NCBI GenBank assembly: GCA_002104985.1
Contig: MCGO01000012.1
Location: 310,001-374,000 of the forward strand
DNA length: 64,000 nt
Reading direction: 5' to 3'
Source of the DNA: Rhizoclosmatium globosum
Taxonomy: Eukaryota > Chytridiomycota > Chytridiomycetes > Chytridiales > Chytriomycetaceae
The notes beneath the pieces were generated by a model. The model ran no database searches. It was not told the origin of the DNA and was given only the letters and a program-made list of their open reading frames with translations. How positions within the stretch are numbered: the first letter of the stretch is position 1; every line of letters begins with the position of its first letter. The translations under genes were made by a program, and so were the position numbers. Positions 1-64,000 of the stretch are shown here, piece by piece.

Positions 1-1221
1 GGTACTTGTCCACGACCACCCGATTTTGGGGTTTTGAAACACCAGTCGTTGAATTTGCACGAGATCGCCGCATACTCAAAGGCTTTTCGTGGACTTTTTG
101 GATGTGTGACTGGGGTAAGGTAGTCATTAACATCGAACAGTTATCACACACACCACACAAACAAAATACCTTCAAGTTTCCAAACTGAGAAAACGATTTT
201 CCACACTGCTCACATGAAAACTGTTTCACATTCAAGTGGATCTTTTCGTGTGTGCGCAGGTTTCCTTGCTGAGAGAATTCTTTTGTACATCCTGGGTGTG
301 AGCATTTGAATGGTTTGTCGCCTGTGTGTTTTCGTTCGTGTGTTTTGAGGTTTCCTTTTTGGTTGAAGCTTTTGTTGCAATATGTGCAGACGAATGGTCG
401 TTCTCCAGTGTGTCGTCGTAGATGGATTTTGAGATGAGCGAGCTAAATTAATCAGTTGGTTATTAAGTTTTTGGGGAATAAGAAGGGGGTTTCGGAAATT
501 GGAAAAGAAACGCCGCGTTTCAAGATCATCTCAGTAGCGTAAGCATTGAGGTGAAAAAGAATAGGATCGAAATTCCGACATACAAGTCAGAAAAAATAAA
601 ATGAAGGTTCGAGATCCGAATATTTGGATATGACAAATACCTGAGCAAACGTCGCACTACAATCTGCCTCCGTACAAGGAAACTTCTTTTCATCCGAGGT
701 CCCCTTCTTTCCCGCTAGACTTCTACTTAATCCGGGAGCGTCTTCCGCCTCCTCTCCGCCCTCTTCAGGATTTGTTGGTGAAGGTGTGTCTCCGGGTTTG
801 TCAGCCGCCGCCGCCTTCTTCTTTGGAGCTCCACGGGGTTTCTTTCCTGGAAGTGAAGGACTTTTGGGGCTGTCAAGTCTTCTGAGACAGTTATCGTGGG
901 TGCTAAAGGAGGGGTGCCTTCTTTTGATGGAGGCGATGGTTGACTGAACTTTAGTTGCGATGTTTTTGGAAGTGTATTTGATGATGTTGCTGATGCATTT
1001 GGCTGAAAGAGGAGAGTACTTGGTGACAGATGTGTCTGGTTGACTTGTGAAGGAGGTGTTGTCAGACCCGAAGTAGGGGTTCCTGTAGGAATGGCTGCTT
1101 CGTCTAGTGCAAAATCGGATGCTCCTGCTGCTAATGTCATTCTTTCCAAGTGAGGATACAATGGCGAGGCGGCGGTGAAGGCATTAATGCCTGGGGTGAG
1201 TTTCGGATTGACTGGATTCAT
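1..1221 (-). CDS. C2H2 zinc-finger protein, C-terminus beyond left edge
   Basis: Putative sequence-specific DNA-binding protein. Four C2H2 fingers read on the minus strand. Finger 1 (C-x4-C) is split by an intron (about 640-443) and completed in the exon 442-170. Fingers 2 and 3 lie in that exon, with linkers of the TGERPF type. Finger 4 crosses a second intron (169-110) and continues past base 1. The N-terminal part is a Ser/Thr/Pro-rich low-complexity region starting MNPVNPK, followed by a basic stretch ([11 protein letters not shown]) that resembles an AT-hook. The first in-frame ATG is at 1221; no ATG in a usable frame was found between 1222 and about 1530. An intron must join the N-terminal open frame to the exon starting near 871; its donor near 950 is a guess. 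Family certain, specific identity unknown. Confidence 0.8.
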
Positions 1222-1672
1222 TCCTTTGCTTCTATTGTCTCTAGTGTATATCGGGGTAAGCAAGTGAATGATTGCTATCGAAGGAGGTTTGATGTCAGGC
1301 AGGGCCGTTATAGCTACGTTGCAGTCTCTGATAGGGTGGCTCGTTCTGAAGTCCTTTGCTTATCAAGACCCCGAAACCAGCTGATTCCACCCTTTGAGGA
1401 GCATTCAACTGATCCAGTAGCTTGAATAGATGATCGGAGGTTCTTGGCTCACCTGGAAGGTACAATGATGGTGGGCCGGCCCTTGAAATCGCAAAACAAA
1501 ACAAAGACTGGGGAAAAAAAGAAAACAAGAGAACGATCGCTGCGGCCCCACGCGCCGCAAATCTTATCCACTATTGAAGAATATAAGTTTCATTGGATTC
1601 CTCAATATTCTATCTTGCTTAGTCCCAGCAATTATCCCCAAAACTACACACGCAATTTGTCACACTCCTACA

Positions 1673-2427
1673 TCAATCATCATCCTCATCGAATGCAGCC
1701 AAAACAGCATTCTCTTCTTCTTCGTCCAAATCATTTTCCATCCCTTCATACTCTTTTGTGTCCACATCCACATCCCCCTCCCCAATCATGTTCATATCAG
1801 ACTGCGCCAGAGTCCTATCCTTCTCAAACAGTGCCTTCCCCGTAACCTTTCCTTTGTTCGCCGCATCTTTCGCAAGCTGTTTCGCACCCGCAGCCCCAAC
1901 CTTCTCCAACAACTTCCGCTTCTCCTCCTCAGCCTGTTCCTTCAAAAACCGCACCCGCCATTCAAGGAACGACTCGGTCGTTACTTTTGTTCCAGCAAGA
2001 CGAGCCCGTTCAGCGGCTTCCTCGCGTTCAATCCGTTCTTCACGTTCTCGTTCGATGCGGTCCAGTTTCTCGCGGATGAAGGTTTCGAGGGACTCCTTTG
2101 CTGCTGCATGCACGCCAAAGATCATGGCCATTCCGAGTTGGGATTCGGCGGATTCGATGAGGAGGGTTGTTAAGTGTTCGGTTTCGGATTCGTCGAGGGA
2201 GACGGGTGATTTGATTGTGAGGTTGGAAGAGTTTCTGGGTATTGCGGTGTGTATTGGACGTGGAGGATGTATTCGGGGGCGGGTTGTGGGCCGTAGTAGT
2301 CGTCCATCTTGACGATGAGGGTGAAGGACGGCGGTGTTGTTTGAGGTTCGGGCTCTGTGAACTCTCCTTCATAAAAGATTGACCGCAGAGCTTCGAGCTC
2401 CATTTCGATTTCTTCGGCGTGATCCAT
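1673..2427 (-). CDS. RWD-domain protein, RWDD1/Gir2-like
   Basis: Likely the RWDD1/Gir2 family, partners of the DRG GTPases and Gcn1 in translation control (family knowledge). The N-terminus MDHAEEIEMELEALRSIF is the typical opening helix of an RWD domain, followed by beta strands and the YP(x)3LP turn. The second half (below 2131) is a long charged helix rich in Glu/Arg/Lys and then an acidic tail ending DEDDD, as in RWDD1. The two halves are in different frames: after YPETLP near 2237 the expected NLTIKSP continues one frame over, so one base seems to be missing. No intron is seen. About 250 residues in all. The next minus-strand gene upstream ends 98 bp before this ATG. Confidence 0.8.
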
Positions 2428-2525
2428 CTGAGTTGTTGGTTTTGGGTTTGGTTTTGGGTTTGGGTTTTGGAAGTGGAAAAAAGAAGAGTTATGCAGTCTT
2501 AATTATTCAGTGATTTCAATTTGCA

Positions 2526-4057
2526 TTATTCTTGTGGTCCTTCTGCGTCTTGGTCCCTTAGTTTTAGTAACGAAAACTGTTTTTGGCATTGCTTCGCCGT
2601 CCTTGTTCTGAGTGCTTTCGCAACTTTACCCCATTTTCTCCATGTACTTGGACCAATTCCAGTAGCTGTGTGTTTTCCTGGATATCCAAAGGATGGGTGA
2701 GTACAAAGATGCCACGACCAAAGAAAAACTTAGCACACAAACCTCTCGAGTAAACGAAACACCCTTTCTCAAGTCTGGATTCAGCACATTCAACCACCTC
2801 TCTCGGCACTGCACGTCATTCCGCGTCCCAACAGCATTTGCAACTTTCGCCCAACTACGTTCACCAAACTCTTGCACCGCTGCAACCAATTTCTCGTCTT
2901 CTTCAGGCGTGAAACGACCGCGTGCAATACCTGGACGAAGGTTCTGACGCCATCTGACAATGCATTGTGTTCGGGAACGGGTTTCCATTGAACGAGCGAT
3001 TCGAGACCAGTTTCCGAGGCCGTGGGTTGCAACTAGGCTCGTTAGTTTTGCGTCTTCTTCTGGAGTCCATGATCTGGCGATTGGGGTTGGGTTAGATTTG
3101 TTAGGGACGGAAGCGGAGGAATATGCTTACTGAGAGGCTGCGTTGATGTACTTTTGGTAGATTCTGAAACACTGCCATGCCAAACGATCATTCTACGTAT
3201 TACATTGTTATTAGGCGCCGCGAGGAATATCTTTTCCACGTACCCCCAACTCTTGGGCTATTGAATCCCAATCTAGATCGAGCTCTTGGTTCACTCTCTG
3301 AGATACAATTCTTTCCAAACTTTCCACCTCTATTTTCGAAAAGGGGGATTTGTTGATTGAAGGATGCATGTGGACAGTCCAGTGAATCTTGCAGTCCATG
3401 GCGGACTTGCCAGGAATACTAGTAGCGACAGTAGACCAATTAATACCATTCAAATTTGACTGTATGCGAGGATCGGTTGCGATGGTTGTTGGTCACGCCC
3501 ATTCCGAATCTGTTTAGAATTGTACTAAGCAGCCGTTATTCTAACAAGCTACGTACAATATTCGTTTGTTTTCGCGTTCTACTTCTTGATAGAGTCGTTT
3601 TGGTGCAATGACTGTGGAATATTTGTTAGTTTGAGTACTGAGTAGACTAAGATGCGCAGTTGCCGTATTACATGCGGGATTCTTGTTAAGATACTTAATA
3701 TGGCTATATTCTGTAGAAGCTGCGTCAGAGTTCAGTGGAGGGATCTAATCGCATTGGAATAAGGCAGGTGAGTTGATTGGGCTAAGCTAACCTGAAACTC
3801 GGCGTCAATAAAGAATGGTGGAACACGAGGTAAAGTAAATGGTGGTTGAGGGTATAGCGAAGCGGCGGAGGAGCCAGCAGCTGAAGCCAGGTGGTTGAGA
3901 CGGGTCTGTTTGGAGAGGTATTGGAGAGCAATCAATCAAGCGGGATACATTCAGGGTACCAGAGCAGCATCTGCCACATGCATCGCTTCAACAACGGCCT
4001 CATACTTGCACTAATTCGGAGTTGCATCGCCAAGTTCCGCCTGAGCAAGTCCTCCAT
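2526..4057 (-). CDS. Multi-repeat Myb protein, SNAPC4 (SNAP190)-like
   Basis: DNA-binding protein with at least four successive Myb repeats, the arrangement of SNAPC4, the large subunit of the snRNA-activating complex (family knowledge). Reading from the 5' side: a first repeat around NGINWSTVATSIPGKSAMDC, a second ending LAWQCFRIYQKYINA, a third SWTPEEDAKL...NWSRIARSMETRS, a fourth GRFTPEEDEKL...SWAKVANAVG, and a last WGKVAKALRTRTAKQC close to the stop TAA at 2526-2528. Introns lie near 3190-3235, 3070-3130 and 2690-2745. The frame breaks near 2632 (an A-run one base short) and 3487. The start is uncertain: I chose the ATG at 4057 (MEDLLRRNLAMQ), which gives a helical N-terminus and leaves 100 bp to the divergent ATPase gene. 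Confidence 0.7.
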
Positions 4058-4157
4058 TTCTTCGAGAAATCCTTCACGAATCACTGATTCAACCAATGTC
4101 GTATTCACGCGTGCCCACCAACTTTGACGGCGGCGCAGGTCCGGCGACTCGATTCCG

Positions 4158-7100
4158 ATGCAGCGCCGGGCCTCGTCGCCGCGGTCGAACCAGGCGCCGC
4201 AACTGAGTTCTGGTTCAACGTCAACGTCAACGTCAACTTCAACGGCATCGGCTTCGGCATCGGCACCAACTCGGTCGCTGTCGCCAATGCGCTCGCTGCC
4301 ACCACCGCTTCTCCAAAACAACTTGTCGTCAAACTTGTCAAACTTGTCAAACTCGTCGCTGCTTTCAATTTCAGATGCCGCAGACCTTCCCTCCGCCGCC
4401 TTCTGTCTGCGCTCAACAACCGACTCCCTCGCACAACTCAACGTCAATCCACACTCGGGCCTGTCAATGCTCGATGTCGAAGTCAGACGGAAGCTGCACG
4501 GCTCAAACATCCTCGACAACGGCGACGACCAGGAAACTATCCTCGCAAAGTTTATTGAACAGTTCAAAAACCCAATGAACATGCTTTTACTCGGGAGTGC
4601 TGCTGTGTCGTTGTTGATTGGTCAGGTGGACGATGCTATTAGTATCACTCTGGTTTGTTGCCTCCTCACTCGCCGCTTTCGCTGTCTGACCTTCAATATC
4701 CCCCACTTTGACACATCCCTCCAACCTTCAACTCGAATCAGGCCATGATCATTGTCGTAACTGGTGCGTACCTTCTCCTTTTCCATGAACCTTCAAATTC
4801 TTAAAACTCCACATGACAGTTGCATTCGTTCAAGAGTATCGCTCCGAAAAATCACTTGAAGCACTTAACACTCTGCTGCCACATTACTGCAAAGTCGTCA
4901 GGTACTTTCTATCAGTCGAAAAAACTTACTCTAGATCTCACACATTACATGACACAATAGAAATTCAACTCAAATCAAAATCCTTGCGGAAGAACTTGTT
5001 CCAGGCGATATATGTCATTTTTCTGCTGGTGATCGTATTCCTGCTGATATTCGTCTCATCACTGAGAATCATTTGGAACTTGATGAATCCAGTCTCACGG
5101 GCGAAACTCATCCTCGCAGGAAACACGTTAACGTAATTAACGCAAATATTGCCCCACCGCTTGCTGAACGCGATAATATTGCCTTCATGGGAACACTGGT
5201 TCGAAATGGAAACTGTTCCGGAGTTGTTGTGGGCACAGGGAAACGAACAGAATTTGGTCATGTCTTTGAAATGATGAAAGAGGTTTGTTTTGTCTTATTT
5301 TGGTGAAGAGACTGTGAAGCGATAACATAACATACCTTTCACAGGTAGAAAACAAGAAAACTCCTCTGCAAGTTTCCATGGACGAGCTTGGAAAACAACT
5401 ATCATTCCTCTCATTTCTTCTAATTTTCGTCATTGTTCTCATTGGTGTATACCAAGGCCGGCCGATGCTCGAAATGTTCACTATAGGAGTCAGTTTGGCT
5501 GTGGCAGCAATCCCAGAAGGCTTGCCCATTGTCGTGACAGTCACGCTTGCCCTCGGGGTCCTGCGAATGGCGTCACGCAATGCAATCATCAAGAAATTGC
5601 CAAGTGTTGAATCTCTTGGCAGTGTGAATGTGATTTGTGTGGATAAAACGGGAACCTTGACTACAAATAAGCAGACGGTGACAAGGGTTGGACCATGCGC
5701 GATCAGTATCTAGTGGACGTCAATAATGCAACTCAATTTGGAAGAGTCACGGAAACCTCAGCCTTCAAACAATTAATGAAGATTGGTAACTACACAACAT
5801 TCCCGCAACTACTAGTTACTGACAATAATTTCAGCCATGATCTGCAACAACGCACGTATCGACAATACCCGCGAATCCATCGGCCAACCAACCGAAGTCG
5901 CCCTCCTTGACCTCGCAACCACAAAACTCGGAATGGAAGATGCCCGCCTCCATCACCAACGCCTCTCCGAAATCCCATTCACATCCGACAGAAAATGCAT
6001 GACCGTAACCGCGCGGTCCGTCAACGCGCCTCAACACTCCACGCCTCAGATATACATGAAGGGAAGCATGGAAAGCGTTTTGGATAGGTGCACGCGGTAC
6101 TACGTGAGTGATTCTGATCCGGTTATGGTTCTGGATTCCGGGACGAGGGAGAAAGTGAGGCTTCTGCATGATGAGGCTGCCATGCGGGGTTACGGTGCAT
6201 CTTTTTGCGGTGGGTGAACGGGAGGAGGATATGTGTTTTGTTGGGTTTGTGGGGATGACGGATCCTGTTCGGCCTGGACTGCGAGTGCGGTGCAGAGGTT
6301 GATTGGAGGTGGGGTTCGGGTTGTTATGTTAACGGGTGATTCTGGTACGTTTTTGTATTTGGGTTGGACTGTTTAAAGGCGTTAACACTTGTAAGATGGT
6401 ACTGCAAGTTCTATTGCGCGTGAAATCGGTATTCCGATCAACAATAAGATGCAAAGTATGATGGGTGGAAATCAGTTGGATAATGTGAATGAGCGGGATT
6501 TGGAAGAGGTTATTGACAATGTTAACGTGTTTTACCGAGTTACACCGAAACACAAAATGTTGATTGTCAGGGCTTTGCAATCGAAAGGTTACAATGTTGC
6601 CATGACTGGAGATGGTGTGAATGACGCGCCAGCCTTGAGATTAGCTGTAGGTTTTGAGTGGCCTTTATCTTTATTTGACACTATGACAGGACATTGGTAT
6701 TTCGATGGGTAAAAGTGGAACGGATGTTTCAAAAGAAGCCGCGATATGATCTTGGTGAATGATGATTTCGGTGAGTCTTCATTCACATTTTGAAATAAGC
6801 TGACGGTTTTGATTAGCCACAATTCTCTATGCCATCGAAGAAGGCAAATCAATCTTTTACAACATTCAAAACTTCTTGAGGTTCCAATTGAGTACAAGTA
6901 TTTCAGCCTTGACTTTGGTTGCGGCTTCGACTGTTCTGGGATTTGCTAACCCTTTCAATGCGATGCAAATTCTTTGGATTAGTGAGTATTACCATGTAAT
7001 CAAAACCCCGTGTGCTTATATCTCTTCACAGATATTATTTGTGATGGACCTGTGGCTCAATCTCTTGGTGTGGAATTAGTTGATCCAGATATCATGAAGA

Positions 7101-7569
7101 AACCACCCGAGCAAAGGACAACCGATTGTAACGAAACCATTTATAACTCGCGTACTTGTTCGGCTTTCTGCATCGTCACTGGAACTCTTTACGTTTATCG
7201 AGGAGAAGTTGTGGCTGGATCTGCTGAATCAAGGGTACCACTATGGTTTGTATATTTCAGTTTGGAGTTTCTGATTGGCATTGTGCTCATCATGAATCAA
7301 ATCGTTAGACATTCACTTGCTTTGTCTTGTTTGATATGTTCAACTCCATGGCATGTCGCTCTGTATCGCGGTCCATCTTTTCTATCGGTCCGTTCACAAA
7401 CCAAATGCTCAATATTGCTATTTCACTGTGTCTGCTGGGCCAGCTTCTTGTCATCTACATGCCCTTTTTCCAGTCCATTTTCCAAACAGAGGCTCTCTCG
7501 CTTTATGACCTGCTGTACTTGATTGTACTTACTAGCTCAGTGCTTTGGGTTGATGAATGGAGGAAGTAA
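4158..7569 (+). CDS. PMR1: Secretory-pathway Ca2+/Mn2+-transporting P-type ATPase (SPCA/PMR1)
   Basis: P2A-type ATPase that loads Ca2+ and Mn2+ into the Golgi (family knowledge). In order: a Ser/Thr/Ala-rich N-terminal tail encoded by a near-repetitive stretch at 4200-4270; the cation-ATPase N-domain ([18 protein letters not shown]); actuator domain with [11 protein letters not shown] near 5080; TM4 motif AAIPEGLP near 5505; phosphorylation site DKTGTLT near 5642; [11 protein letters not shown] nucleotide domain; hinge [12 protein letters not shown] near 6602; and a C-terminal membrane bundle ending [12 protein letters not shown]. The PEGLP motif and the C-terminal [11 protein letters not shown]...IFQTEALS pattern are SPCA-like rather than SERCA-like. 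Several short introns, the first three clustered at about 4650-4970. The reading frame breaks near 5690, 6200, 6288, 6742 and in 7100-7300, each explained by a single-base indel. Confidence 0.92.
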
Positions 7570-7750
7570 TGAAACGGAGAAATGGAGGTAATGAGGACTT
7601 GTTTGGCAAGTTTATGGATAAAGTGTAGGAATGGAGGTAGGAGGAGATTGTTTCGTTCGGCTGATAATGTAAAACGTAAAACTAAACTTATTATGGGTTC
7701 TTTCATTTCTTAGTTATTCATTGTTCATTGATTGGAAATTCGTCCAACCA

Positions 7751-9519
7751 ATGACTACTTCGCCCGATTCTCACACACTCACCACATCGACTCTCTGGAA
7801 GCTGAGGAACAAGACACGAGTCTATGTTACACTGAAGCTGAGAACCTGCTCGATGCTGAACGAGGTGGCAGCAGTAGAGACGAGTTTCTGTTGGATTCGT
7901 GGTTCATGATGACGAATCCTTGGATGAGCGGAGCGTTTACGGATAGGAATTGGCGGATAAATGATTGTATCGCTGATATTGGAATGGGAACGTATCAATG
8001 GAGACTGTTCTTCCTATGCGGGTGAGTGTGAGAAAGAGGTTGGTGTGTTGAGTCGGCTAACAGAGTTTGGATAGATTCGGATGGTTTGCGGATAACATGT
8101 GGTTACAAGGTGTTTCCGTTGTCATTCCGGGGATCCGGCGGGAGTTTGGGCTGAGTGAGAGTGAAATGGGTGTTGGGTCAACATTCGTCTTCTTGGGTGA
8201 GGCCTCATTTTACTGACGGAAGCGCTGATTCCGATATAGGTATGATGATTGGATCCGCAATGTGGGGTATTCTCTCGGACGTTATTGGTCGAAAGCCTGC
8301 GTTACTCTCACCTCTTGATCACTTCTTTGTTTGGGTTCTGGGCTGCCAGTGCGCAATCATTTCCCCATTTTATTGGCGGTTGTTTTGGATGGGAACTGGG
8401 GTGGGTGGAAACTTGCCAGTGGATGGGAGCTTGTTTCTGGAATTCATTCCCTCTTCTCATGGAAACTTGATGACGCTGTTGAGTTTGTTTTGGCCGGTTG
8501 GACAGCTCTTTACTGCATCTATTGCGTGGAAATTGATACCTATTGGATCGTGTCCTTCGGATTTGAGTTCGCCGTGTGATATTAGTGGAGGACAGAATTG
8601 GGCTTGGAGGGCGACATTGCGTATTTTGGCGGTTTCCACTGTTGCTATGGTTATTGCGCGGCTTCTGTGCGTAAAAATGCTTGAGAGTCCAAAGTTTCTA
8701 TTGAGTGTTGGAAGACCTGATGACGCTGAACGGGTATTAATGGACTTGGGTAAAGTGAACGGCTACGAAGGGCAGATCCCACGCCTGCCGCGCCAAGTTA
8801 CGGCTTCAACAAATGGATACGGAGTGACAATCGAGGAAAAACAAACGTTCGTTCAAGTTATTCAAAGATTGTATCGTGATAGTCACGAAAACGTCCTTCT
8901 TGGGTCCAAGTTATTACTCTCCTTGTTTGAAGACGAAACTCGTAAAACTACTGTGCTTGTATTTGCGATATGGAGCTTTATTTCGCTTGGATACACAATG
9001 TTCAATGGATTTTTACCCATATTCTTGGCATCCACTCCAGATGGAAGCTCACCACCAATATCCATTGATGAAACTTACCGTAACTACTTTATTTTGGCAA
9101 TTATGGGTATTCCTGGATCTATTGCTGGAATGTATCTCATTGATACTTGGATGGGTCGTCGTGGAACTATGGCTGCGTCAACGTTTGGAACAGCGGCAGC
9201 TTTGTTCTTATTCACGTTCTCGCGAACGCCCTCATTCCAGCTCTTGTGTGGTTGCATCGTGTCTGTCCTTCAAAATTGTATGTATGGAGTTTTGTATACG
9301 TACACTCCGGAAGTCTTCGAGAGTCGTGTGCGAGGCACAGCCAACGGTGCGGCCGCGTCATTATCTCGAGTATTTGGTTGCTTTGCGCCATTATTGACAG
9401 GCTCTTTGCTTGCCATATCTATGAGTGTTCCCTTGTTTTTAGCAGCAGGTTTGATTCTGTCGGCTGCATTTTGCATGTTAATGCTTCCTCTTGAAACTCG
9501 AGGACGAGATGTTTTATAG
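7751..9519 (+). CDS. MFS transporter, SV2/SLC22-like
   Basis: Twelve-helix major facilitator. Visible family signatures are the loop 2-3 motif (GMMIGSAMWGILSDVIGRKPA, near 8240-8300) and GVGGNLPVDGSLFLEF in TM4 near 8398, which is characteristic of SV2-related and bacterial YdjK-like carriers. The second half has LIDTWMGRRGT near 9140 and the YTPEVFESRVRGTANG loop near 9300. Substrate unknown. Two introns: one after FFLCG near 8021-8073, one near 8199-8238. The start ATG at 7751 (MTTSPDSHT) needs one base inserted near 7800 to reach the frame of the following acidic N-terminal tail; further frame breaks lie near 8330 and 8395. The stop TAG at 9517-9519 is 32 bp from the stop of the convergent neighbour. 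Confidence 0.85.
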
Positions 9520-9551
9520 TTATCATGATATCAATCAATACATAATTTGCT

Positions 9552-11205
9552 TCATTCATCTGTATCTGTTTTTTGCCTCTTATTGTTTTCCTCCCACTGT
9601 TTGAATTCTGCTTTCCATTTCGCCCTTTTAACGCTTTTCGCATGTGCGTTTGATTTGATATGTATCTCCCATTCTCGAGCTCCATGCACAAGTTTTGGCT
9701 CCCCAGTTTTAGCATCCACACAGATATCACATGTTCGTGCCACCCAATCGGTTTGACGCGTTTGATTTGATGTACTCACTGTTGATTCCAGCCCTAACAG
9801 TTTCACAGTAAGTGTTGTTGGCTCAGTTTCCTGAGTTCCGGCAATAAAATTTCTGCACAGTTGAACACCTTCATCCCGCACGCTTGACTTCCAATTTGAG
9901 AGGTCTGTTGCATCAAGAGCATAGAACGTTACATGAGATTGCATTCCCGCCTTTTTTGCTTCTTCTAGACACTTTGGTCCTAATTTGTTCTTGATCCAAG
10001 TGACTTGTCGGCGAGCGTACCGCCTTGTAGCCGCTTGCATTGATTCGACTGACTGCTTCCTCAGAGATTCCACCTCTTTTGGGTCATGGCGTCCCTCCAA
10101 CATGTTCAAGTATGCATCGAATTCTTTGAAACCTGGGCGAAAGTGTGACTCTAAAGGTCACGAAAAAACCAAACATACCAATTGTTTGCATGATTCCTCG
10201 AGTGTAATCAATTTCTACTTTACCACCGTTTGCTTCCCTTACTCGTTGTCTCATGTCATTGATTTCGTCAAAAAGACCATTCTGAATGTTACCACGTTAG
10301 ATAACATTTCACAAAGAGCGCATACAAAACCTTGATCATAGCATCCACTCGATTGTCTAATCGCAAGTCCAGCGCCTTGTTTTCAGCCCATAACCAAAAT
10401 ACACAAGTCCTGAATCTTAGAGCCCCTCCACCTTCCTCTTTTTGCCGATTAAGAATATCGCTATGTCGTTCACCTTTTGTATAGTAAACCTAACACGTAT
10501 TTCAGATCCTTTTCGACGTGTTGACATAGGATGTACCTGCAAACTGCGTCGAATCTTTCTCCAGTCCTTCGGATGCCATCGCGTCGCCATGATTGGATCG
10601 ACGCGCGCTAGTAAACGACCAAGCTGTTCAACTATTGGGTCGTGTTCTGAGGTTTGAGATGGCTTGAAAGAGATACTAGAATTCGCAAGGCATTGGCCAA
10701 TTTCAAGAGCCAGCTCTGGTGGAAGCGAAGAATGAGCTTCGTCAGTTTCAGATTGTTGTTCATCAAGTTCTTTGGCTTGATCTGACGAGGAGACGAGGTT
10801 GGAATCCCACAACACGGATTGGATGTAATAATGGGTTCCTCCAACAAGAATTGGGACCTTTCCTCTTGAATGAATGTCTGCAATCTTTGGGAAGGTTTAG
10901 ACCTTCATTCCACGAATACCACATTTAGAAACACGACTACATACAACTCGCAGGGCATCCCTCTCAAACTTCAGGACAGAATAGTCGTCTTCTTCGATAG
11001 GATCAATAAAATCGAGTAAATGGTGCACGGCAAGGTTCCGTTCTTCGAGTGTGACTTTGTTTGTGATGACATCCAGGCCTTTGTAGACCTGCATCGAATC
11101 GGCATTGACAACTTCTCCGTCCAGAGCAAGGGCTATTTCGATTGCGAGATTGCTCTTTCCGACGCCCGTGGTTCCAACGACCGCGACCACGGGAAGGTTG
11201 TCCAT
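9552..11205 (-). CDS. MOD5: tRNA dimethylallyltransferase (isopentenyltransferase)
   Basis: Transfers the dimethylallyl group to A37 of tRNAs reading UNN codons (family knowledge). N-terminal P-loop GTTGVGKSNLAIEIA, then NADSMQVYKGLDVITNK and the HHLLDF motif, all diagnostic of MiaA/Mod5/TRIT1. The central part contains DNRVDAMIK and a DYTRGIMQTIG-like segment in short exons between 10109 and 10417. The C-terminal exon carries the eukaryote-specific C2H2 finger (CDIC...HIKSNAH) and a Lys-rich end. At least four introns. The start ATG at 11205 (MDNLPVVAVVG) sits just before the first beta strand, so the product may lack a long mitochondrial leader. Divergent from MLH1, with 169 bp between the ATGs. 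Confidence 0.9.
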
Positions 11206-11374
11206 TCGTTGGCGATGTTTGTGGAAGTGTTGTTGGTTGAGCACAGGTGGCTGGTGGCAGCGGAACGAGAGCCAGTTGACTTTGGAAAGTGTTTGAATTC
11301 GTGTTTGAAGAGCGCGTGTCGCGGCAAAGAAGCTGCGCGAGTGACTGTGCTGAATCGTTTGAATCAGAAAAAAG

Positions 11375-14144
11375 ATGGCAGAACGAACTCCAACAATTCG
11401 AAAGCTGAGCGAGGCAGTTGTGAATCGTATTGCTGCGGGAGAAGTGCGTTTGTTTGTTTGGTTGTTTCGATTGCTTAATTGGCTGTCTTAGATCATTCAA
11501 CGGCCTGCGAATGGTGTGGTTGTGGTTGCTTGCTTGCCCTCTTTGTACTCACTCACACTCGCAGCCATCAAGGAACTTATTGAGAACTCACTGGATGCTG
11601 GATCAACAAGTATCACGATTACTGTCAAGGACGGTGGCTTGAAAGTATTGCAGATTCAGGTATGACATGTGGAGAAGATGTCGCAAGTTTATTCATGATT
11701 ACCAGGATAATGGTCATGGAATCAGCAAGGAAGATCTTCCTCTTGTTTGCGAACGATTTGCGACCAGTAAAATCAGGGAGTTTGAGGACCTTTCAAATAT
11801 TGGGACATACGGATTCAGAGGCGAAGCGGTTTGTTGTGAATTCACACATTCGCAACCAATTGATTCTGTTCAATAAGCTGGCAAGTATAAGCCATGTTTC
11901 TCATGTGGCTATAACGACCAAAACGGCGGATTCGGCTTGTGCGTGGAAGTAAGGCTTTGCGTTCCTTAGGTCGTGATATTTAAATTACATCAGAGCTCAT
12001 TATTCTGACGGTGTAATGGTTCCAGCGAAAGCTGGTGGCTCATCCGACGCGAAGCCTACTGCTGGGAATGTTGGGACTCAGATTTTGGTATCTTTGCAAA
12101 CGTAGAACGCAATCAACTAATCATCAACAAAGATTGAAGACCTATTCTTCAATGTTCCAATCAGGAAAAAGGCTCTGAAAGCTGCTGCGGAGGAGTACAA
12201 CCGAATTGTGGATGTTGTTACTCGTTATGCAATCCACAATAGTTCCGTTTCATTCACCTGCAAAAAAGTAATTAACTCCATTCAATATGATGACGTATTG
12301 ATGTACGATGTTTTGTAAGGTTGGCTCGAATTCGGCAGACTTTCGTTCAACACAAGGATCAACTCGTGATGTAATTCGACAAGTTTATGGACCAGCTGTT
12401 GCGAAAGAGCTGATTGATATCACACACCATAACGATGAGCTTGAATTTAAAATCAATGCGGTCGTGTCGAATGCAAACTATAACATGAAAAAAATGGTGT
12501 TTCTACTTTTCATCAATCGTTGAGTGATTCAGTTCAATTACAAAGCTGACCTTTATTTTTAGACAGAGCTGTTGATTCGTCGAATATCAAACGCGCCATG
12601 GAAAACTTATATTCTGTTTACCTTCCCAAAAATGCTCACGCTTTTTGTTATATCTCACTGGAGATGAAGCCTCAAAACGTCGATGTTAATGTACATCCTA
12701 CAAAGAAGGTATAGTGATTTACCTCAATGCAGTTGCTGACAGCGGTTTAGGAAGTTATGTTCTTGAATGAAGAAAAGGTTATTGAAGCCCTCTGCGATAC
12801 TATCAAAGACAAACTGGCCAATGTGAATGACTCTAGAATGTTTAAACCTGCTGTAAGTCTTCAATTCGCGAACTCGTACAAAGCTAACATTAATGCAGCA
12901 AATTGTGACAACTACAGCCAAATTGTCTCAAATCACGAACACTGCTGATTCCTCATCGACAAAATCTAAGCCTATTATTAGTACTCCGACATATCGCAAG
13001 GAACATGAAATGGTTAGAACCGATAGTCGGTTGCAAACACTCGACTCGTTCATAAAGTCAAATCCAACCTTCAACAAATCAAAATCTGCGTCGCCAGCAC
13101 ATCTTGCCTCCTCTTCTTCAACTCCATCAAATCCAGTCATTCAGAGAGAATCATCGAATCCTGTAACCACTACCGAAACACCAAAGACGGCATCAGTTGA
13201 ACGAATGGAAGTCGACAGTGTGTCAGATCAACCATCGATCACCAGAGACAATATTGTGGATGTTCAACTTAGCAGTATATTGAATCTGAAAGAAAAAGTG
13301 AATACTGCTGCACATTCTGGGATGACGGACTTGTTTCGGAATCACACACTCGTTGGACCTGTGGATGACCGATGGATGCTTCTGCAGTATCAAACAAAGC
13401 TATTTATTGTGGATGTTGAAGATGTCTCGTAAGTTGTTGTCAAAACCTACGTTGAATGCGCTAATTTTTTGTGATCTAGACGGGAACTCTTTTATCAACT
13501 CGCTTTGTATGGATTTTCAAACTTTGGATATCTGCATTTATCTACTCCTGTGTCTATTCATGAACTTCTCTTGGTTGCTTTGAATGAGGAATCTGCTCTT
13601 CATCCAAAGGAATCTGAGGGGCTTCAAGACTTTGAATCAATTGCTTCTCAGATCGTGCAGACTTTTATACAGCGAAGAGAAATGCTACAAGAATACTTCT
13701 CAATGGTGGTGCTGGAAGACGGGACATTGATGTCGTTACCTGTGATTTTGAAGGGGTATGAACCGAATTTGGGCAAGCTTCCTTTGTTCTTGATACGACT
13801 GGGGACAGAGGTTGGTTAGACGATATTTCTCCGTTATGTTTAACGTGACTCTACAGGTTGATTGGCAAACTGAGGAAGGTTGCTTTGACACGTTTTGCCG
13901 TGAAATAGGAATCTTTTATGCCTGTGAGCCACCTTATCTGGATACAGAATCAAACAACCAAGATAATATTGGTACTGGAAAGGAAGAACCAGTAGAGTTG
14001 GTGGAATACAAGTGGGCTATTGAGCATGTTGTTTTCAAGGCTCTTAAACAGTGGTATCTACCATCCAAGGAAATAGCCCAAAAAGAAACTGTGGTTCAGG
14101 TAGTGGACTTGCCTGACTTGTATAAAGTGTTTGAGCGGTGTTAG
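11375..14144 (+). CDS. MLH1: DNA mismatch repair protein MLH1
   Basis: MutL homologue, the common subunit of the eukaryotic MutL heterodimers. The N-terminal GHKL ATPase is clear: [41 protein letters not shown] and [11 protein letters not shown], then the transducer domain with NVHPTKKEVMFL near 12700-12760. A Ser/Thr-rich linker (about 12950-13250) precedes the C-terminal dimerisation domain. The protein ends exactly in FERC, the conserved MLH1 C-terminus whose cysteine contributes to the metal site of its endonuclease partner (family knowledge); this separates it from PMS1/PMS2. About ten short introns, for example after the second codon of the AAGE|VIQRPA region and inside the GEAL motif. 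The start ATG at 11375 gives [11 protein letters not shown]. The stop lies only 12 bp before the next ATG. Confidence 0.95.
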
Positions 14145-14156
14145 TTAAAAATAAAT

Positions 14157-16399
14157 ATGAAAACAGTCTTGAAGAAGCGCCGAACAGTACTTGACAGCGA
14201 TGATGAGCCTGAGCCCGCCAAAGAGACGCTTCTCGTATTTGACATGATGATGGAAGGCCATGCCAAGCCCGAAGTAAGCCGGTCTGTCAGTTTAGCTGTT
14301 GTTGAAAGCAACAACAGGACACTTCTGATGCCGGGACTGATGCGGCAAACGACCAAGCCGCGCTCTCGTCGCATCCCGAAACGCCAGACAGAGTTTTGAT
14401 TCCGTGGCGCGCCCTAAAGAACAGAGGCCTTGTTGCAAGGTGCAGTGTCCCTAAACAAGGAACTCTGGCTCCAGCAACGCGAGACCAAATCCTCCTTGTC
14501 CATTCAGAGACATTGGTGAATAAACTGGAGGAGTCAGAACGCCTGAGTCCAGATGCATTGAAGGCATTCAGTCGAGGGAGCGAGAAAGATGTAAGCTCCT
14601 ACACATCTACCAACAAACTCTCGCTCAACTCTTCACTACAAACAAGGATTTATTCTACACTCCTGACACAGCAACTTGCGCGAAACTCGCATGCGGCGCC
14701 GCAATACGCGCAACAGAAGACGTATTACTCGGCAAATGCAAAAACGCATTCGCCCTCATCCGACCTCCCGGACACCACGCAGAGCCCTCCAAAAGCATGG
14801 GCTACTGCCACATCAACAACGTGGCTGTCGCAGTCGAACTCATGCTCCGTCGAAAACAGGCCAAACGCGTCTTGATTGTCGATTGGGACGTGCATCATGG
14901 AAACGGGACGCAGAAGCATTTTTGGAATAACCCGGATTGTCTCTATTTCTCGGTGCATCGGTTTGATGGAGGTGCTTTTTATCCGTTTTCGAAGGACGGC
15001 GATTTGGATCAGATTGGTGGGCCGAATGCCATGGGGAGGACTGTGAATGTGCCGTGGCCTTTTGGTGGATTTGATGATGGAGATTATGTCTATGTATGGG
15101 AAATGCTGTTGATTCCGATTGCGAAAGAATTCTCACCAGATATCGTGGTCGTGTCATGTGGATTTGATTGCCAGGAAGACGACAAGACGGGAGGCTGTTT
15201 TGTGAGTCCTACTGGGTTTGCCTACTTGACCAAACTATTGATGGATCCTGCAATTGCGGGCGGGAAGCTGGTTTTAGTTATGGAAGGCGGTGTGAATCCT
15301 GACAAAATGGCCGACTCTGTCAGCACATGCGTTAGCACGCTGTTGGGAGATTCTCTCAAAAAGAATTCTCAAGCAAAACTGGTATCAAAGGAAGTCAAGA
15401 CTGTTGTTTCCCACGTTATGAGTGTACAGCGAAGGTTTTGGAAATGTATAGAGGAAACAGCAGCACGGGAAAGGCTCCCAACAAAAATAACAGAATTGGA
15501 AGAATCAACTAGTTGAGTTTAAAACAATCGAAACAGCGACGGTCGGTCTTATTATCAAAATTTACAGAATACCTCAGCGCAACGTATTCCATGTCTTCAG
15601 CATTCTTGTGGTATCGACGGTGCAAATGGATAGTAGAACACAAACTCGAACCCTTACAGCTGGACTCGTCGCATCTTCCTTTTGACTTGGGCATGGGTTT
15701 CGAATTCTTGGGAAGCCCGTTTCGGAAACTCGAGTCAAGTGCTACAGCGTATCTCTTAATTTTGGATGACACGTTTGTTGCTGTACCCGGCTCTGACAAT
15801 GTTCGTGACGGGTCTTTGAAGTGGGTCACCAAGTTCATGGCGGATCGAACACCTTTCTTGGTGTTGGAATTCAATAATGAGTTTCCTAGAAATGATAATG
15901 TTGATCGGTTAGATTCACTTGTGAGAGTGTGGTGGAATGAATTGATTCTGAGGTGAGTTGTGGTTTGTATACTTCATACATACTAACGCGAATTTGTCCA
16001 AGAAATTTCAATACCAAGAAACTTGCAATCATAGCGGCGGGAGACTTAGCAACTAAAGCGGCGAATTTCTTGGTGGAGTTTGTGCAAAGGCCTTCACCAA
16101 CCCAATCCGCAGGATCCAAAAAACTTTCAATCACAGCTCTTGTACTCTTTGCTCATAACCACATACCAGCGCTTCCTCCTCAACGAAAGTCGTCAATGGG
16201 AAAGCCAACAATCACACTTCCATTCAGAGGTCAACAATGCCTATTCGTTTCTGGAGATGTGAATGGTCAACTTGCAAAAGAGCAGACTCGTTTATCACAT
16301 CAATCGCAGAAAACGATTGTGACTTCCGCATCGAATTCTCTTGCTGAGCTCATGATACATAAATTTGAAGATGCCATATCATTCCTTGCAGCACAATAA
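14157..16399 (+). CDS. HDA1: Class II histone deacetylase with C-terminal Arb2 domain (Hda1/Clr3 type)
   Basis: Zn2+-dependent lysine deacetylase. Exon 1 (14157-14273) starts MKTVLKKRR and reaches TLLVFDMMMEGH; a 44-bp intron (14274-14317) follows; exon 2 has HPETPDR; a second intron near 14591-14649. Catalytic motifs: RPPGHHAE near 14765, GYCHINNVAVA, DWDVHHGNGTQ near 14884 (zinc ligands Asp and His) and VMEGGVN near 15280. After residue stretch LEESTS the frame closes at 15516, but one base inserted near 15512 opens it into an Arb2-like domain (DDTFVAVPG..., WVTKFM, WWNELILRNFNTKKLAIIAAGDLA), which ends at 16399 after one intron (about 15954-16003). I therefore join the two parts. The alternative is a separate downstream gene. 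Confidence 0.82.
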
Positions 16400-16542
16400 A
16401 TTTAAAAGCAAAATTCAAAAGTCGTTTATAGAATATCCACGGTTATTGATTCATTGAAATGTCCACAGGTTTTTGAAGAACGAAAAGAACCGAAGAGAAC
16501 GCGACTAACAGCCATCCCACCTTATCATCCAAGTTTTGAGAG

Positions 16543-18982
16543 TTACTTTGCACTATACCGCCTTCTGAATCTCCATTCCCTCTCTCGAGCAGTCGTGACA
16601 TCCAACCAATCCACAATCTTTTGCCAAACTTGTTCTGCGTGCTTTCCTCCCAATATGTCACAATGACCATATTTGAGTGACGCAGGCACCGAGTACCGCG
16701 GTTTCATACGGTTCTGCGGGTCATCGTCTTCGATTTCAAATGCGGGTATATGAGGGGTTGTTGTTGAAGACGATGGATTGTACAGAGATGATTTCACGAA
16801 TGAGGAGCCCGAGGACACACGTTTGAGGCGGTCGGGAGAAACGATAGGTGGTGTGGTTGGATCTTGCTCTGAAGCTGTGAGGTACTCTGACTCTTCCATC
16901 AAAGCTCCGATAGTTGGTTCTTGAGTGGTTGTGGTTGTGGTTGAAGAACGATTTGAGTTGCTACGGGGTTTCACGTCACGGTATTCAATGATTTCTTTCC
17001 ATTTCGAGCCACTACGGATATATCCTGCGACAGTGTCTTCAGTTCGGAGGATAGCGTCAGCGTTCGCGGGGCAGAAAAAGAGAGGCAGGTGTTGGAGTCG
17101 TTCGAATTGATCCAAGTATGGTCCGAGTTCATCCCATCCATGGTACGGAGAGTAGTGGATTTTAACTTGATTTGATATGTCACGTTTGATTGCCAGCCCG
17201 GCGTCCTTTTGAGCGATTGACGGAAGTCCCTTGGAAGTAGGCGAAGTTTTGATGGAAATGTAGGAATCATCTGTTTCATCGCCGCTCGAATCAGAAGAAA
17301 CATCTTCAATGACTATTTTTGGAGTCGTAGGCTGCTGAGAAGTCGAAAGCGAGCCAGACTTCGGTGAAGAGTGTTGGGAACGTAAAGATTTGAGGTCGCC
17401 ATGACTGTCTGGATTTGTTTTGCTACTAGTACCATGTGAGTTGGTCCCATGTGATGTGATTGCTTTACTTTGAGGGTTTTCAGCACGATGGTGTGAGCTA
17501 TCTTCCAGCCATGCGTTGAATACATCTCTCTATATACAAGCACTTATAAACGATATGTTGCATTAAGTCAAAAAGATGGACTCACATGAACAGCTGATTT
17601 GGCCATACTAACACAAATTCCAACCGTGGGACTCTCCAAAGCCAAATCAACAAAAGATGCAGGGTCATCGACAGAGTAAGGCAACCAAGGGGACGGATAT
17701 AGCATGTTCAACAAAGCCTTGCTTACAGTGGTAGGGAGAAAGTGGCGCATGAACAGCATACTGTCTACAATTGAACGAACAGGAATAATTTGTCTGCGAA
17801 TATAAGTTGCGGCATAGCGAACTGAAGCTGCAGCGCCGAGTGTCGGTAAAGATGATTGTGCTGCGGGATGCAGAATACCAACCGGAGGAGCATCCGACGA
17901 AGGTTCTGGGGACAAAAGTCCTAAAGCAGATGAAATTGCGGGGTTGAAGAGTTGAATAAAGGAACGAAGGGCAAATCCTGATGAGGATGACACATAGATT
18001 GCACAACACGAGGAACAGTTGCGCGATATAGATCAACTGCGTCTCCAAGAATAGGGAGAGTAAGATGGTAGAGACCTGCAAGATGCACGACTCCAGCGAC
18101 ATCATGAGGAATATGGCCAGCCACTGCACAGGATATAGCACCACCCATCGAATGACCAATCAAATACACCTTTTCGTGACCAATACGTTTGATTGCAGCA
18201 ATAGCCGAGGGCACATCGATTTCAATGTGTTCCTTTTTTTTTTTAGTAAAAGAAGTGTCAGCGAAAGTGTCAGTGTGTGGCACCTTGCCCTTGGCCTGTG
18301 GCTACTGCCCAAACAATTCTAAATAGGTATTTACCTTTACATAGGCAGGGGCGCGTGCACCGCGACGCAAAGATTCTCTTGTTCCTCTCAGATCAATAGC
18401 AAAAGCGTCGTAGTTTCTCTGTGCGAGGAATTCAAAGAAAGAGGGACCGTCGCGGCCCTTTCCCCCACCCGCATCAAACATTGTTCTATTTGAAGCGAAA
18501 CCATGGACGAGCAGCACAGCAGCCTTTGCAGACTGGGCGCGTTCGTATACTTTGACAGTGCATCTGCGGTCCATTGGAAGAGCGCCGCCGTTCGCGTCCT
18601 TGAGCAGTGGGACCGAATAGTCCTCTGCCACCTGATTTGGCACGTGTGAGTTTGAGTGGAATAAAGAGCCAGTAGCAACAAACAAACCACAGTAAAGGTA
18701 CCGCACAGCGAGGGTCGAATGTGCAAGTTCCTCGGAGTAAGCGATGGCAGTGGGGCCGTTGTTGTTGTTGATCGTCTGGCGGACTGCTGCGGCGCGTGGC
18801 GGAGAGGCGGGGCAGTTGCCGTTTGTGGTGGCGCAGTGGTCGTTGTTGAAGTTGACGGGCGTCGGTGTTCCCGGGCGACTGTTGCAACTCCCATTGTTTG
18901 TTTTGATTGACTCGGGTTTTGGTTTTGGTTTGGGAGAGAGTTTCGGTCCAGGTGGAAATCCCTCTTTTTTGGAGCCAAGCAT
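16543..18982 (-). CDS. Alpha/beta-hydrolase (lipase/esterase-like), probably membrane-anchored
   Basis: Serine hydrolase of the alpha/beta fold. Motifs: oxyanion region VLLVHGFASNRTMFD (near 18500), DAFAIDLRGTRES and nucleophile elbow GHSMGG near 18145. A possible signal anchor (LAVRYLYCGLFVATG) lies at about residues 90-105, after a Pro/Lys- and Asn-rich N-terminal tail. The lid region has several hydrophobic segments. A long Ser/Thr-rich insertion occupies about 16750-17450, between the core and the C-terminal part, where KYGHCDILGGKHAEQVW near 16640 would supply the catalytic His. Introns near 18245-18335, 17525-17585 and around 17945. The start ATG at 18982 lies only 27 bp from the ATG of the divergent NFX1 gene. 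Substrate unknown. Confidence 0.75.
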
Positions 18983-19009
18983 CAGGCCAGAAAGAACAAG
19001 AACTCACTC

Positions 19010-22000
19010 ATGGCCACCTTGGCTGACGAATGCCTTGTCTGTTCTTAGACGTTCTTCCGATCAATCGCGACAACAGCGACAACAGCGACGGTGTCTTTGC
19101 CTGTCAAACCTGCTTCAAAGTCTTCCACGCGCCCTGTCTCAGAGAATGGGCAAAGACGGCAAATGCTCCAGAATTCAGGTGTCCCGCTTGCAACTGTCCG
19201 CAAGACTCTGCTCTCGTTGCCGAGGCTCCACGTTGCTTCTGCGGAAAGACGCAGTTCGCGGCTCTTTCCCCAACAGAGAAACAAACCAACCAGTGTGCAA
19301 ACTCGTGCGCCAGAGTTCGCAGCATCAGAGGATTGAAACTCGCAGATGCGGCAGCGGACTACAGCGAGTGTGCCTGTCCTCATCCTTGTTCCGCAAAGTG
19401 TCATCCGGGTCCCTGTGAGCCTTGTTCGCGCTTCAAATCTAGAACCTGTCACTGCGGTCGCTTGTCTTATCAGTCTAAATGTGGTGTCTTCGAATCAAAG
19501 CGTGCGTGTGACGCCGTCTGTGGCAAAAAACTGAATTGTGGCCTTCACACTTGTCAGAAGCAGGTATGCTATCGCCATGGTGGAGTCTCGGTGTTAATAA
19601 ATGATACAGTGCCATTCAGGGCCTTGCAATGATTGTCAGGAGTCTGTATCGTGTACTTGCTTTTGTTCAGCAACAACTCGCAAGGAAACGTGTGGATCAA
19701 GCCAAATGGTTTCCGATAATGGAAAGCTCGTTCAAAAGTTTACCTGCAATAATGTCTGCAACAAGCTTCTATCTTGTGGAAATCATTCATGTTCGAAAAA
19801 GTGTCATAAAGGAGCTTGCGCAACGTGCTCGAAATCCCCGAGCCTCGTAAATTCATGCCCTTGCGGCAAAACAACCGTAATGCGTCAACAGCGAACAAGC
19901 TGTTTGGATCCTATACCGACGTGTGACTCCATTTGTGATAAAACGCTATCTTGTGGGCATCGATGCCTCCAAAAGTGTCACAACTCTGACGAACCTTGTG
20001 TTTGTATCGGCAAAAAGACTATTCCATGTGAATGTGGCAAACATCGCGAAGAAGTTGCATGTACAGATCTGGTGGACGGTGATTCTGTGAGAACGACATT
20101 CAAATGCAACAGCATCTGCAAAACATTGAAAACTGTGGAAAACATGAATGCTCTACGCGTTGTTGTATTATGAAAGGAGATTCTGCCAGTCATGAATGTA
20201 CATTGACGTGTAATCGAATGTTATCCTGTGGAAATCACCGATGCCAGGTTTGACACTCTTTACTTGAGTTCCGCAAAATCCATCAAATTAATACTCTGCA
20301 TCAGGCACATTGTCACCTCGGGAAATGTGGACGCTGTCTCGAAGCCTCCTTCGACGAAATATCATGCAACTGTGGTGAAGCGCGGCTGATTCCACCCATC
20401 CCATGCGGCACAAACCTTTCCATAACATGTTCTAAAAAGTGTCCGCTTCCCCGGGCCGTGTGGGCACCCGCGCGATCACCCCTGTCATTCTGGCCCATGT
20501 CCTCCATGCCAAAAACCCGTTTCAGTTACGTGTTTTGGAAGCCATCAGACAAGGAGTTTTCCTGTTCTCAAGTGGTTTCAGAGACGGGGGAGAGGGTTAT
20601 GGAAGGGTTTAGCTGTAACTTGCCGTGTGGGGTTGGGCTTTCTGGGTGTCATCACAGTTGCACTGTTCCATGCCATGTTCATGATGAGAGGACAGAAGAG
20701 GCTGTTTGCAACTGAGTGTTTGTTGCCGGTAAAGAAGTGCCCCCGAGGGCATTTGTGTCGGCTTGGATGTAAGCATGTGGGAGAGTGTTCTGGTTCTGAA
20801 AGTGGGGATGGGAGTAATGGTTATTGTACGACTGCTGTGCAGGTTACTTGTACATGTGGGGCACTTGTATCTGTGTCGACTGTCTGTCATCAAATTGATG
20901 CGTATAAACTTGTGGTTGTGGGGACTGGAGTTGGGTCTCGACGGTTTGAGGTTCGCGTGGATTGTGTTGGGTCCGTTGTACCGCGGTGTGTGGAAACGAG
21001 GAGAAAGAAGAGCATCCTCGCTTCTTTTGCTGGGCGTAGTGGAGAGTTGGTGGATTCTGGCAGATCTAAATTGGCTAGACGTTTTGTTCAGAGAAGTGGG
21101 TCGTTCAACGCGATTTGGTTTGTTGATTTGCCCAACACTTCAGATCTGGGTCGGAGAGAGGTTGCTGGGTTTGTAAGGAGCAAAGTGAAAGGGGAAATTG
21201 AGTTTTTGAATGTTAGTGCTACGGGAGGAACCAAACTTCCCGAATATCCTAAAGACGTGCTAGCAGACATGAAAGCGAGGGGTAAAGTGGGCGACGTTTC
21301 TTCTTTGGTGGAGAAGGCATTTGGTGGAAACATGGAAAGGAGGGATCAGATTGTGTGGTTCATGGGAAGAATCTTGACAAGCGTAGAAGTGAAGGCTCTT
21401 GTTGGCGGAAGGGAAGCTTGGGTCATTCCTCTCTTTGTTGGGGAGCAAGAAGCATCACAGATTCCAGCTCCCATTCCGATGTCCTCAAATATTCAAAGCG
21501 AGGAAGCAGTAGATGAGGTGGATAATGAATCTGCCATTATAGCTCCGACTGCACCCGAGAATCTGTTTGAAGTACTGGAGGACAAAGAAGCAGTGATCGA
21601 TGATGACGAATTGGAAGTTGATGTCCCATTAGATGGAGCAGTTATAGCGGATGCTCAAGAACTTGCCAAGAAAACGAAAAAGAAGAAGAAAAAGTCAAAG
21701 GCTGTTGAAAAAGAGGAAGCGGTGGTTGAAAAAGCGTTGGCAAAGATTGAGGACCCAGAAGTTCAAGCAAAAGCTGCGAATCTCTGCGGATTCGAGAAGT
21801 GCAAAGAAAAGCTTGTAAGTTTTCCCGAGAGCACAAGCATTCGTATGTTGACGTTCTTTTCAGGGTGCTTTAGCTCAGTATTGCAAATATTGCGACAGAA
21901 AATACTGCATGACACACCGCTATCCAGAAGTTCATTCTCCGATTTGCGCTGCAGAATTGAAGAAGGGAGCTCAGACGTCATTCAAAAACGACGCCAAGTT

Positions 22001-22115
22001 GGCTGCTGCAATTGGAAAGGGCCAAACTCAAGGAGGAAAAAGTGGAAGCTTAGCTAAAGAACGCGAGGATGCAAAAAAGAGGCTTGCTGAAAAGATTAAA
22101 GCAGCACGAAAATAG
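19010..22115 (+). CDS. NFX1-type zinc-finger protein with C-terminal AN1-like finger
   Basis: Large Cys-rich protein of the NF-X1/FAP1 family. The N-terminus (MATLADECLVCS...CFKVFHAPCLREWAK...FRCPAC) is a RING/PHD-like module implying E3 ligase activity. Repeated NFX1 fingers follow (CHPGPCEPC, CGLHTCQK, CGNHSCSKKCHKGAC, CGHRCLQKCH and more) to about 20880. A non-Cys region of about 200 residues comes next, then an acidic, Lys-rich linker. The end is a C-x4-C-x10-C-x2-C-x4-C-x2-H-x5-H-x3-C finger split by an intron near 21813-21863, which resembles AN1, then a basic helical tail. No clear R3H domain was found where FAP1/NFX1 have one. The frame breaks near 19047 (next to the start) and several times at 19600-20700. 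Confidence 0.8.
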
Positions 22116-22135
22116 AATGAAGGGCGATGTTTTAT

Positions 22136-22810
22136 TTAGATGAGGATAAGAAAGAGAACAATACACCACCATCCCAAGACTACTTTGTAACCCTGATTGG
22201 AGTTAATTTTAGCCAGACTATTTCCTGTTCCCGTTTTAACTGCATACACCAACATGGAGTTGAAACAGCGTTGTGTGTTGAAATCCAGCACACTGTATAC
22301 GATTGGATCCCCTGTACATCTTATCTTGATTCCATAGAGAGTAAACAAGTATCCACTATAGTCATGAGGAGAGGTTGATATTTTAAAGTGTCCAATGTTT
22401 GGGATGTGGGTGCAGTTGCCAAGTTTGAAAGGGACAAGATGACCTTTCGTTGGATTTGGAGGGCTTTGGCAGAGAGTGTCCGTGTATGGAATAGCGTTCA
22501 AATATCCGTCATAAACAACTTTCTTTCCTTTATCGTAAGCTGTTGTGACAAATGTTGTGCCTTCTGTCTTTGCTCCAAGGAGTTTCAAATAGTTTCCACC
22601 CGCATCAGCTGTTGTCGTACAAGTTGTTGATGCTTTTGCGATAAAACTTGTTTGGTTCGTTAAGAGGATCGCGTGTGGGACGACACAACTCCTTTTATTG
22701 TATAATCCGATTGGCGTCAGGTTTCCAGTTAAAGCGACTGATTGTACTAGACACGATAAATGTGCGAGATAGATTGCTACTTGAATTAGCCGGAGTATTG
22801 ATCGAGACAT
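22136..22810 (-). CDS. Secreted or GPI-anchored protein of unknown family
   Basis: Intronless 224-residue protein of unrecognised family. The N-terminus (MSRSILRLIQVAIYLAHLSCLVQSVA) looks like a signal peptide, with cleavage likely near residue 25. The mature part contains Thr-rich stretches, several N-glycosylation sequons (NQT, NCT) and about six cysteines. The C-terminus is a hydrophobic stretch (VVLGWWCIVLFLILI) running to the stop, preceded by small polar residues, which fits a GPI-attachment signal or a single membrane anchor. It ends 20 bp from the stop of the convergent NFX1 gene. Confidence 0.7.
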   Translation of the reverse strand: MSRSILRLIQVAIYLAHLSCLVQSVALTGNLTPIGLYNKRSCVVPHAILLTNQTSFIAKASTTCTTTADAGGNYLKLLGAKTEGTTFVTTAYDKGKKVVYDGYLNAIPYTDTLCQSPPNPTKGHLVPFKLGNCTHIPNIGHFKISTSPHDYSGYLFTLYGIKIRCTGDPIVYSVLDFNTQRCFNSMLVYAVKTGTGNSLAKINSNQGYKVVLGWWCIVLFLILI

Positions 22811-22962
22811 GGATGGTCTCCAGAATTGTCAAAGAAAAGAAGGAGAAATTCTACTTCATCAGTCTGCTGTCAGATTATATCTATTATACGAAGGGCTCAT
22901 TAAATGATCGAAAAGTTGGGTTTGGATGTTGAATTCGTTTTCTGTTTTTGGCACAACAACCG

Positions 22963-24832
22963 ATGACGAACGTCCAGCCCACCGTTACAGGTATGAAGGC
23001 CTAACGTTAAGATCACGCAACTGACACTAACGTAAAAACGCAGTATTCAAAACAGGCATCACTCGTTACCAACAGAGCTGCTACAGGAGATCATACAACT
23101 GCTTCCGATAGATGCCGAACTGACTTCAGTTGGTCTCGCCTCCAAAGCACTCTTTGCGCCATACATATTCAGAAACCAAGACTATGCTCGACGACATTTC
23201 AAAGCTGACTTTAGCAGATCGGGAATCAGTTGTGTGTGGGCGTTCTTGCATAGTCGAGGTATCAAACGTCATTCTCAACAAGGATGGCCGGTGTCTGTAT
23301 GGGAGCGTATTCCAGCAAGTTACAGAATCAGTATCTTTAAGGAGATAATTCGGATCATAACATGTAAATGTGACGGGGGACCTCGAGTCGATGCTCGCTT
23401 TTGGGCGTTGGGTCATGCAACGGCTGCACAAGTTATGGCAGATCTATTACGATCACCATCATTCGATCCCTCTCAACACAAAAATCGGTCGATTCGATGG
23501 GCTGCGTTGAGTTTTGACATTGAGTCTGTACGATTACTGTTGCAAGACCCACGAGTCGACCCATCTGCTTGTGACAATGAAGCAATTCTGTCATGTGCGT
23601 TTAATCATGCTCAGAGTACGGTTCTGTTGGACGTTCTTTTGTCGGACCACCGCATTGATCCAAAGGCTCTGGACAACTTGCTCATTCGTACAGCTGCCTC
23701 GCAAAAAAATCACGGACTTGTGTGTCGACTTCTTCAAGACCCTCGAATGGATGTTGTTGTGAGCAGCGAAGAGATTCTTCGTGAAGTGCTCATCAATGGG
23801 GACGCAACTGTCTGGGAACAAGTTCTCTCGAAACCTGGCATTGACTTGCAAGCAATCAAGCAACACTTGTATGACAGGACAGAGCTTGGAGATTCAAATG
23901 TGTTGGGAATTATCCGAGTTGTTCTCCAAGATGGACGAATCAATCCAGGCGACGACGATTGCTATATTCTTCAAATGGCTGCCGAATATGGACACGGCAA
24001 GATTGTACAGCTTCTTCTTACCGATCCTAGAGTTGACCCCTCCGTCGATACCAATTATGCAATTCGCAATTGTTGCACGTCCCCTGACCTCGGTGACTTC
24101 TTGTCTGGAGACAACCTTAATGTATACCGTCATCTCCTCGCAGATCCCAGAGTAGACCCGTCGGTTTTGGATAACGAGGCTATCCGAACGTCGTCACGCA
24201 ATGGTCTTGCTGATGGAGTCCGATTTCTGTTGGCCGATTTACGTGTAGATGCGAGCGCATGTGATAATGAAGCTGTTCGGATGGCTGCTAGAGAAGGACA
24301 CGTTTACGTGATTCGGCTGTTGCTTATGGATCCACGAGTAAATCCAGCTGCCAATCACAACGAAGCTATTCGCATAGCAGCCAAAAATGGTAGAGCAGAT
24401 GTCGTTCAAGTGCTTCTCGCGGATCCTCGTGTTAATCCTCTCTCGGGAGGTGAGGAATCGGCAGTTATGTTGGCTCTAAAGTGGAATCACGTTGATGTGC
24501 TGGATCTACTTGTTCTAGACAATCGAGTTACACCGTTCTTGGCTAGTAATGAGGAGTTTCTGAGAAGAAAGCGGGAGGGAAGAATTAATCCCACATCGCC
24601 TTCATTCGTTTCGAATCAGACCAGTTGCCCAATGTCATTCCAGTATGTTTTCGAACGGTGTGTGCTTTTGATTCTTGGATCAGACATCAAAGTGAGGAAC
24701 GCGTTTGAAAGAGGTGTGGTGGAGAAAGCTGCTGGTTTATTTCGAGTGTTGGAGATTGATCCCATCAAGTTTCCTGGTATTGCATTCCAATGTATTCATA
24801 ACAACTGGGCACACCTTCTAGCACAACAATAA
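22963..24832 (+). CDS. F-box-like protein with degenerate ankyrin repeats
   Basis: The main exon is one open frame from about 23044 to the stop at 24832. It begins with an F-box-like helix set (LPTELLQEIIQLLPIDAEL, near 23065) and continues with about twelve units of 30-40 residues, each with a variant of LLxDPRVDPSxxDNxAIRxAAxxGH, a degenerate ankyrin repeat. Units are best conserved at 23520-23580 and 24030-24440. Such proteins form large families in chytrid genomes and may select ubiquitination targets (family knowledge). The likely start is the ATG at 22963 in a short first exon ending before GTATG near 22991; the exon phases do not fit exactly, so one base may be missing or the start may differ. 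Confidence 0.75.
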
Positions 24833-24920
24833 AAAGTGTATTATTAAAGTGATACAACATGTCTTTATTTATCAAAATCCCGTGAATATTAAATATACAT
24901 ATGTTCCCAAAACACTGCGC

Positions 24921-25917
<997 letters not shown>

Positions 25918-26072
25918 ACATGTATCATACATTCAACAGCAGCATATTGTATTGTTAATTGATTTGGCGTGTAGATGAAATAAAAGATATTGGGTCTTAT
26001 CATCATTAAGTGTAATTACAGCTCTTTCTTAACAACAGACATATTTATTTAGTCGACCTCGTCGAACTCTCT

Positions 26073-26920
26073 TCATCCAGAGAGATACCGCCTTGCAATT
26101 CCTTTCACTTTAGTATCAAACTGCTGCGATGTAATGACGCCATTAATTTCAGTGAACGGATTCAGAAGCACCTGTCCAAAATGATCAGACTCCCAATGAA
26201 ATTCAAATCTATGCCATACCTTGATATATAGCTCATGCAGATCCACAAAGAATGATCTCACATCACCAGGTTGAGCATCATGCACAAGCATGAATTTTGC
26301 ACCTGTGTGGAATCGACCTTTAGAACGAAACAACCAAATCGTCAACGGCATACCACTTGGTGTAATATATGAGCTGACATGATGATCATTGAATCGGTCG
26401 ACTACTTTTAAGTACCTATCATGATGTCAGCCGTGGGTCCCAGAATACAGAGGAGAAATCATGAGGATTGGCCACACACAGAAGACCAGTAGAACGTGCG
26501 TTTGCATGTGGTTCGTGAATAATGTTCTCTGCTTATAAGCCTTCCCCAACTACTCTTTGACCCAACCAGCATACATCCAACCATCAAACAGGCATCATTG
26601 GCACATTTGATCCAATGGAGAAGATAATTACATTTCTTTAGTGCCCCACATACTCTCATCGACAATGTCCAATGCTGAGTGGGCGATAAATTGGTTCAAA
26701 TGTTTCTGTTCACCCTGGGCATCTCGCTGCTGTTGTTGCTGTTTTCGGTGGATCGATGTTAGATGCCATAAAGGTAGTTGGGCATGACAGGAAGTACCTT
26801 TTGTTGAGTTGTATAAACTTCAAGCTCGTACAAAGGGTTGTCACTAGAGAAAGCATTTTCAGTTACAGAAGAGGAAGCATAATGAGACAGGTACCGAGTG
26901 CCGACGATGACGAGATACAT
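26073..26920 (-). CDS. TRS20: TRAPP complex subunit TRAPPC2/Trs20 (sedlin)
   Basis: Core subunit of the TRAPP tethering complexes in ER-Golgi traffic. Four or five short exons on the minus strand: the first starts at the ATG at 26920 with MYLVIVGTRYLSHYAS and ends DNPLYELEVYTTQQK; the next has a Gln-rich segment and EQKHLNQFIAHSALDIVDESMW (near 26700-26645); the last ones give FMLVHDAQPGDVRSFF, DLHELYIK and NPFTEINGVITSQQFDTKV. The HLNQF-IAH-ALDIVDE segment and the C-terminal NPF(T/Y)E pattern match TRAPPC2 rather than its paralogue TRAPPC2L. A longin fold is expected. Only 78 bp separate its ATG from that of the divergent RPN7 gene. Confidence 0.85.
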
Positions 26921-26998
26921 TTTCCGATAGTTTTTGTTGTGTATTGAGGATGACTAGAAAGCAGAAGAAAGAAAGAACAAAGAAACAAAACAAACAAA

Positions 26999-28803
26999 AT
27001 GAGCGACGAGTCCGTGCCCAAGATCCCCAATCTTTCCCTCGCCCAGCACCGATTCATTCTCGTGTCTGGTCCCACGAGTCAACACGCTGCGGCCAAGGCA
27101 GCGCTTCTTAAAGGCATTGAAGCTGATGGTGGGTGTGGGTGCTTCCTCTTGGTCGTTGTTGGCCGCGCGTCCCACCTTTCCTGCTCTAATCTAAGGAACC
27201 CCCGTTGCTGCGTCCAATAACCTCTTTACTTCCTTACTTTATTCATATTACAACTCCTTCTCACCATCGGAAAACAAACTAGAAATGACTCCATTCCTCG
27301 CAACGGTTTCCGCTCAGTTCAAGTGGCCAACAGACGCCGCTCTCTCAAAGTCTCTGGCTGACAAAAACGAAGCCGAGTTGAAGCGTCTCGACGAAAAGAT
27401 TCTGGATGCTGAAACTAACCTTGGAACAACGGATGTCTCTGATGCCCTCATTGCTAAAGCCACGTACCTTGCGCGTATTGGAGAGAAGGTTGGTGTATTT
27501 AACATTATTAAACTCGTTTAAAGTGGCTCGTTCACTTATGTCTCGCCTTAGGACAAAGCTGTTGCTGCTTTCAAGGCTGCATACGAGAAAACAGGTCCTC
27601 TTGGAACTCGTATCGATCTCGTCTTTTCTCAAATTCGTATTGGATTCTTCCACAATGATCTTGAGCTCATCAACAAGAACATTGAGAAAGCCCGAGGGTA
27701 AGCCACCAAGCAATCCCAGCGAAATATTCAGCCAGCAGAAGGAGCAACAGCCCTTGCAGCAATTATATGGGAATATGGTGTTCTGGATTTAATTGAGAGT
27801 GTTAATGAGGGATTGCAGAGAAAGGATGTCTGAAGAAATACTGAGAACGAACTCGCACATTTTAATGAAGCTGGTGTCTAATATTTTTTAAATAGCTTAA
27901 TCAATGAGGGTGGTGACTGGGACAGACGTAACAGATTGAAGGTGTACGAGGGAATTCACAAAATGTCTTCTCGCGACTTTAAGGGCGCCGCAGACTTGCT
28001 GTTGGACACACTGGCTACTTTCACGTCCACTGAGCTTATGGAGTACAAGGAATTTGTGAAATACGTCGTTCTCACTGCTGCTATCACTTTGAAGAGACCC
28101 GACTTCAAGAAGAGGGTACGTCTTTGTTATTCTTCATGGTATCATTCTTCATGGTATCATATGTTGCTTATTATCAAAGACACTAGGTTATTAACGCTCC
28201 TGAAATTTTGGAAGTTATTGGCGAGATCCCTAACCTTTCCGACTACGCCAACTCTTTGTACCGATGTGAATACGCACGATTCTTCAACTCCCTTGGTAAA
28301 TATCATATTGTGTTCTTTCCTGACACATTCCCAAACTTTCTCGTTCAGCCATCATTGAACAATCTATCAAATACGACCACCTCCTCCATGCTCATTACCA
28401 ATACTATGTTCGCGAAATGCGCATTCTTGCATACACTCAACTCCTGGATTCTTACCGCAGTCTTACTATCGAATCAATGGCTGCTGCTTTTGGTGTTTCA
28501 GAGGACTTCATCGACGCGTGAGTTTAAGAGCTTCCAACTCATATTCACTGAACTATATATATGTATGTAGGGACTTGTCCAAATTCATCTCTGCTGGTCG
28601 TTTGAACGCAGTCATTGACAAGGTGGCTGGAATTGTCGAGACCAACCGTCCAGATGCCAAAAATGCCCAATACCAGGCAACTATCAAGCAGGGTGATGCA
28701 TTGTTGACTCGCATCCAGAAACTAAGCCGTGTGGTGAGTTGTTGATTCACCCCTTCGAGTACTTTTTCTCGTTTACTTACAATGGTGATAGATTTCCATT
28801 TAA
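26999..28803 (+). CDS. RPN7: 26S proteasome regulatory subunit Rpn7 (PSMD6)
   Basis: PCI-domain subunit of the proteasome lid. Exon 1 starts [19 protein letters not shown]. Later exons give [15 protein letters not shown], a helical TPR-like region ([44 protein letters not shown]) and the C-terminal PCI module ([63 protein letters not shown]). About eight introns, several near 50-100 bp. The last exon encodes only ISI and the stop at 28801-28803. The order of motifs and the length (about 390 residues) match PSMD6/Rpn7. Confidence 0.92.
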
Positions 28804-29035
28804 AGTGGCTAAGTTGCGAATGCTGCATCATTAGTACCTTTTTTATTGTTTGGGAAAGGAATGGTTGTCCGTCGTGTGTAATAAAGTTTGGTTTGCCGAG
28901 CTTGATGCTATTCTCTTTTCTTCAATATTGAATTCCTGCGAAACTTCAACTGCAGATAAGATTATTCTATTCAAGTTGGAGTGATTCGAAATTTTCTTTG
29001 CTTTTTGATTTGATTTTGACACAAACCGCCAAACC

Positions 29036-30993
29036 ATGAGCTTCAGTGGAGTCTTGCAGGTACCAGCTGGGTTCATGTCTAGCAGTCTCTAAATGCATTA
29101 TCTATCCTCTAGGTCACAGATCTTGACGATTTCATTGGTGCTTCACAAGTAAGAAGCCTTGTGCTTAACCTCAAAACGAAACATTATCTAAGACTGATTT
29201 ATCAGGCCTGTATTAAACCAGTCGAAGTAAAGAAGAACCCTGAAGCGAAGCAGTCGGTACGTCAGCGCTTGTGATCATGACGCTATCGAAACCTGAAACA
29301 TCTTATCAACTCTGACAGACATTGCGAACTGACGGTCGAAACTACTACGAAGTGTCTCTCGATGGCACCGAAACTCAATTGGAAGCGGCACAATCTCACT
29401 GAACGATTGCCTTGCTTGCAGGTGTGTTGACTGGATCCTCCCATCCAGCCTTACTAATGCACTTGGAACCCTACATAGTGGCTGTATCACATCTGCTGAA
29501 AGTATTCTAGTAGCATCGCAATCTCATCAAGACGTTTACGCTGCACTTGCATCAAACGCCTCCTCTCCACCAGACCAACGCAAAACAATCGTCATCACTC
29601 TATCGCCACAATCCCGTGCGTCTTTTGCTGCAAAGTACAATCTCTCTCCATTATCTGTCCACCAACGTCTCTATGGGTTCTTCACAAAGCTTGGGTGTGA
29701 CCATGTTGTCGATGCAAGTTTCGCAAGAGACTTCAGCTTGATTGAGAGTGCACGGGAGTTTGTTAGACGATACAGGAGTGTGAATGGGAATGGAATTTCA
29801 GGGGAGGGTATCATGCCGATGCTTGCGAGTGCATGTCCAGGTTTGTTATCTTGCACAATCCAGAAACTACACACTCACCGTATATCAAAGGATGGATCTG
29901 TTATGCGGAAAAGACACACGACTATATCCTGCCCAACATTTCAACCACAAAGTCACCTCAACAAATTATGGGAAGTCTTCTCAAAACCCACTTTGCAGAA
30001 AAGATGGGACTTGCATCTCCAGCTTCCGTGTATCATGTCTCAGTCATGCCATGCTATGACAAGAAACTCGAAGCCTCTCGTGCTGATTTCTATAATGATG
30101 TGTATAGGACTCGAGATGTCGATACTGTCATTACAACCGGTGAAGTGGAGCGAATGTTGAAGGAAAAAGGCGTCTCGATCCATGATTTGCCAGAAGTTCC
30201 TATTCCAGACTTATTCACTCGTATTATCACGGATCCAAACACGCAACAACAGCAGTTGACTGGAACAGAGGGGTCTTCATCTGGTGGATATCTTTCGTAC
30301 ATTTTCCGATACGCCGTTCGAGAGTTGTACGGTGTGACTCTTTCTCCAAGCGATGTCGAAACTGGAGCTGTCTCCCCAACTCCACACATGAACCATGACG
30401 GCACACCTTCCAACATTCCAGCATGGTCTGTGGTGGTTAAACCCGGCAGGAACTTGGACTTCTCAGAAGTGATTTTCAACGTGGGCAATGTAGAGACGCT
30501 CAAGTTTGCAAAAGCGTACGGATTCAGGAATATCCAGAATTTAGTACGAAAGGCAAAACCCGTGCCTTCTTTTGCGTCTGCTGGATCTTCTCCATCTTCA
30601 TCATCGTCAGGTGGACCTATTCGTGGTGTTCGATCAACAAGAATCCGTGCTGCGAAGGAAGATGCATCAGGAGGGTCGCATCATTTTGTGGAGGTCATGG
30701 CATGTCCTTCTGGATGTGTGAATGGAGGTGGTCAGTTAAAGCCAGACATATTTGACGCTCAAGGGAACGTGATTGAAGGTCCTGCATCAAAGGAGTATGT
30801 GCAAGGAGCGGAATCTATCTACCAGAGCGTTGGGAAAGTACTCTACATGGAGCCTGAGGTGAATGCCTCCGTTGTCCACTTATATCGCACTGGTTGGGAG
30901 GTCTGGACAGCCAACGGTCGCGGGATATGTTGCATACGCAGTATCATGAAATTGCAAGTTGACGCAAGTAATGGATTGAATGTAAAGTGGTAG
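29036..30993 (+). CDS. NAR1: Cytosolic Fe-S cluster assembly factor NAR1
   Basis: Iron-only hydrogenase-like protein of the cytosolic Fe-S assembly (CIA) machinery; also called NARFL/CIAO3. N-terminus MSFSGVLQ then VTDLDDFIGASQACIKPVEV across two short introns. SLNDCLACSGCITSAESIL near 29400 carries the N-terminal cluster cysteines. Later motifs: LSPQSRASFAAKYNL, the HSPYIK-containing segment, VSVMPCYDKKLEASR near 30043 and MACPSGCVNGGGQL near 30700, the H-cluster-like ligands. The protein ends in a terminal Trp (NGLNVKW), the C-terminal CIA-targeting feature (family knowledge). Frames slip near 29398, 29838 and between about 30900 and 30965, where the expected HTQYHEIAS lies in another frame. 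Confidence 0.9.
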
Positions 30994-31055
30994 AAAAATA
31001 AACTTCTCTCTGTTTAGAGTGAAAGTCTTAAAAAATGTGTTTGTGTTCCAATTCG

Positions 31056-33863
31056 ATGGAGTGACCACTCGGCGGAAGAGAGAACGTTGAGGATAGAGTA
31101 ATTCTACCTGGATTTGTCGTGCCAAAGCACTACAGCGTTTACCTTTCGACCTCTTTTGAGTCATGGGTATATGAGGGGCGTGTTGCTATCAGGTTCATCT
31201 TGCATTGTCTCCCAGCTCCCAGCACATACTGATGCTTAAATCACCAGCTTGGACGTGAAGGAAACAACGTCAAAGATCGTATTGAACTCAAAGAACCTAA
31301 CCATCTCAATGCCACTTTGTCGAGCGGAACCAGCCAGGAACCTTGAGCATCACCTTCGACACTGACGCCGAAACTGTCACGTTTAATTTCGCCGAACTTT
31401 GGTTTCCGGCCATTCCGCAACACTTACTGTGGTGTTCAGCGGACTTCATAAGGACCAGCTCTCCGGCTTCTACCGATCCTCCTACACAAATGAAGCAGGA
31501 GAAAAGAAGTACCTTGTTTCAACACAGTCCTGTGCGACGGATGCTCGCCAGTGTTTTCCTTCATTCGATGAGCCTGCATGAAGGCAACTTTTGATTACAC
31601 GTTTAGGTGGATGAGAATCTCACTGTGCTTACAAATACGGATGAAATAAGCTCTGTGCCGTTTGTGAATGCCGCTGGAATGAAAATGAAGGAAGTCAAGT
31701 TTGCCGTTACGCCATTGATGTCTACTTATGTACGTACTTTCCTCTGACTTCGTAAGACTTTGTTTAAAATCAATGTAGTTGGTCGCCTTCGTCGTTGGAG
31801 AATTGGACTTTATCGAAGCTACTGCCGTCCCAACACTTCCACTCGACGCCAACCCATCCAACTTCGTGTTTATACAGTGAAAGGTGCTTCAGGACAAGGA
31901 AGTCTGGCGTTAAGTGTCGCAAAGAAACGTTGGAGTATTTCTCGGAATATTTTAACATTGCATACCCGTTGGGCAAGTGTGACTTGGTGGCTATTCCTGA
32001 CTTCAGCTTTGGGCAATGGAAAATTGGGGTCTCATCACCTACCGGACGACGCTCTCCTCTGTGACGAAAGGACTGCTACATCCAGTGCAAAGAAAAGAAT
32101 TGCGTACACTGTTGCCCATGAATTAGCGCATCAATGGTTCGGTAACCTCGTTACTATGAAATGGTGGAATGACATTTGGTTGAATGAAGGTTTTGCAACC
32201 TTTGTTGGCTGGCTTGCCATCGATCATTTATTTCCTGAATGGGATATTTGGACGGGCTACATTACCGAAGTTCTCTCAGGTGCCCTTGGTCTTGATGGGC
32301 TCCGATCATCTCATCCAATTGATGTGCCTGTTCGAATTGGTTCAGAAGCATTGGAAGTTTTGGATGCCATCAGCTACAAAAAAGGATCTTCGATTATTAG
32401 AATGCTCAACAACTTTCTTGGTGGTGATGTCTTTATGAATGGTGTTCGTTCGTATCTCAAGGAGTTTCAGTACAAGAACGCTGTAACCGCAGATTTGTGG
32501 AGACATCTGGCTCTTTCGTCCGGCCTCGATATTCCAACATTAATGCAGGCCTGGACGGACAAGACTGGTTATCCACTTATTATTGTTGAGTCAGAAGTCT
32601 ACGATGATGAGGCTAAAACCCTAACAGTCACACTTTCTCAATCTCGTTTCTTGTCTGGCGGTGAATTAAAACCAGAAGAAGATGCCGTTACTTGGTGGGT
32701 TCCTCTCACGGTAGCGACACATTTGACTGGAAAGTCGTCAGAATCTCGTGTGTTTTCGGCCAAGAACGGAATCATCACATTCCCATATGATGCTGCTGAA
32801 AACAGCTTTTGGAAGCTTAACGTGAATGGGTCGGGTGTTTATCGGGTTAAGTATGGCAACACACAGGTTGCCAATATTTCCAGAACGCTTCAATTAAGCT
32901 TGGACAACTTTACAGCGGGAGACCGCATGATGTTTGTCGCTGATGCTTATGCTCTGACTTCGGCTGGATTAGGAGATATCAAAAATGTCCTGGACTTGAT
33001 TCAAGGGATGAGCAAGGAAACTGACTTTAATGTGCTCACACAAATCTCAAGCACGCTGGCTACGCTTAAATCAATTACTTATAAGGAATCTGCATTGATT
33101 CGGGATGGCTTAAAATCCCTTGGAAAAGCAGTGTTTTCTCCTCTGGTGAAGTCTCTTGGATTCGAGTTTTCGGTCGAAGAAGAGTATTTCACTGGCCAAA
33201 AACGTATTCTCGCCATATCCGTGGCAAGTGGCTGTGGTGAAGAGTTTGTTATTTCGGAATTGCGCTCTCGTTTTGATAAGTTCATCGCCGGCGATCTACA
33301 AGCGTTACACCCAGAACTTCGCAGTACTGCTATGAATCTGCTCTCAGCAATGCATCGGCTGACATTGTAGGGGAAACTTTTACCGCCATTCTGGATATAT
33401 TCAAGAACCATCAACACAACCAAAAGAAAAGTCTGACATCCTCAGCGTTCTTGGAAGCGTGAATTCTCCCGAAATAGTGAATCGGATTTTGAATGAATGA
33501 TGTGGGACACTTCAATTGTTCGCACCAAGACTTTGTCTCTCCGTTAGTTGGAGTTGGTGGACCTGGTAAAAACAAGACTGTCCTTTGGCAATGGTTCAAA
33601 GAAAATTGGTCGAGATTCCGTCGTGTGTTTATGGGGATGAGGCCGTTTGGGGGGTGTTTGTGGCTTCTTGGGATCATTAATTGGACATGACGCGATACAA
33701 GAAGTGGAAGCATGGGTCGCCGAAAAAGAAAAGATTTGGACGAGAAAAAGGCCTTGTTGGCGTTTGGAAGAACAATCAACAAACTGTGGAGAATATGAAA
33801 ACCAGAACCCTATTGATTGAACGTGAACGAGCGGCCTTGAACATGGATTTCCGAGTCTGTTAA
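31056..33863 (+). CDS. M1-family aminopeptidase (puromycin-sensitive/Ape2-like)
   Basis: Gluzincin aminopeptidase removing N-terminal residues from peptides. N-terminal domain: LPGFVVPKHYSVYL near 31105, SGFYRSSYTNEAGEKKYLVSTQ and DARQCFPSFDEPA. Exopeptidase motif GAMENWGLITYR near 32013 (in a shifted frame). Zinc site HELAHQWFGN near 32116, with the downstream Glu in WLNEGFATF near 32170. The long open frame to 33370 covers the helical C-terminal domain; its last part (VLGSVNSPEIVNRIL, WQWFKENWSRF) continues through frame breaks to the stop at 33863. No untranslated-free ATG fits well: the ATG at 31056 is in frame but is followed by TGA after one codon, so the start exon is unresolved. Introns near 31192-31247 and 31731-31779. 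Confidence 0.85.
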
Positions 33864-33951
33864 GCTCTAAGATAAAATAAAGATTATGTTTCTATTCATT
33901 CTTCCATTTTTTTTTTTTGTTGAGAGTCAAAAAAGAGCAAAAACACCCAAG

Positions 33952-35120
33952 ATGAAGGTAACCCTCATCGAGATACATTCATGACTACTTTGCAAAACTA
34001 ATGAATGCAATCTGTACCAGCACGGTCGCGTATTTGGGAGAAGAAGATGACGCAGTCTGTGTCGCATAACAAGGCTCAGTTGATGAATCAGGTTACCGAC
34101 TTGATACCCACGGCCGCATCACAACTACCGTTCCAAAAGCAAAGATTCTGAAGCATTATGCCGAGCAGGTTTGTTTGAGCGTTTGCCTGGTTGTCCCTCA
34201 CTAACTGGTTCTCTCTGCTACAGATCGTCAACATTGCGAAAGAAGATAACTGCGCAGGATGCGAAAGTCTGTTTTCGTATGTACTATATTAAATCGCAAT
34301 CGAAAGTTCTGATGCATTTCTACAGCAACCAGATGTGACTATCCCCAAACTCCAACTCCTCGCCGCCAGATACAAGGACAAAACCGGAGGATACACTCGT
34401 CTCACCCTCGACGGATACAATCGTGCTGGATCCGACCGTGCCCCTCTCGCCACTGTTGAGTATGTGGACAACCAGAACGATTCCATCCACTTCCTCGCCC
34501 AAAAGTACCTCCCGAAAGTGAAGGAAGACTTGAAAGAGATTCAGAATCGTAAATACAATACCGAAGAAATCACTTTGGAGGACCCAATGAACCCAGGAAC
34601 TCTTGTCACTGCATACAGACGAACTCTGCGCTCCGATGTCAACTCTAAGCAAATTAAGCAACTCGCAGTGAAAGAAAGATATTTGCAGAATGTAATTGAC
34701 AAGTTTGAACGAAGTCTGGTTACGTACAAAACTTCCCGTGTATATGAGTTGGAGTATTTGAAGACAGTGGAAACCAAGAATGAGGCGAAGGCGTTGTCAA
34801 AGTTGCGATTGCTGCAAGAGCAGGTTGATTCCATGGACGCCAAAGATCGTGGAAACTTTGTTATCAGCTATAACGAGCAAAATGCATCAAAAGACTCTTC
34901 TAGAGTACTGAAGATGGATTCAGCTGGTGATTTGTTCTGGGAGAAATCAGAATCACAAAAGTTGGCTGAGCTTGCTGCAGCATCCACTGCCCAATCCGTT
35001 GCTGCACCACAAAGAACAGAGAAAGCAACTGAACCCGTAAAATCTGAGACAGCATCTGCTGCTCCAACAAAGGGTGCTGTGAAGATGATTGACAGAATGA
35101 TGAAGTTCTTCCGTTCGTGA
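33952..35120 (+). CDS. MRPL17: Mitochondrial ribosomal protein bL17m
   Basis: Large-subunit mitoribosomal protein. The start is ATG AAG at 33952-33957, immediately followed by an intron (33958 to about 34019); the next exon continues HGRVFGRRR, the canonical bL17 opening. Then SVSHNKAQLMNQVTDL, HGRITTTVPKAKILKHYAEQIVNIAKE across an intron (about 34169-34224), and RYKDKTGGYTRLTLDGYNRAGS, the bL17 signature, near 34368. After APLATVEYVDN the protein continues for about 190 residues beyond the bacterial length as a charged helical extension, which is usual for mitochondrial forms. Frame breaks near 34050 and 34100. The first coding exon holds only two codons. Confidence 0.88.
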
Positions 35121-35190
35121 GCACAAATAAATCGCATTTGAACACGTTTTATTACTTCGTCATCACTATGAACAATAGTACCCCAGGATT

Positions 35191-36493
35191 TTACTTGATG
35201 CTTGCACCAGTAACAGTTTTGACGACGATTTCGCCCTCACTGCAACGAAGAACACTGTTGAGAGTAACACCAGCCTCTGCAACTGAGTAAACGGCTTGCT
35301 TGAAGCCATCCGTTTTCAATCTAGGTTGAACAGTTTCCCATGTCTTCTTCTTGGCATTCAATTGTGAAAAGTCAGTTCCTCGGTGACCATCGAACCAACA
35401 ACGGTCTCCTGATTTAGCACTAGCAGGTGCGTCAAGAAGTTCAACAGTAGTACCGTCCACAGAGGTAGCAGCCAACACCATTGCCTGCGATTCGATTCCT
35501 CTCATCTTGGCAGGCTTCAAATTGCACAACAAGACCACCTTCCTGTTTAACAAATCTTCCTCCTTCATGTACTTGACCAATCCAGACACAACAGTTCGAG
35601 GCTTCTCCTCACCAACCTCAATTTCTTCCACATAGAGAGTTTCCGCATCTGGATGACGCTTAACACTTGTAACGTGTCCAACTCGAAGGTCAAGTCTCTC
35701 AGGTTCAGCTTTGAGGTTCTCTTCAACAGCTTCAGCTTTTGGAGCAGCGGCTTCCTTGGCAGGCTTCTCTGCTTTCTCGGCCTTCTTTTCCTTTGGAGTA
35801 GCAGCCTCCTTTCCACCCTTCTTCTCCTCCTTAGCCTTCTTCTCACCCGCTGGTGCAGCAGATTTCTTCTCACCCTCCTTAGCTGCTGGATCAGCCTTCT
35901 TCTTTGGAGCCTCCGCCATCAAGCCAATATCTTCACAAGGAACGTCCAATTCAAAGTCAACCATGTCAGTGAGGGTAACTTTTGAGGATTCACGAGCCAG
36001 GTGCTGAATAGATCGAAATAACGGGTGATATTGCAAAGGTCAGAACGAGCTTGCTTGCTGGCTTTGGCAACAGAGTGTACAAAGACGCATATAAGAAGAA
36101 ATCCGCCAAGGTTAAGTGGTTTCCACAGATGAAGACCTTAGTGGAGAGGGTTTTGTTCAAAGCCTATGGTTATCTCAAGTTAAACCAACGAGCCCACAAA
36201 CAGTCTCAACATACCGCCAAAGCAGCATCCTTCTTATCGGACAGGAGAGTCTTGTGCAAGGCCAGAGCCTCTTCGATCTGCTTCTCAACCGCCGCCTTTT
36301 CCTTCTCATCAACGCCAACCCACTCCGCATTCGCACCGGAAATGCCAACAAGGATCTTTGAAACGCTCAACGGACCGCTCACTTTGGCTCCATTTGGAAG
36401 GACGGCAGTTGGGGTCGCCTAAGAGCCAAGTCAGTTTTCACTTTTTGTACACCAAACAATCCGTACCACATCCTTCTTCTTGGTAACAGTCAT
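35191..36493 (-). CDS. ARC1: tRNA-binding cofactor Arc1/AIMP1-like (EMAP-II domain)
   Basis: Protein with a C-terminal OB-fold tRNA-binding domain that serves as a cofactor of aminoacyl-tRNA synthetases. The domain starts RLDLRVGHVTSVKRHPDAETLYVEEIEVGEE and continues VVSGLVKYM, NLKPAKMRGIESQAMVLAA and an EMAP-II-type extension to GASIK. Before it is a Lys/Ala/Glu-rich linker (about 35950-35700), and before that a GST-like N-terminal part in small exons (VSKILVGISGANAEWVGVDEKEKAAVEKQIEEAL near 36290). The N-terminal domain plus Lys-rich linker plus OB domain is the architecture of yeast Arc1 and of AIMP1. The ATG at 36493 (MTVTKKKDV) leads by an intron into ATPTAVLPNG. Confidence 0.83.
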
Positions 36494-36745
36494 TTGCTCT
36501 CTGGAATCGCGAGAACTTCGAGCAGGATGCCGGTGTAGAGGTCGAACTGGTCGACAGTGATTTGGCAACTTTGGCCATTTGTTTTGAATGCGAAAAAGAA
36601 AAACGGTGACCTTCTGTATTGGATTATTGGGGGATTAGTGTAGCTTGCGGCTGCTGAATTGTACTCCTCTTGCTGATTGTTACCTTCCAAAACATTAAGG
36701 CATCATTATTCACGTTTTGTAGGTCATGAGTGTTATCATATCCGT

Positions 36746-38387
36746 TTAAAAGTTGTCTGAGTCCAATAAAACTATAAGTTTACTGCTGAAATCAACACAT
36801 ACATTCACCCTCATCCCTTTCGTAATATTCCTCTGTCTGACCATACTCAAGAAACTCGCATGAGACCAAGTCAATTCAACAGCACCCTGCATAAACCCAG
36901 TATCTCTATTGAACTGCTCAGACATTGATCCAATCGTATCTCCATACTCGCCAGGAAATTGAGGAACGTGCTTAGCAATACGCCGAATAAACGCATCTCC
37001 GGCAAGAGTGAGATTTCCAATCACAGCATTAAAGAGCATGGGTGGCTCAAACATGTTATATCTGATTGTCTGATTTTGGGAAGGCGGGTGGTTCAGCTGT
37101 CCCATTAAACCTCCTTTGAGAATCCAATCGACCGCCATTCCTAAATATTGATCTTGTCCAGTGGGAATACTGCGACTAAGACACCATTTATGTGCAACTG
37201 CAAATGATAGCTCCGCAAAAGCATTAGTTGCAAGAAACCACGGGTTCCCAAGAGAATCGGTGCGATAACCATCATATGTGTCTTCCGTGTATCGCCCAAT
37301 ACCAGGTCCAATTGGAAGTTGTTCTTCTGACAACAAGTTCTCGCGCGTATTATCTATTAACTTTAGATATTCGTGTGACTCTCTTTGGACATGATGATTG
37401 ATGAAGTATAGTTCTTGCATTCGCCACGCCAACTGAAGTGCTGTCAATAAAAGCTCCCCCGAATCAATTGCAATAATATTTTGATGTAGTACTGGAATAT
37501 ATCGAGTGTGAACTGCGGCAAGGATTGCACTGACATCCAATAACGAAGTCTTTCCCAGTGGACCACCTTTCCAATCCACCGTCGAAAGCAAGTAATAAGA
37601 TTCCTTATTCCAATGATCTCTTTGAATAGCTTGATGAATAGAATAGGCAGTATTTCTGTAATATTTTGAGGCAGCTGTGTCATTCATTCTGAAAGCAAAG
37701 TCTGCACCAGCGTACAGTGCTGCTCGTTGTACTGCACGCGTATAAAGATGATGTCCACGCGCTTCCTCCCATAGTTCCACTGAATCTTGTTGCCAATTCT
37801 TGGCCACATATTCCAAATCCACCTTGATGGTTGAACGTGCCTTGAGGTCAGGAACGTAAAGCAATTCTTCCTGAATCTTCCCAATCAAGCCACCATGATC
37901 CAAAAATGCGTTTGAGAACTGAATAAGGGTCAAGGCTCTAAGGGCTGGGCCATCGTCCTGAGGCCGTCCCCACTCGTCATCAAAAGCAGATCCATCCAAG
38001 TTGAATTTCGGTTCGCCAAGACCACCGCTTCTGTTTGGAACATTCTGTAAGACTCTTTCGAATCTGGCGTAGGTCCAGAGAGCCTCTTCAGCACTTTGCG
38101 ATGCTGTGGCTTTGAATTCCTCACAAAGTGCATCATTGACGTTGCTGCATCGCGGACCCCTTCAGCCATACGCAAGGTTAGAACTTGAACAACTATAAGC
38201 AAGGCTTACAGTGGTAGGAGTAGTTTGGGTTCGCGCTGGACGGGGAGGCGCGCACAGCCCCATTCGCCATCACATTTGCTTCAAGAAGGCGCGTCGAATG
38301 CATCGTCTGTCGATGGATAAACTGAGCCAGTGGAGCAGTAGCAGTAGTAGCAACTGAGACAAGCGGAAGAATCCAGAAAACAATCAT
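36746..38387 (-). CDS. Secreted glucoamylase, glycoside hydrolase family 15
   Basis: Exo-acting 1,4-alpha-glucosidase releasing glucose from starch or glycogen. The first exon (ATG 38387) encodes a signal peptide (MIVFWILPLVSVATTATAPLA). After an intron comes RDAATSMMHFV, then GEPKFNLDGSAF and GRPQDDGPALRALTLI near 37940. The catalytic acid is the Glu in VELWEEARGHHLYTRA near 37760. The catalytic base lies in MSEQFNRDTGFMQGAVELTWSHASFL near 36870. These match the GH15 glucoamylase core. No starch-binding CBM20 is visible; the frame ends soon after the core, at 36746. A secreted GH15 enzyme supports an osmotrophic, fungal lifestyle. Divergent from the SHANK-like gene, with 92 bp between ATGs. 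Confidence 0.88.
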
Positions 38388-38479
38388 TTCTTGTGTTTGT
38401 TGGTTGAGTGGCGAACAATGAATTCCGTCTTTTGATTCTTCACTAAAAACTCACTCAAAAACACACGCACACACCCAAG

Positions 38480-40842
38480 ATGATGTACCGGTCAAAGTCG
38501 CTCAAGACTGTTTCCGCATCGCCGACGTCGCTCGTTCCGCCGCCGCTTCCGGGTCCGCCGCGCTCGGCCAGTGGCGCAAGTGTCAATTCGGACTCGGCGA
38601 CTCCGAAGGCCTCGTCAATCCAAATTGCTCATAAATCTGCAACTAATGTGGCTAACACTGCCTCCGGTCAGGCCTCTGCAATCAGCACCGGTGAGAAAGC
38701 GTCAAAGTCTCTGGCTTCCCTTTCAATGGGCGTTCTGAGTCCAACTTCTCCCTTATCGCAAACTACAACAATTCTACGCGTTCTCATTACCCACATTGGT
38801 CTCACAAAGTCTCTCCGTGCGGCAATGTGTGATACAGTCTGGGCCTTCAAGAAACAAATTATTGAAAAGATGAATTCTGACGTGAAAGATGTTCTGAACT
38901 TTGGGGTATTCGTTGCTGGCACTGCGGGAGAAAGAGGTCATTTCTTGGATGACAAATTAACAATAGAAAGCTGTTGTCTTGATGCAAATGTGAGTTTACT
39001 ATTGGAAGACTCTTCTTGCCTCTTACTTGACGATTTGAAAGTCGCAAATAGAATTCTGTATGCGTCGCAGAACTCAGTTGCCTCAGGGGATGGACAAAGT
39101 GACAGATTCTGATGCCAATCCAACTATCAAGAATCAAAAAAAGTTCATGGACGACATTACGAAGGGAAATATCGACAAAGTGCGCGATAGATTGCACAAA
39201 GGCTTTGATCCAAACTTTGAGACTGAAAGTGGAGGTAAGGAAGCTCTGCAGCAAATTCGTAGTTAAACGCAGGTTTTGGCACCCCAGAAACGCCATTGTG
39301 TGTTGCTGCTTTACAAGATGACATTGAACTTCTCACGGTACTCCTGGATAATGGTGCCTACCTGGATTTTCGTTCATCCGATAAACTTCATTGTCGCTCT
39401 GCTTTCCACGTTGCTGTTGCCAACAACAAAATGGCTGCAGTCAAGGTACCCTTAATTAAGACTTACGTATTTGTCACTAACGTGACAGCTTTTCATTCAA
39501 CGTGGGGCTTGGCTTGAGATCCCTGATGCTCGAGGAATGACTCCAATGTTTTATGCAGTGTCAGGCGGACATTTCGAATGTGTTTCAAAGTTACTGGAAC
39601 TCAAGGCGGATGCATCTTACGTGGATGACAGTGGAAAGACACTATTACACATGGTTTGCATATTTCCTACTTCTTTCCCATATTCACGCGACATCGCAAG
39701 GCTTGCTTAAACAATGCAGATCAAGTAACTGGCTTGTTAATCGATTTCGGATACTTGGACATCGAGGCTGTCAACGTTGCCGGAAACACGCCTCTACATT
39801 TGACAGCAACACGAAATGCAGTTGAAAGTGCAAGAAGGCTCTTGATTCGTGGGGCAGATCGAGAGAAGACCAACAAATTTGGAAATACAGCACTTCAGAT
39901 GGCTGTCATGTCAGGAAGTAATGAAGTCGCAGACTTGATTAAGGGATTCACCGATGAGCAGATCAGTTGAGTCATGAATCTATCCTATACCACAAAATTA
40001 ATGCTGAGCCGTTCACAGTACCACCGCCGCCGCAATACAGCCCAGACACTACTCCAATTATGCCCAGAAGAGCCACACCCTCGGATTCGCAAGCTAACAG
40101 AATACCAGAAGATGCGGCCGTCACAACATTTGACAAACTCTCAGTCAAGTCTCCGCCAATTGCCACAACTTCAAAAGAATCCCTCTTCGTTGGACGAACC
40201 CAAACCTCAAAGATCCCAGGACCGCCGCCAGGTTTGCCTCCAGGCGTTAGCACCAACAATCCAACAGTTGTTACAACATTACCGCGCGCTACAGTAACTC
40301 GATCAAGAAGCAGTAATGCCTCATCAAGAATAAGCAGTACGTCAGCTGAACACCAACAAACCAATTCTCCGCACTCATCTATCCCTCCACCTCTGCGAGA
40401 GCGCGTTCTAAACAATAAACTGACTCGGCCTTGCAGCACAAGCGATGTCATGTTGGGTAATCGCGCTTCAAGTGAAAGCGTCCTTTGCGATCGCAGAAGT
40501 GTTACCGCAGCTCCACCACAACCAAGCGTAAAGAGTGCAACACGAGGGCTCTCAAAGTTGGGATCTCAATCCATGATGTCCATCGCGAACTTGTCGATGG
40601 AAAGAAAACTTGTTATGAGGTCTGTTGACGATTCGATTGTCGATGTAGCACCAAGTGCAATTCCATTGATCCATAATGGAGATGTGGAGGATATGGTTGC
40701 TGCGATTGCGAATTTGAAAGAATTGGTCAAGACTGGTTTAGCTCATAATGCAGGAACGATTATGGCGGAATTAGACAGCCTTTCCTCGCGTTGTCAAGTT
40801 CTGGAAAAGGATCTTGAAGCAGCTGTTGCAAGATTGGGATAA
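38480..40842 (+). CDS. SHANK-like protein: ubiquitin-like SPN domain plus ankyrin repeats
   Basis: N-terminal Ser/Pro-rich tail (about 95 residues), then a ubiquitin/FERM-F0-like domain (TTILRVLITHIGLTKSLRAA, TVWAFKKQIIEKM, DVLNFGVFVAG, HFLDDKLTIESC; about 38765-39050). Next come KKFMDDITKGNIDKVRDRLHKGFDPNFE and six ankyrin repeats in short exons (TPLCVAALQDDIELL, GAYLDFRSSD, TPMFYAVSGGHFECVSKLL, NTPLHLTATRNAVESARRLLIRGADREKTN, NTALQMAVMSGSNEVADLIKGF). The order, spacing and phrases such as GFDPNFE and LDFR match the N-terminus of SHANK scaffolds. The rest (40000-40680) is Pro/Ser/Thr-rich with no SH3, PDZ or SAM domain seen, and the end is a coiled coil (VAAIANLKELVKTGLA). Frame breaks near 39100 and 39968. 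Confidence 0.75.
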
Positions 40843-40877
40843 ATCTTCTTTTATTTCTTTTTGTGACAAACCCATAA

Positions 40878-41548
40878 ATGAAACCCCGTGCTCAAAGACG
40901 TCAGAATCCTGCAACCTCTAATCCGAAACTTCTCAATCCATTGACCGGTTCCATATCAAAGCAGTTCAGTAGTGGCACGTTCAGCATTGAAAACATCATT
41001 GACTCTGCATCCTCGCTCTCGATCAACACGAAATCAAAATCAAAACCACTCTCTCCTATAACACCCACCCTAAATCATATTTCGGACTCAAAAAATCTGT
41101 TGAAGCATTGCCTAGACGGTCTCCATCATCAAGAAATCTAGATCTTATTCTGCCTCCATCTGCAGAAACATACCCACCTCTACCTCTCATTAAAAAATCC
41201 GTCATACCAGCCATCAGAAAGATTGTCGAGGCAGAAGCTATAACTGAATCTACCAAGAAGATACCAATAGTACTCAAGTTCAGAGACGGCTCGCGAACAA
41301 AACTATCAATACTAAGCACGGAAATATTAGTTAACTACGTTAGAGATAAGCTCGTACACAAATATGGACGCGTTAAGGGCTCAGAGATGTGTATATTCAC
41401 GCATGGGTCAAGTAAACTCTCAAGGACACGGAAACCAGAGGAATCTGATACAAGCCACCTGCCTGTTCGACTAGATTCTACTGAGTTTGAACGAATGACT
41501 GTATGGGATGTCTTTGATGAAAGTGGTGGGTTGGTTTTTGTCGAATGA
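40878..41548 (+). CDS. Small protein with C-terminal ubiquitin-like segment, unknown function
   Basis: Not recognised. The N-terminal half (MKPRAQRRQNPATSNPKLL...) is Ser/Pro/Lys-rich and looks disordered. The frame changes near 41090 within a run of six A (one A short), after which it continues to 41548. The C-terminal 90 residues (KIPIVLKFRDGSRTKLSIL, EILVNYVRDKLVHKYGR, MTVWDVFDESGGLVFVE) have the beta-beta-alpha-beta pattern of a ubiquitin-like fold. About 223 residues. It starts only 36 bp after the SHANK-like stop on the same strand; both have a ubiquitin-like segment, which may be coincidence. Confidence 0.6.
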
Positions 41549-41610
41549 AGGAATAAATCTAAAAGTGAAAACTACATTCAAGAAATAGTTTTTAACAATA
41601 ATCGCATATA

Positions 41611-42603
41611 TCAAATCATGGCAGAAGATATGACTTCACGGCTTTTGCCTATCACCACTCGTAAATGTTTCTCTTTCCCAGCTTCAGTTGTGAAGAAGCC
41701 TCTTGCCTCCAGTTCGGGTAAGCAAATCAAATAAAGCGGCATGAATCTCGAAACAAAATCTCGCAGTTGATCTCGATCCAATCCAGCAGATGGGTCTCCA
41801 AGTTTTTCGCGCATAGAGTCTTCCTGTTGTTGCCGCCAATCATACACGTATCCAATATCTTCAGCACAAATATGAATGAATACATCAAGCAACTTGTGAA
41901 TTTGTTCCAATTTCGCCAACTCCGATTGCACATCCATCATGTTCTCGACCGTGAATTGCTCGAAATCGGCACCAAATTTCGATCCTTTCGTCATAGTTTC
42001 CACTTGAGAAATACTGGTGACAGGTTTGAATCCAAGACACCAGCCCTCAAACAGAATAACATCAATTGGTAATTCAACTTTGGTCCACTGTTCTTCCTTG
42101 AGCCTGTTCCTCTTCCATTATTTAGACTCTTGTCATATCGCGGTATCTTTGCTTCATTCTGGTTTCGAAGGAGTTGATCAAATACAGAGAGCCCCAAAGA
42201 GATATCGTGCGTCCCTATTTATGGCTCAATATAATGTGATCATGAAATTATGATTGATACCAGGATTGCCTCTGAATGCGAGTAAGGGTTGTTCGGATGT
42301 TTCAGGCGAAGCTTGTTCTGTTCTTCGAAAGTGAGGTACAAGTCGTCGAGCGAGAAGCAAATGGCTCTTAGATTATGCTCAATTCGGAGCGAGTTGATCA
42401 GGTTCGTAGTCAGGGTAGTTTTGCCTGCTCCTTGCGGGCTAAGTAACACAGTATGGAGTCAGTATGAGCAATTATTACCATTAACCCACCCACCCGCTAA
42501 CGCCTACAACTAATGGCTTAATTGAAGCACCTGCTCTTTCTCGAAGACATCGGACAATGTGGGCGGTCGCAAGAGAATGCACGGTTTGACTTGGAGGTGT
42601 CAT
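41611..42603 (-). CDS. TDA10: P-loop kinase, Tda10/D-glycerate 3-kinase-like
   Basis: The start ATG at 42603 gives MTPPSQTVHSLATAHIVRCL and KPLVVGVS; after a short intron the Walker A motif PQGAGKTTLTTNLI follows near 42430. Then SLDDLYLTFEEQNKL (the DD/Y motif), NPYSHSEA, an exon with SLGLSVFDQLLRNQNEAKIPRYDKSLNNG, VELPIDVILFEGWCLGFKPV (in a shifted frame, near 42040), and the C-terminal exon with VYDWRQQQEDSMREKLGD and SRFMPLYLICLPEL. This is the plant glycerate kinase/yeast Tda10 family; phosphorylation of D-glycerate is plausible, but the yeast member's substrate is uncertain. Three introns. Only 20 bp separate its ATG from that of the divergent gene. Confidence 0.82.
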
Positions 42604-42623
42604 TGTTTTGAATTCAATCAACA

Positions 42624-45153
42624 ATGTTGCATGCCACCTCAGCTGCCCATCTTCACGCAGCACAAAACTTAAAGCAGCAATCAACTCTAGAAGAAAATCG
42701 GCCCATTATAGCTGCCGGTGGAGAGCTGGACAGGTGGCTACTTATTCTGGGAAACAAAGAACAGCTACACCGCGTTGAGAAGGTTATCTTGGCTGATGAC
42801 AGATTATATCCAAATTATATTCCACCAGAAGATGAAACAAGTTCATCCGTGTTCACGAGAATACGACCATTGTCTATGGTCGCCATCGACTCAACATACT
42901 CTTTCCAGCAACAACAGCTTGAGCAATTGAAGATATTCTTGCGTTCGCCGAGTGCTTTAATATATGAAGCGTTCTGGCTTATACTTGCGGCCTCTATTCG
43001 AAAATATCCAGAATACAAAAAGGACTTAGGAAAGAATTCAAGTATTCTAGCTCGAGTACGTCAACTGCAAGAGAGTCGCCTTCACGATAGAGCTATTACA
43101 ATATCAATGGAAGGATTTCCGTCTGGTGAACTGGGTCCAAGGAGGGCGGCAATGCTTTACGTATCAGCTTTGATTGATCAAGTACCAGACACAGTAGTCT
43201 CATCCTATGGAAGAATCCTTCCATTCTTACGTGAATCCGTAACTCATAAGAGAATAGATCCCGTGATATTGACTCTATCTGTAAATTGTATCCATAGTTT
43301 GAGTTATGACAATAAGAGACGAAGCGCTTATTTGAACACAGGATTATTTGGAGAGTTATGGACACTGTTGCAAAATTCTTGTACAGAAGCGTTCAAACAC
43401 GATTTCTTTGATAACGTTTCCGAAACCCATTACCACACCCTTTGCAGTGGATTAAGGATTCAGTTGACTGCAATATTAAAAATTTTAATGAAAGACGATG
43501 CATTTGACTTAAAAGAAGTGGAGCGTAGTCTTATTCAGGGGTGTGATCCTTGGATTTGGATTTTGAAAAACTCGGAACAAAACGAAGAAGTTGCCCACGT
43601 TAGTATCAATATATACCCACAAATTAGTTTATTAATTATTATGCTAGGTACTTCAAATGCTTTCTTTCCTGATACAACATGATCATACTGGATATTCAAC
43701 AGTTATTTCGATACTTCCGTCTTTGCTAGAAAATGCGGACAGCTTCAGTGATCTTGTTAAATATTTCAGTTTAAAGACCCTTAAAACTTGTTTGGCTAAG
43801 TTTCCGACTCTTTGGGCCACAATTTACACTCTTAGGGAAAGCATCTTATTCGATCTAAGTAAGATGCTGACATCCAAACCTAATGAGTTTATATCTCTAT
43901 CACTCTCAATATTACGAGACTTGACTTGCATTTCGGATGAGTCCGTCTACGAAAGTGAAAAGTTGTTCAATTCTGACCCAATCAATCCTCGTAAGAAAAG
44001 GCAGAGCTTGTTTCCTGGATCATCCAAAGCTCCAACTAGTGTTGACGTGAATAAGCTCGGCAAGAACAATGCGCCTGATCCTCGATTGCTCGTATTTTCC
44101 CATATTTCGCCACAACTCACTCGTATTATCCAGAATCCAACAAGTTGGTCCAAAACTATAGTGCACTACGCACTAGGAATCATTTGCAATTTCTCAGTGA
44201 ACGATTATTTGTCACAACAAATCGCTCACATTCCAGATGTCATCAAGTCCATTTTCCGGTTGTTTCAAGATTCAAGGCAAAAGATCAATAGTTCAAAAAG
44301 CATGAGCCGAGCGACAAGTACAGTTCAAGTCGCATCCAACATGTTGTACTCAGTTCGGAATACGCCAAAACAATCAGAAGTACAACTAGCGACATCCACA
44401 TCAAATCAACCATCTCTATCCGTCACATCAGCTGTACCCATCATAACCACCTCTTCTCTTAATGAGAAAGAGGGCTCAAAACCGTCCGATACAGATATTT
44501 TACTGGATTGTTTGTGTTGTTTCAGGAACCTTTGTATAGATGAATACGCTTGCCTGGAAATTCTAAACATGGCTAGTCCTATTTTCCTGAAAATGTTGGC
44601 AGAGAATTCAGCGCACTCGTATACACACAGGGTGTCATTATCGGTTCTGCGAAATCTGGTGCTTCAGAATAACCAGTGCCTCAATCGATTACTCTATGGA
44701 GATGACGAAGAAGTAAATGCGTACGCAGATACTGGATTTGTTGATGAAGTGGTTGTGGCACTTTCGGCAAAAAATGAACGTGAGGGCCAAATTTGCGCAA
44801 TCGACATTGTCGAAAAGATGATAAAAGATGGAGGAGATATTTGCAAGAAAGCTCTTATAGATGCTGGCTGCCTTACGGCTCTTCTGATTCCTATGAATGA
44901 TTCTAAACCAGATCATCACACTGAAAAGGCCGCACAATGCTTTACAATCCTTAAAGAATACCAAGACGCAAATATGATTGATATATGGACCCGATTGAGG
45001 AACGAATGGAACTCTAAAGATACCGAAAGAGCAAAGAAGGCACTCGCAGAAGCTGCGGAAAAGTTGAGGGTGTCGACCAGAAAGTCTCGTACTTCCAAAT
45101 CCAAAAAAGTTGAAGCAAAACCAAGACCCTCATCGAAAAAGAAAACAAAATGA
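42624..45153 (+). CDS. Large helical-repeat (armadillo-like) protein of unknown function
   Basis: Two exons. Exon 1 starts MLHATSAAHLHAAQNLKQQS; a 57-bp intron near 43601-43647 (GTTAGT...GCTAG) joins VAH to VLQMLSFLIQHDHTG. Together about 825 residues, nearly all helical, with Leu/Ile-rich helices such as CIHSLSYDNKRRSAYLNTGLFGELWTLL and SWSKTIVHYALGIICNFSVNDYLS that suggest armadillo or HEAT-type packing. Ser-rich loop near 44280-44470. The C-terminus (44990-45150) is a Lys/Ser-rich basic tail ending KPRPSSKKKTK. I cannot assign a family. Confidence 0.65.
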
Positions 45154-45209
45154 AAGAGAATAAAGGGATTCATTTGATTTCACCCTTCAACAAAAACATT
45201 CACTCAAAA

Positions 45210-46100
45210 ATGATTTCCTTCCCCTCCCTTCAGTTAGACTATGGCCTTCCCCAACTCAAGGCAGAGCCATTAGAATTCGATGAGTATTTGAACGATGCTG
45301 CAATGTGCCTTGCCGACGAAGTATTGGCATCATTGGATTTAATAATGTATCTCACATCACAACCAGATTGAAAGCAACTGCGGCTCTGACGCTTCCATTA
45401 TCAGTAGAAGTAGCAGTATTTTAACAGATGGACCAGAATTTGATGGATTGATGGAAGCTACCTTCAATGCAATCGTAAGACGTTGTCCCCTTCATAAATG
45501 TTTTGCCCTTCATACCCCTAACCACACTCCAGGACATACGTTCCATCATGCCAGAATTCATGGATAACAACTTTATGAAGATGAATGCTGATGCGTTGCA
45601 GCGTGATATCGATCAAGAGATGATGAAGTTGGAGGTTGAAGAATTGTGTTTGAGCTTGGAGGGAAAGCCAGTCACAGTATCAAATCACTCTGAATCAGAA
45701 CTTTACTCATGTGATAAGCCAGATTTGTTTATGGGTATGGCTCTAGCTTGGACACGTGCAAAGGACTCCCTTTTGAAAGGTATTTAATTCCTCCTTCATC
45801 AACTTCCCTAAACATCAAACATGCCAGATCAACTCCAGGTTGGATGCCACAGGCTCGCAGACGATGGCAGACTTAATCAATACAATACTATCCTCTCTAA
45901 AACGCAAGAAAAGGTTTGCTCTTGTTGCTGTTCAAAACTCTGTTGTTGAGACCATTTTATAGATTCAAGAGAAAGTCCATGCCTTCAAGATTAATTCTCA
46001 CGAGAAGAATAATGCTCATCTTCAGGTTATTAACGCTGTCAACGCGAGTGTCGGTGCGCTGATTGCCATCAACTTTGGGAAAGAGACAGCCCAGCATTGA
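45210..46100 (+). CDS. Small helical/coiled-coil protein of unknown function
   Basis: Five exons deduced from consistent phases: ATG 45210 (MISFPSLQLDYGLPQLKAEP), introns near 45322-45369, 45474-45531, 45780-45825 and 45914-45961, stop TGA 45 098+1000 i.e. 46098-46100. The joined protein has about 205 residues. The middle is acidic and helical (RDIDQEMMKLEVEELCLSL). The C-terminal half (DQLQVGCHRLADDGRLNQYN, TILSKTQEKIQEKVHAF, NAHLQVINAVNASVGALI) is an amphipathic coiled coil reminiscent of small BLOC/BORC-type subunits, but I do not recognise it. It begins 56 bp after the preceding stop. Confidence 0.6.
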
Positions 46101-46208
46101 TATCGCATCACATCAGTAAGACAAGAATATCATAAATTTAGTATTAGTAGTGCATTTATTCAATAGTAGTACCGCCCAGTAGACTGTGCAAAATAAAGTC
46201 CATTCATT

Positions 46209-48022
46209 TCACAACTTCAACTTTGTTCTCAATTGCTTGAATGCATATAAATGTACGGGTCGAACAACAGTGATAGAGTCACAGCAGTCTGAACCTGCGT
46301 TGTCTGCATAAAGGTGAGATGATGGTCGATAGGCCACAACTCCATGATGAATCAATGAACGCAGAACCAAGACAGCTTCAGAACGAGAGTCTGGTCTAAG
46401 CCGGTGGAGAATATCAACTGCTTGGTTGAAGCGAAGATGGCGAGTGTTTGACGAAGCCATTGCATCAAACAAAGCAAGGGATTCCTCGAATGTCCAAAGT
46501 GGAGAATCCCGGTTTTGCAAAACAGACGAGATATCACTTGTTTTTGAAATCATGGTAGGATCTAACATCAATTCCAGCCACCTCATGGATGCTGTCACAT
46601 CTGGAAAGCCGCCAAGTGCTTCAAGGAAAATTTCGCGTTTGGTTTCTGGTGTCTGAGCCGCTTTCAACTTTCGCTCCAAATCAGCCACATTGTGTCTAAA
46701 TATCATATAGTCAGCAGCACCAATCAAATCCTAATGAGCAGGTTAATTGTATCGTTTCGTGAGACGAATTCTCACCATAGCACGCCCACCAAACATATTG
46801 TAGACGTCATCGACGCATTCTTCTGCGACCTTCAAGAGTTCACTCTGCTCTTTTGCATACTTTTCTTCAACTTTTTCCCACGGCGCCTTTTCAGGTTTAT
46901 ACATTCCAGAAAGCTCACGGACACGTTCCAAGTAGTGGTCATGGGCCTCTTCAGCTGAAAGGTCTCCAAAAGCAATGACCGCTACTAATTCTTGGGCAGC
47001 CAATGGAAGCATGAACTCATAAACGAAAGCTGAATTCATTACCATCACCACACTTATACGTCTCTCACTACGAGACAAGGCAGACATGTGGTTAAAGAAC
47101 ATTGACAAAGCCTTTTTCCCAACTGAATTTCCTGCCAATTGAGCTAGACTATCGACACCATCAACAATACATGTGCAGCCATCAGGAACCATTCGCGTAG
47201 TTGCCTCCAGAACACGATAAAACGTGCTTAAAATTTGAATCTCATCTTCCAGAGCCGGAAGCTTTGACTTTGGCATGCTTTCCGTAACACTTTCAGCCCA
47301 GTTTCCCATGATGGCAACAGAAATCCCAGTTAAGAGACCCACGAGACTTTCAGCAACGGTACGAAGAATGCCTCCATAATCTTGATCCATCTGATTTGCC
47401 CAAAGTCGTACGTCCAAAGACAAGGCATTATCATTCAAGTCAATGTATCTGACGGGAGCAGCGAAGTCAAAAGTTTCGTACTCAAGATCCCCAAATCCAA
47501 ACGCACGGCGGACGGCCTGAGTACCAAGTCTCTTAACTGGCGGAACTACGCATACAATCCGCGGCGCTGCCTGGGTCACTCTTTGGATCATGTGGATAAC
47601 TTCTGATTGCACCGGCTCAACCAGAACCTCGCGACCTTCCCTCTCTTGATCCTGACTACGACTTGAAAGGAAGTAGAAAATGGTACTGGTGATGTACGAA
47701 ATAGCGTCGTTGCTGGGCACGGGAGTATTGATCCTCGACCGCTTCTGTCCCGCCTCAGCATACTTTACTCTGGGCTTGCTCTTGCCGCGCTTTCCGCCCG
47801 GGCGACTGACTTTGCCGCCGACTTGCATTTCCTGTGCATATCGTTAGGTTTAAGTGCGGCACGCCCAATTTACCCAACCTCATAGTTGTGTCGCTTCTTT
47901 GAAATGGCCACGACTCCTGCGATACCAGCTACGACTCCGACTCCGATCGCTGCAGATTGTGTTGGATTCAGTCGGATGCGATCCGCGGTTTGGATCAGAA
48001 ATGAACCGACGTCGTCTAACAT
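46209..48022 (-). CDS. Membrane-anchored ATPase-fold protein with winged-helix C-terminus
   Basis: The first exon (ATG 48022) encodes MLDDVGSFLIQTADRIRLN and one transmembrane helix (AAIGVGVVAGIAGVVAI), ending KKRHNYE; an intron (about 47876-47832) joins to EMQVGGKVSRPGGKRGK. The large exon resembles a STAND/ORC-type AAA+ fold: Walker B-like TCIVDGVDSLAQ near 47165 and sensor-1-like VVMVMNSAFVYEF near 47045. No Walker A (GxxxxGK) is present where expected (VCVVPPVKRLGTQ), so ATP binding may be lost. After another intron (about 46774-46730) the end has ADYMIFRHNVADLERKL and a winged-helix-like segment (AVDILHRLRPDSRSEAVLVL). About 560 residues. Family not identified; a mitochondrial or ER membrane location is possible. 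Confidence 0.6.
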
Positions 48023-48567
48023 TCTGTGAAAAGAAATCAACACTGAGTGAGAAAAAAGTGATATTACGCATAGAACATAAAAAACATATATATATAATAA
48101 ATGACAATGGCCTGGTCCCAAGATATCTTTGTCAACCAATTTACTGCAAAATCAATTTACCTAGTCTCGACTACTGATATGACATTGGGAAGTTTCAGAA
48201 TGATGAGGAAATGGAATAATACAGCCATATCAAAGTCTTTAATATTGAGAGATGTTCCGAATCACATTGATAACATTGAGTAAATGTGACTGTGTGGGTG
48301 ATGAGGCTTGCTCTGCTCAAGGTTCCACGCTACGAACTCAGGCAAAACATGCACCTTCAGAAAGAAGTGAAGCGGTCTCATGTCAGACAATTGACTTCAT
48401 CTGCACCTCCACACATGATCAGCTAAAATGAAGATTTAAAGTGACACAGCACGTGCGGCTCGGGCCTTTTCATCTGAAAAAGAGGGAGATCCAAACTGAT
48501 AAAAAATTTCCGAAAAGCATCTGCCCAACCCTCCTTTTCGCCCCCTTTTTGCGAACAAAACAAAAGA
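48023..48567. other. 545-bp gap between divergent genes, no gene seen
   Basis: The longest gene-free stretch in the window. It separates the ATG of the ATPase-fold gene (minus) from that of the MATE gene (plus). It contains a TATATATATA run near 48088-48098 that could serve as a TATA element. A GTGATGAGGC sequence near 48297 resembles a C box, but no convincing box C/D partner or guide structure was found. The short open frames in it have no coding character. It probably holds the two promoters and 5' leaders. Confidence 0.4.
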
Positions 48568-50321
48568 ATGACAGACGAACAGACACCTCTCTTGGGCCGG
48601 GGCTTAGGACATCCATGTTCAGATCGTATTGACAAAGCAAGTGTAATCAAAGAGGCTTCGGAGTTGGTGCCATTTGCGTGGCCCGTCTCGATCGGTTATC
48701 TCCTTCAGGTATGCTTGACTCTGGCCAGCCATATCCCACTCACTTAGCTTTAGATGTCTTTGAATATGGCTGCTGTGCTGGCACTGGGTCGTCTGGGCAC
48801 CAATGCGCTGGCTTCGATGGCTTTGGCGACGCTCTATGCCAACGTCACTGGGTACTCTCTGATTGTTGGAATGGGAGCTGCGATTGACACATTATGTTCT
48901 CAAGCGTATGGAGAGCATATGGCGGGAACTGGGGAGAAGAAAGAGTTGGGAAGGTGAGTGTTGCTTGGACGAAAATAGCCCATGTGGAGCAAGCTACGAT
49001 CAGTCTGTTTCTCATTTTCAACGACATTTTAGGCATCTATCTCGCACAATCGTCATCATGTATATTATGTGTATTCCTGTTGCCGTATTATGGTGGTTTA
49101 CCGAACCCCTCCTTCTTTTGGCAGGCCAAGATGACGTCATTGCAGAGCTCTCAGGCCGATACACACGCCTTCTGATTCCGTCATTGTTTCCATTTGTAAT
49201 CTCAGAATGCGTCAAACGATTCCTTATGTCTCAGGGAATCATGGCAGCTCAGATGCTTGTTATTGGAGTAGTCGCTCCCATCAATTTCTTCCTACAATAC
49301 GTATTTGTTTTCACATCTTGGAAACTCGGTCTCCAAGGAGAAGGTGCACCATTCGCTTTGACAATCAGTCATACTCTCATTGCAGTAGCCCTGGTTCTAT
49401 ATGCTCGCTTCGTTGAAGGCGGTGACGCATACGCCGGCCTGGAATACGATCAACTATTCAACACAAAGAAGTTATGGATGGTCACAGAGCTTGGAATTGC
49501 GGGTGTCCTCATGACTTGTTCAGAATGGTAATTAGTAATATGATCCAAAACCCTTCTTTTTTTAAAAAAACCTTAAAACTTCTAAAGGTGGGCATGGGAA
49601 ATCGTTGCTCTCATGGCAGGACTCCTCGGTCCTGAATTCCTTGCCGCTCAAACCATCGTCCTGAGCGCATCATCTTGGGCTTACACAATGCCTCTTGGAT
49701 TTGCTATTGCATGTACAACGAGAATAGGAAATGCACTCGGAGCTGGTTCGCCATACCAGGCAAAGCTTTGTGCATTTGTTGTTCTCGGACTTGGACTTTT
49801 TCTGGCTGTGATGAATAGTACATTCCTCATGCTTGGACGTGATAGTCTTGGTTATCTCTTTTCTGACGATGAAGTGGTTATTCGAATCGTCAGTGAAATT
49901 GTTCCTTTAGCTGCTGGTACGTTCATCTGTTGTTTCGCTCCTCGGCTGCATGTCTCATAAAATTTGCGCAGCATTCCAACTTGCCGATGTTTTGGGTTGC
50001 ATTTGTGGAGGAATTCTTCGTGGTGCAGGTCGACCTGAAATTGGAGCGTACCTGAACCTGATTGGTTACTATGTTCTTGGAATCCCCATCGGTATTTTCC
50101 GTGAGTACTCCCGAATATTGACGAAGAAAAGAATCTAATGATTGTTATATAATGCAGTATGTTTCAAGCTGAACTGGAGTCTATATGGATTATGGATTGG
50201 TCTTACTACTGCACTATTTGTCGTGTCATTCATTGAAATTTACATGATTTATAAGCTGGATTGGGATAGAGAAGCTGATAACGCACGACAACGGTCAATG
50301 GACAATCTTGCATGTGATTAA
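48568..50321 (+). CDS. MATE-family multidrug/organic cation efflux transporter
   Basis: Twelve-helix cation:drug antiporter of the eukaryotic MATE group. Start MTDEQTPLLGRGLGHP, a dileucine-type N-tail. VPFAWPVSIGYLLQ is followed by an intron and MSLNMAAVLALGRLGTNALASMALA. The TM2 loop GAAIDTLCSQAYGE near 48880 and the second-half counterpart GFAIACTTRIGNALGAG near 49700 are the paired MATE signatures. The sixth helix region has GVVAPINFFLQYVFVF. The last exons give FQLADVLGCICGGILRGAGRPEIGAYLNLIGYYVLGIP and end MDNLACD. Five introns of about 45-65 bp. Substrate unknown; vacuolar or plasma membrane. Confidence 0.9.
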
Positions 50322-50574
50322 TCACCTTAAACTCTCTCAACACACAATTGGCAATGCATACTTTGAGGACTCTTCGCTATTCTATACCTCCTTTATACTG
50401 TTTATAATTTCTTTCTTCGTTAATCGTTTTGAATACTCATTTGCAGTAATTTCAATATAAGCAAACATCATCAATCCAAATTTTGCAAAATGATTGCGAT
50501 TATATTTGGCACGACAAGATTACAAAAAAAACGGGCACTACTAAAGAATACATAGGCAGCTACTTCCTGCCCTT

Positions 50575-53500
50575 TCAATACAAATCCCCAAACACAGAAT
50601 CCTCATCATCTTCGTTGTCATATCCTCTCGAAAACTCTTTTTCCTGTTCAGCAATACTGACAGCTTCCTCATGCTCAGCGCGCAACACAAGCTGTTCGGA
50701 AACAGCAACCAAATCTCCCTTGTAAGCACGCAACAACTCCACATTCAAAGCTGTGTTGATAAATCCCATTTCAAAGAGACTGACTTGTTGGAGCTCATAT
50801 TCATTCAAATCTTCTTGTTCAGGAGCAGCAACATAGACTGGAGTGACCTTCGGTTTTGGTGGCCAGACGGGGGGTGCGTTAGTTGGTGAAGATGATACTT
50901 CTGGGAATGCACCAGGCATTGGTGGTTCGGAAGAAGTTGCTTTTGACGCAACAGCCGCATATGTGATTGGAACGCTGACAGCAGAAGATGACGACGAAGC
51001 AACAGTCTCAACAGAACGAGTCTCAGGAACAAGAGTGGTGATTGTTGAAGAACGAGTCAATTTCTCCTTTTCGTCTTCACGTTCAATACTCTTCAGAGCC
51101 CAATACTTGAACGTCTCAGGTCCACCATTTTCAGAAGCCTCCGTTTTCAATGCCACACTCGCAGCCAAAACGACTTTCTTTGTCGCAGCTTTACAAACTG
51201 GGTCAATGCGGTTGAACCAGTGTCCAACAGAATGCGATTTACGGTGGGGAAGACATTCTCCACAAAGGTTGAATTGTGGACAGTCAACGCAGGTATAACG
51301 GGCTCCAACAATACTGGAGCGATGGCAGCGATTACATTCAATGTGACGGTGGATTTGAGCAAATGAGTCGAGTTCAATGAAGTTGGTGTGGTGGTGCATT
51401 TTGTCACCCTTGCTGAAGCAAGATCCACACAGATCTATGAACGTAAAATTCAGCAAAATAAATTACGATGCACTAAAATTAAGAACTCACCAAAGTTGGG
51501 ACACTCATCGCACTTGTAACGCTTTCCAGTGAATCCAACGCTTTCACATCCATCACAGATAACTCCGCTCCACTCAGATCCATCATCTCTCTTTACTTCC
51601 TTTCCTTTACAACTACCAACGCTTGGTGCAACACTGACAGTCTTTCGGGCAACAACTGCTGAAGCAACTTTGGCAGCATTAACTCTGAACGAGTGTCCTG
51701 GGTGAAGACGGTCGCGATTCACAAAACACGACGAGCAAAGGTCGTAATCGTGACACACAGAACACTTGTTTCTGTTACCTACAATCCCACGCGACTTACA
51801 CCCATCACAAAACACAGTCTTGTGAATTGCGTCCCACGAAACAAGTTTATAAAACTTGTGTCCATCAGCATGGAGAACAATTTGGTCAGCGAAGCAAGTC
51901 GAACACAAATCTATGAAATTCAGTCAATACTCAAAAAATTTATCAAATAGTTAAGCGACATACCATAATCAGCACAGTCAGTGCACTTGTACCGCGCACC
52001 ACTAAAGTTTGGCTTGTGACAACCATCACAAACCACGCCAGCCCACTTGACATCTACATCATCTTCAACAGCCTTTTCCTCCTCCTTCATAGGACGACTC
52101 TCAACAACAACAGATCCGTTTGAAGCTTGAACCATAAACCCATGTCCAACAGGATGCACGCGCCCAACGGCCGCAAAACAGTTTCCACAGAGATCATAGT
52201 TTGGACATTGCAAACACTTATATCTGTCCCCTACAATTCCTTTATAACCACATCCATCGCACGTAATACGGCGGTTCAGATCGTTCCAAGAAGAGAGTTT
52301 AAAGAACGGGTGGGTGTGGGAAACGTTGGATTCGGGATTCGCAAAGCAGTTTGCGCAGAGATCAAAATCAGGGCATTCAGAACACTTGTAGCGGATTCCA
52401 TTAAAGTTAGCTGATCCACAGCCGTCACAGTGGATACCCATCCATTGAGTTTCTCCAGACTGTGCTCCCAAGTGATGACCATGGAAGCCACGACCATGGC
52501 CGCGACGGCCTCCATGGTGATGGTGATGGCCGCCACGTCGAGTATGTTGTTGAGGGTGCTCAGAATCGCGAGAAGATGGAATTGCTTCCTCGTGAGATGG
52601 GACAGAAGTTGGTGGTGTGGCTGGGTGTCCGAAAGGATGGTGATGGAATGGCGGATGATGGAATGGGGGAGGTCCATGGCTTGGATGATGGTGGTGGAAG
52701 GGAGGTGGACCACCAAATGAAGGTCCATGCAACCAAGGAGCTCTCTGCCAATCAAATACATCAGAAGGAAGTGGAGTTTGCATCCAAGGTGCCTTTTGAG
52801 CATCAAAGTTTCCAAAAGGTGAACGCAACCAATGTGCCTTCATTTCTTCCGTGTGTTTTTCCATTTCACGACGATGTTCCTCCATTCGAGCAGCGTGTTG
52901 CTCCATGCGTTCTTCAAATGATAAGACAGAAGGCGTTGAAGTTTGAGCTGAAGATGTTGACTGAGTTGGCAAAGAAGTGGCCAGCACCTCACCGCGAGAA
53001 TTCTCTACAGAGAGGGCAAAGTTGTATCCAGAAAGAGTTTCAGGAATGCGGTTAATCAATTCAGGAAGCAGGTGTGGATTGGATTCAATCCTTGAAAGGA
53101 GCTGATCCAACAAAGGTGAAACATCGTTCAAGAAAGCAGCAGTGTTGTCCTCTGGTTGAGAGGCTTCAGCGTCAGAATTTTCGCTTGAGCTGGTCGATTC
53201 TTGATCCGCAACATGTTCTTTAAGATACAAGGCTCCAGAGACCTGGCACTCAGAAGGTTCCACAGCTTCAAACTCGGGAAAACCAGATGAGGCAGGAGCG
53301 GCCACAGGTTCCACAGGTTCTGTTACGGGTTCGACTTGAGCGACTGGTGCAGTAACAACAACAGGTTGGGCAACAACAGCGGGTTCAGATAAATCAAAAG
53401 AGGTGGCAGGAGTATCTGCATTTGATGCAAAAATGGAAGAGGCCTCGTCTGTGAAAGGGGTATTAGCAGAGGAGCTTGTTGTGACTTGAGATGCATCTGT

Positions 53501-54583
53501 ATTTTCCTGTTTGAATTCTTCAGGTTCGTTCGTTTGCATCAACGGTTCAACGGCATGAGTAGCATTCTCATTAATAGCCGAAGCTCCAAGCTCCAAAGAA
53601 AATTCGGAGGGAGCGGTGCGAGCAAGAGAAAGCTTGTCGTCATCAGCGCCAGCATCAGAGTCAGAGTCAGTTTCGGTATCCGCGTCATTCGAAGATTCCA
53701 ACAGCATAGATTTAGAGACTGAGTCGATCAAAGCATCCATGAGAGGATCCAAGAATGGATTCTAGTAGTTAGTTAGTTGAGTGAGTGAGACTAATTTGTT
53801 TTGTTTGTCGATGACAGAAATGGGTGGCGAAGTTGGTGAATGATGTGGAAGTGGAAGGGCAAGACACCCACCTCAACACGGTTGCTGTCATGGATGGGAG
53901 ACAGTGGATCGCCATTGTCCATGTCTTCGTAGATTGCTTCGACGGACTCGACATTAGACGCGGCCTCAAGTTCGTTCTCGTTCTCGTTCTCGTTTGTTGA
54001 TTCTTCGGAGTCGCTCTTTTCGTCGTCGCCGCGAATCAGGACCGAGGCCACGAGTTTGGCGTGTTCATCGTCGTTGTCGTTGTCGTTGTCGTCGATGTCC
54101 GAGTGCGGCGCGGCAGACGACACGACTTCAAAGTCGGATTCGTTGTCTGAGTGCGAGTGCGTGTCTGTCGAGGCCGAAGACACAGTCACAGGCGCAACAA
54201 ACGGAACAAGCGACAGACGAACGGCCGCCGTTGTCGCTGCGGCGGAGAAGAGGAGCAGCGCAAGGTCGCTGGTGTTCTTGTTGTTAGCACCCACCAACAA
54301 CCGCAACACGCAACAACAAACAGTTAACATGTCGCAAAACAGCAACTCACCCGTCAGTGTGGAGCACTCCGCCGCCCTCGCTCGAAACACTGAACGCCGA
54401 ATCAGTTGGAAGCCCAAACAGCTCGCGCAACTTGGTCGTCAACGCGGACACCGACGAGTTGGTCTCGGGCCACGTGAACCGCCGGAGCCCGAGAGACGAC
54501 GTGGAGTAGTGCGATACCTTGAACACAACTGTGCGTGTTGTCGACGACATTGTCATCCCGGTAGTGCCACCCGATGTTGACAT
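50575..54583 (-). CDS. PB1 - six ZZ fingers - UBA protein, NBR1/p62-like autophagy receptor candidate
   Basis: The N-terminal exon (ATG 54583, or 54550) encodes a PB1-like segment: TTRTVVFKVSHYS, LRRFTWPETNSSVSALTTKL, then after an intron (about 54350-54277) DLALLLFSAA. Acidic, Ser/Glu-rich linkers follow. A His/Pro-rich stretch (about 52720-52480) precedes six ZZ zinc fingers in three tandem pairs: about 52440-52160, 52040-51720 and 51560-51230 (pattern CDGC...RYKCxxCPDFDLCxxCF). The last 90 residues contain a UBA-like helix set (EYELQQVSLFEMGFINTALNVELLRAYKGDLVAVSEQL) and end DDEDSVFGDLY, an acidic stretch followed by F-x-x-L, a possible Atg8-interacting motif. PB1, ZZ and UBA together define SQSTM1/NBR1-type receptors; those have one ZZ. 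No four-tryptophan NBR1 domain was seen. About five introns. Confidence 0.8.
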
Positions 54584-54719
54584 CTTTGTTTTGGTTGGGG
54601 AAATCTTGGGATTCCACGATTCCATCAACGTGGCTCCCCTTTTGTTGGAGACTCGTGGCTTCTCCACCTTTTGCAACTCCACACTGCTGCTTGGGAACTA
54701 TTTCACCATTTATTACTTA

Positions 54720-56382
54720 TTATCCCGCAACTGGCACTAACTTTGTGGCTGCCCCGAGCCAAACCATCAGTCGAAATGCTTGTACAATAAGCACTGTTCC
54801 AACGACATCTCCTGTCGCTGTGATCAGTGAGAAAATATAGTTCTTGAGGGTGTTTCAAGTTAGTATGGCTTCCAATCGAACACATTCAACCAATAAACTC
54901 ACATCAGGATCCATTTCCCGTTTCCATAGTGCGCATGCCAAGACTGCTGTCAATCGTAAAAGGAAAATGGCAAGAGAACACGCGGCCGCAAAATAGAGAA
55001 TGACAAACTGGAAACTAACAACTGCCGCACCAATGCCAAATGTTGCAACAAGTGCAAGAAATATCAATTGGGCAGGGACATTGATCATAAACAGTGCAAT
55101 AGGAGTTGTATATCCAAGACTAATAAGCTTATTCGGTACGAATCCAGGTGGGTATTGATGCAACTCCGTTGAAATCTTGGACGCATAAATACATGCTAAA
55201 TTGCCGCAGATTCCATTCATAACGGGTACGAGTACGGCAAGTCCTGCATACGAATCGATGCTGTTTCCCAACACTATTCCAGCCAAGGACGAAATTAACA
55301 TTGCGGTAAACAGCGGAGACCATCCCGTCATCAAGACATCCTTCACATGCTTATTTCTTAACACCAAAAAGACCCTATCAATTCACTGTTAACAAACCCA
55401 ACAACCAAACTCACGCAAAGAAGAAAACTCACCACAACGGCAACAACGACAACGAAAACACAATCAACAAAACTCCAATCGACGAATCAATAACAGCATT
55501 TAACCCCGTCGCCACAGCCGCCAAAAGCAACAACGTAATCAAATCCCCCATACTCGCAGCAACAGGCGTCGCAATATTATCCGGATCCACATTCAATATC
55601 CGACACACAATCACAGTCCCACACATAACCCCTCCCAAAAACATACTCGCCACACAAGCCGTCAAAATCCCCGCCGCACATATCAACGCCGTCTCTTTCG
55701 CATGCAGAAACGTCCCCTCCACAAACCCAGAAACCGTCAAACTCCACGTCGATGCCAATCCTGATACACACGCGGCTTGCACCTGCAGCAGCGCCATGTT
55801 CCCAAACACGAGTTCCCATCGTGATGTCGGTTTATCCAGAAGACCCAGGTTCGCGGCTGTGGAGAGACGAGAGGCTAAGTTCATTTCGAGGTTTCCTTTG
55901 AGTCCAAGGAGTGTTGGGACCTAATAACAGGTATGGATGGGTTGGTTCAAGCACGCCTCTTTTTTGAACTTCAGTAACTCACAAGGATAAAGAGTTCAGG
56001 CACTCGTTCAAAGACTGTCCATTTCTGTAAAGCGTCTAGTAGTGTACCCGCAAGCATAAGACCTCCTACAAGTCAAAGATTTTGGGTTAGTTCACTGAAA
56101 CATTCGCACACAACAACAAACTCTCGATCTGCACTCACCAAGTGACAGTAAAACACTCGGCATGGCTTCACTGATCAACTTGACTCCTCCTGAATCAACG
56201 GGTCCAGAGGTTTGTTGGTTTGGTGACTGTTTGAACGGCGAAGGGGCTCTCGACAGTTCTGAGTCGGGTGTAGCGTATCCTGAAACTTCGTGCTCGGAAA
56301 GAGATCGGCTAGGACTGCTGTGGATTGGGAGCGTTTCTTGCTGTTTCCGTCGGATTCGGCGGTATGCAAGGGCGGCCTCCAT
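54720..56382 (-). CDS. SLC41/MgtE-type divalent cation (Mg2+) transporter
   Basis: Membrane protein with two MgtE-like membrane domains. The start ATG at 56382 gives MEAALAYRRIRRKQQ and a Ser/Pro-rich N-tail; then ISEAMPSVLLSLG starts the first helix. NLEMNLASRLSTAANLGLLD near 55880 and DPDNIATPVAASMGDLITLLLLAAVA near 55580 are the SLC41 signatures of repeat 1. PVMNGICGNLACIYASKISTELHQ near 55230 and NYIFSLITATGDVVGTVLIVQAF near 54830 are the matching pair in repeat 2. The last exon ends LVPVAG with stop TAA at 54720-54722. Introns near 56130-56050, 55980-55920, 55430-55370 and 54900-54850. Confidence 0.88.
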
Positions 56383-56619
56383 TTTGATGTTTCCTTTTTG
56401 GATTTCTGGAAGAGTTGCAAATTGGCTGAAATGAAGATAATTGTCAGAAATTTCGTTCTTAATGTTTATCAAAACTATTTGTGCAATCGTGTTGACGGTT
56501 CGTGCACTGCCGGTTTTGGGTGTTCAGTATCTAGGTCATTATTCTCATATGTTAGACAGTAGGCCTTTAACAGTAGACGATGAATTAAGATCAATGAGTA
56601 ATTAACAAATTTATTCAAT

Positions 56620-58236
56620 TCAGTTCCATGCCTCAGAACAAATCTCAACAAGCTTTCCGCTTCGCACAAACTCCCAAGCCTTCTCAATATCTGGAGCCAT
56701 GAATCGGTCCTTGTCGTAAGGTGCCACACCCAACTCGTTTCTCAAGTAGGAGTATGCTTTCTCCAACACTGATGTACTCTTGAGTGGTCGCAACAAGTCC
56801 AAAGCCTGGCATGCACACAACAACTCAATAGCCAACACCTTTTCAACATTTTCCACAACCTCCAAAGCCTTTCTGGCACTGAAACCTCCCATTGACACGT
56901 GGTCTTCTTGAGCAGCAGAGGTAGAGATAGAGTCAACAGAAGCAGGGTGACAGAGAACCTTGTTCTCGGAAACAAGAGCAGCAGCCGTACAGTGAGCAAT
57001 CATGAATCCAGAGTTGAGACCACCTTCCTTGACAAGGAAAGCTGGAAGTCCAGACAAAGCTGGGTTCACAAGACGTTCGATACGACGTTCAGAGATAGAC
57101 GCGAGCTCGTGGATACCGATAGCAAGGTAATCCAAAGCCTTGGCAGGGTACTCTCCGTGGAAGTTTCCTCCAGAGATAGACTCTTGAGTGGTGTGGAAGA
57201 TCATTGGGTTGTCAGTAGCAGAGTTGATTTCAGTGGTCAAGATTCCACGAGTGAATGCAACAGTGTCGTTACAGATACCGTGCACTTGAGGTGTGCATCT
57301 CAAGGTGTAAGAGTCCTGCACCTTCTTACAGTTGGCATGACTCAATCCAAGCTCAGATCGAACACCACTCGACTTGTCGGTCAAAACAGCTTTAATACGT
57401 CTCGCAACTTCAATCTGACCCGCGTGAGGTCTCGCCTTGTGAATCTTTTCATCCATTGGCTTCACAGTCCCCTTCAGAACCTCCAAACTCAACGCAGTAA
57501 TCACATCCGCAGCTTCACAAGCATTCTGCGCACGGACAACAGCCTCGCTACCAAGACTGGTAATGAACTGTGTTCCGTTAATAAGCGCAAGCCCTTCCTT
57601 TGGTCCCAAGACAACAGGCTCGATCCCAAATTCCTTCAACACCTTTTTCGCATCTTCAAAGGCATTGACTTTTGGGTTCCAGACTTTTCCTTCACCGAGC
57701 ATGCCCAAGGCGAGGTGGGAGAGTGGAGCCAAGTCTCCGGAGGCGCCGACGGTTCCCTTGTATGGAACGAGGGAGAGGGTTGAGTTGTTGAACATTTGGA
57801 TCATGGTTTTTAAAGTGGAGACGCGGATGCCGGAGTAACCTTTGGCGAGGACGTTGCATCGGAGGGCAGAGAGCATACGGGTTCGTTCGATTGGGAGTGG
57901 AGCGCCAGTTCCGGCAGCGTGGGAGACAATCAAGGAGCGCTGGAGCTCTGAAAGATCCTTCTGGGCGATAGAGACGTGGGCAAAGTTTCCGAAACCTAAC
58001 AGAGTCCTGTGAATATGCAGTTTCCTTTGTGGTACATCAAAAGTTTGAAACTCACCAGTGTTGATTCCGTAAACTGGTAAGTCCTTTTCGACAATTTGGT
58101 CAATCATGTCACGAGCCAGTTGCACGTTCTTCCAGGCTTCTGGAGTCAAGTCAATGTTGTGGGTTCCTTTGGAGAGAAGAACGAGATCGTCTGGGGTCAG
58201 GGACTCTCCGTCAAGATAGATGATTGGTTTAGACAT
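56620..58236 (-). CDS. HAL: Histidine ammonia-lyase
   Basis: First step of histidine catabolism: deaminates L-histidine to urocanate. The MIO-forming tripeptide Ala-Ser-Gly is seen in GTVGASGDLAPLSHLALGMLGEG near 57735. Other family motifs: YGINTGFG (across the intron), NGTQFITSLG, QDSYTLRCTPQVHG near 57300, NSATDNP and SISGGNFHGEYPA, and EDHVSMGGFSARK near 56890. About 518 residues, the length of bacterial and protist HALs and shorter than animal HAL (about 650). One intron (57996-58055) that keeps the frame open. Start MSKPIIYLDGESL at 58236. First gene of the histidine-degradation cluster; the long upstream region is shared with no other promoter. Confidence 0.95.
   Translation of the reverse strand: MSKPIIYLDGESLTPDDLVLLSKGTHNIDLTPEAWKNVQLARDMIDQIVEKDLPVYGINTGEFQTFDVPQRKLHIHRTLLGFGNFAHVSIAQKDLSELQRSLIVSHAAGTGAPLPIERTRMLSALRCNVLAKGYSGIRVSTLKTMIQMFNNSTLSLVPYKGTVGASGDLAPLSHLALGMLGEGKVWNPKVNAFEDAKKVLKEFGIEPVVLGPKEGLALINGTQFITSLGSEAVVRAQNACEAADVITALSLEVLKGTVKPMDEKIHKARPHAGQIEVARRIKAVLTDKSSGVRSELGLSHANCKKVQDSYTLRCTPQVHGICNDTVAFTRGILTTEINSATDNPMIFHTTQESISGGNFHGEYPAKALDYLAIGIHELASISERRIERLVNPALSGLPAFLVKEGGLNSGFMIAHCTAAALVSENKVLCHPASVDSISTSAAQEDHVSMGGFSARKALEVVENVEKVLAIELLCACQALDLLRPLKSTSVLEKAYSYLRNELGVAPYDKDRFMAPDIEKAWEFVRSGKLVEICSEAWN
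57996..58055 (-). other. 60-nt stopless in-frame intron in HAL
   Basis: The interval starts GTGAGT and ends TTAG on the minus strand. It splits the invariant YGINTGFG motif between ACT-G and GT-TTC. Its length is a multiple of three and it has no stop, so an unspliced message would encode 20 extra residues next to the active site. Family conservation shows it must be spliced out for activity. Confidence 0.8.
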
Positions 58237-58594
58237 TCTACATTTGGGAGACAGTTGTTAGTTTTGAATTGGGATTGGAAATGTGATCTGAAAGGAGGCG
58301 CCTTTCAAGCAAAGAGTGATACACAGTTATTAAGACTGTCAGTTAAGAAAGAAGAGTAGGGATGTGCTAGCAGTTGAATGTTGCCTCCTTGATGACGGGC
58401 GGAGCAAGACCAATCACATTTTAGATTGAGGTCTCTTCAAACATTGGCATCCAGCCACCTGCCATATGTCCAGTCTGAAGATCCGATACAATGATACCGC
58501 GAGAGGACCTTGGATAGGATGGGAGGAACCATGAACACTACAACACACCTTCGTTGGTTCGCTGTGACTTTTTTTCGTTTTCGAGAAAATCTGT

Positions 58595-58611
58595 TGCCGC
58601 CACTCGCTTCT
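58595..58611. repeat. 17-bp motif shared with urocanase upstream region (copy 1)
   Basis: TGCCGCCACTCGCTTCT, about 360 bp upstream of the HAL ATG. It is in reverse orientation with respect to HAL transcription. An identical copy lies at 61462-61478. An exact 17-mer shared between two non-coding regions 2.9 kb apart is unlikely by chance. Confidence 0.6.
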
Positions 58612-58625
58612 CTGCAACCCGCTTC

Positions 58626-58638
58626 TTCCGAATCTCCC
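58626..58638. repeat. 13-bp motif shared with the HutI-HutG intergenic region (copy 1)
   Basis: TTCCGAATCTCCC, 14 bp from the 17-bp motif. An identical copy is at 60182-60194. A related sequence (TTCCGATATCGATCTCCC) occurs at 61441-61458, just before the second 17-bp motif, so the two motifs are also neighbours upstream of urocanase. Confidence 0.5.
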
Positions 58639-58752
58639 CGAGTTTCCATCACCAAACACAGCCTCCCTTAAAAACATTTATAATCACGGTGTCAACTTTA
58701 TAAATTCAATATATGGCTTCTCCGCCGTGATATGGGCAGCATATCACACTTT

Positions 58753-60138
58753 TCAAACAACCTTCTCTCCCTTCACGTAGACGCCACCAACAGGCGAATC
58801 AACCATTTCATAGACAACATGTGTCCACTGAGGGTCATCAACAATGACAAAGTTACCCCACTTTCCAACTTCAATACTTCCATGCAAATCACTCTTGTTC
58901 ACACTCGCCGCAGCATTCAAAGTAGCAGCCACAAGCGCCTCCGCGAGAGTCATGCGCATTGTAACAGCCGCAAGGTTCATGACGAACGGCATGGACAAGC
59001 AGTGAGCGTTCGGGTTGAAATCAGATCCAAGAGCAACGAGAACTCCATTGTCAATCATTTTTCGGGCAGGTGGAGGAGTGATACGCAGAACGTAGGCAGT
59101 GGTTGGAAGCAAGACTCCAAACACGTTTTGTGCAGCCATAGCAGCGATACCATCGTCACTGACTTCTTCCAAGTGCGAAATAGCGCGTGCTCCGATTTTG
59201 GCCCCGAGTTCAGCGGAGGCCATGTAGTTCAATTCGTCACCGTGGAAGTTAATGCACATTCCGCATGTCTTTCCAGAGGTGAGGATCGCTTCGGACTGTG
59301 TGTAATCAAAGATTCCCTTCTCCATGAAAATATCAATGTTGTCCACATAAATATCGCCGGCTTCACGGGCAGCAACGACAGCTGGGATTTGCTTCTCAAG
59401 AACGTCTTTAGTGGCTTCTTCAGGGGTAGATCCTTTTGGAACAGAGTGGGCACCGAGGAATGTAGCCGAGATATCAATTTTGTGGCTGTCCTGTGCCTTC
59501 TTGAGAACCTGGAGCATCTTAAGTTCAGTGGCTGTTTCAAGGCCGTAACCAGACTTTGCTTCAAGGAGAGTAGTTCCCTGACGGAGCATTCTGTTCAAGC
59601 GGGTGGTGAGGAGGGCTTCGAGGGTTTCGTGGGAGGCAGCACGGGTCTGAGCTACAGTGTATCCAATACCACCACCTTGCTTGTGAATGTCAAGGTATGT
59701 TGCTCCAGCGAGTTTGAGCTCAAATTCATGGACGCGGTCCCCAGCCCAAACAGGGTGAGAGTGGCCGTCACAGAAGCCTTTGCACGGTGATTGATTAGAT
59801 ACTCATATAGAAACTTAACTATAAGTACCTGGGAGAATGGATTTTCCTTCGGCATTGACGTCCTTCTCAAAGGTAGCCGTCTTGTACCAGTCCAGTTTCA
59901 GCAGCTCTTCCTCAGTTCCAACGGCGGCAATCTTTCCATCATGAGCAACAACGATGGATGCATTCGCTTTGATTGCGAGATCATTCATGTCCTTGCCTCT
60001 CTTAAACTCTTGACCAGTTGAGGAGATGCAGACGACCTATCCAGTGTGTGATAAGCTTCAGTGTCACCACAAAGTATACAAGCTTCAAACCTGAGCCGCA
60101 TTGCGCAGACGAAGACGGTGGGTGGTGGTTGGCGCCAT
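58753..60138 (-). CDS. hutI: Imidazolonepropionase
   Basis: Third step of histidine breakdown: hydrolyses imidazolone-5-propionate to N-formimino-L-glutamate. Amidohydrolase fold. The first exon (ATG 60138) gives MAPTTTHRLRLRNAAQ; an intron leads to VVCISSTGQEF. Metal-binding strand GFCDGHSHPVWAGDRVHEFE near 59770, then GGGIGYTVAQTRAASHE, EAKSGYGLETATELKML near 59560, ATFLGAHSVP, NIDIFMEKGIFD, NFHGDELNYMASAELGA near 59250, and the late ALGSDFNPNAHCLSMPFVMNLA, which carries the catalytic/metal Asp, near 59020. About 420 residues. Introns near 60095-60040 and 59828-59785. Divergent from formimidoylglutamase with 74 bp between the ATGs. Confidence 0.95.
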
Positions 60139-60181
60139 TTCTTTCTTGTTTTGGAACAAGACACAGAAGCGAAAGCCGTTG

Positions 60182-60194
60182 TTCCGAATCTCCC
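60182..60194. repeat. 13-bp motif in the HutI-HutG divergent promoter (copy 2)
   Basis: TTCCGAATCTCCC, identical to 58626-58638. It lies inside the 74-bp gap between the two start codons (60139-60212). An AGAAGCGA just upstream (60161-60168) matches the reverse complement of part of the 17-bp motif, so this short promoter may carry half of that element as well. Confidence 0.5.
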
Positions 60195-60212
60195 GATCAA
60201 ACCACCACCCAA

Positions 60213-61342
60213 ATGCCACTTGTCACAACTACCACGAAGACAGTTACTACAACAACACGCGTAGTCTCAAACACAGAGACAAGCTCTACAACACCCACTG
60301 CGCCGGCTCCTGCTCCTGCTGCTGCTCCCCAGGGTTCTGTTCCAATTGACAGGAGGGTTGCAGACCTGCTGCATCCGGGCATCGGCCGCCACGTTACCCT
60401 CATTGGCTTTCCATACGATATTGGATGCACCCGAAATGGAGGACGCCCAGGCTCTGCAGGTGGTCCCGCAGCCTTCCTTCGTTTGTTGCAGGACAGACGC
60501 ACTGGAACGGCAATCAATCCAGAGTTTGGCATTGACTTAGGCAAACTCGATATTGGTTTTTACGGCGTGATTGACGCTTCGCTTACCTTGGAAGATGGGC
60601 ACAAGGCGTTGGAGGCTGCTGTCAAGGAGGTATGCGTAATCACTGTATCATTTTGAAACTCAACAACAAATAGGCTCTCGATGCGGGCTCAATTCCATTC
60701 GTTGTTGGAGGAGGAAACGACCAATCGTATCCTAACGCTTCTGCCCTCTTGTCCCACCTCGAAACAACACCCGAAACTATTGGTGTCATCAACATTGACG
60801 CGCACCTGGACGTTCGTCCACGCACAGCTACCGGTCTTGTTCATTCTGGAACCCCATTCCGCCAGCTTCTTGAAGACCCACGTTTTGTGCATGGAGCTTC
60901 GGTCTCACCACTGGCAAACCCCAACTTTGTCGAATTTGCAGCACAAGGAAACCAATGCGCCCATTCTCATGCAGAGTACGTAAAAGCTTGTGGAGGCGAT
61001 ATTGTCTGGTTGCGTCAAATTCAGGCCACTTCGAGTGCTGCTACACTCTTTTCCGAAACGTTGGATAGAATGGGTGGAGATAAGCTGTTTGTCTCATTTG
61101 ATTTGGACGCTGTTAAATCTGCCGATGCACCGGGAGTGTCTGCTCCATCACCAATGGGTCTATCTGCCCAAGACGCTCTTGAAATCTGCTTCAATGCTGG
61201 AACCAACCCTCGCGTAGCCTTGTTTGACTTGTCCGAAATGAATCCTCTTGTGGAAGATTACAGAACTCCACGGTTGACGGCTTTCATGTTCCATTACTTC
61301 CTGATGGGCGTAGCTACCCGATTTGGTGTCGGTGCGATTTAG
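60213..61342 (+). CDS. hutG: Formimidoylglutamase (ureohydrolase family)
   Basis: Last step: hydrolyses N-formimino-L-glutamate to L-glutamate and formamide. Binuclear-manganese arginase/agmatinase family. A Thr/Val- and Ala/Pro-rich N-terminal tail of about 45 residues (MPLVTTTTKTVTTTTRVV) precedes VTLIGFPYDIGCTRNGGRPGS near 60396. Metal motifs: VVGGGNDQSYP near 60703 (Asn where arginase has His), INIDAHLDVRP near 60790 and SFDLDAVKSADAPG near 61092. The C-terminus has LFDLSEMNPLVED. Arginase and agmatinase are the alternatives; the NDQS variant of the first motif and the neighbours support formimidoylglutamase. One intron (about 60631-60673). Confidence 0.9.
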
Positions 61343-61806
61343 AGCCTGTTCCGGATCCAAATAAAGCTCATCCACTCGCTTCTAAGGCTTGCACGATTAG
61401 TAAATCAGAAATGAAAATGAAAAATACTCGTTCCGTGACCTTCCGATATCGATCTCCCAAATGCCGCCACTCGCTTCTGTGTTTTTTCAGAAAATCGTAG
61501 CCTCCCAAAAAAAGCATCAACGAAAAGGTTTGCATTAGTCCCTCCAACCCTTAATGTGATAGCCAGACAGGTTACTAGAGAGAAAGAGTTAGAAAGGGAT
61601 CGGTCAAGGAAGGAGAGGATGTCACTAACCAAAGCGCTCAAATCAGAGTGATGGTCTTGTTCCGAGAAATGAGGCGCCTCCTCATCCAACACTCTCCCTC
61701 CTTAATAGAGCTCAAACCTCACTATTCTGGATTATAACCTTCTATCGCCTCTCTGACTCACGGCCATGCATCTCTCAGCCAATCACTAACACTCCTATCA
61801 CACAGT
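61343..61806. promoter_or_regulatory. Urocanase upstream region
   Basis: A 464-bp gap between formimidoylglutamase and urocanase. It contains the second copy of the 17-bp motif (61462-61478), preceded by TTCCGATATCGATCTCCC (61441-61458). AAATAAAG near 61360 is a likely polyadenylation signal for the upstream gene. The only long open frame (minus strand) has no coding character. Confidence 0.5.
61462..61478. repeat. 17-bp motif upstream of urocanase (copy 2)
   Basis: TGCCGCCACTCGCTTCT, identical to 58595-58611, about 330 bp before the urocanase ATG. The flanks are not identical, so this is not simply a larger duplicated block. Confidence 0.6.
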
Positions 61807-63939
61807 ATGTCCCCAATCGCTGAACTTGCATACGGTATCACCGATGCCTACTACAACCTCACAGCTGAGGAAATCTTCACATCGACCCTTCCGTTCCACA
61901 TGCCCAAAGAGAACTCCAGCCTTGACAGAAGCTGAGAAGAAACTCGCCATCAAGAATGCTCTCCGATACTTCCCGCCGAGCGCCACGCTCTGCTGGCGAA
62001 GGAGTTTGCCCACGAGCTTAAAACCTTTGGTCACATCTACATGTACCGATTCAGACCCAAGAACTACGAAATGAAGGCTTACCCAATCGGAGAGTACCCA
62101 GCCAAGTGCGTCCAAGGTAATCTATCCCAACCCCCCTCTCTTTCTCTGCACTTTTAACAACTCACCATTCCACAGCTGCCGCCATCATGCTCCAAATCCA
62201 AAACAACCTCGACAAACGAGTTGCCCAATTCCCACATGAACTCATCACCTACGGAGGAAACGGATCCGTCTTCAACAACTGGGCCCAATACCACTTGACG
62301 ATGAAGTACCTCTCTGCCATGACCGAGGAACAAACCTTGGTCATGTACTCAGGACACCCACATGGTCTTTTCCCATCTAACAAGGACGCCCCACGCGCGA
62401 TCGTTACCAACGGAATGGTGATTCCAAACTACTCTGGTAGAAAGGATTACGACAAGATGTACGCGCTCGGTGTGTCGCAGTATGGTCAGATGACTGCTGG
62501 AAGTTACTGTTACATTGGTCCTCAAGGAATCGTGCACGGAACTACTATTACTGTGATGAATGCGTGCGCAAGTACTTGGGAACTGATGAAATGGCTGGAA
62601 AGGTGTTTGTCACCTCTGGTTTGGGTGGTATGTCTGGAGCTCAACCAAAGGCTGGAGTTATTGCTGGAGTTATCTGTGTTGTTGCCGAAGTTGATGGTGA
62701 GGTTTGATTTTATTAATGGTCGATTTAAGCTGATTTATTTGTTAGAGAGCGCTCTAACAAGAGACACAGCCAGGGTTGGTTGGTTGAGAAGGAGAGTGAC
62801 TTGGAGAAGGTGATTGCCCGTATCAAGGAAGCCAAGAATAACAAGATCAGCACCAGTATTGGATACCACGGAAACATTGTGGACCTCTGGGAGCGTCTCG
62901 CAAAAGAGCCAGAAAACTTGGTTGATCTTGGATCTGATCAGACCTCCCTCCACAACCCATTCGGTGGAGGTTACTACCCAGCCGGTCTCTCCTTCATGAA
63001 GCCAAGTCTTTGATGGAGCGTGACCCAGAAGCCTTCAAGGTTGAGGTTCAAAAGACTTTGCTCCGTCATATTGCGGCTGTTGATACCTTGACTGCCAAGG
63101 GAATGCGTTTCTGGGATTACGGAAATGCTTTCCTTCTTGAAGCTTCCGTGCCGGTGCTCAAGTTTTCAAGGCTCCGGGAGAATTCAAGTACCCATCCTAC
63201 GTCCAAGAATTATGGGAGACATTTTCTCTCTCGGTTTCGGTCCCTTCCGTTGGATCTGTACCTCTGGAAACCACAACGACTTGCTCAAGACCGATGAAAT
63301 CGCCAAGAAGGTTATTGAAGAGCTTATGGGTGAAAACGCTGCCTCAGTACACACCTCGGACCTCAAGTCCCAGCAACAGTACCAAGACAACCACACCTGG
63401 ATCAGCAAGTGTGACGACCACCAGCTCGTTGTCGGTTCCGAAGCCCGTATTCTCTACTGTAACGCTGAAGGCCGTTCCAGAATCGCTGTCCGCTTGAACG
63501 AGGCTATCGCAAGTGGAGAAGTATCTGCACCATTATGCTTTCCCGCGACCACCACGACGTGTCTGGAACCGATTCTCCATGGCGAGAGACCTCCAACATT
63601 TACGATGGATCAGCCTTCTGTGCTGACATGGCTGTCCACAACGCGATCGGAGACTCATTCCGTGGAGCTACCTCTGTGTCATTGCACAACGGTGGTGGTA
63701 CTGGTTGGGGTGAGGCCATGAACGGAGGATTCTTGCTCTTGTTGGATGGATCTGCGGATGCAACCCGACGGGCCAAGAGTATGCTTCACTGGGACGTCAA
63801 CAACGGAGTTTCCAGACGTGCCTGGAGTGGAAACGAATACGCTCAGCACCAGATTCAACACGCCATGAAGATTGAGCCAAACTTGACTGTTACACTCCCA
63901 CAGGGTGTTAAGGAGGATCTTTTGGATGGCTTGTTCTAA
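61807..63939 (+). CDS. hutU: Urocanate hydratase (urocanase)
   Basis: Second step: hydrates urocanate to imidazolone-5-propionate with tightly bound NAD+. Start MSPIAELAYGITDAYYNLTAEEI. Then AEKKLAIKNALRYFP, EFAHELKTFGHIYMYRFRPK near 62020, and after an intron (about 62116-62175) MLQIQNNLDKRVAQFPHELITYGGNGSVFNNW, the family signature, near 62190. The NAD site region reads LGGMSGAQPKAGVIAGV near 62620. GFGPFRWICTSGNHNDL near 63233 contains the conserved active-site Cys. The end is GATSVSLHNGGGTGWGEAMNGGF and stop TAA at 63937-63939. Full length, about 660-680 residues. Frame breaks near 61913, 61977, 62570, 63000, 63160, 63215 and 63520 are read as consensus errors. Confidence 0.93.
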
Positions 63940-64000
63940 ATTCTTTGATGTGAATAAAAAATGAATTCTTATTATGCAAACCTGATAATACAAGTGTGTC

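Follow-up and report, generated by a model that had tools for sequence, protein, structure and literature searches.

A clustered histidine-to-glutamate route in the chytrid Rhizoclosmatium globosum, apparently brought together from old eukaryotic enzymes within Chytridiales

Introduction

Can a fungus carry a whole histidine-degradation route as one gene cluster, and where would such a cluster have come from? This question is raised by contig C24 of Rhizoclosmatium globosum (Chytridiomycota), on which the genes for histidine ammonia-lyase (HAL), imidazolonepropionase, formiminoglutamase, and urocanase lie together at 56620-63939 of the window, the whole stretch of 64,000 nucleotides analyzed. 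In PMC1550239 (2006), fungi are said, with reference to Aspergillus work, to be without urocanase, and Aspergillus nidulans is described as accumulating urocanate. The same source reported ESTs for urocanase and an Amdhd1-like imidazolonepropionase in the early-diverging fungus Blastocladiella emersonii, and the expression of histidine-catabolic genes in such a fungus has been on record since then; its authors propose that pathways of this kind disappeared in later fungi. However, these ESTs come without a genomic arrangement, and "formimino" does not occur in the accessible text, which describes no formiminoglutamase.

We consider it probable (approximately 0.85) that the R. globosum locus is a catabolic cluster for the whole histidine-to-glutamate route, that its old eukaryotic enzymes became neighbours within Chytridiales rather than arriving as a bacterial operon, and that it is probably co-regulated.

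Results

Gene content and arrangement

The four genes are as follows.

56620-58236, minus strand: histidine ammonia-lyase (HAL/HutH), 518 aa; PF00221; TIGR01225
58753-60138, minus strand: imidazolonepropionase (HutI/AMDHD1), 426 aa; introns 59778-59828 and 60037-60090
60213-61342, plus strand: formiminoglutamase (predicted HutG function, T. cruzi type), 361 aa; intron 60630-60673; PF00491
61807-63939, plus strand: urocanate hydratase (long HutU/UROC1 type), 677 aa according to haplotype contig C333; introns 62117-62175 and about 62697-62745

Family matches and gene models bore out the complete set of four adjacent genes, two minus and two plus, that the preliminary description had proposed. 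Their order is HAL(-), HutI(-), formiminoglutamase(+), and urocanase(+), which makes two divergent pairs. No other recognised gene lies between them in 56620-63939, and neither a regulator nor a permease was recognised among the four. Introns, expected in at least three genes and probably in all, are present in 4/4. The start codons of HutI and formiminoglutamase have 74 bp between them, and no tandem repeats were found in 54000-64000. A Mg-transporter-like gene is located upstream.

The R. globosum assembly (56.9 Mb, 420 contigs) retains separate haplotigs, and one copy of each hut enzyme was found per haplotype. C333 is collinear with C24 over 17.6 kb at 97.9% identity and keeps the four-gene order. 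By chance, three specified genes would all lie within 7.3 kb of a fourth with a probability of approximately (14.6 kb/56.9 Mb)^3, or approximately 2e-11. Allelic pN/pS was 0.02 for HAL (counted inside its first and last codons), 0.06 for HutI, and 0.27 for formiminoglutamase, the three genes covered by the allele counts, and their coding sequences contained no gaps.

Enzyme assignments

HAL scored 668 bits against TIGR01225 (hutH; cut-off 539) as a 536-aa translation with the intron read through. Because this 60-nt intron (57996-58055) is in frame, the gene appears as a single long ORF that conceals it. The 518-aa product has the length of P0001 and P0002, and nearly every residue agrees with the latter, a sister-species protein. 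The MIO triad Ala-Ser-Gly is presumably located in GTVGASGDLAPL. HutI scored 414 bits against TIGR01224 (cut-off 298), and its best solved relative, 2bb0 (236 bits), is named imidazolonepropionase; its kinship is by family match, the trees covering HAL, formiminoglutamase, and urocanase.

The formiminoglutamase model equals the sister-species protein P0121 in length and in nearly every residue. Its best solved relative is formiminoglutamase 4mxr (282 bits over residues 61-355), against 57 bits for the best other formimidoylglutamase. Asn154 of the GGGND motif, invariant in 18/18 aligned sequences, stands where arginases have a His, which we take to be a metal ligand. The score against NCBIfam hutG TIGR01227 was 140.7 bits, under the cut-off of 229.15 and outside the classical bacterial HutG. 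The Trypanosoma cruzi type is marked by homology along the enzyme and by a GGGND motif whose Asn replaces the arginase His, and both marks are present; from its sequence, the last enzyme is predicted to be of this protist type and not a classical HutG. In a prokaryotic neighbourhood scan, in which 80 of 182 relatives were kept, each of the nearest 17 had a urocanase gene beside formiminoglutamase (imidazolonepropionase also in 15/17), and this adjoining urocanase supports the predicted role in the histidine pathway. The replacement of the formiminotransferase step by formiminoglutamase, as first proposed, is upheld by the FTCD domain families: neither PF02971 nor PF07837 had a match in the R. 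globosum genome, which speaks against FTCD as the true last step.

With HAL, HutI, and the joined reading of urocanase (see below) above their family cut-offs and formiminoglutamase assigned by kinship, the locus would encode a complete Hut pathway of the formiminoglutamase variant. The predicted enzymes would convert histidine to urocanate and ammonia, and then, through imidazolonepropionate and N-formimino-glutamate, yield glutamate and formamide.

Linkage in related genomes

Linkage was judged indirectly, from equal contig sizes, in isolates with at least two of HAL, formiminoglutamase, and urocanase listed. By this measure and among the matches listed, the genes were linked in 6/6 Chytridiales isolates (5/5 without R. 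globosum), whereas linkage was absent in the four outside lineages compared. Co-location in relatives, which the preliminary description had suggested as a check, was therefore found indirectly within Chytridiales and not outside. In two comparable Blastocladiomycota genomes, two listed enzymes lie on different contigs, and the hut enzymes of Capsaspora appear partly unlinked. The count leaves out Chytriomyces hyalinus and Entophlyctis, whose listed enzymes came from different isolates; Physocladia and R. hyalinum, each represented by a single short contig; and Allomyces, where the species differed. The Siphonaria rows that it includes are labelled UNVERIFIED_CONTAM by the source. The HAL and formiminoglutamase of Podochytrium have two locus tags between them instead of one.

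Promoter regions

Three promoter regions serve the four genes.

58237-58752, no strand: HAL promoter region; TGCCGCCACTCGCTTCT at 58595 and TTCCGAATCTCCC at 58626
60139-60212, no strand: divergent HutI/formiminoglutamase promoter region of 74 bp; TTCCGAATCTCCC at 60182, and ACACAGAAGCGA
61343-61806, no strand: urocanase promoter region; TGCCGCCACTCGCTTCT at 61462

ACACAGAAGCGA matches the urocanase promoter as an inverted 12-mer. Exact matches to GCCGCCACTCGCTTCT in 56.9 Mb were confined to the HAL and urocanase promoters of both haplotypes, and random segment pairs attained the three shared-word lengths in 2/3000, 5/3000, and 14/3000 draws. When one mismatch was allowed, a shortened form of the word proved common across the genome (53 matches; control, 30). 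The other TTCCGAATCTCCC sites are in or beside open frames, those on C68 and C79 being one stretch; since the adjoining frames look unrelated by eye, these sites yield no extra regulon member.

We regard the near-private words as a lead for co-regulation, statistical in kind and from one species; alternatively, they may be remnants of local duplication. The four genes would be separate intron-bearing units, HutI and formiminoglutamase sharing the 74-bp divergent promoter, and the words common to the three regions would probably let one regulator turn on all of them. Once induced, the cluster could supply nitrogen and carbon from histidine.

A genuine cluster may also exist without joint regulation, kept by drift or by co-inheritance that averts partial loss and the build-up of intermediates. 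The statistical, single-species nature of the promoter evidence leaves room for this, and clustering can last without co-regulation, a point that we counted against our best explanation. However, the promoter words are nearly private to the cluster, and linkage apparently persists across genera; we consider this alternative rather unlikely.

A more far-reaching version of the co-regulated cluster is tentative. Chytridiales may have independently rebuilt a hut "operon" from dispersed ancestral eukaryotic genes, controlled by a dedicated regulator that responds to histidine or urocanate and acts on the near-unique promoter elements. A lysine-degradation gene (AASS type) next to it may also belong, making five genes that lead from amino acids to glutamate. 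However, any words common to the AASS upstream region and the hut promoter regions are at most 10 bases long, and AASS was left out as a co-regulated fifth gene.

Urocanase reading frame

On C24, the urocanase frame has nine single-base gaps relative to C333, which itself has one break. Neither haplotype copy is fully open in one piece, and we infer an intact gene from the joined 677-aa reading. This reading contains PF17391, PF01175, and PF17392 and scored 404.6 bits against TIGR01228 (hutU; cut-off 375), while two separate pieces of the C24 copy reached 114 and 78 bits.

The several breaks on C24 would fit a decaying pseudogene, as would the public model P0247, which is shorter (551 aa) and just 77% identical to the joined reading; the pathway would then end at urocanate and the cluster would be relictual. 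We judged this very unlikely. The breaks are single-base gaps amid few substitutions and look like assembly errors, C333 is open but for one break, and the joined reading, besides exceeding the hutU cut-off, is 82-88% identical to the 677-688-aa urocanases of four other chytrids. Moreover, HAL, HutI, and formiminoglutamase are under constraint.

Origin of the enzymes

The preliminary description had looked to trees of each enzyme for a shared origin. Three trees were built, with 46, 35, and 36 rows selected from the 120 that each search listed, together with selected loci. Eukaryotic and prokaryotic HALs were split at 100/100, with the R. globosum enzyme in the eukaryotic clade, and urocanase fell within eukaryotes in a clade of chytrids and Blastocladiomycota (99/96). 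The formiminoglutamase tree lacked a resolved backbone, where long branches meet according to a warning from the tree program. Its bacterial relatives, 45-51% identical, are mostly titled Nitrospinota; because of that backbone and the long-branch warning, transfer between Nitrospinota and an early eukaryote is possible in either direction. The "bacterial-type" label given to the pathway earlier is not supported: HAL and urocanase are in eukaryotic clades, and the last enzyme is protist-type and below the hutG cut-off.

The movement of a bacterial hut operon into the chytrid lineage as a single block, with introns gained later, would account for the four functions and for the bacterial formiminoglutamase relatives that adjoin urocanase genes. 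However, whole-operon import is not supported because the urocanases of those bacteria are only 32-37% identical to that of the chytrid; their imidazolonepropionases are 30-35% identical, and HAL was present in the fetched flank of 0/17, the flank being short for several. HAL and urocanase nest among eukaryotes, and in the two comparable genomes of Blastocladiomycota, sister in urocanase, the two listed enzymes sit on separate contigs. We regard block import as highly improbable.

Least probable is that misassembly or contaminating bacterial DNA produced the adjacency. The broken urocanase frame on C24 and the retained haplotigs might suggest this, but it is opposed by the 690-kb contig with ordinary eukaryotic neighbours, the introns in every gene, the repeated order on C333, and the apparent linkage in sister genera. 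Introns, the matching C333 haplotype, and the tree placements led us to reject contamination and block transfer, and the nuclear location claimed at the outset stands. From these old eukaryotic-looking, intron-bearing genes, the cluster appears to have formed within this chytrid group, with the age of the enzymes clearest for HAL and urocanase.

Discussion

The locus belongs to a known kind, the fungal catabolic gene clusters: it has at least two non-homologous adjacent genes of one pathway in a fungal genome. As in the proline cluster of A. nidulans (cited in PMC4256263) and the N-acetylglucosamine cluster of Trichoderma (PMC4950302), functionally linked but evolutionarily unrelated catabolic genes adjoin. 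The present cluster differs from them in its pathway, its chytrid host, and the lack of a recognised regulator or permease between the genes. The open literature searched (subscription journals lie mostly outside it) yielded no description of a hut cluster from fungi or any other eukaryotes, in agreement with the earlier statement that none was known from a fungus-like genome.

Bacterial hut operons (HutH-HutU-HutI-HutG) share with the R. globosum locus the adjacency and the four reactions, including the last where formimidoylglutamase is present. However, they are co-directional, intron-free, and of bacterial descent, whereas the chytrid genes are intron-bearing eukaryotic units in divergent pairs, with eukaryotic HAL and urocanase trees, no single bacterial donor, and a formiminoglutamase below the hutG equivalog cut-off. 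The cluster shows no sign of wholesale bacterial transfer. A closer parallel in enzymes is the four-step pathway of T. cruzi (TcHAL, TcUH, TcIP, and TcFG; PMC12203737), a eukaryote with the same formiminoglutamase type and GGGND motif; the R. globosum genes are clustered, while the word "cluster" is absent from the main text of that paper.

In contrast to fungi reportedly without urocanase, this chytrid appears to have the whole route in one cluster, in which a protist-type enzyme replaces the animal one at the last step. Apparently unlinked in two Blastocladiomycota and in part also in Capsaspora, but linked in Chytridiales, the genes offer a clean test case for the formation of eukaryotic catabolic clusters, and the near-private promoter words may provide a direct handle on their regulation.

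Gene content of the cluster

The four-gene locus at 56620-63939 is well supported as a real metabolic gene cluster, and apparently one that was undescribed before. The preliminary description of its four genes agreed with both families and models, as judged by profile matches and translations.

HAL (histidine ammonia-lyase), minus strand: 60-nt intron at 57996-58055; gap to HutI, 516 bp
HutI (imidazolonepropionase), minus strand: two introns; start codon 74 bp from that of formiminoglutamase
Formiminoglutamase, plus strand: one intron; gap to urocanase, 464 bp
Urocanase, plus strand: two introns, read from the sequence

HAL appears intron-free because its intron is in frame and has no stop codon. 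Without the intron, the protein has 518 aa, equal in length to the annotated sister protein P0002; the best listed match was P0001 of R. globosum (96%, 518 aa). The formiminoglutamase carries a Thr/Ala/Pro-rich N-terminal extension of approximately 50 residues (60213-60370), and a comparable extension was present in Chytriomyces and Podochytrium and absent from the listed Obelidium and Entophlyctis proteins.

Across the genome (56.9 Mb, 420 contigs), HAL and urocanase profile matches were confined to C24 (690,343 bases), which holds the window at 310001-374000, and C333, a haplotig of the same region. HutI exceeded the cut-off on these contigs only, the seven matches in other places being weaker. 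The arginase family matched on both contigs and at one more place, C135. A single copy of each of the four genes was found per haplotype. An exon-by-exon genome profile search returned zero matches to PF02971 and PF07837, the domain families of the animal-type formiminotransferase-cyclodeaminase.

Upstream neighbors encode a transporter of the MgtE type, a protein with a ZZ zinc finger, and a MatE protein, and downstream lies an AASS-type (lysine degradation) gene; from their sequences, all look like ordinary nuclear genes. The AASS-type gene (C24:374115-377212; L012:115-3212), just past the downstream edge of the window, begins approximately 175 bp after urocanase and encodes a lysine-ketoglutarate reductase part followed by a saccharopine dehydrogenase part, another amino-acid-to-glutamate enzyme. 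Further strong saccharopine-dehydrogenase matches were located on C131, C379, and C368.

Linkage in relatives

Linkage was judged indirectly, from rows showing a longest contig of equal size, in isolates with at least two of HAL, formiminoglutamase, and urocanase among the matches listed. Each enzyme's listing ran to at most 120 rows, and an enzyme missing from it carries no information.

Table. Contig sizes for the enzymes listed in each isolate
R. globosum: 690343; HAL, urocanase
Rhizoclosmatium JEL0117: 79714; HAL (tag 009576), formiminoglutamase (tag 009574)
Siphonaria JEL0065: 54813; HAL, urocanase (both rows UNVERIFIED_CONTAM per source)
Podochytrium JEL0797: 51194; all three enzymes (HAL tag 010714, formiminoglutamase tag 010717)
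Chytriomyces MP71: 40964; all three enzymes
Obelidium: 217560; formiminoglutamase, urocanase
Paraphysoderma: sizes differ; HAL, formiminoglutamase
Sorochytrium: sizes differ; HAL, urocanase
Balamuthia: sizes differ; formiminoglutamase, urocanase
Capsaspora: formiminoglutamase and urocanase on equal-sized scaffolds (3.8 Mb), HAL on another

The JEL0117 tags leave one tag between HAL and formiminoglutamase, which fits the expected HutI; two tags lie between them in Podochytrium. Among the matches listed, the listed enzymes were on equal-sized contigs in 6/6 Chytridiales. By this indirect measure, the enzymes appear co-located in Chytridiales (5/5 excluding R. globosum), but not in the outside lineages, none of which (0/4) had every listed enzyme on one contig.

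Type of the last enzyme

The formiminoglutamase had scores of 282 bits with 4mxr, an entry that bears the name formiminoglutamase, and of 281 bits with 2a0m, the sequence of which is listed as T. cruzi (P0221), versus 57 and 54 bits with 3m1r and 1xfk, both named formimidoylglutamase. We take 3m1r and 1xfk to be bacterial and 4mxr to be from T. cruzi. The protein missed the NCBIfam hutG cut-off (140.7 vs 229.15). A GGGND motif is common to the T. cruzi and chytrid enzymes, and its Asn occupies the position of the His ligand in arginases. Asn154 was invariant in a hand-chosen alignment (18/18 sequences); at this position, the 80 prokaryotic relatives kept had Asn (41) or His (39). At least one of HAL, HutI, and urocanase was present in the fetched flank of 55 of these 80, and none in 25. 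The 17 nearest prokaryotes (15 titled Nitrospin-, 2 Nitrospirae; 45-51% identity) all had Asn, and HAL was beside formiminoglutamase in 0/17 of their fetched flanks. Since these loci carry urocanase (17/17) and HutI (15/17) alongside, there is strong contextual support for a predicted role of the chytrid enzyme in histidine degradation. PMC12203737 describes a four-enzyme pathway in T. cruzi with formamide and glutamate as products.

Origin of the genes

In the HAL tree (35 rows, no mixture model), eukaryotes separated from prokaryotes (100/100), and two of the prokaryote rows were flagged as long. The prokaryotes came from the loci fetched for formiminoglutamase, and closer bacterial HALs could lie outside this set. 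The urocanase tree (36 rows, no mixture model) joined chytrids and Blastocladiomycota (99/96) within a eukaryotic clade (98/91), to which Bacteroidota were the nearest bacteria within the set; the Nitrospinota urocanase is a distant short type. HAL and urocanase are thus well supported by their trees as old eukaryotic inheritance. In the formiminoglutamase tree (46 rows), 8 chytrid rows and an Arcella row formed one group (100/100), and chytrids, other eukaryotes (including Capsaspora, Paraphysoderma, Acanthamoeba, Balamuthia, Acrasis, Effrenium, and trypanosomes), and Nitrospinota grouped against other bacteria (100/99). The backbone was unresolved, and the long branches that come together at this join were flagged; this gene is also plausibly old eukaryotic inheritance.

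With HAL and urocanase in eukaryotic clades, the three proteins placed on trees do not point to a single bacterial donor, and a transfer from bacteria as one block is unsupported.

HAL (P0008) and formiminoglutamase (P0126) of the amoeba Arcella intermedia fell with chytrids (75% and 69% identity), possibly through chytrid contamination of the Arcella data.

The Blastocladiella ESTs of 2006 included urocanase and an Amdhd1-like imidazolonepropionase, and urocanase activity is apparently absent from fungi, according to the same source (PMC1550239). "Histidine" is absent from the main text of a paper on fungal metabolic pathways (PMC4256263). The open-licence literature searched gave no account of a hut cluster from any eukaryote, fungi included, in keeping with the novelty initially suggested for a complete cluster in fungi. 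The enzymes themselves are not unexpected in the chytrid lineage, and their chemistry is the ordinary part.

Shared promoter words

The 17-mer TGCCGCCACTCGCTTCT was common to the upstream regions of HAL and urocanase, TTCCGAATCTCCC to the HAL upstream and HutI/formiminoglutamase regions, and an inverted 12-mer to the HutI/formiminoglutamase and urocanase upstream regions. Random segment pairs, size-matched and drawn from the R. globosum genome with coding and non-coding mixed, shared words at least this long in 2, 5, and 14 of 3000 draws. Across the whole genome, exact GCCGCCACTCGCTTCT occurred only at the HAL and urocanase promoter sites of both haplotypes; one mismatch added three places, and the reversed control pattern had none. 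CACTCGCTTCTSTG was also exact only at the HAL and urocanase promoter sites, but was common with one mismatch (53 matches in total, control pattern 30). TTCCGAATCTCCC had two cluster sites per haplotype and three other places genome-wide (control pattern 1); these three fall within or next to open frames of unrelated appearance, and two of them belong to a single stretch. These words may indicate co-regulation of the cluster, as a lead rather than proof. The surprise is that old eukaryotic genes are clustered, with nearly private promoter words.

Second haplotype and the urocanase reading frame

C333 (18,366 bp) aligned to C24 over 17.6 kb with 97.9% identity and the four genes in the same order. 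Between the haplotypes, HAL, HutI, and formiminoglutamase showed 37 synonymous and 8 non-synonymous differences and no gaps (allelic pN/pS 0.02, 0.06, and 0.27, respectively). The urocanase gene on C24 lacked 9 single coding bases and one intron base relative to C333, which lacked one base relative to C24. Only 7 substitutions were present over four 500-bp bins (62001-64000), and 27 in the preceding, mostly promoter, bin. Since single-base gaps exceed substitutions within the gene, the frame breaks are better read as errors left in the consensus than as decay. Single-base gaps on C24 clustered at 61807-64300, with the reverse near the end of C333; this poor-consensus patch probably spoils the public urocanase model P0247 (551 aa). 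Read from C333, urocanase has 677 aa. The proteins of Siphonaria, Chytriomyces MP71, and Podochytrium have the same length, and identity to them and to the Entophlyctis protein (688 aa) is 82-88%; the listed Obelidium model (650 aa) is 72% identical.

A stretch of approximately 5.25 kb on C24 (42901-48153), with two long open frames that had zero Pfam matches, is missing from C333 at an otherwise collinear junction, reflecting either a haplotype deletion or a misassembly of C333.
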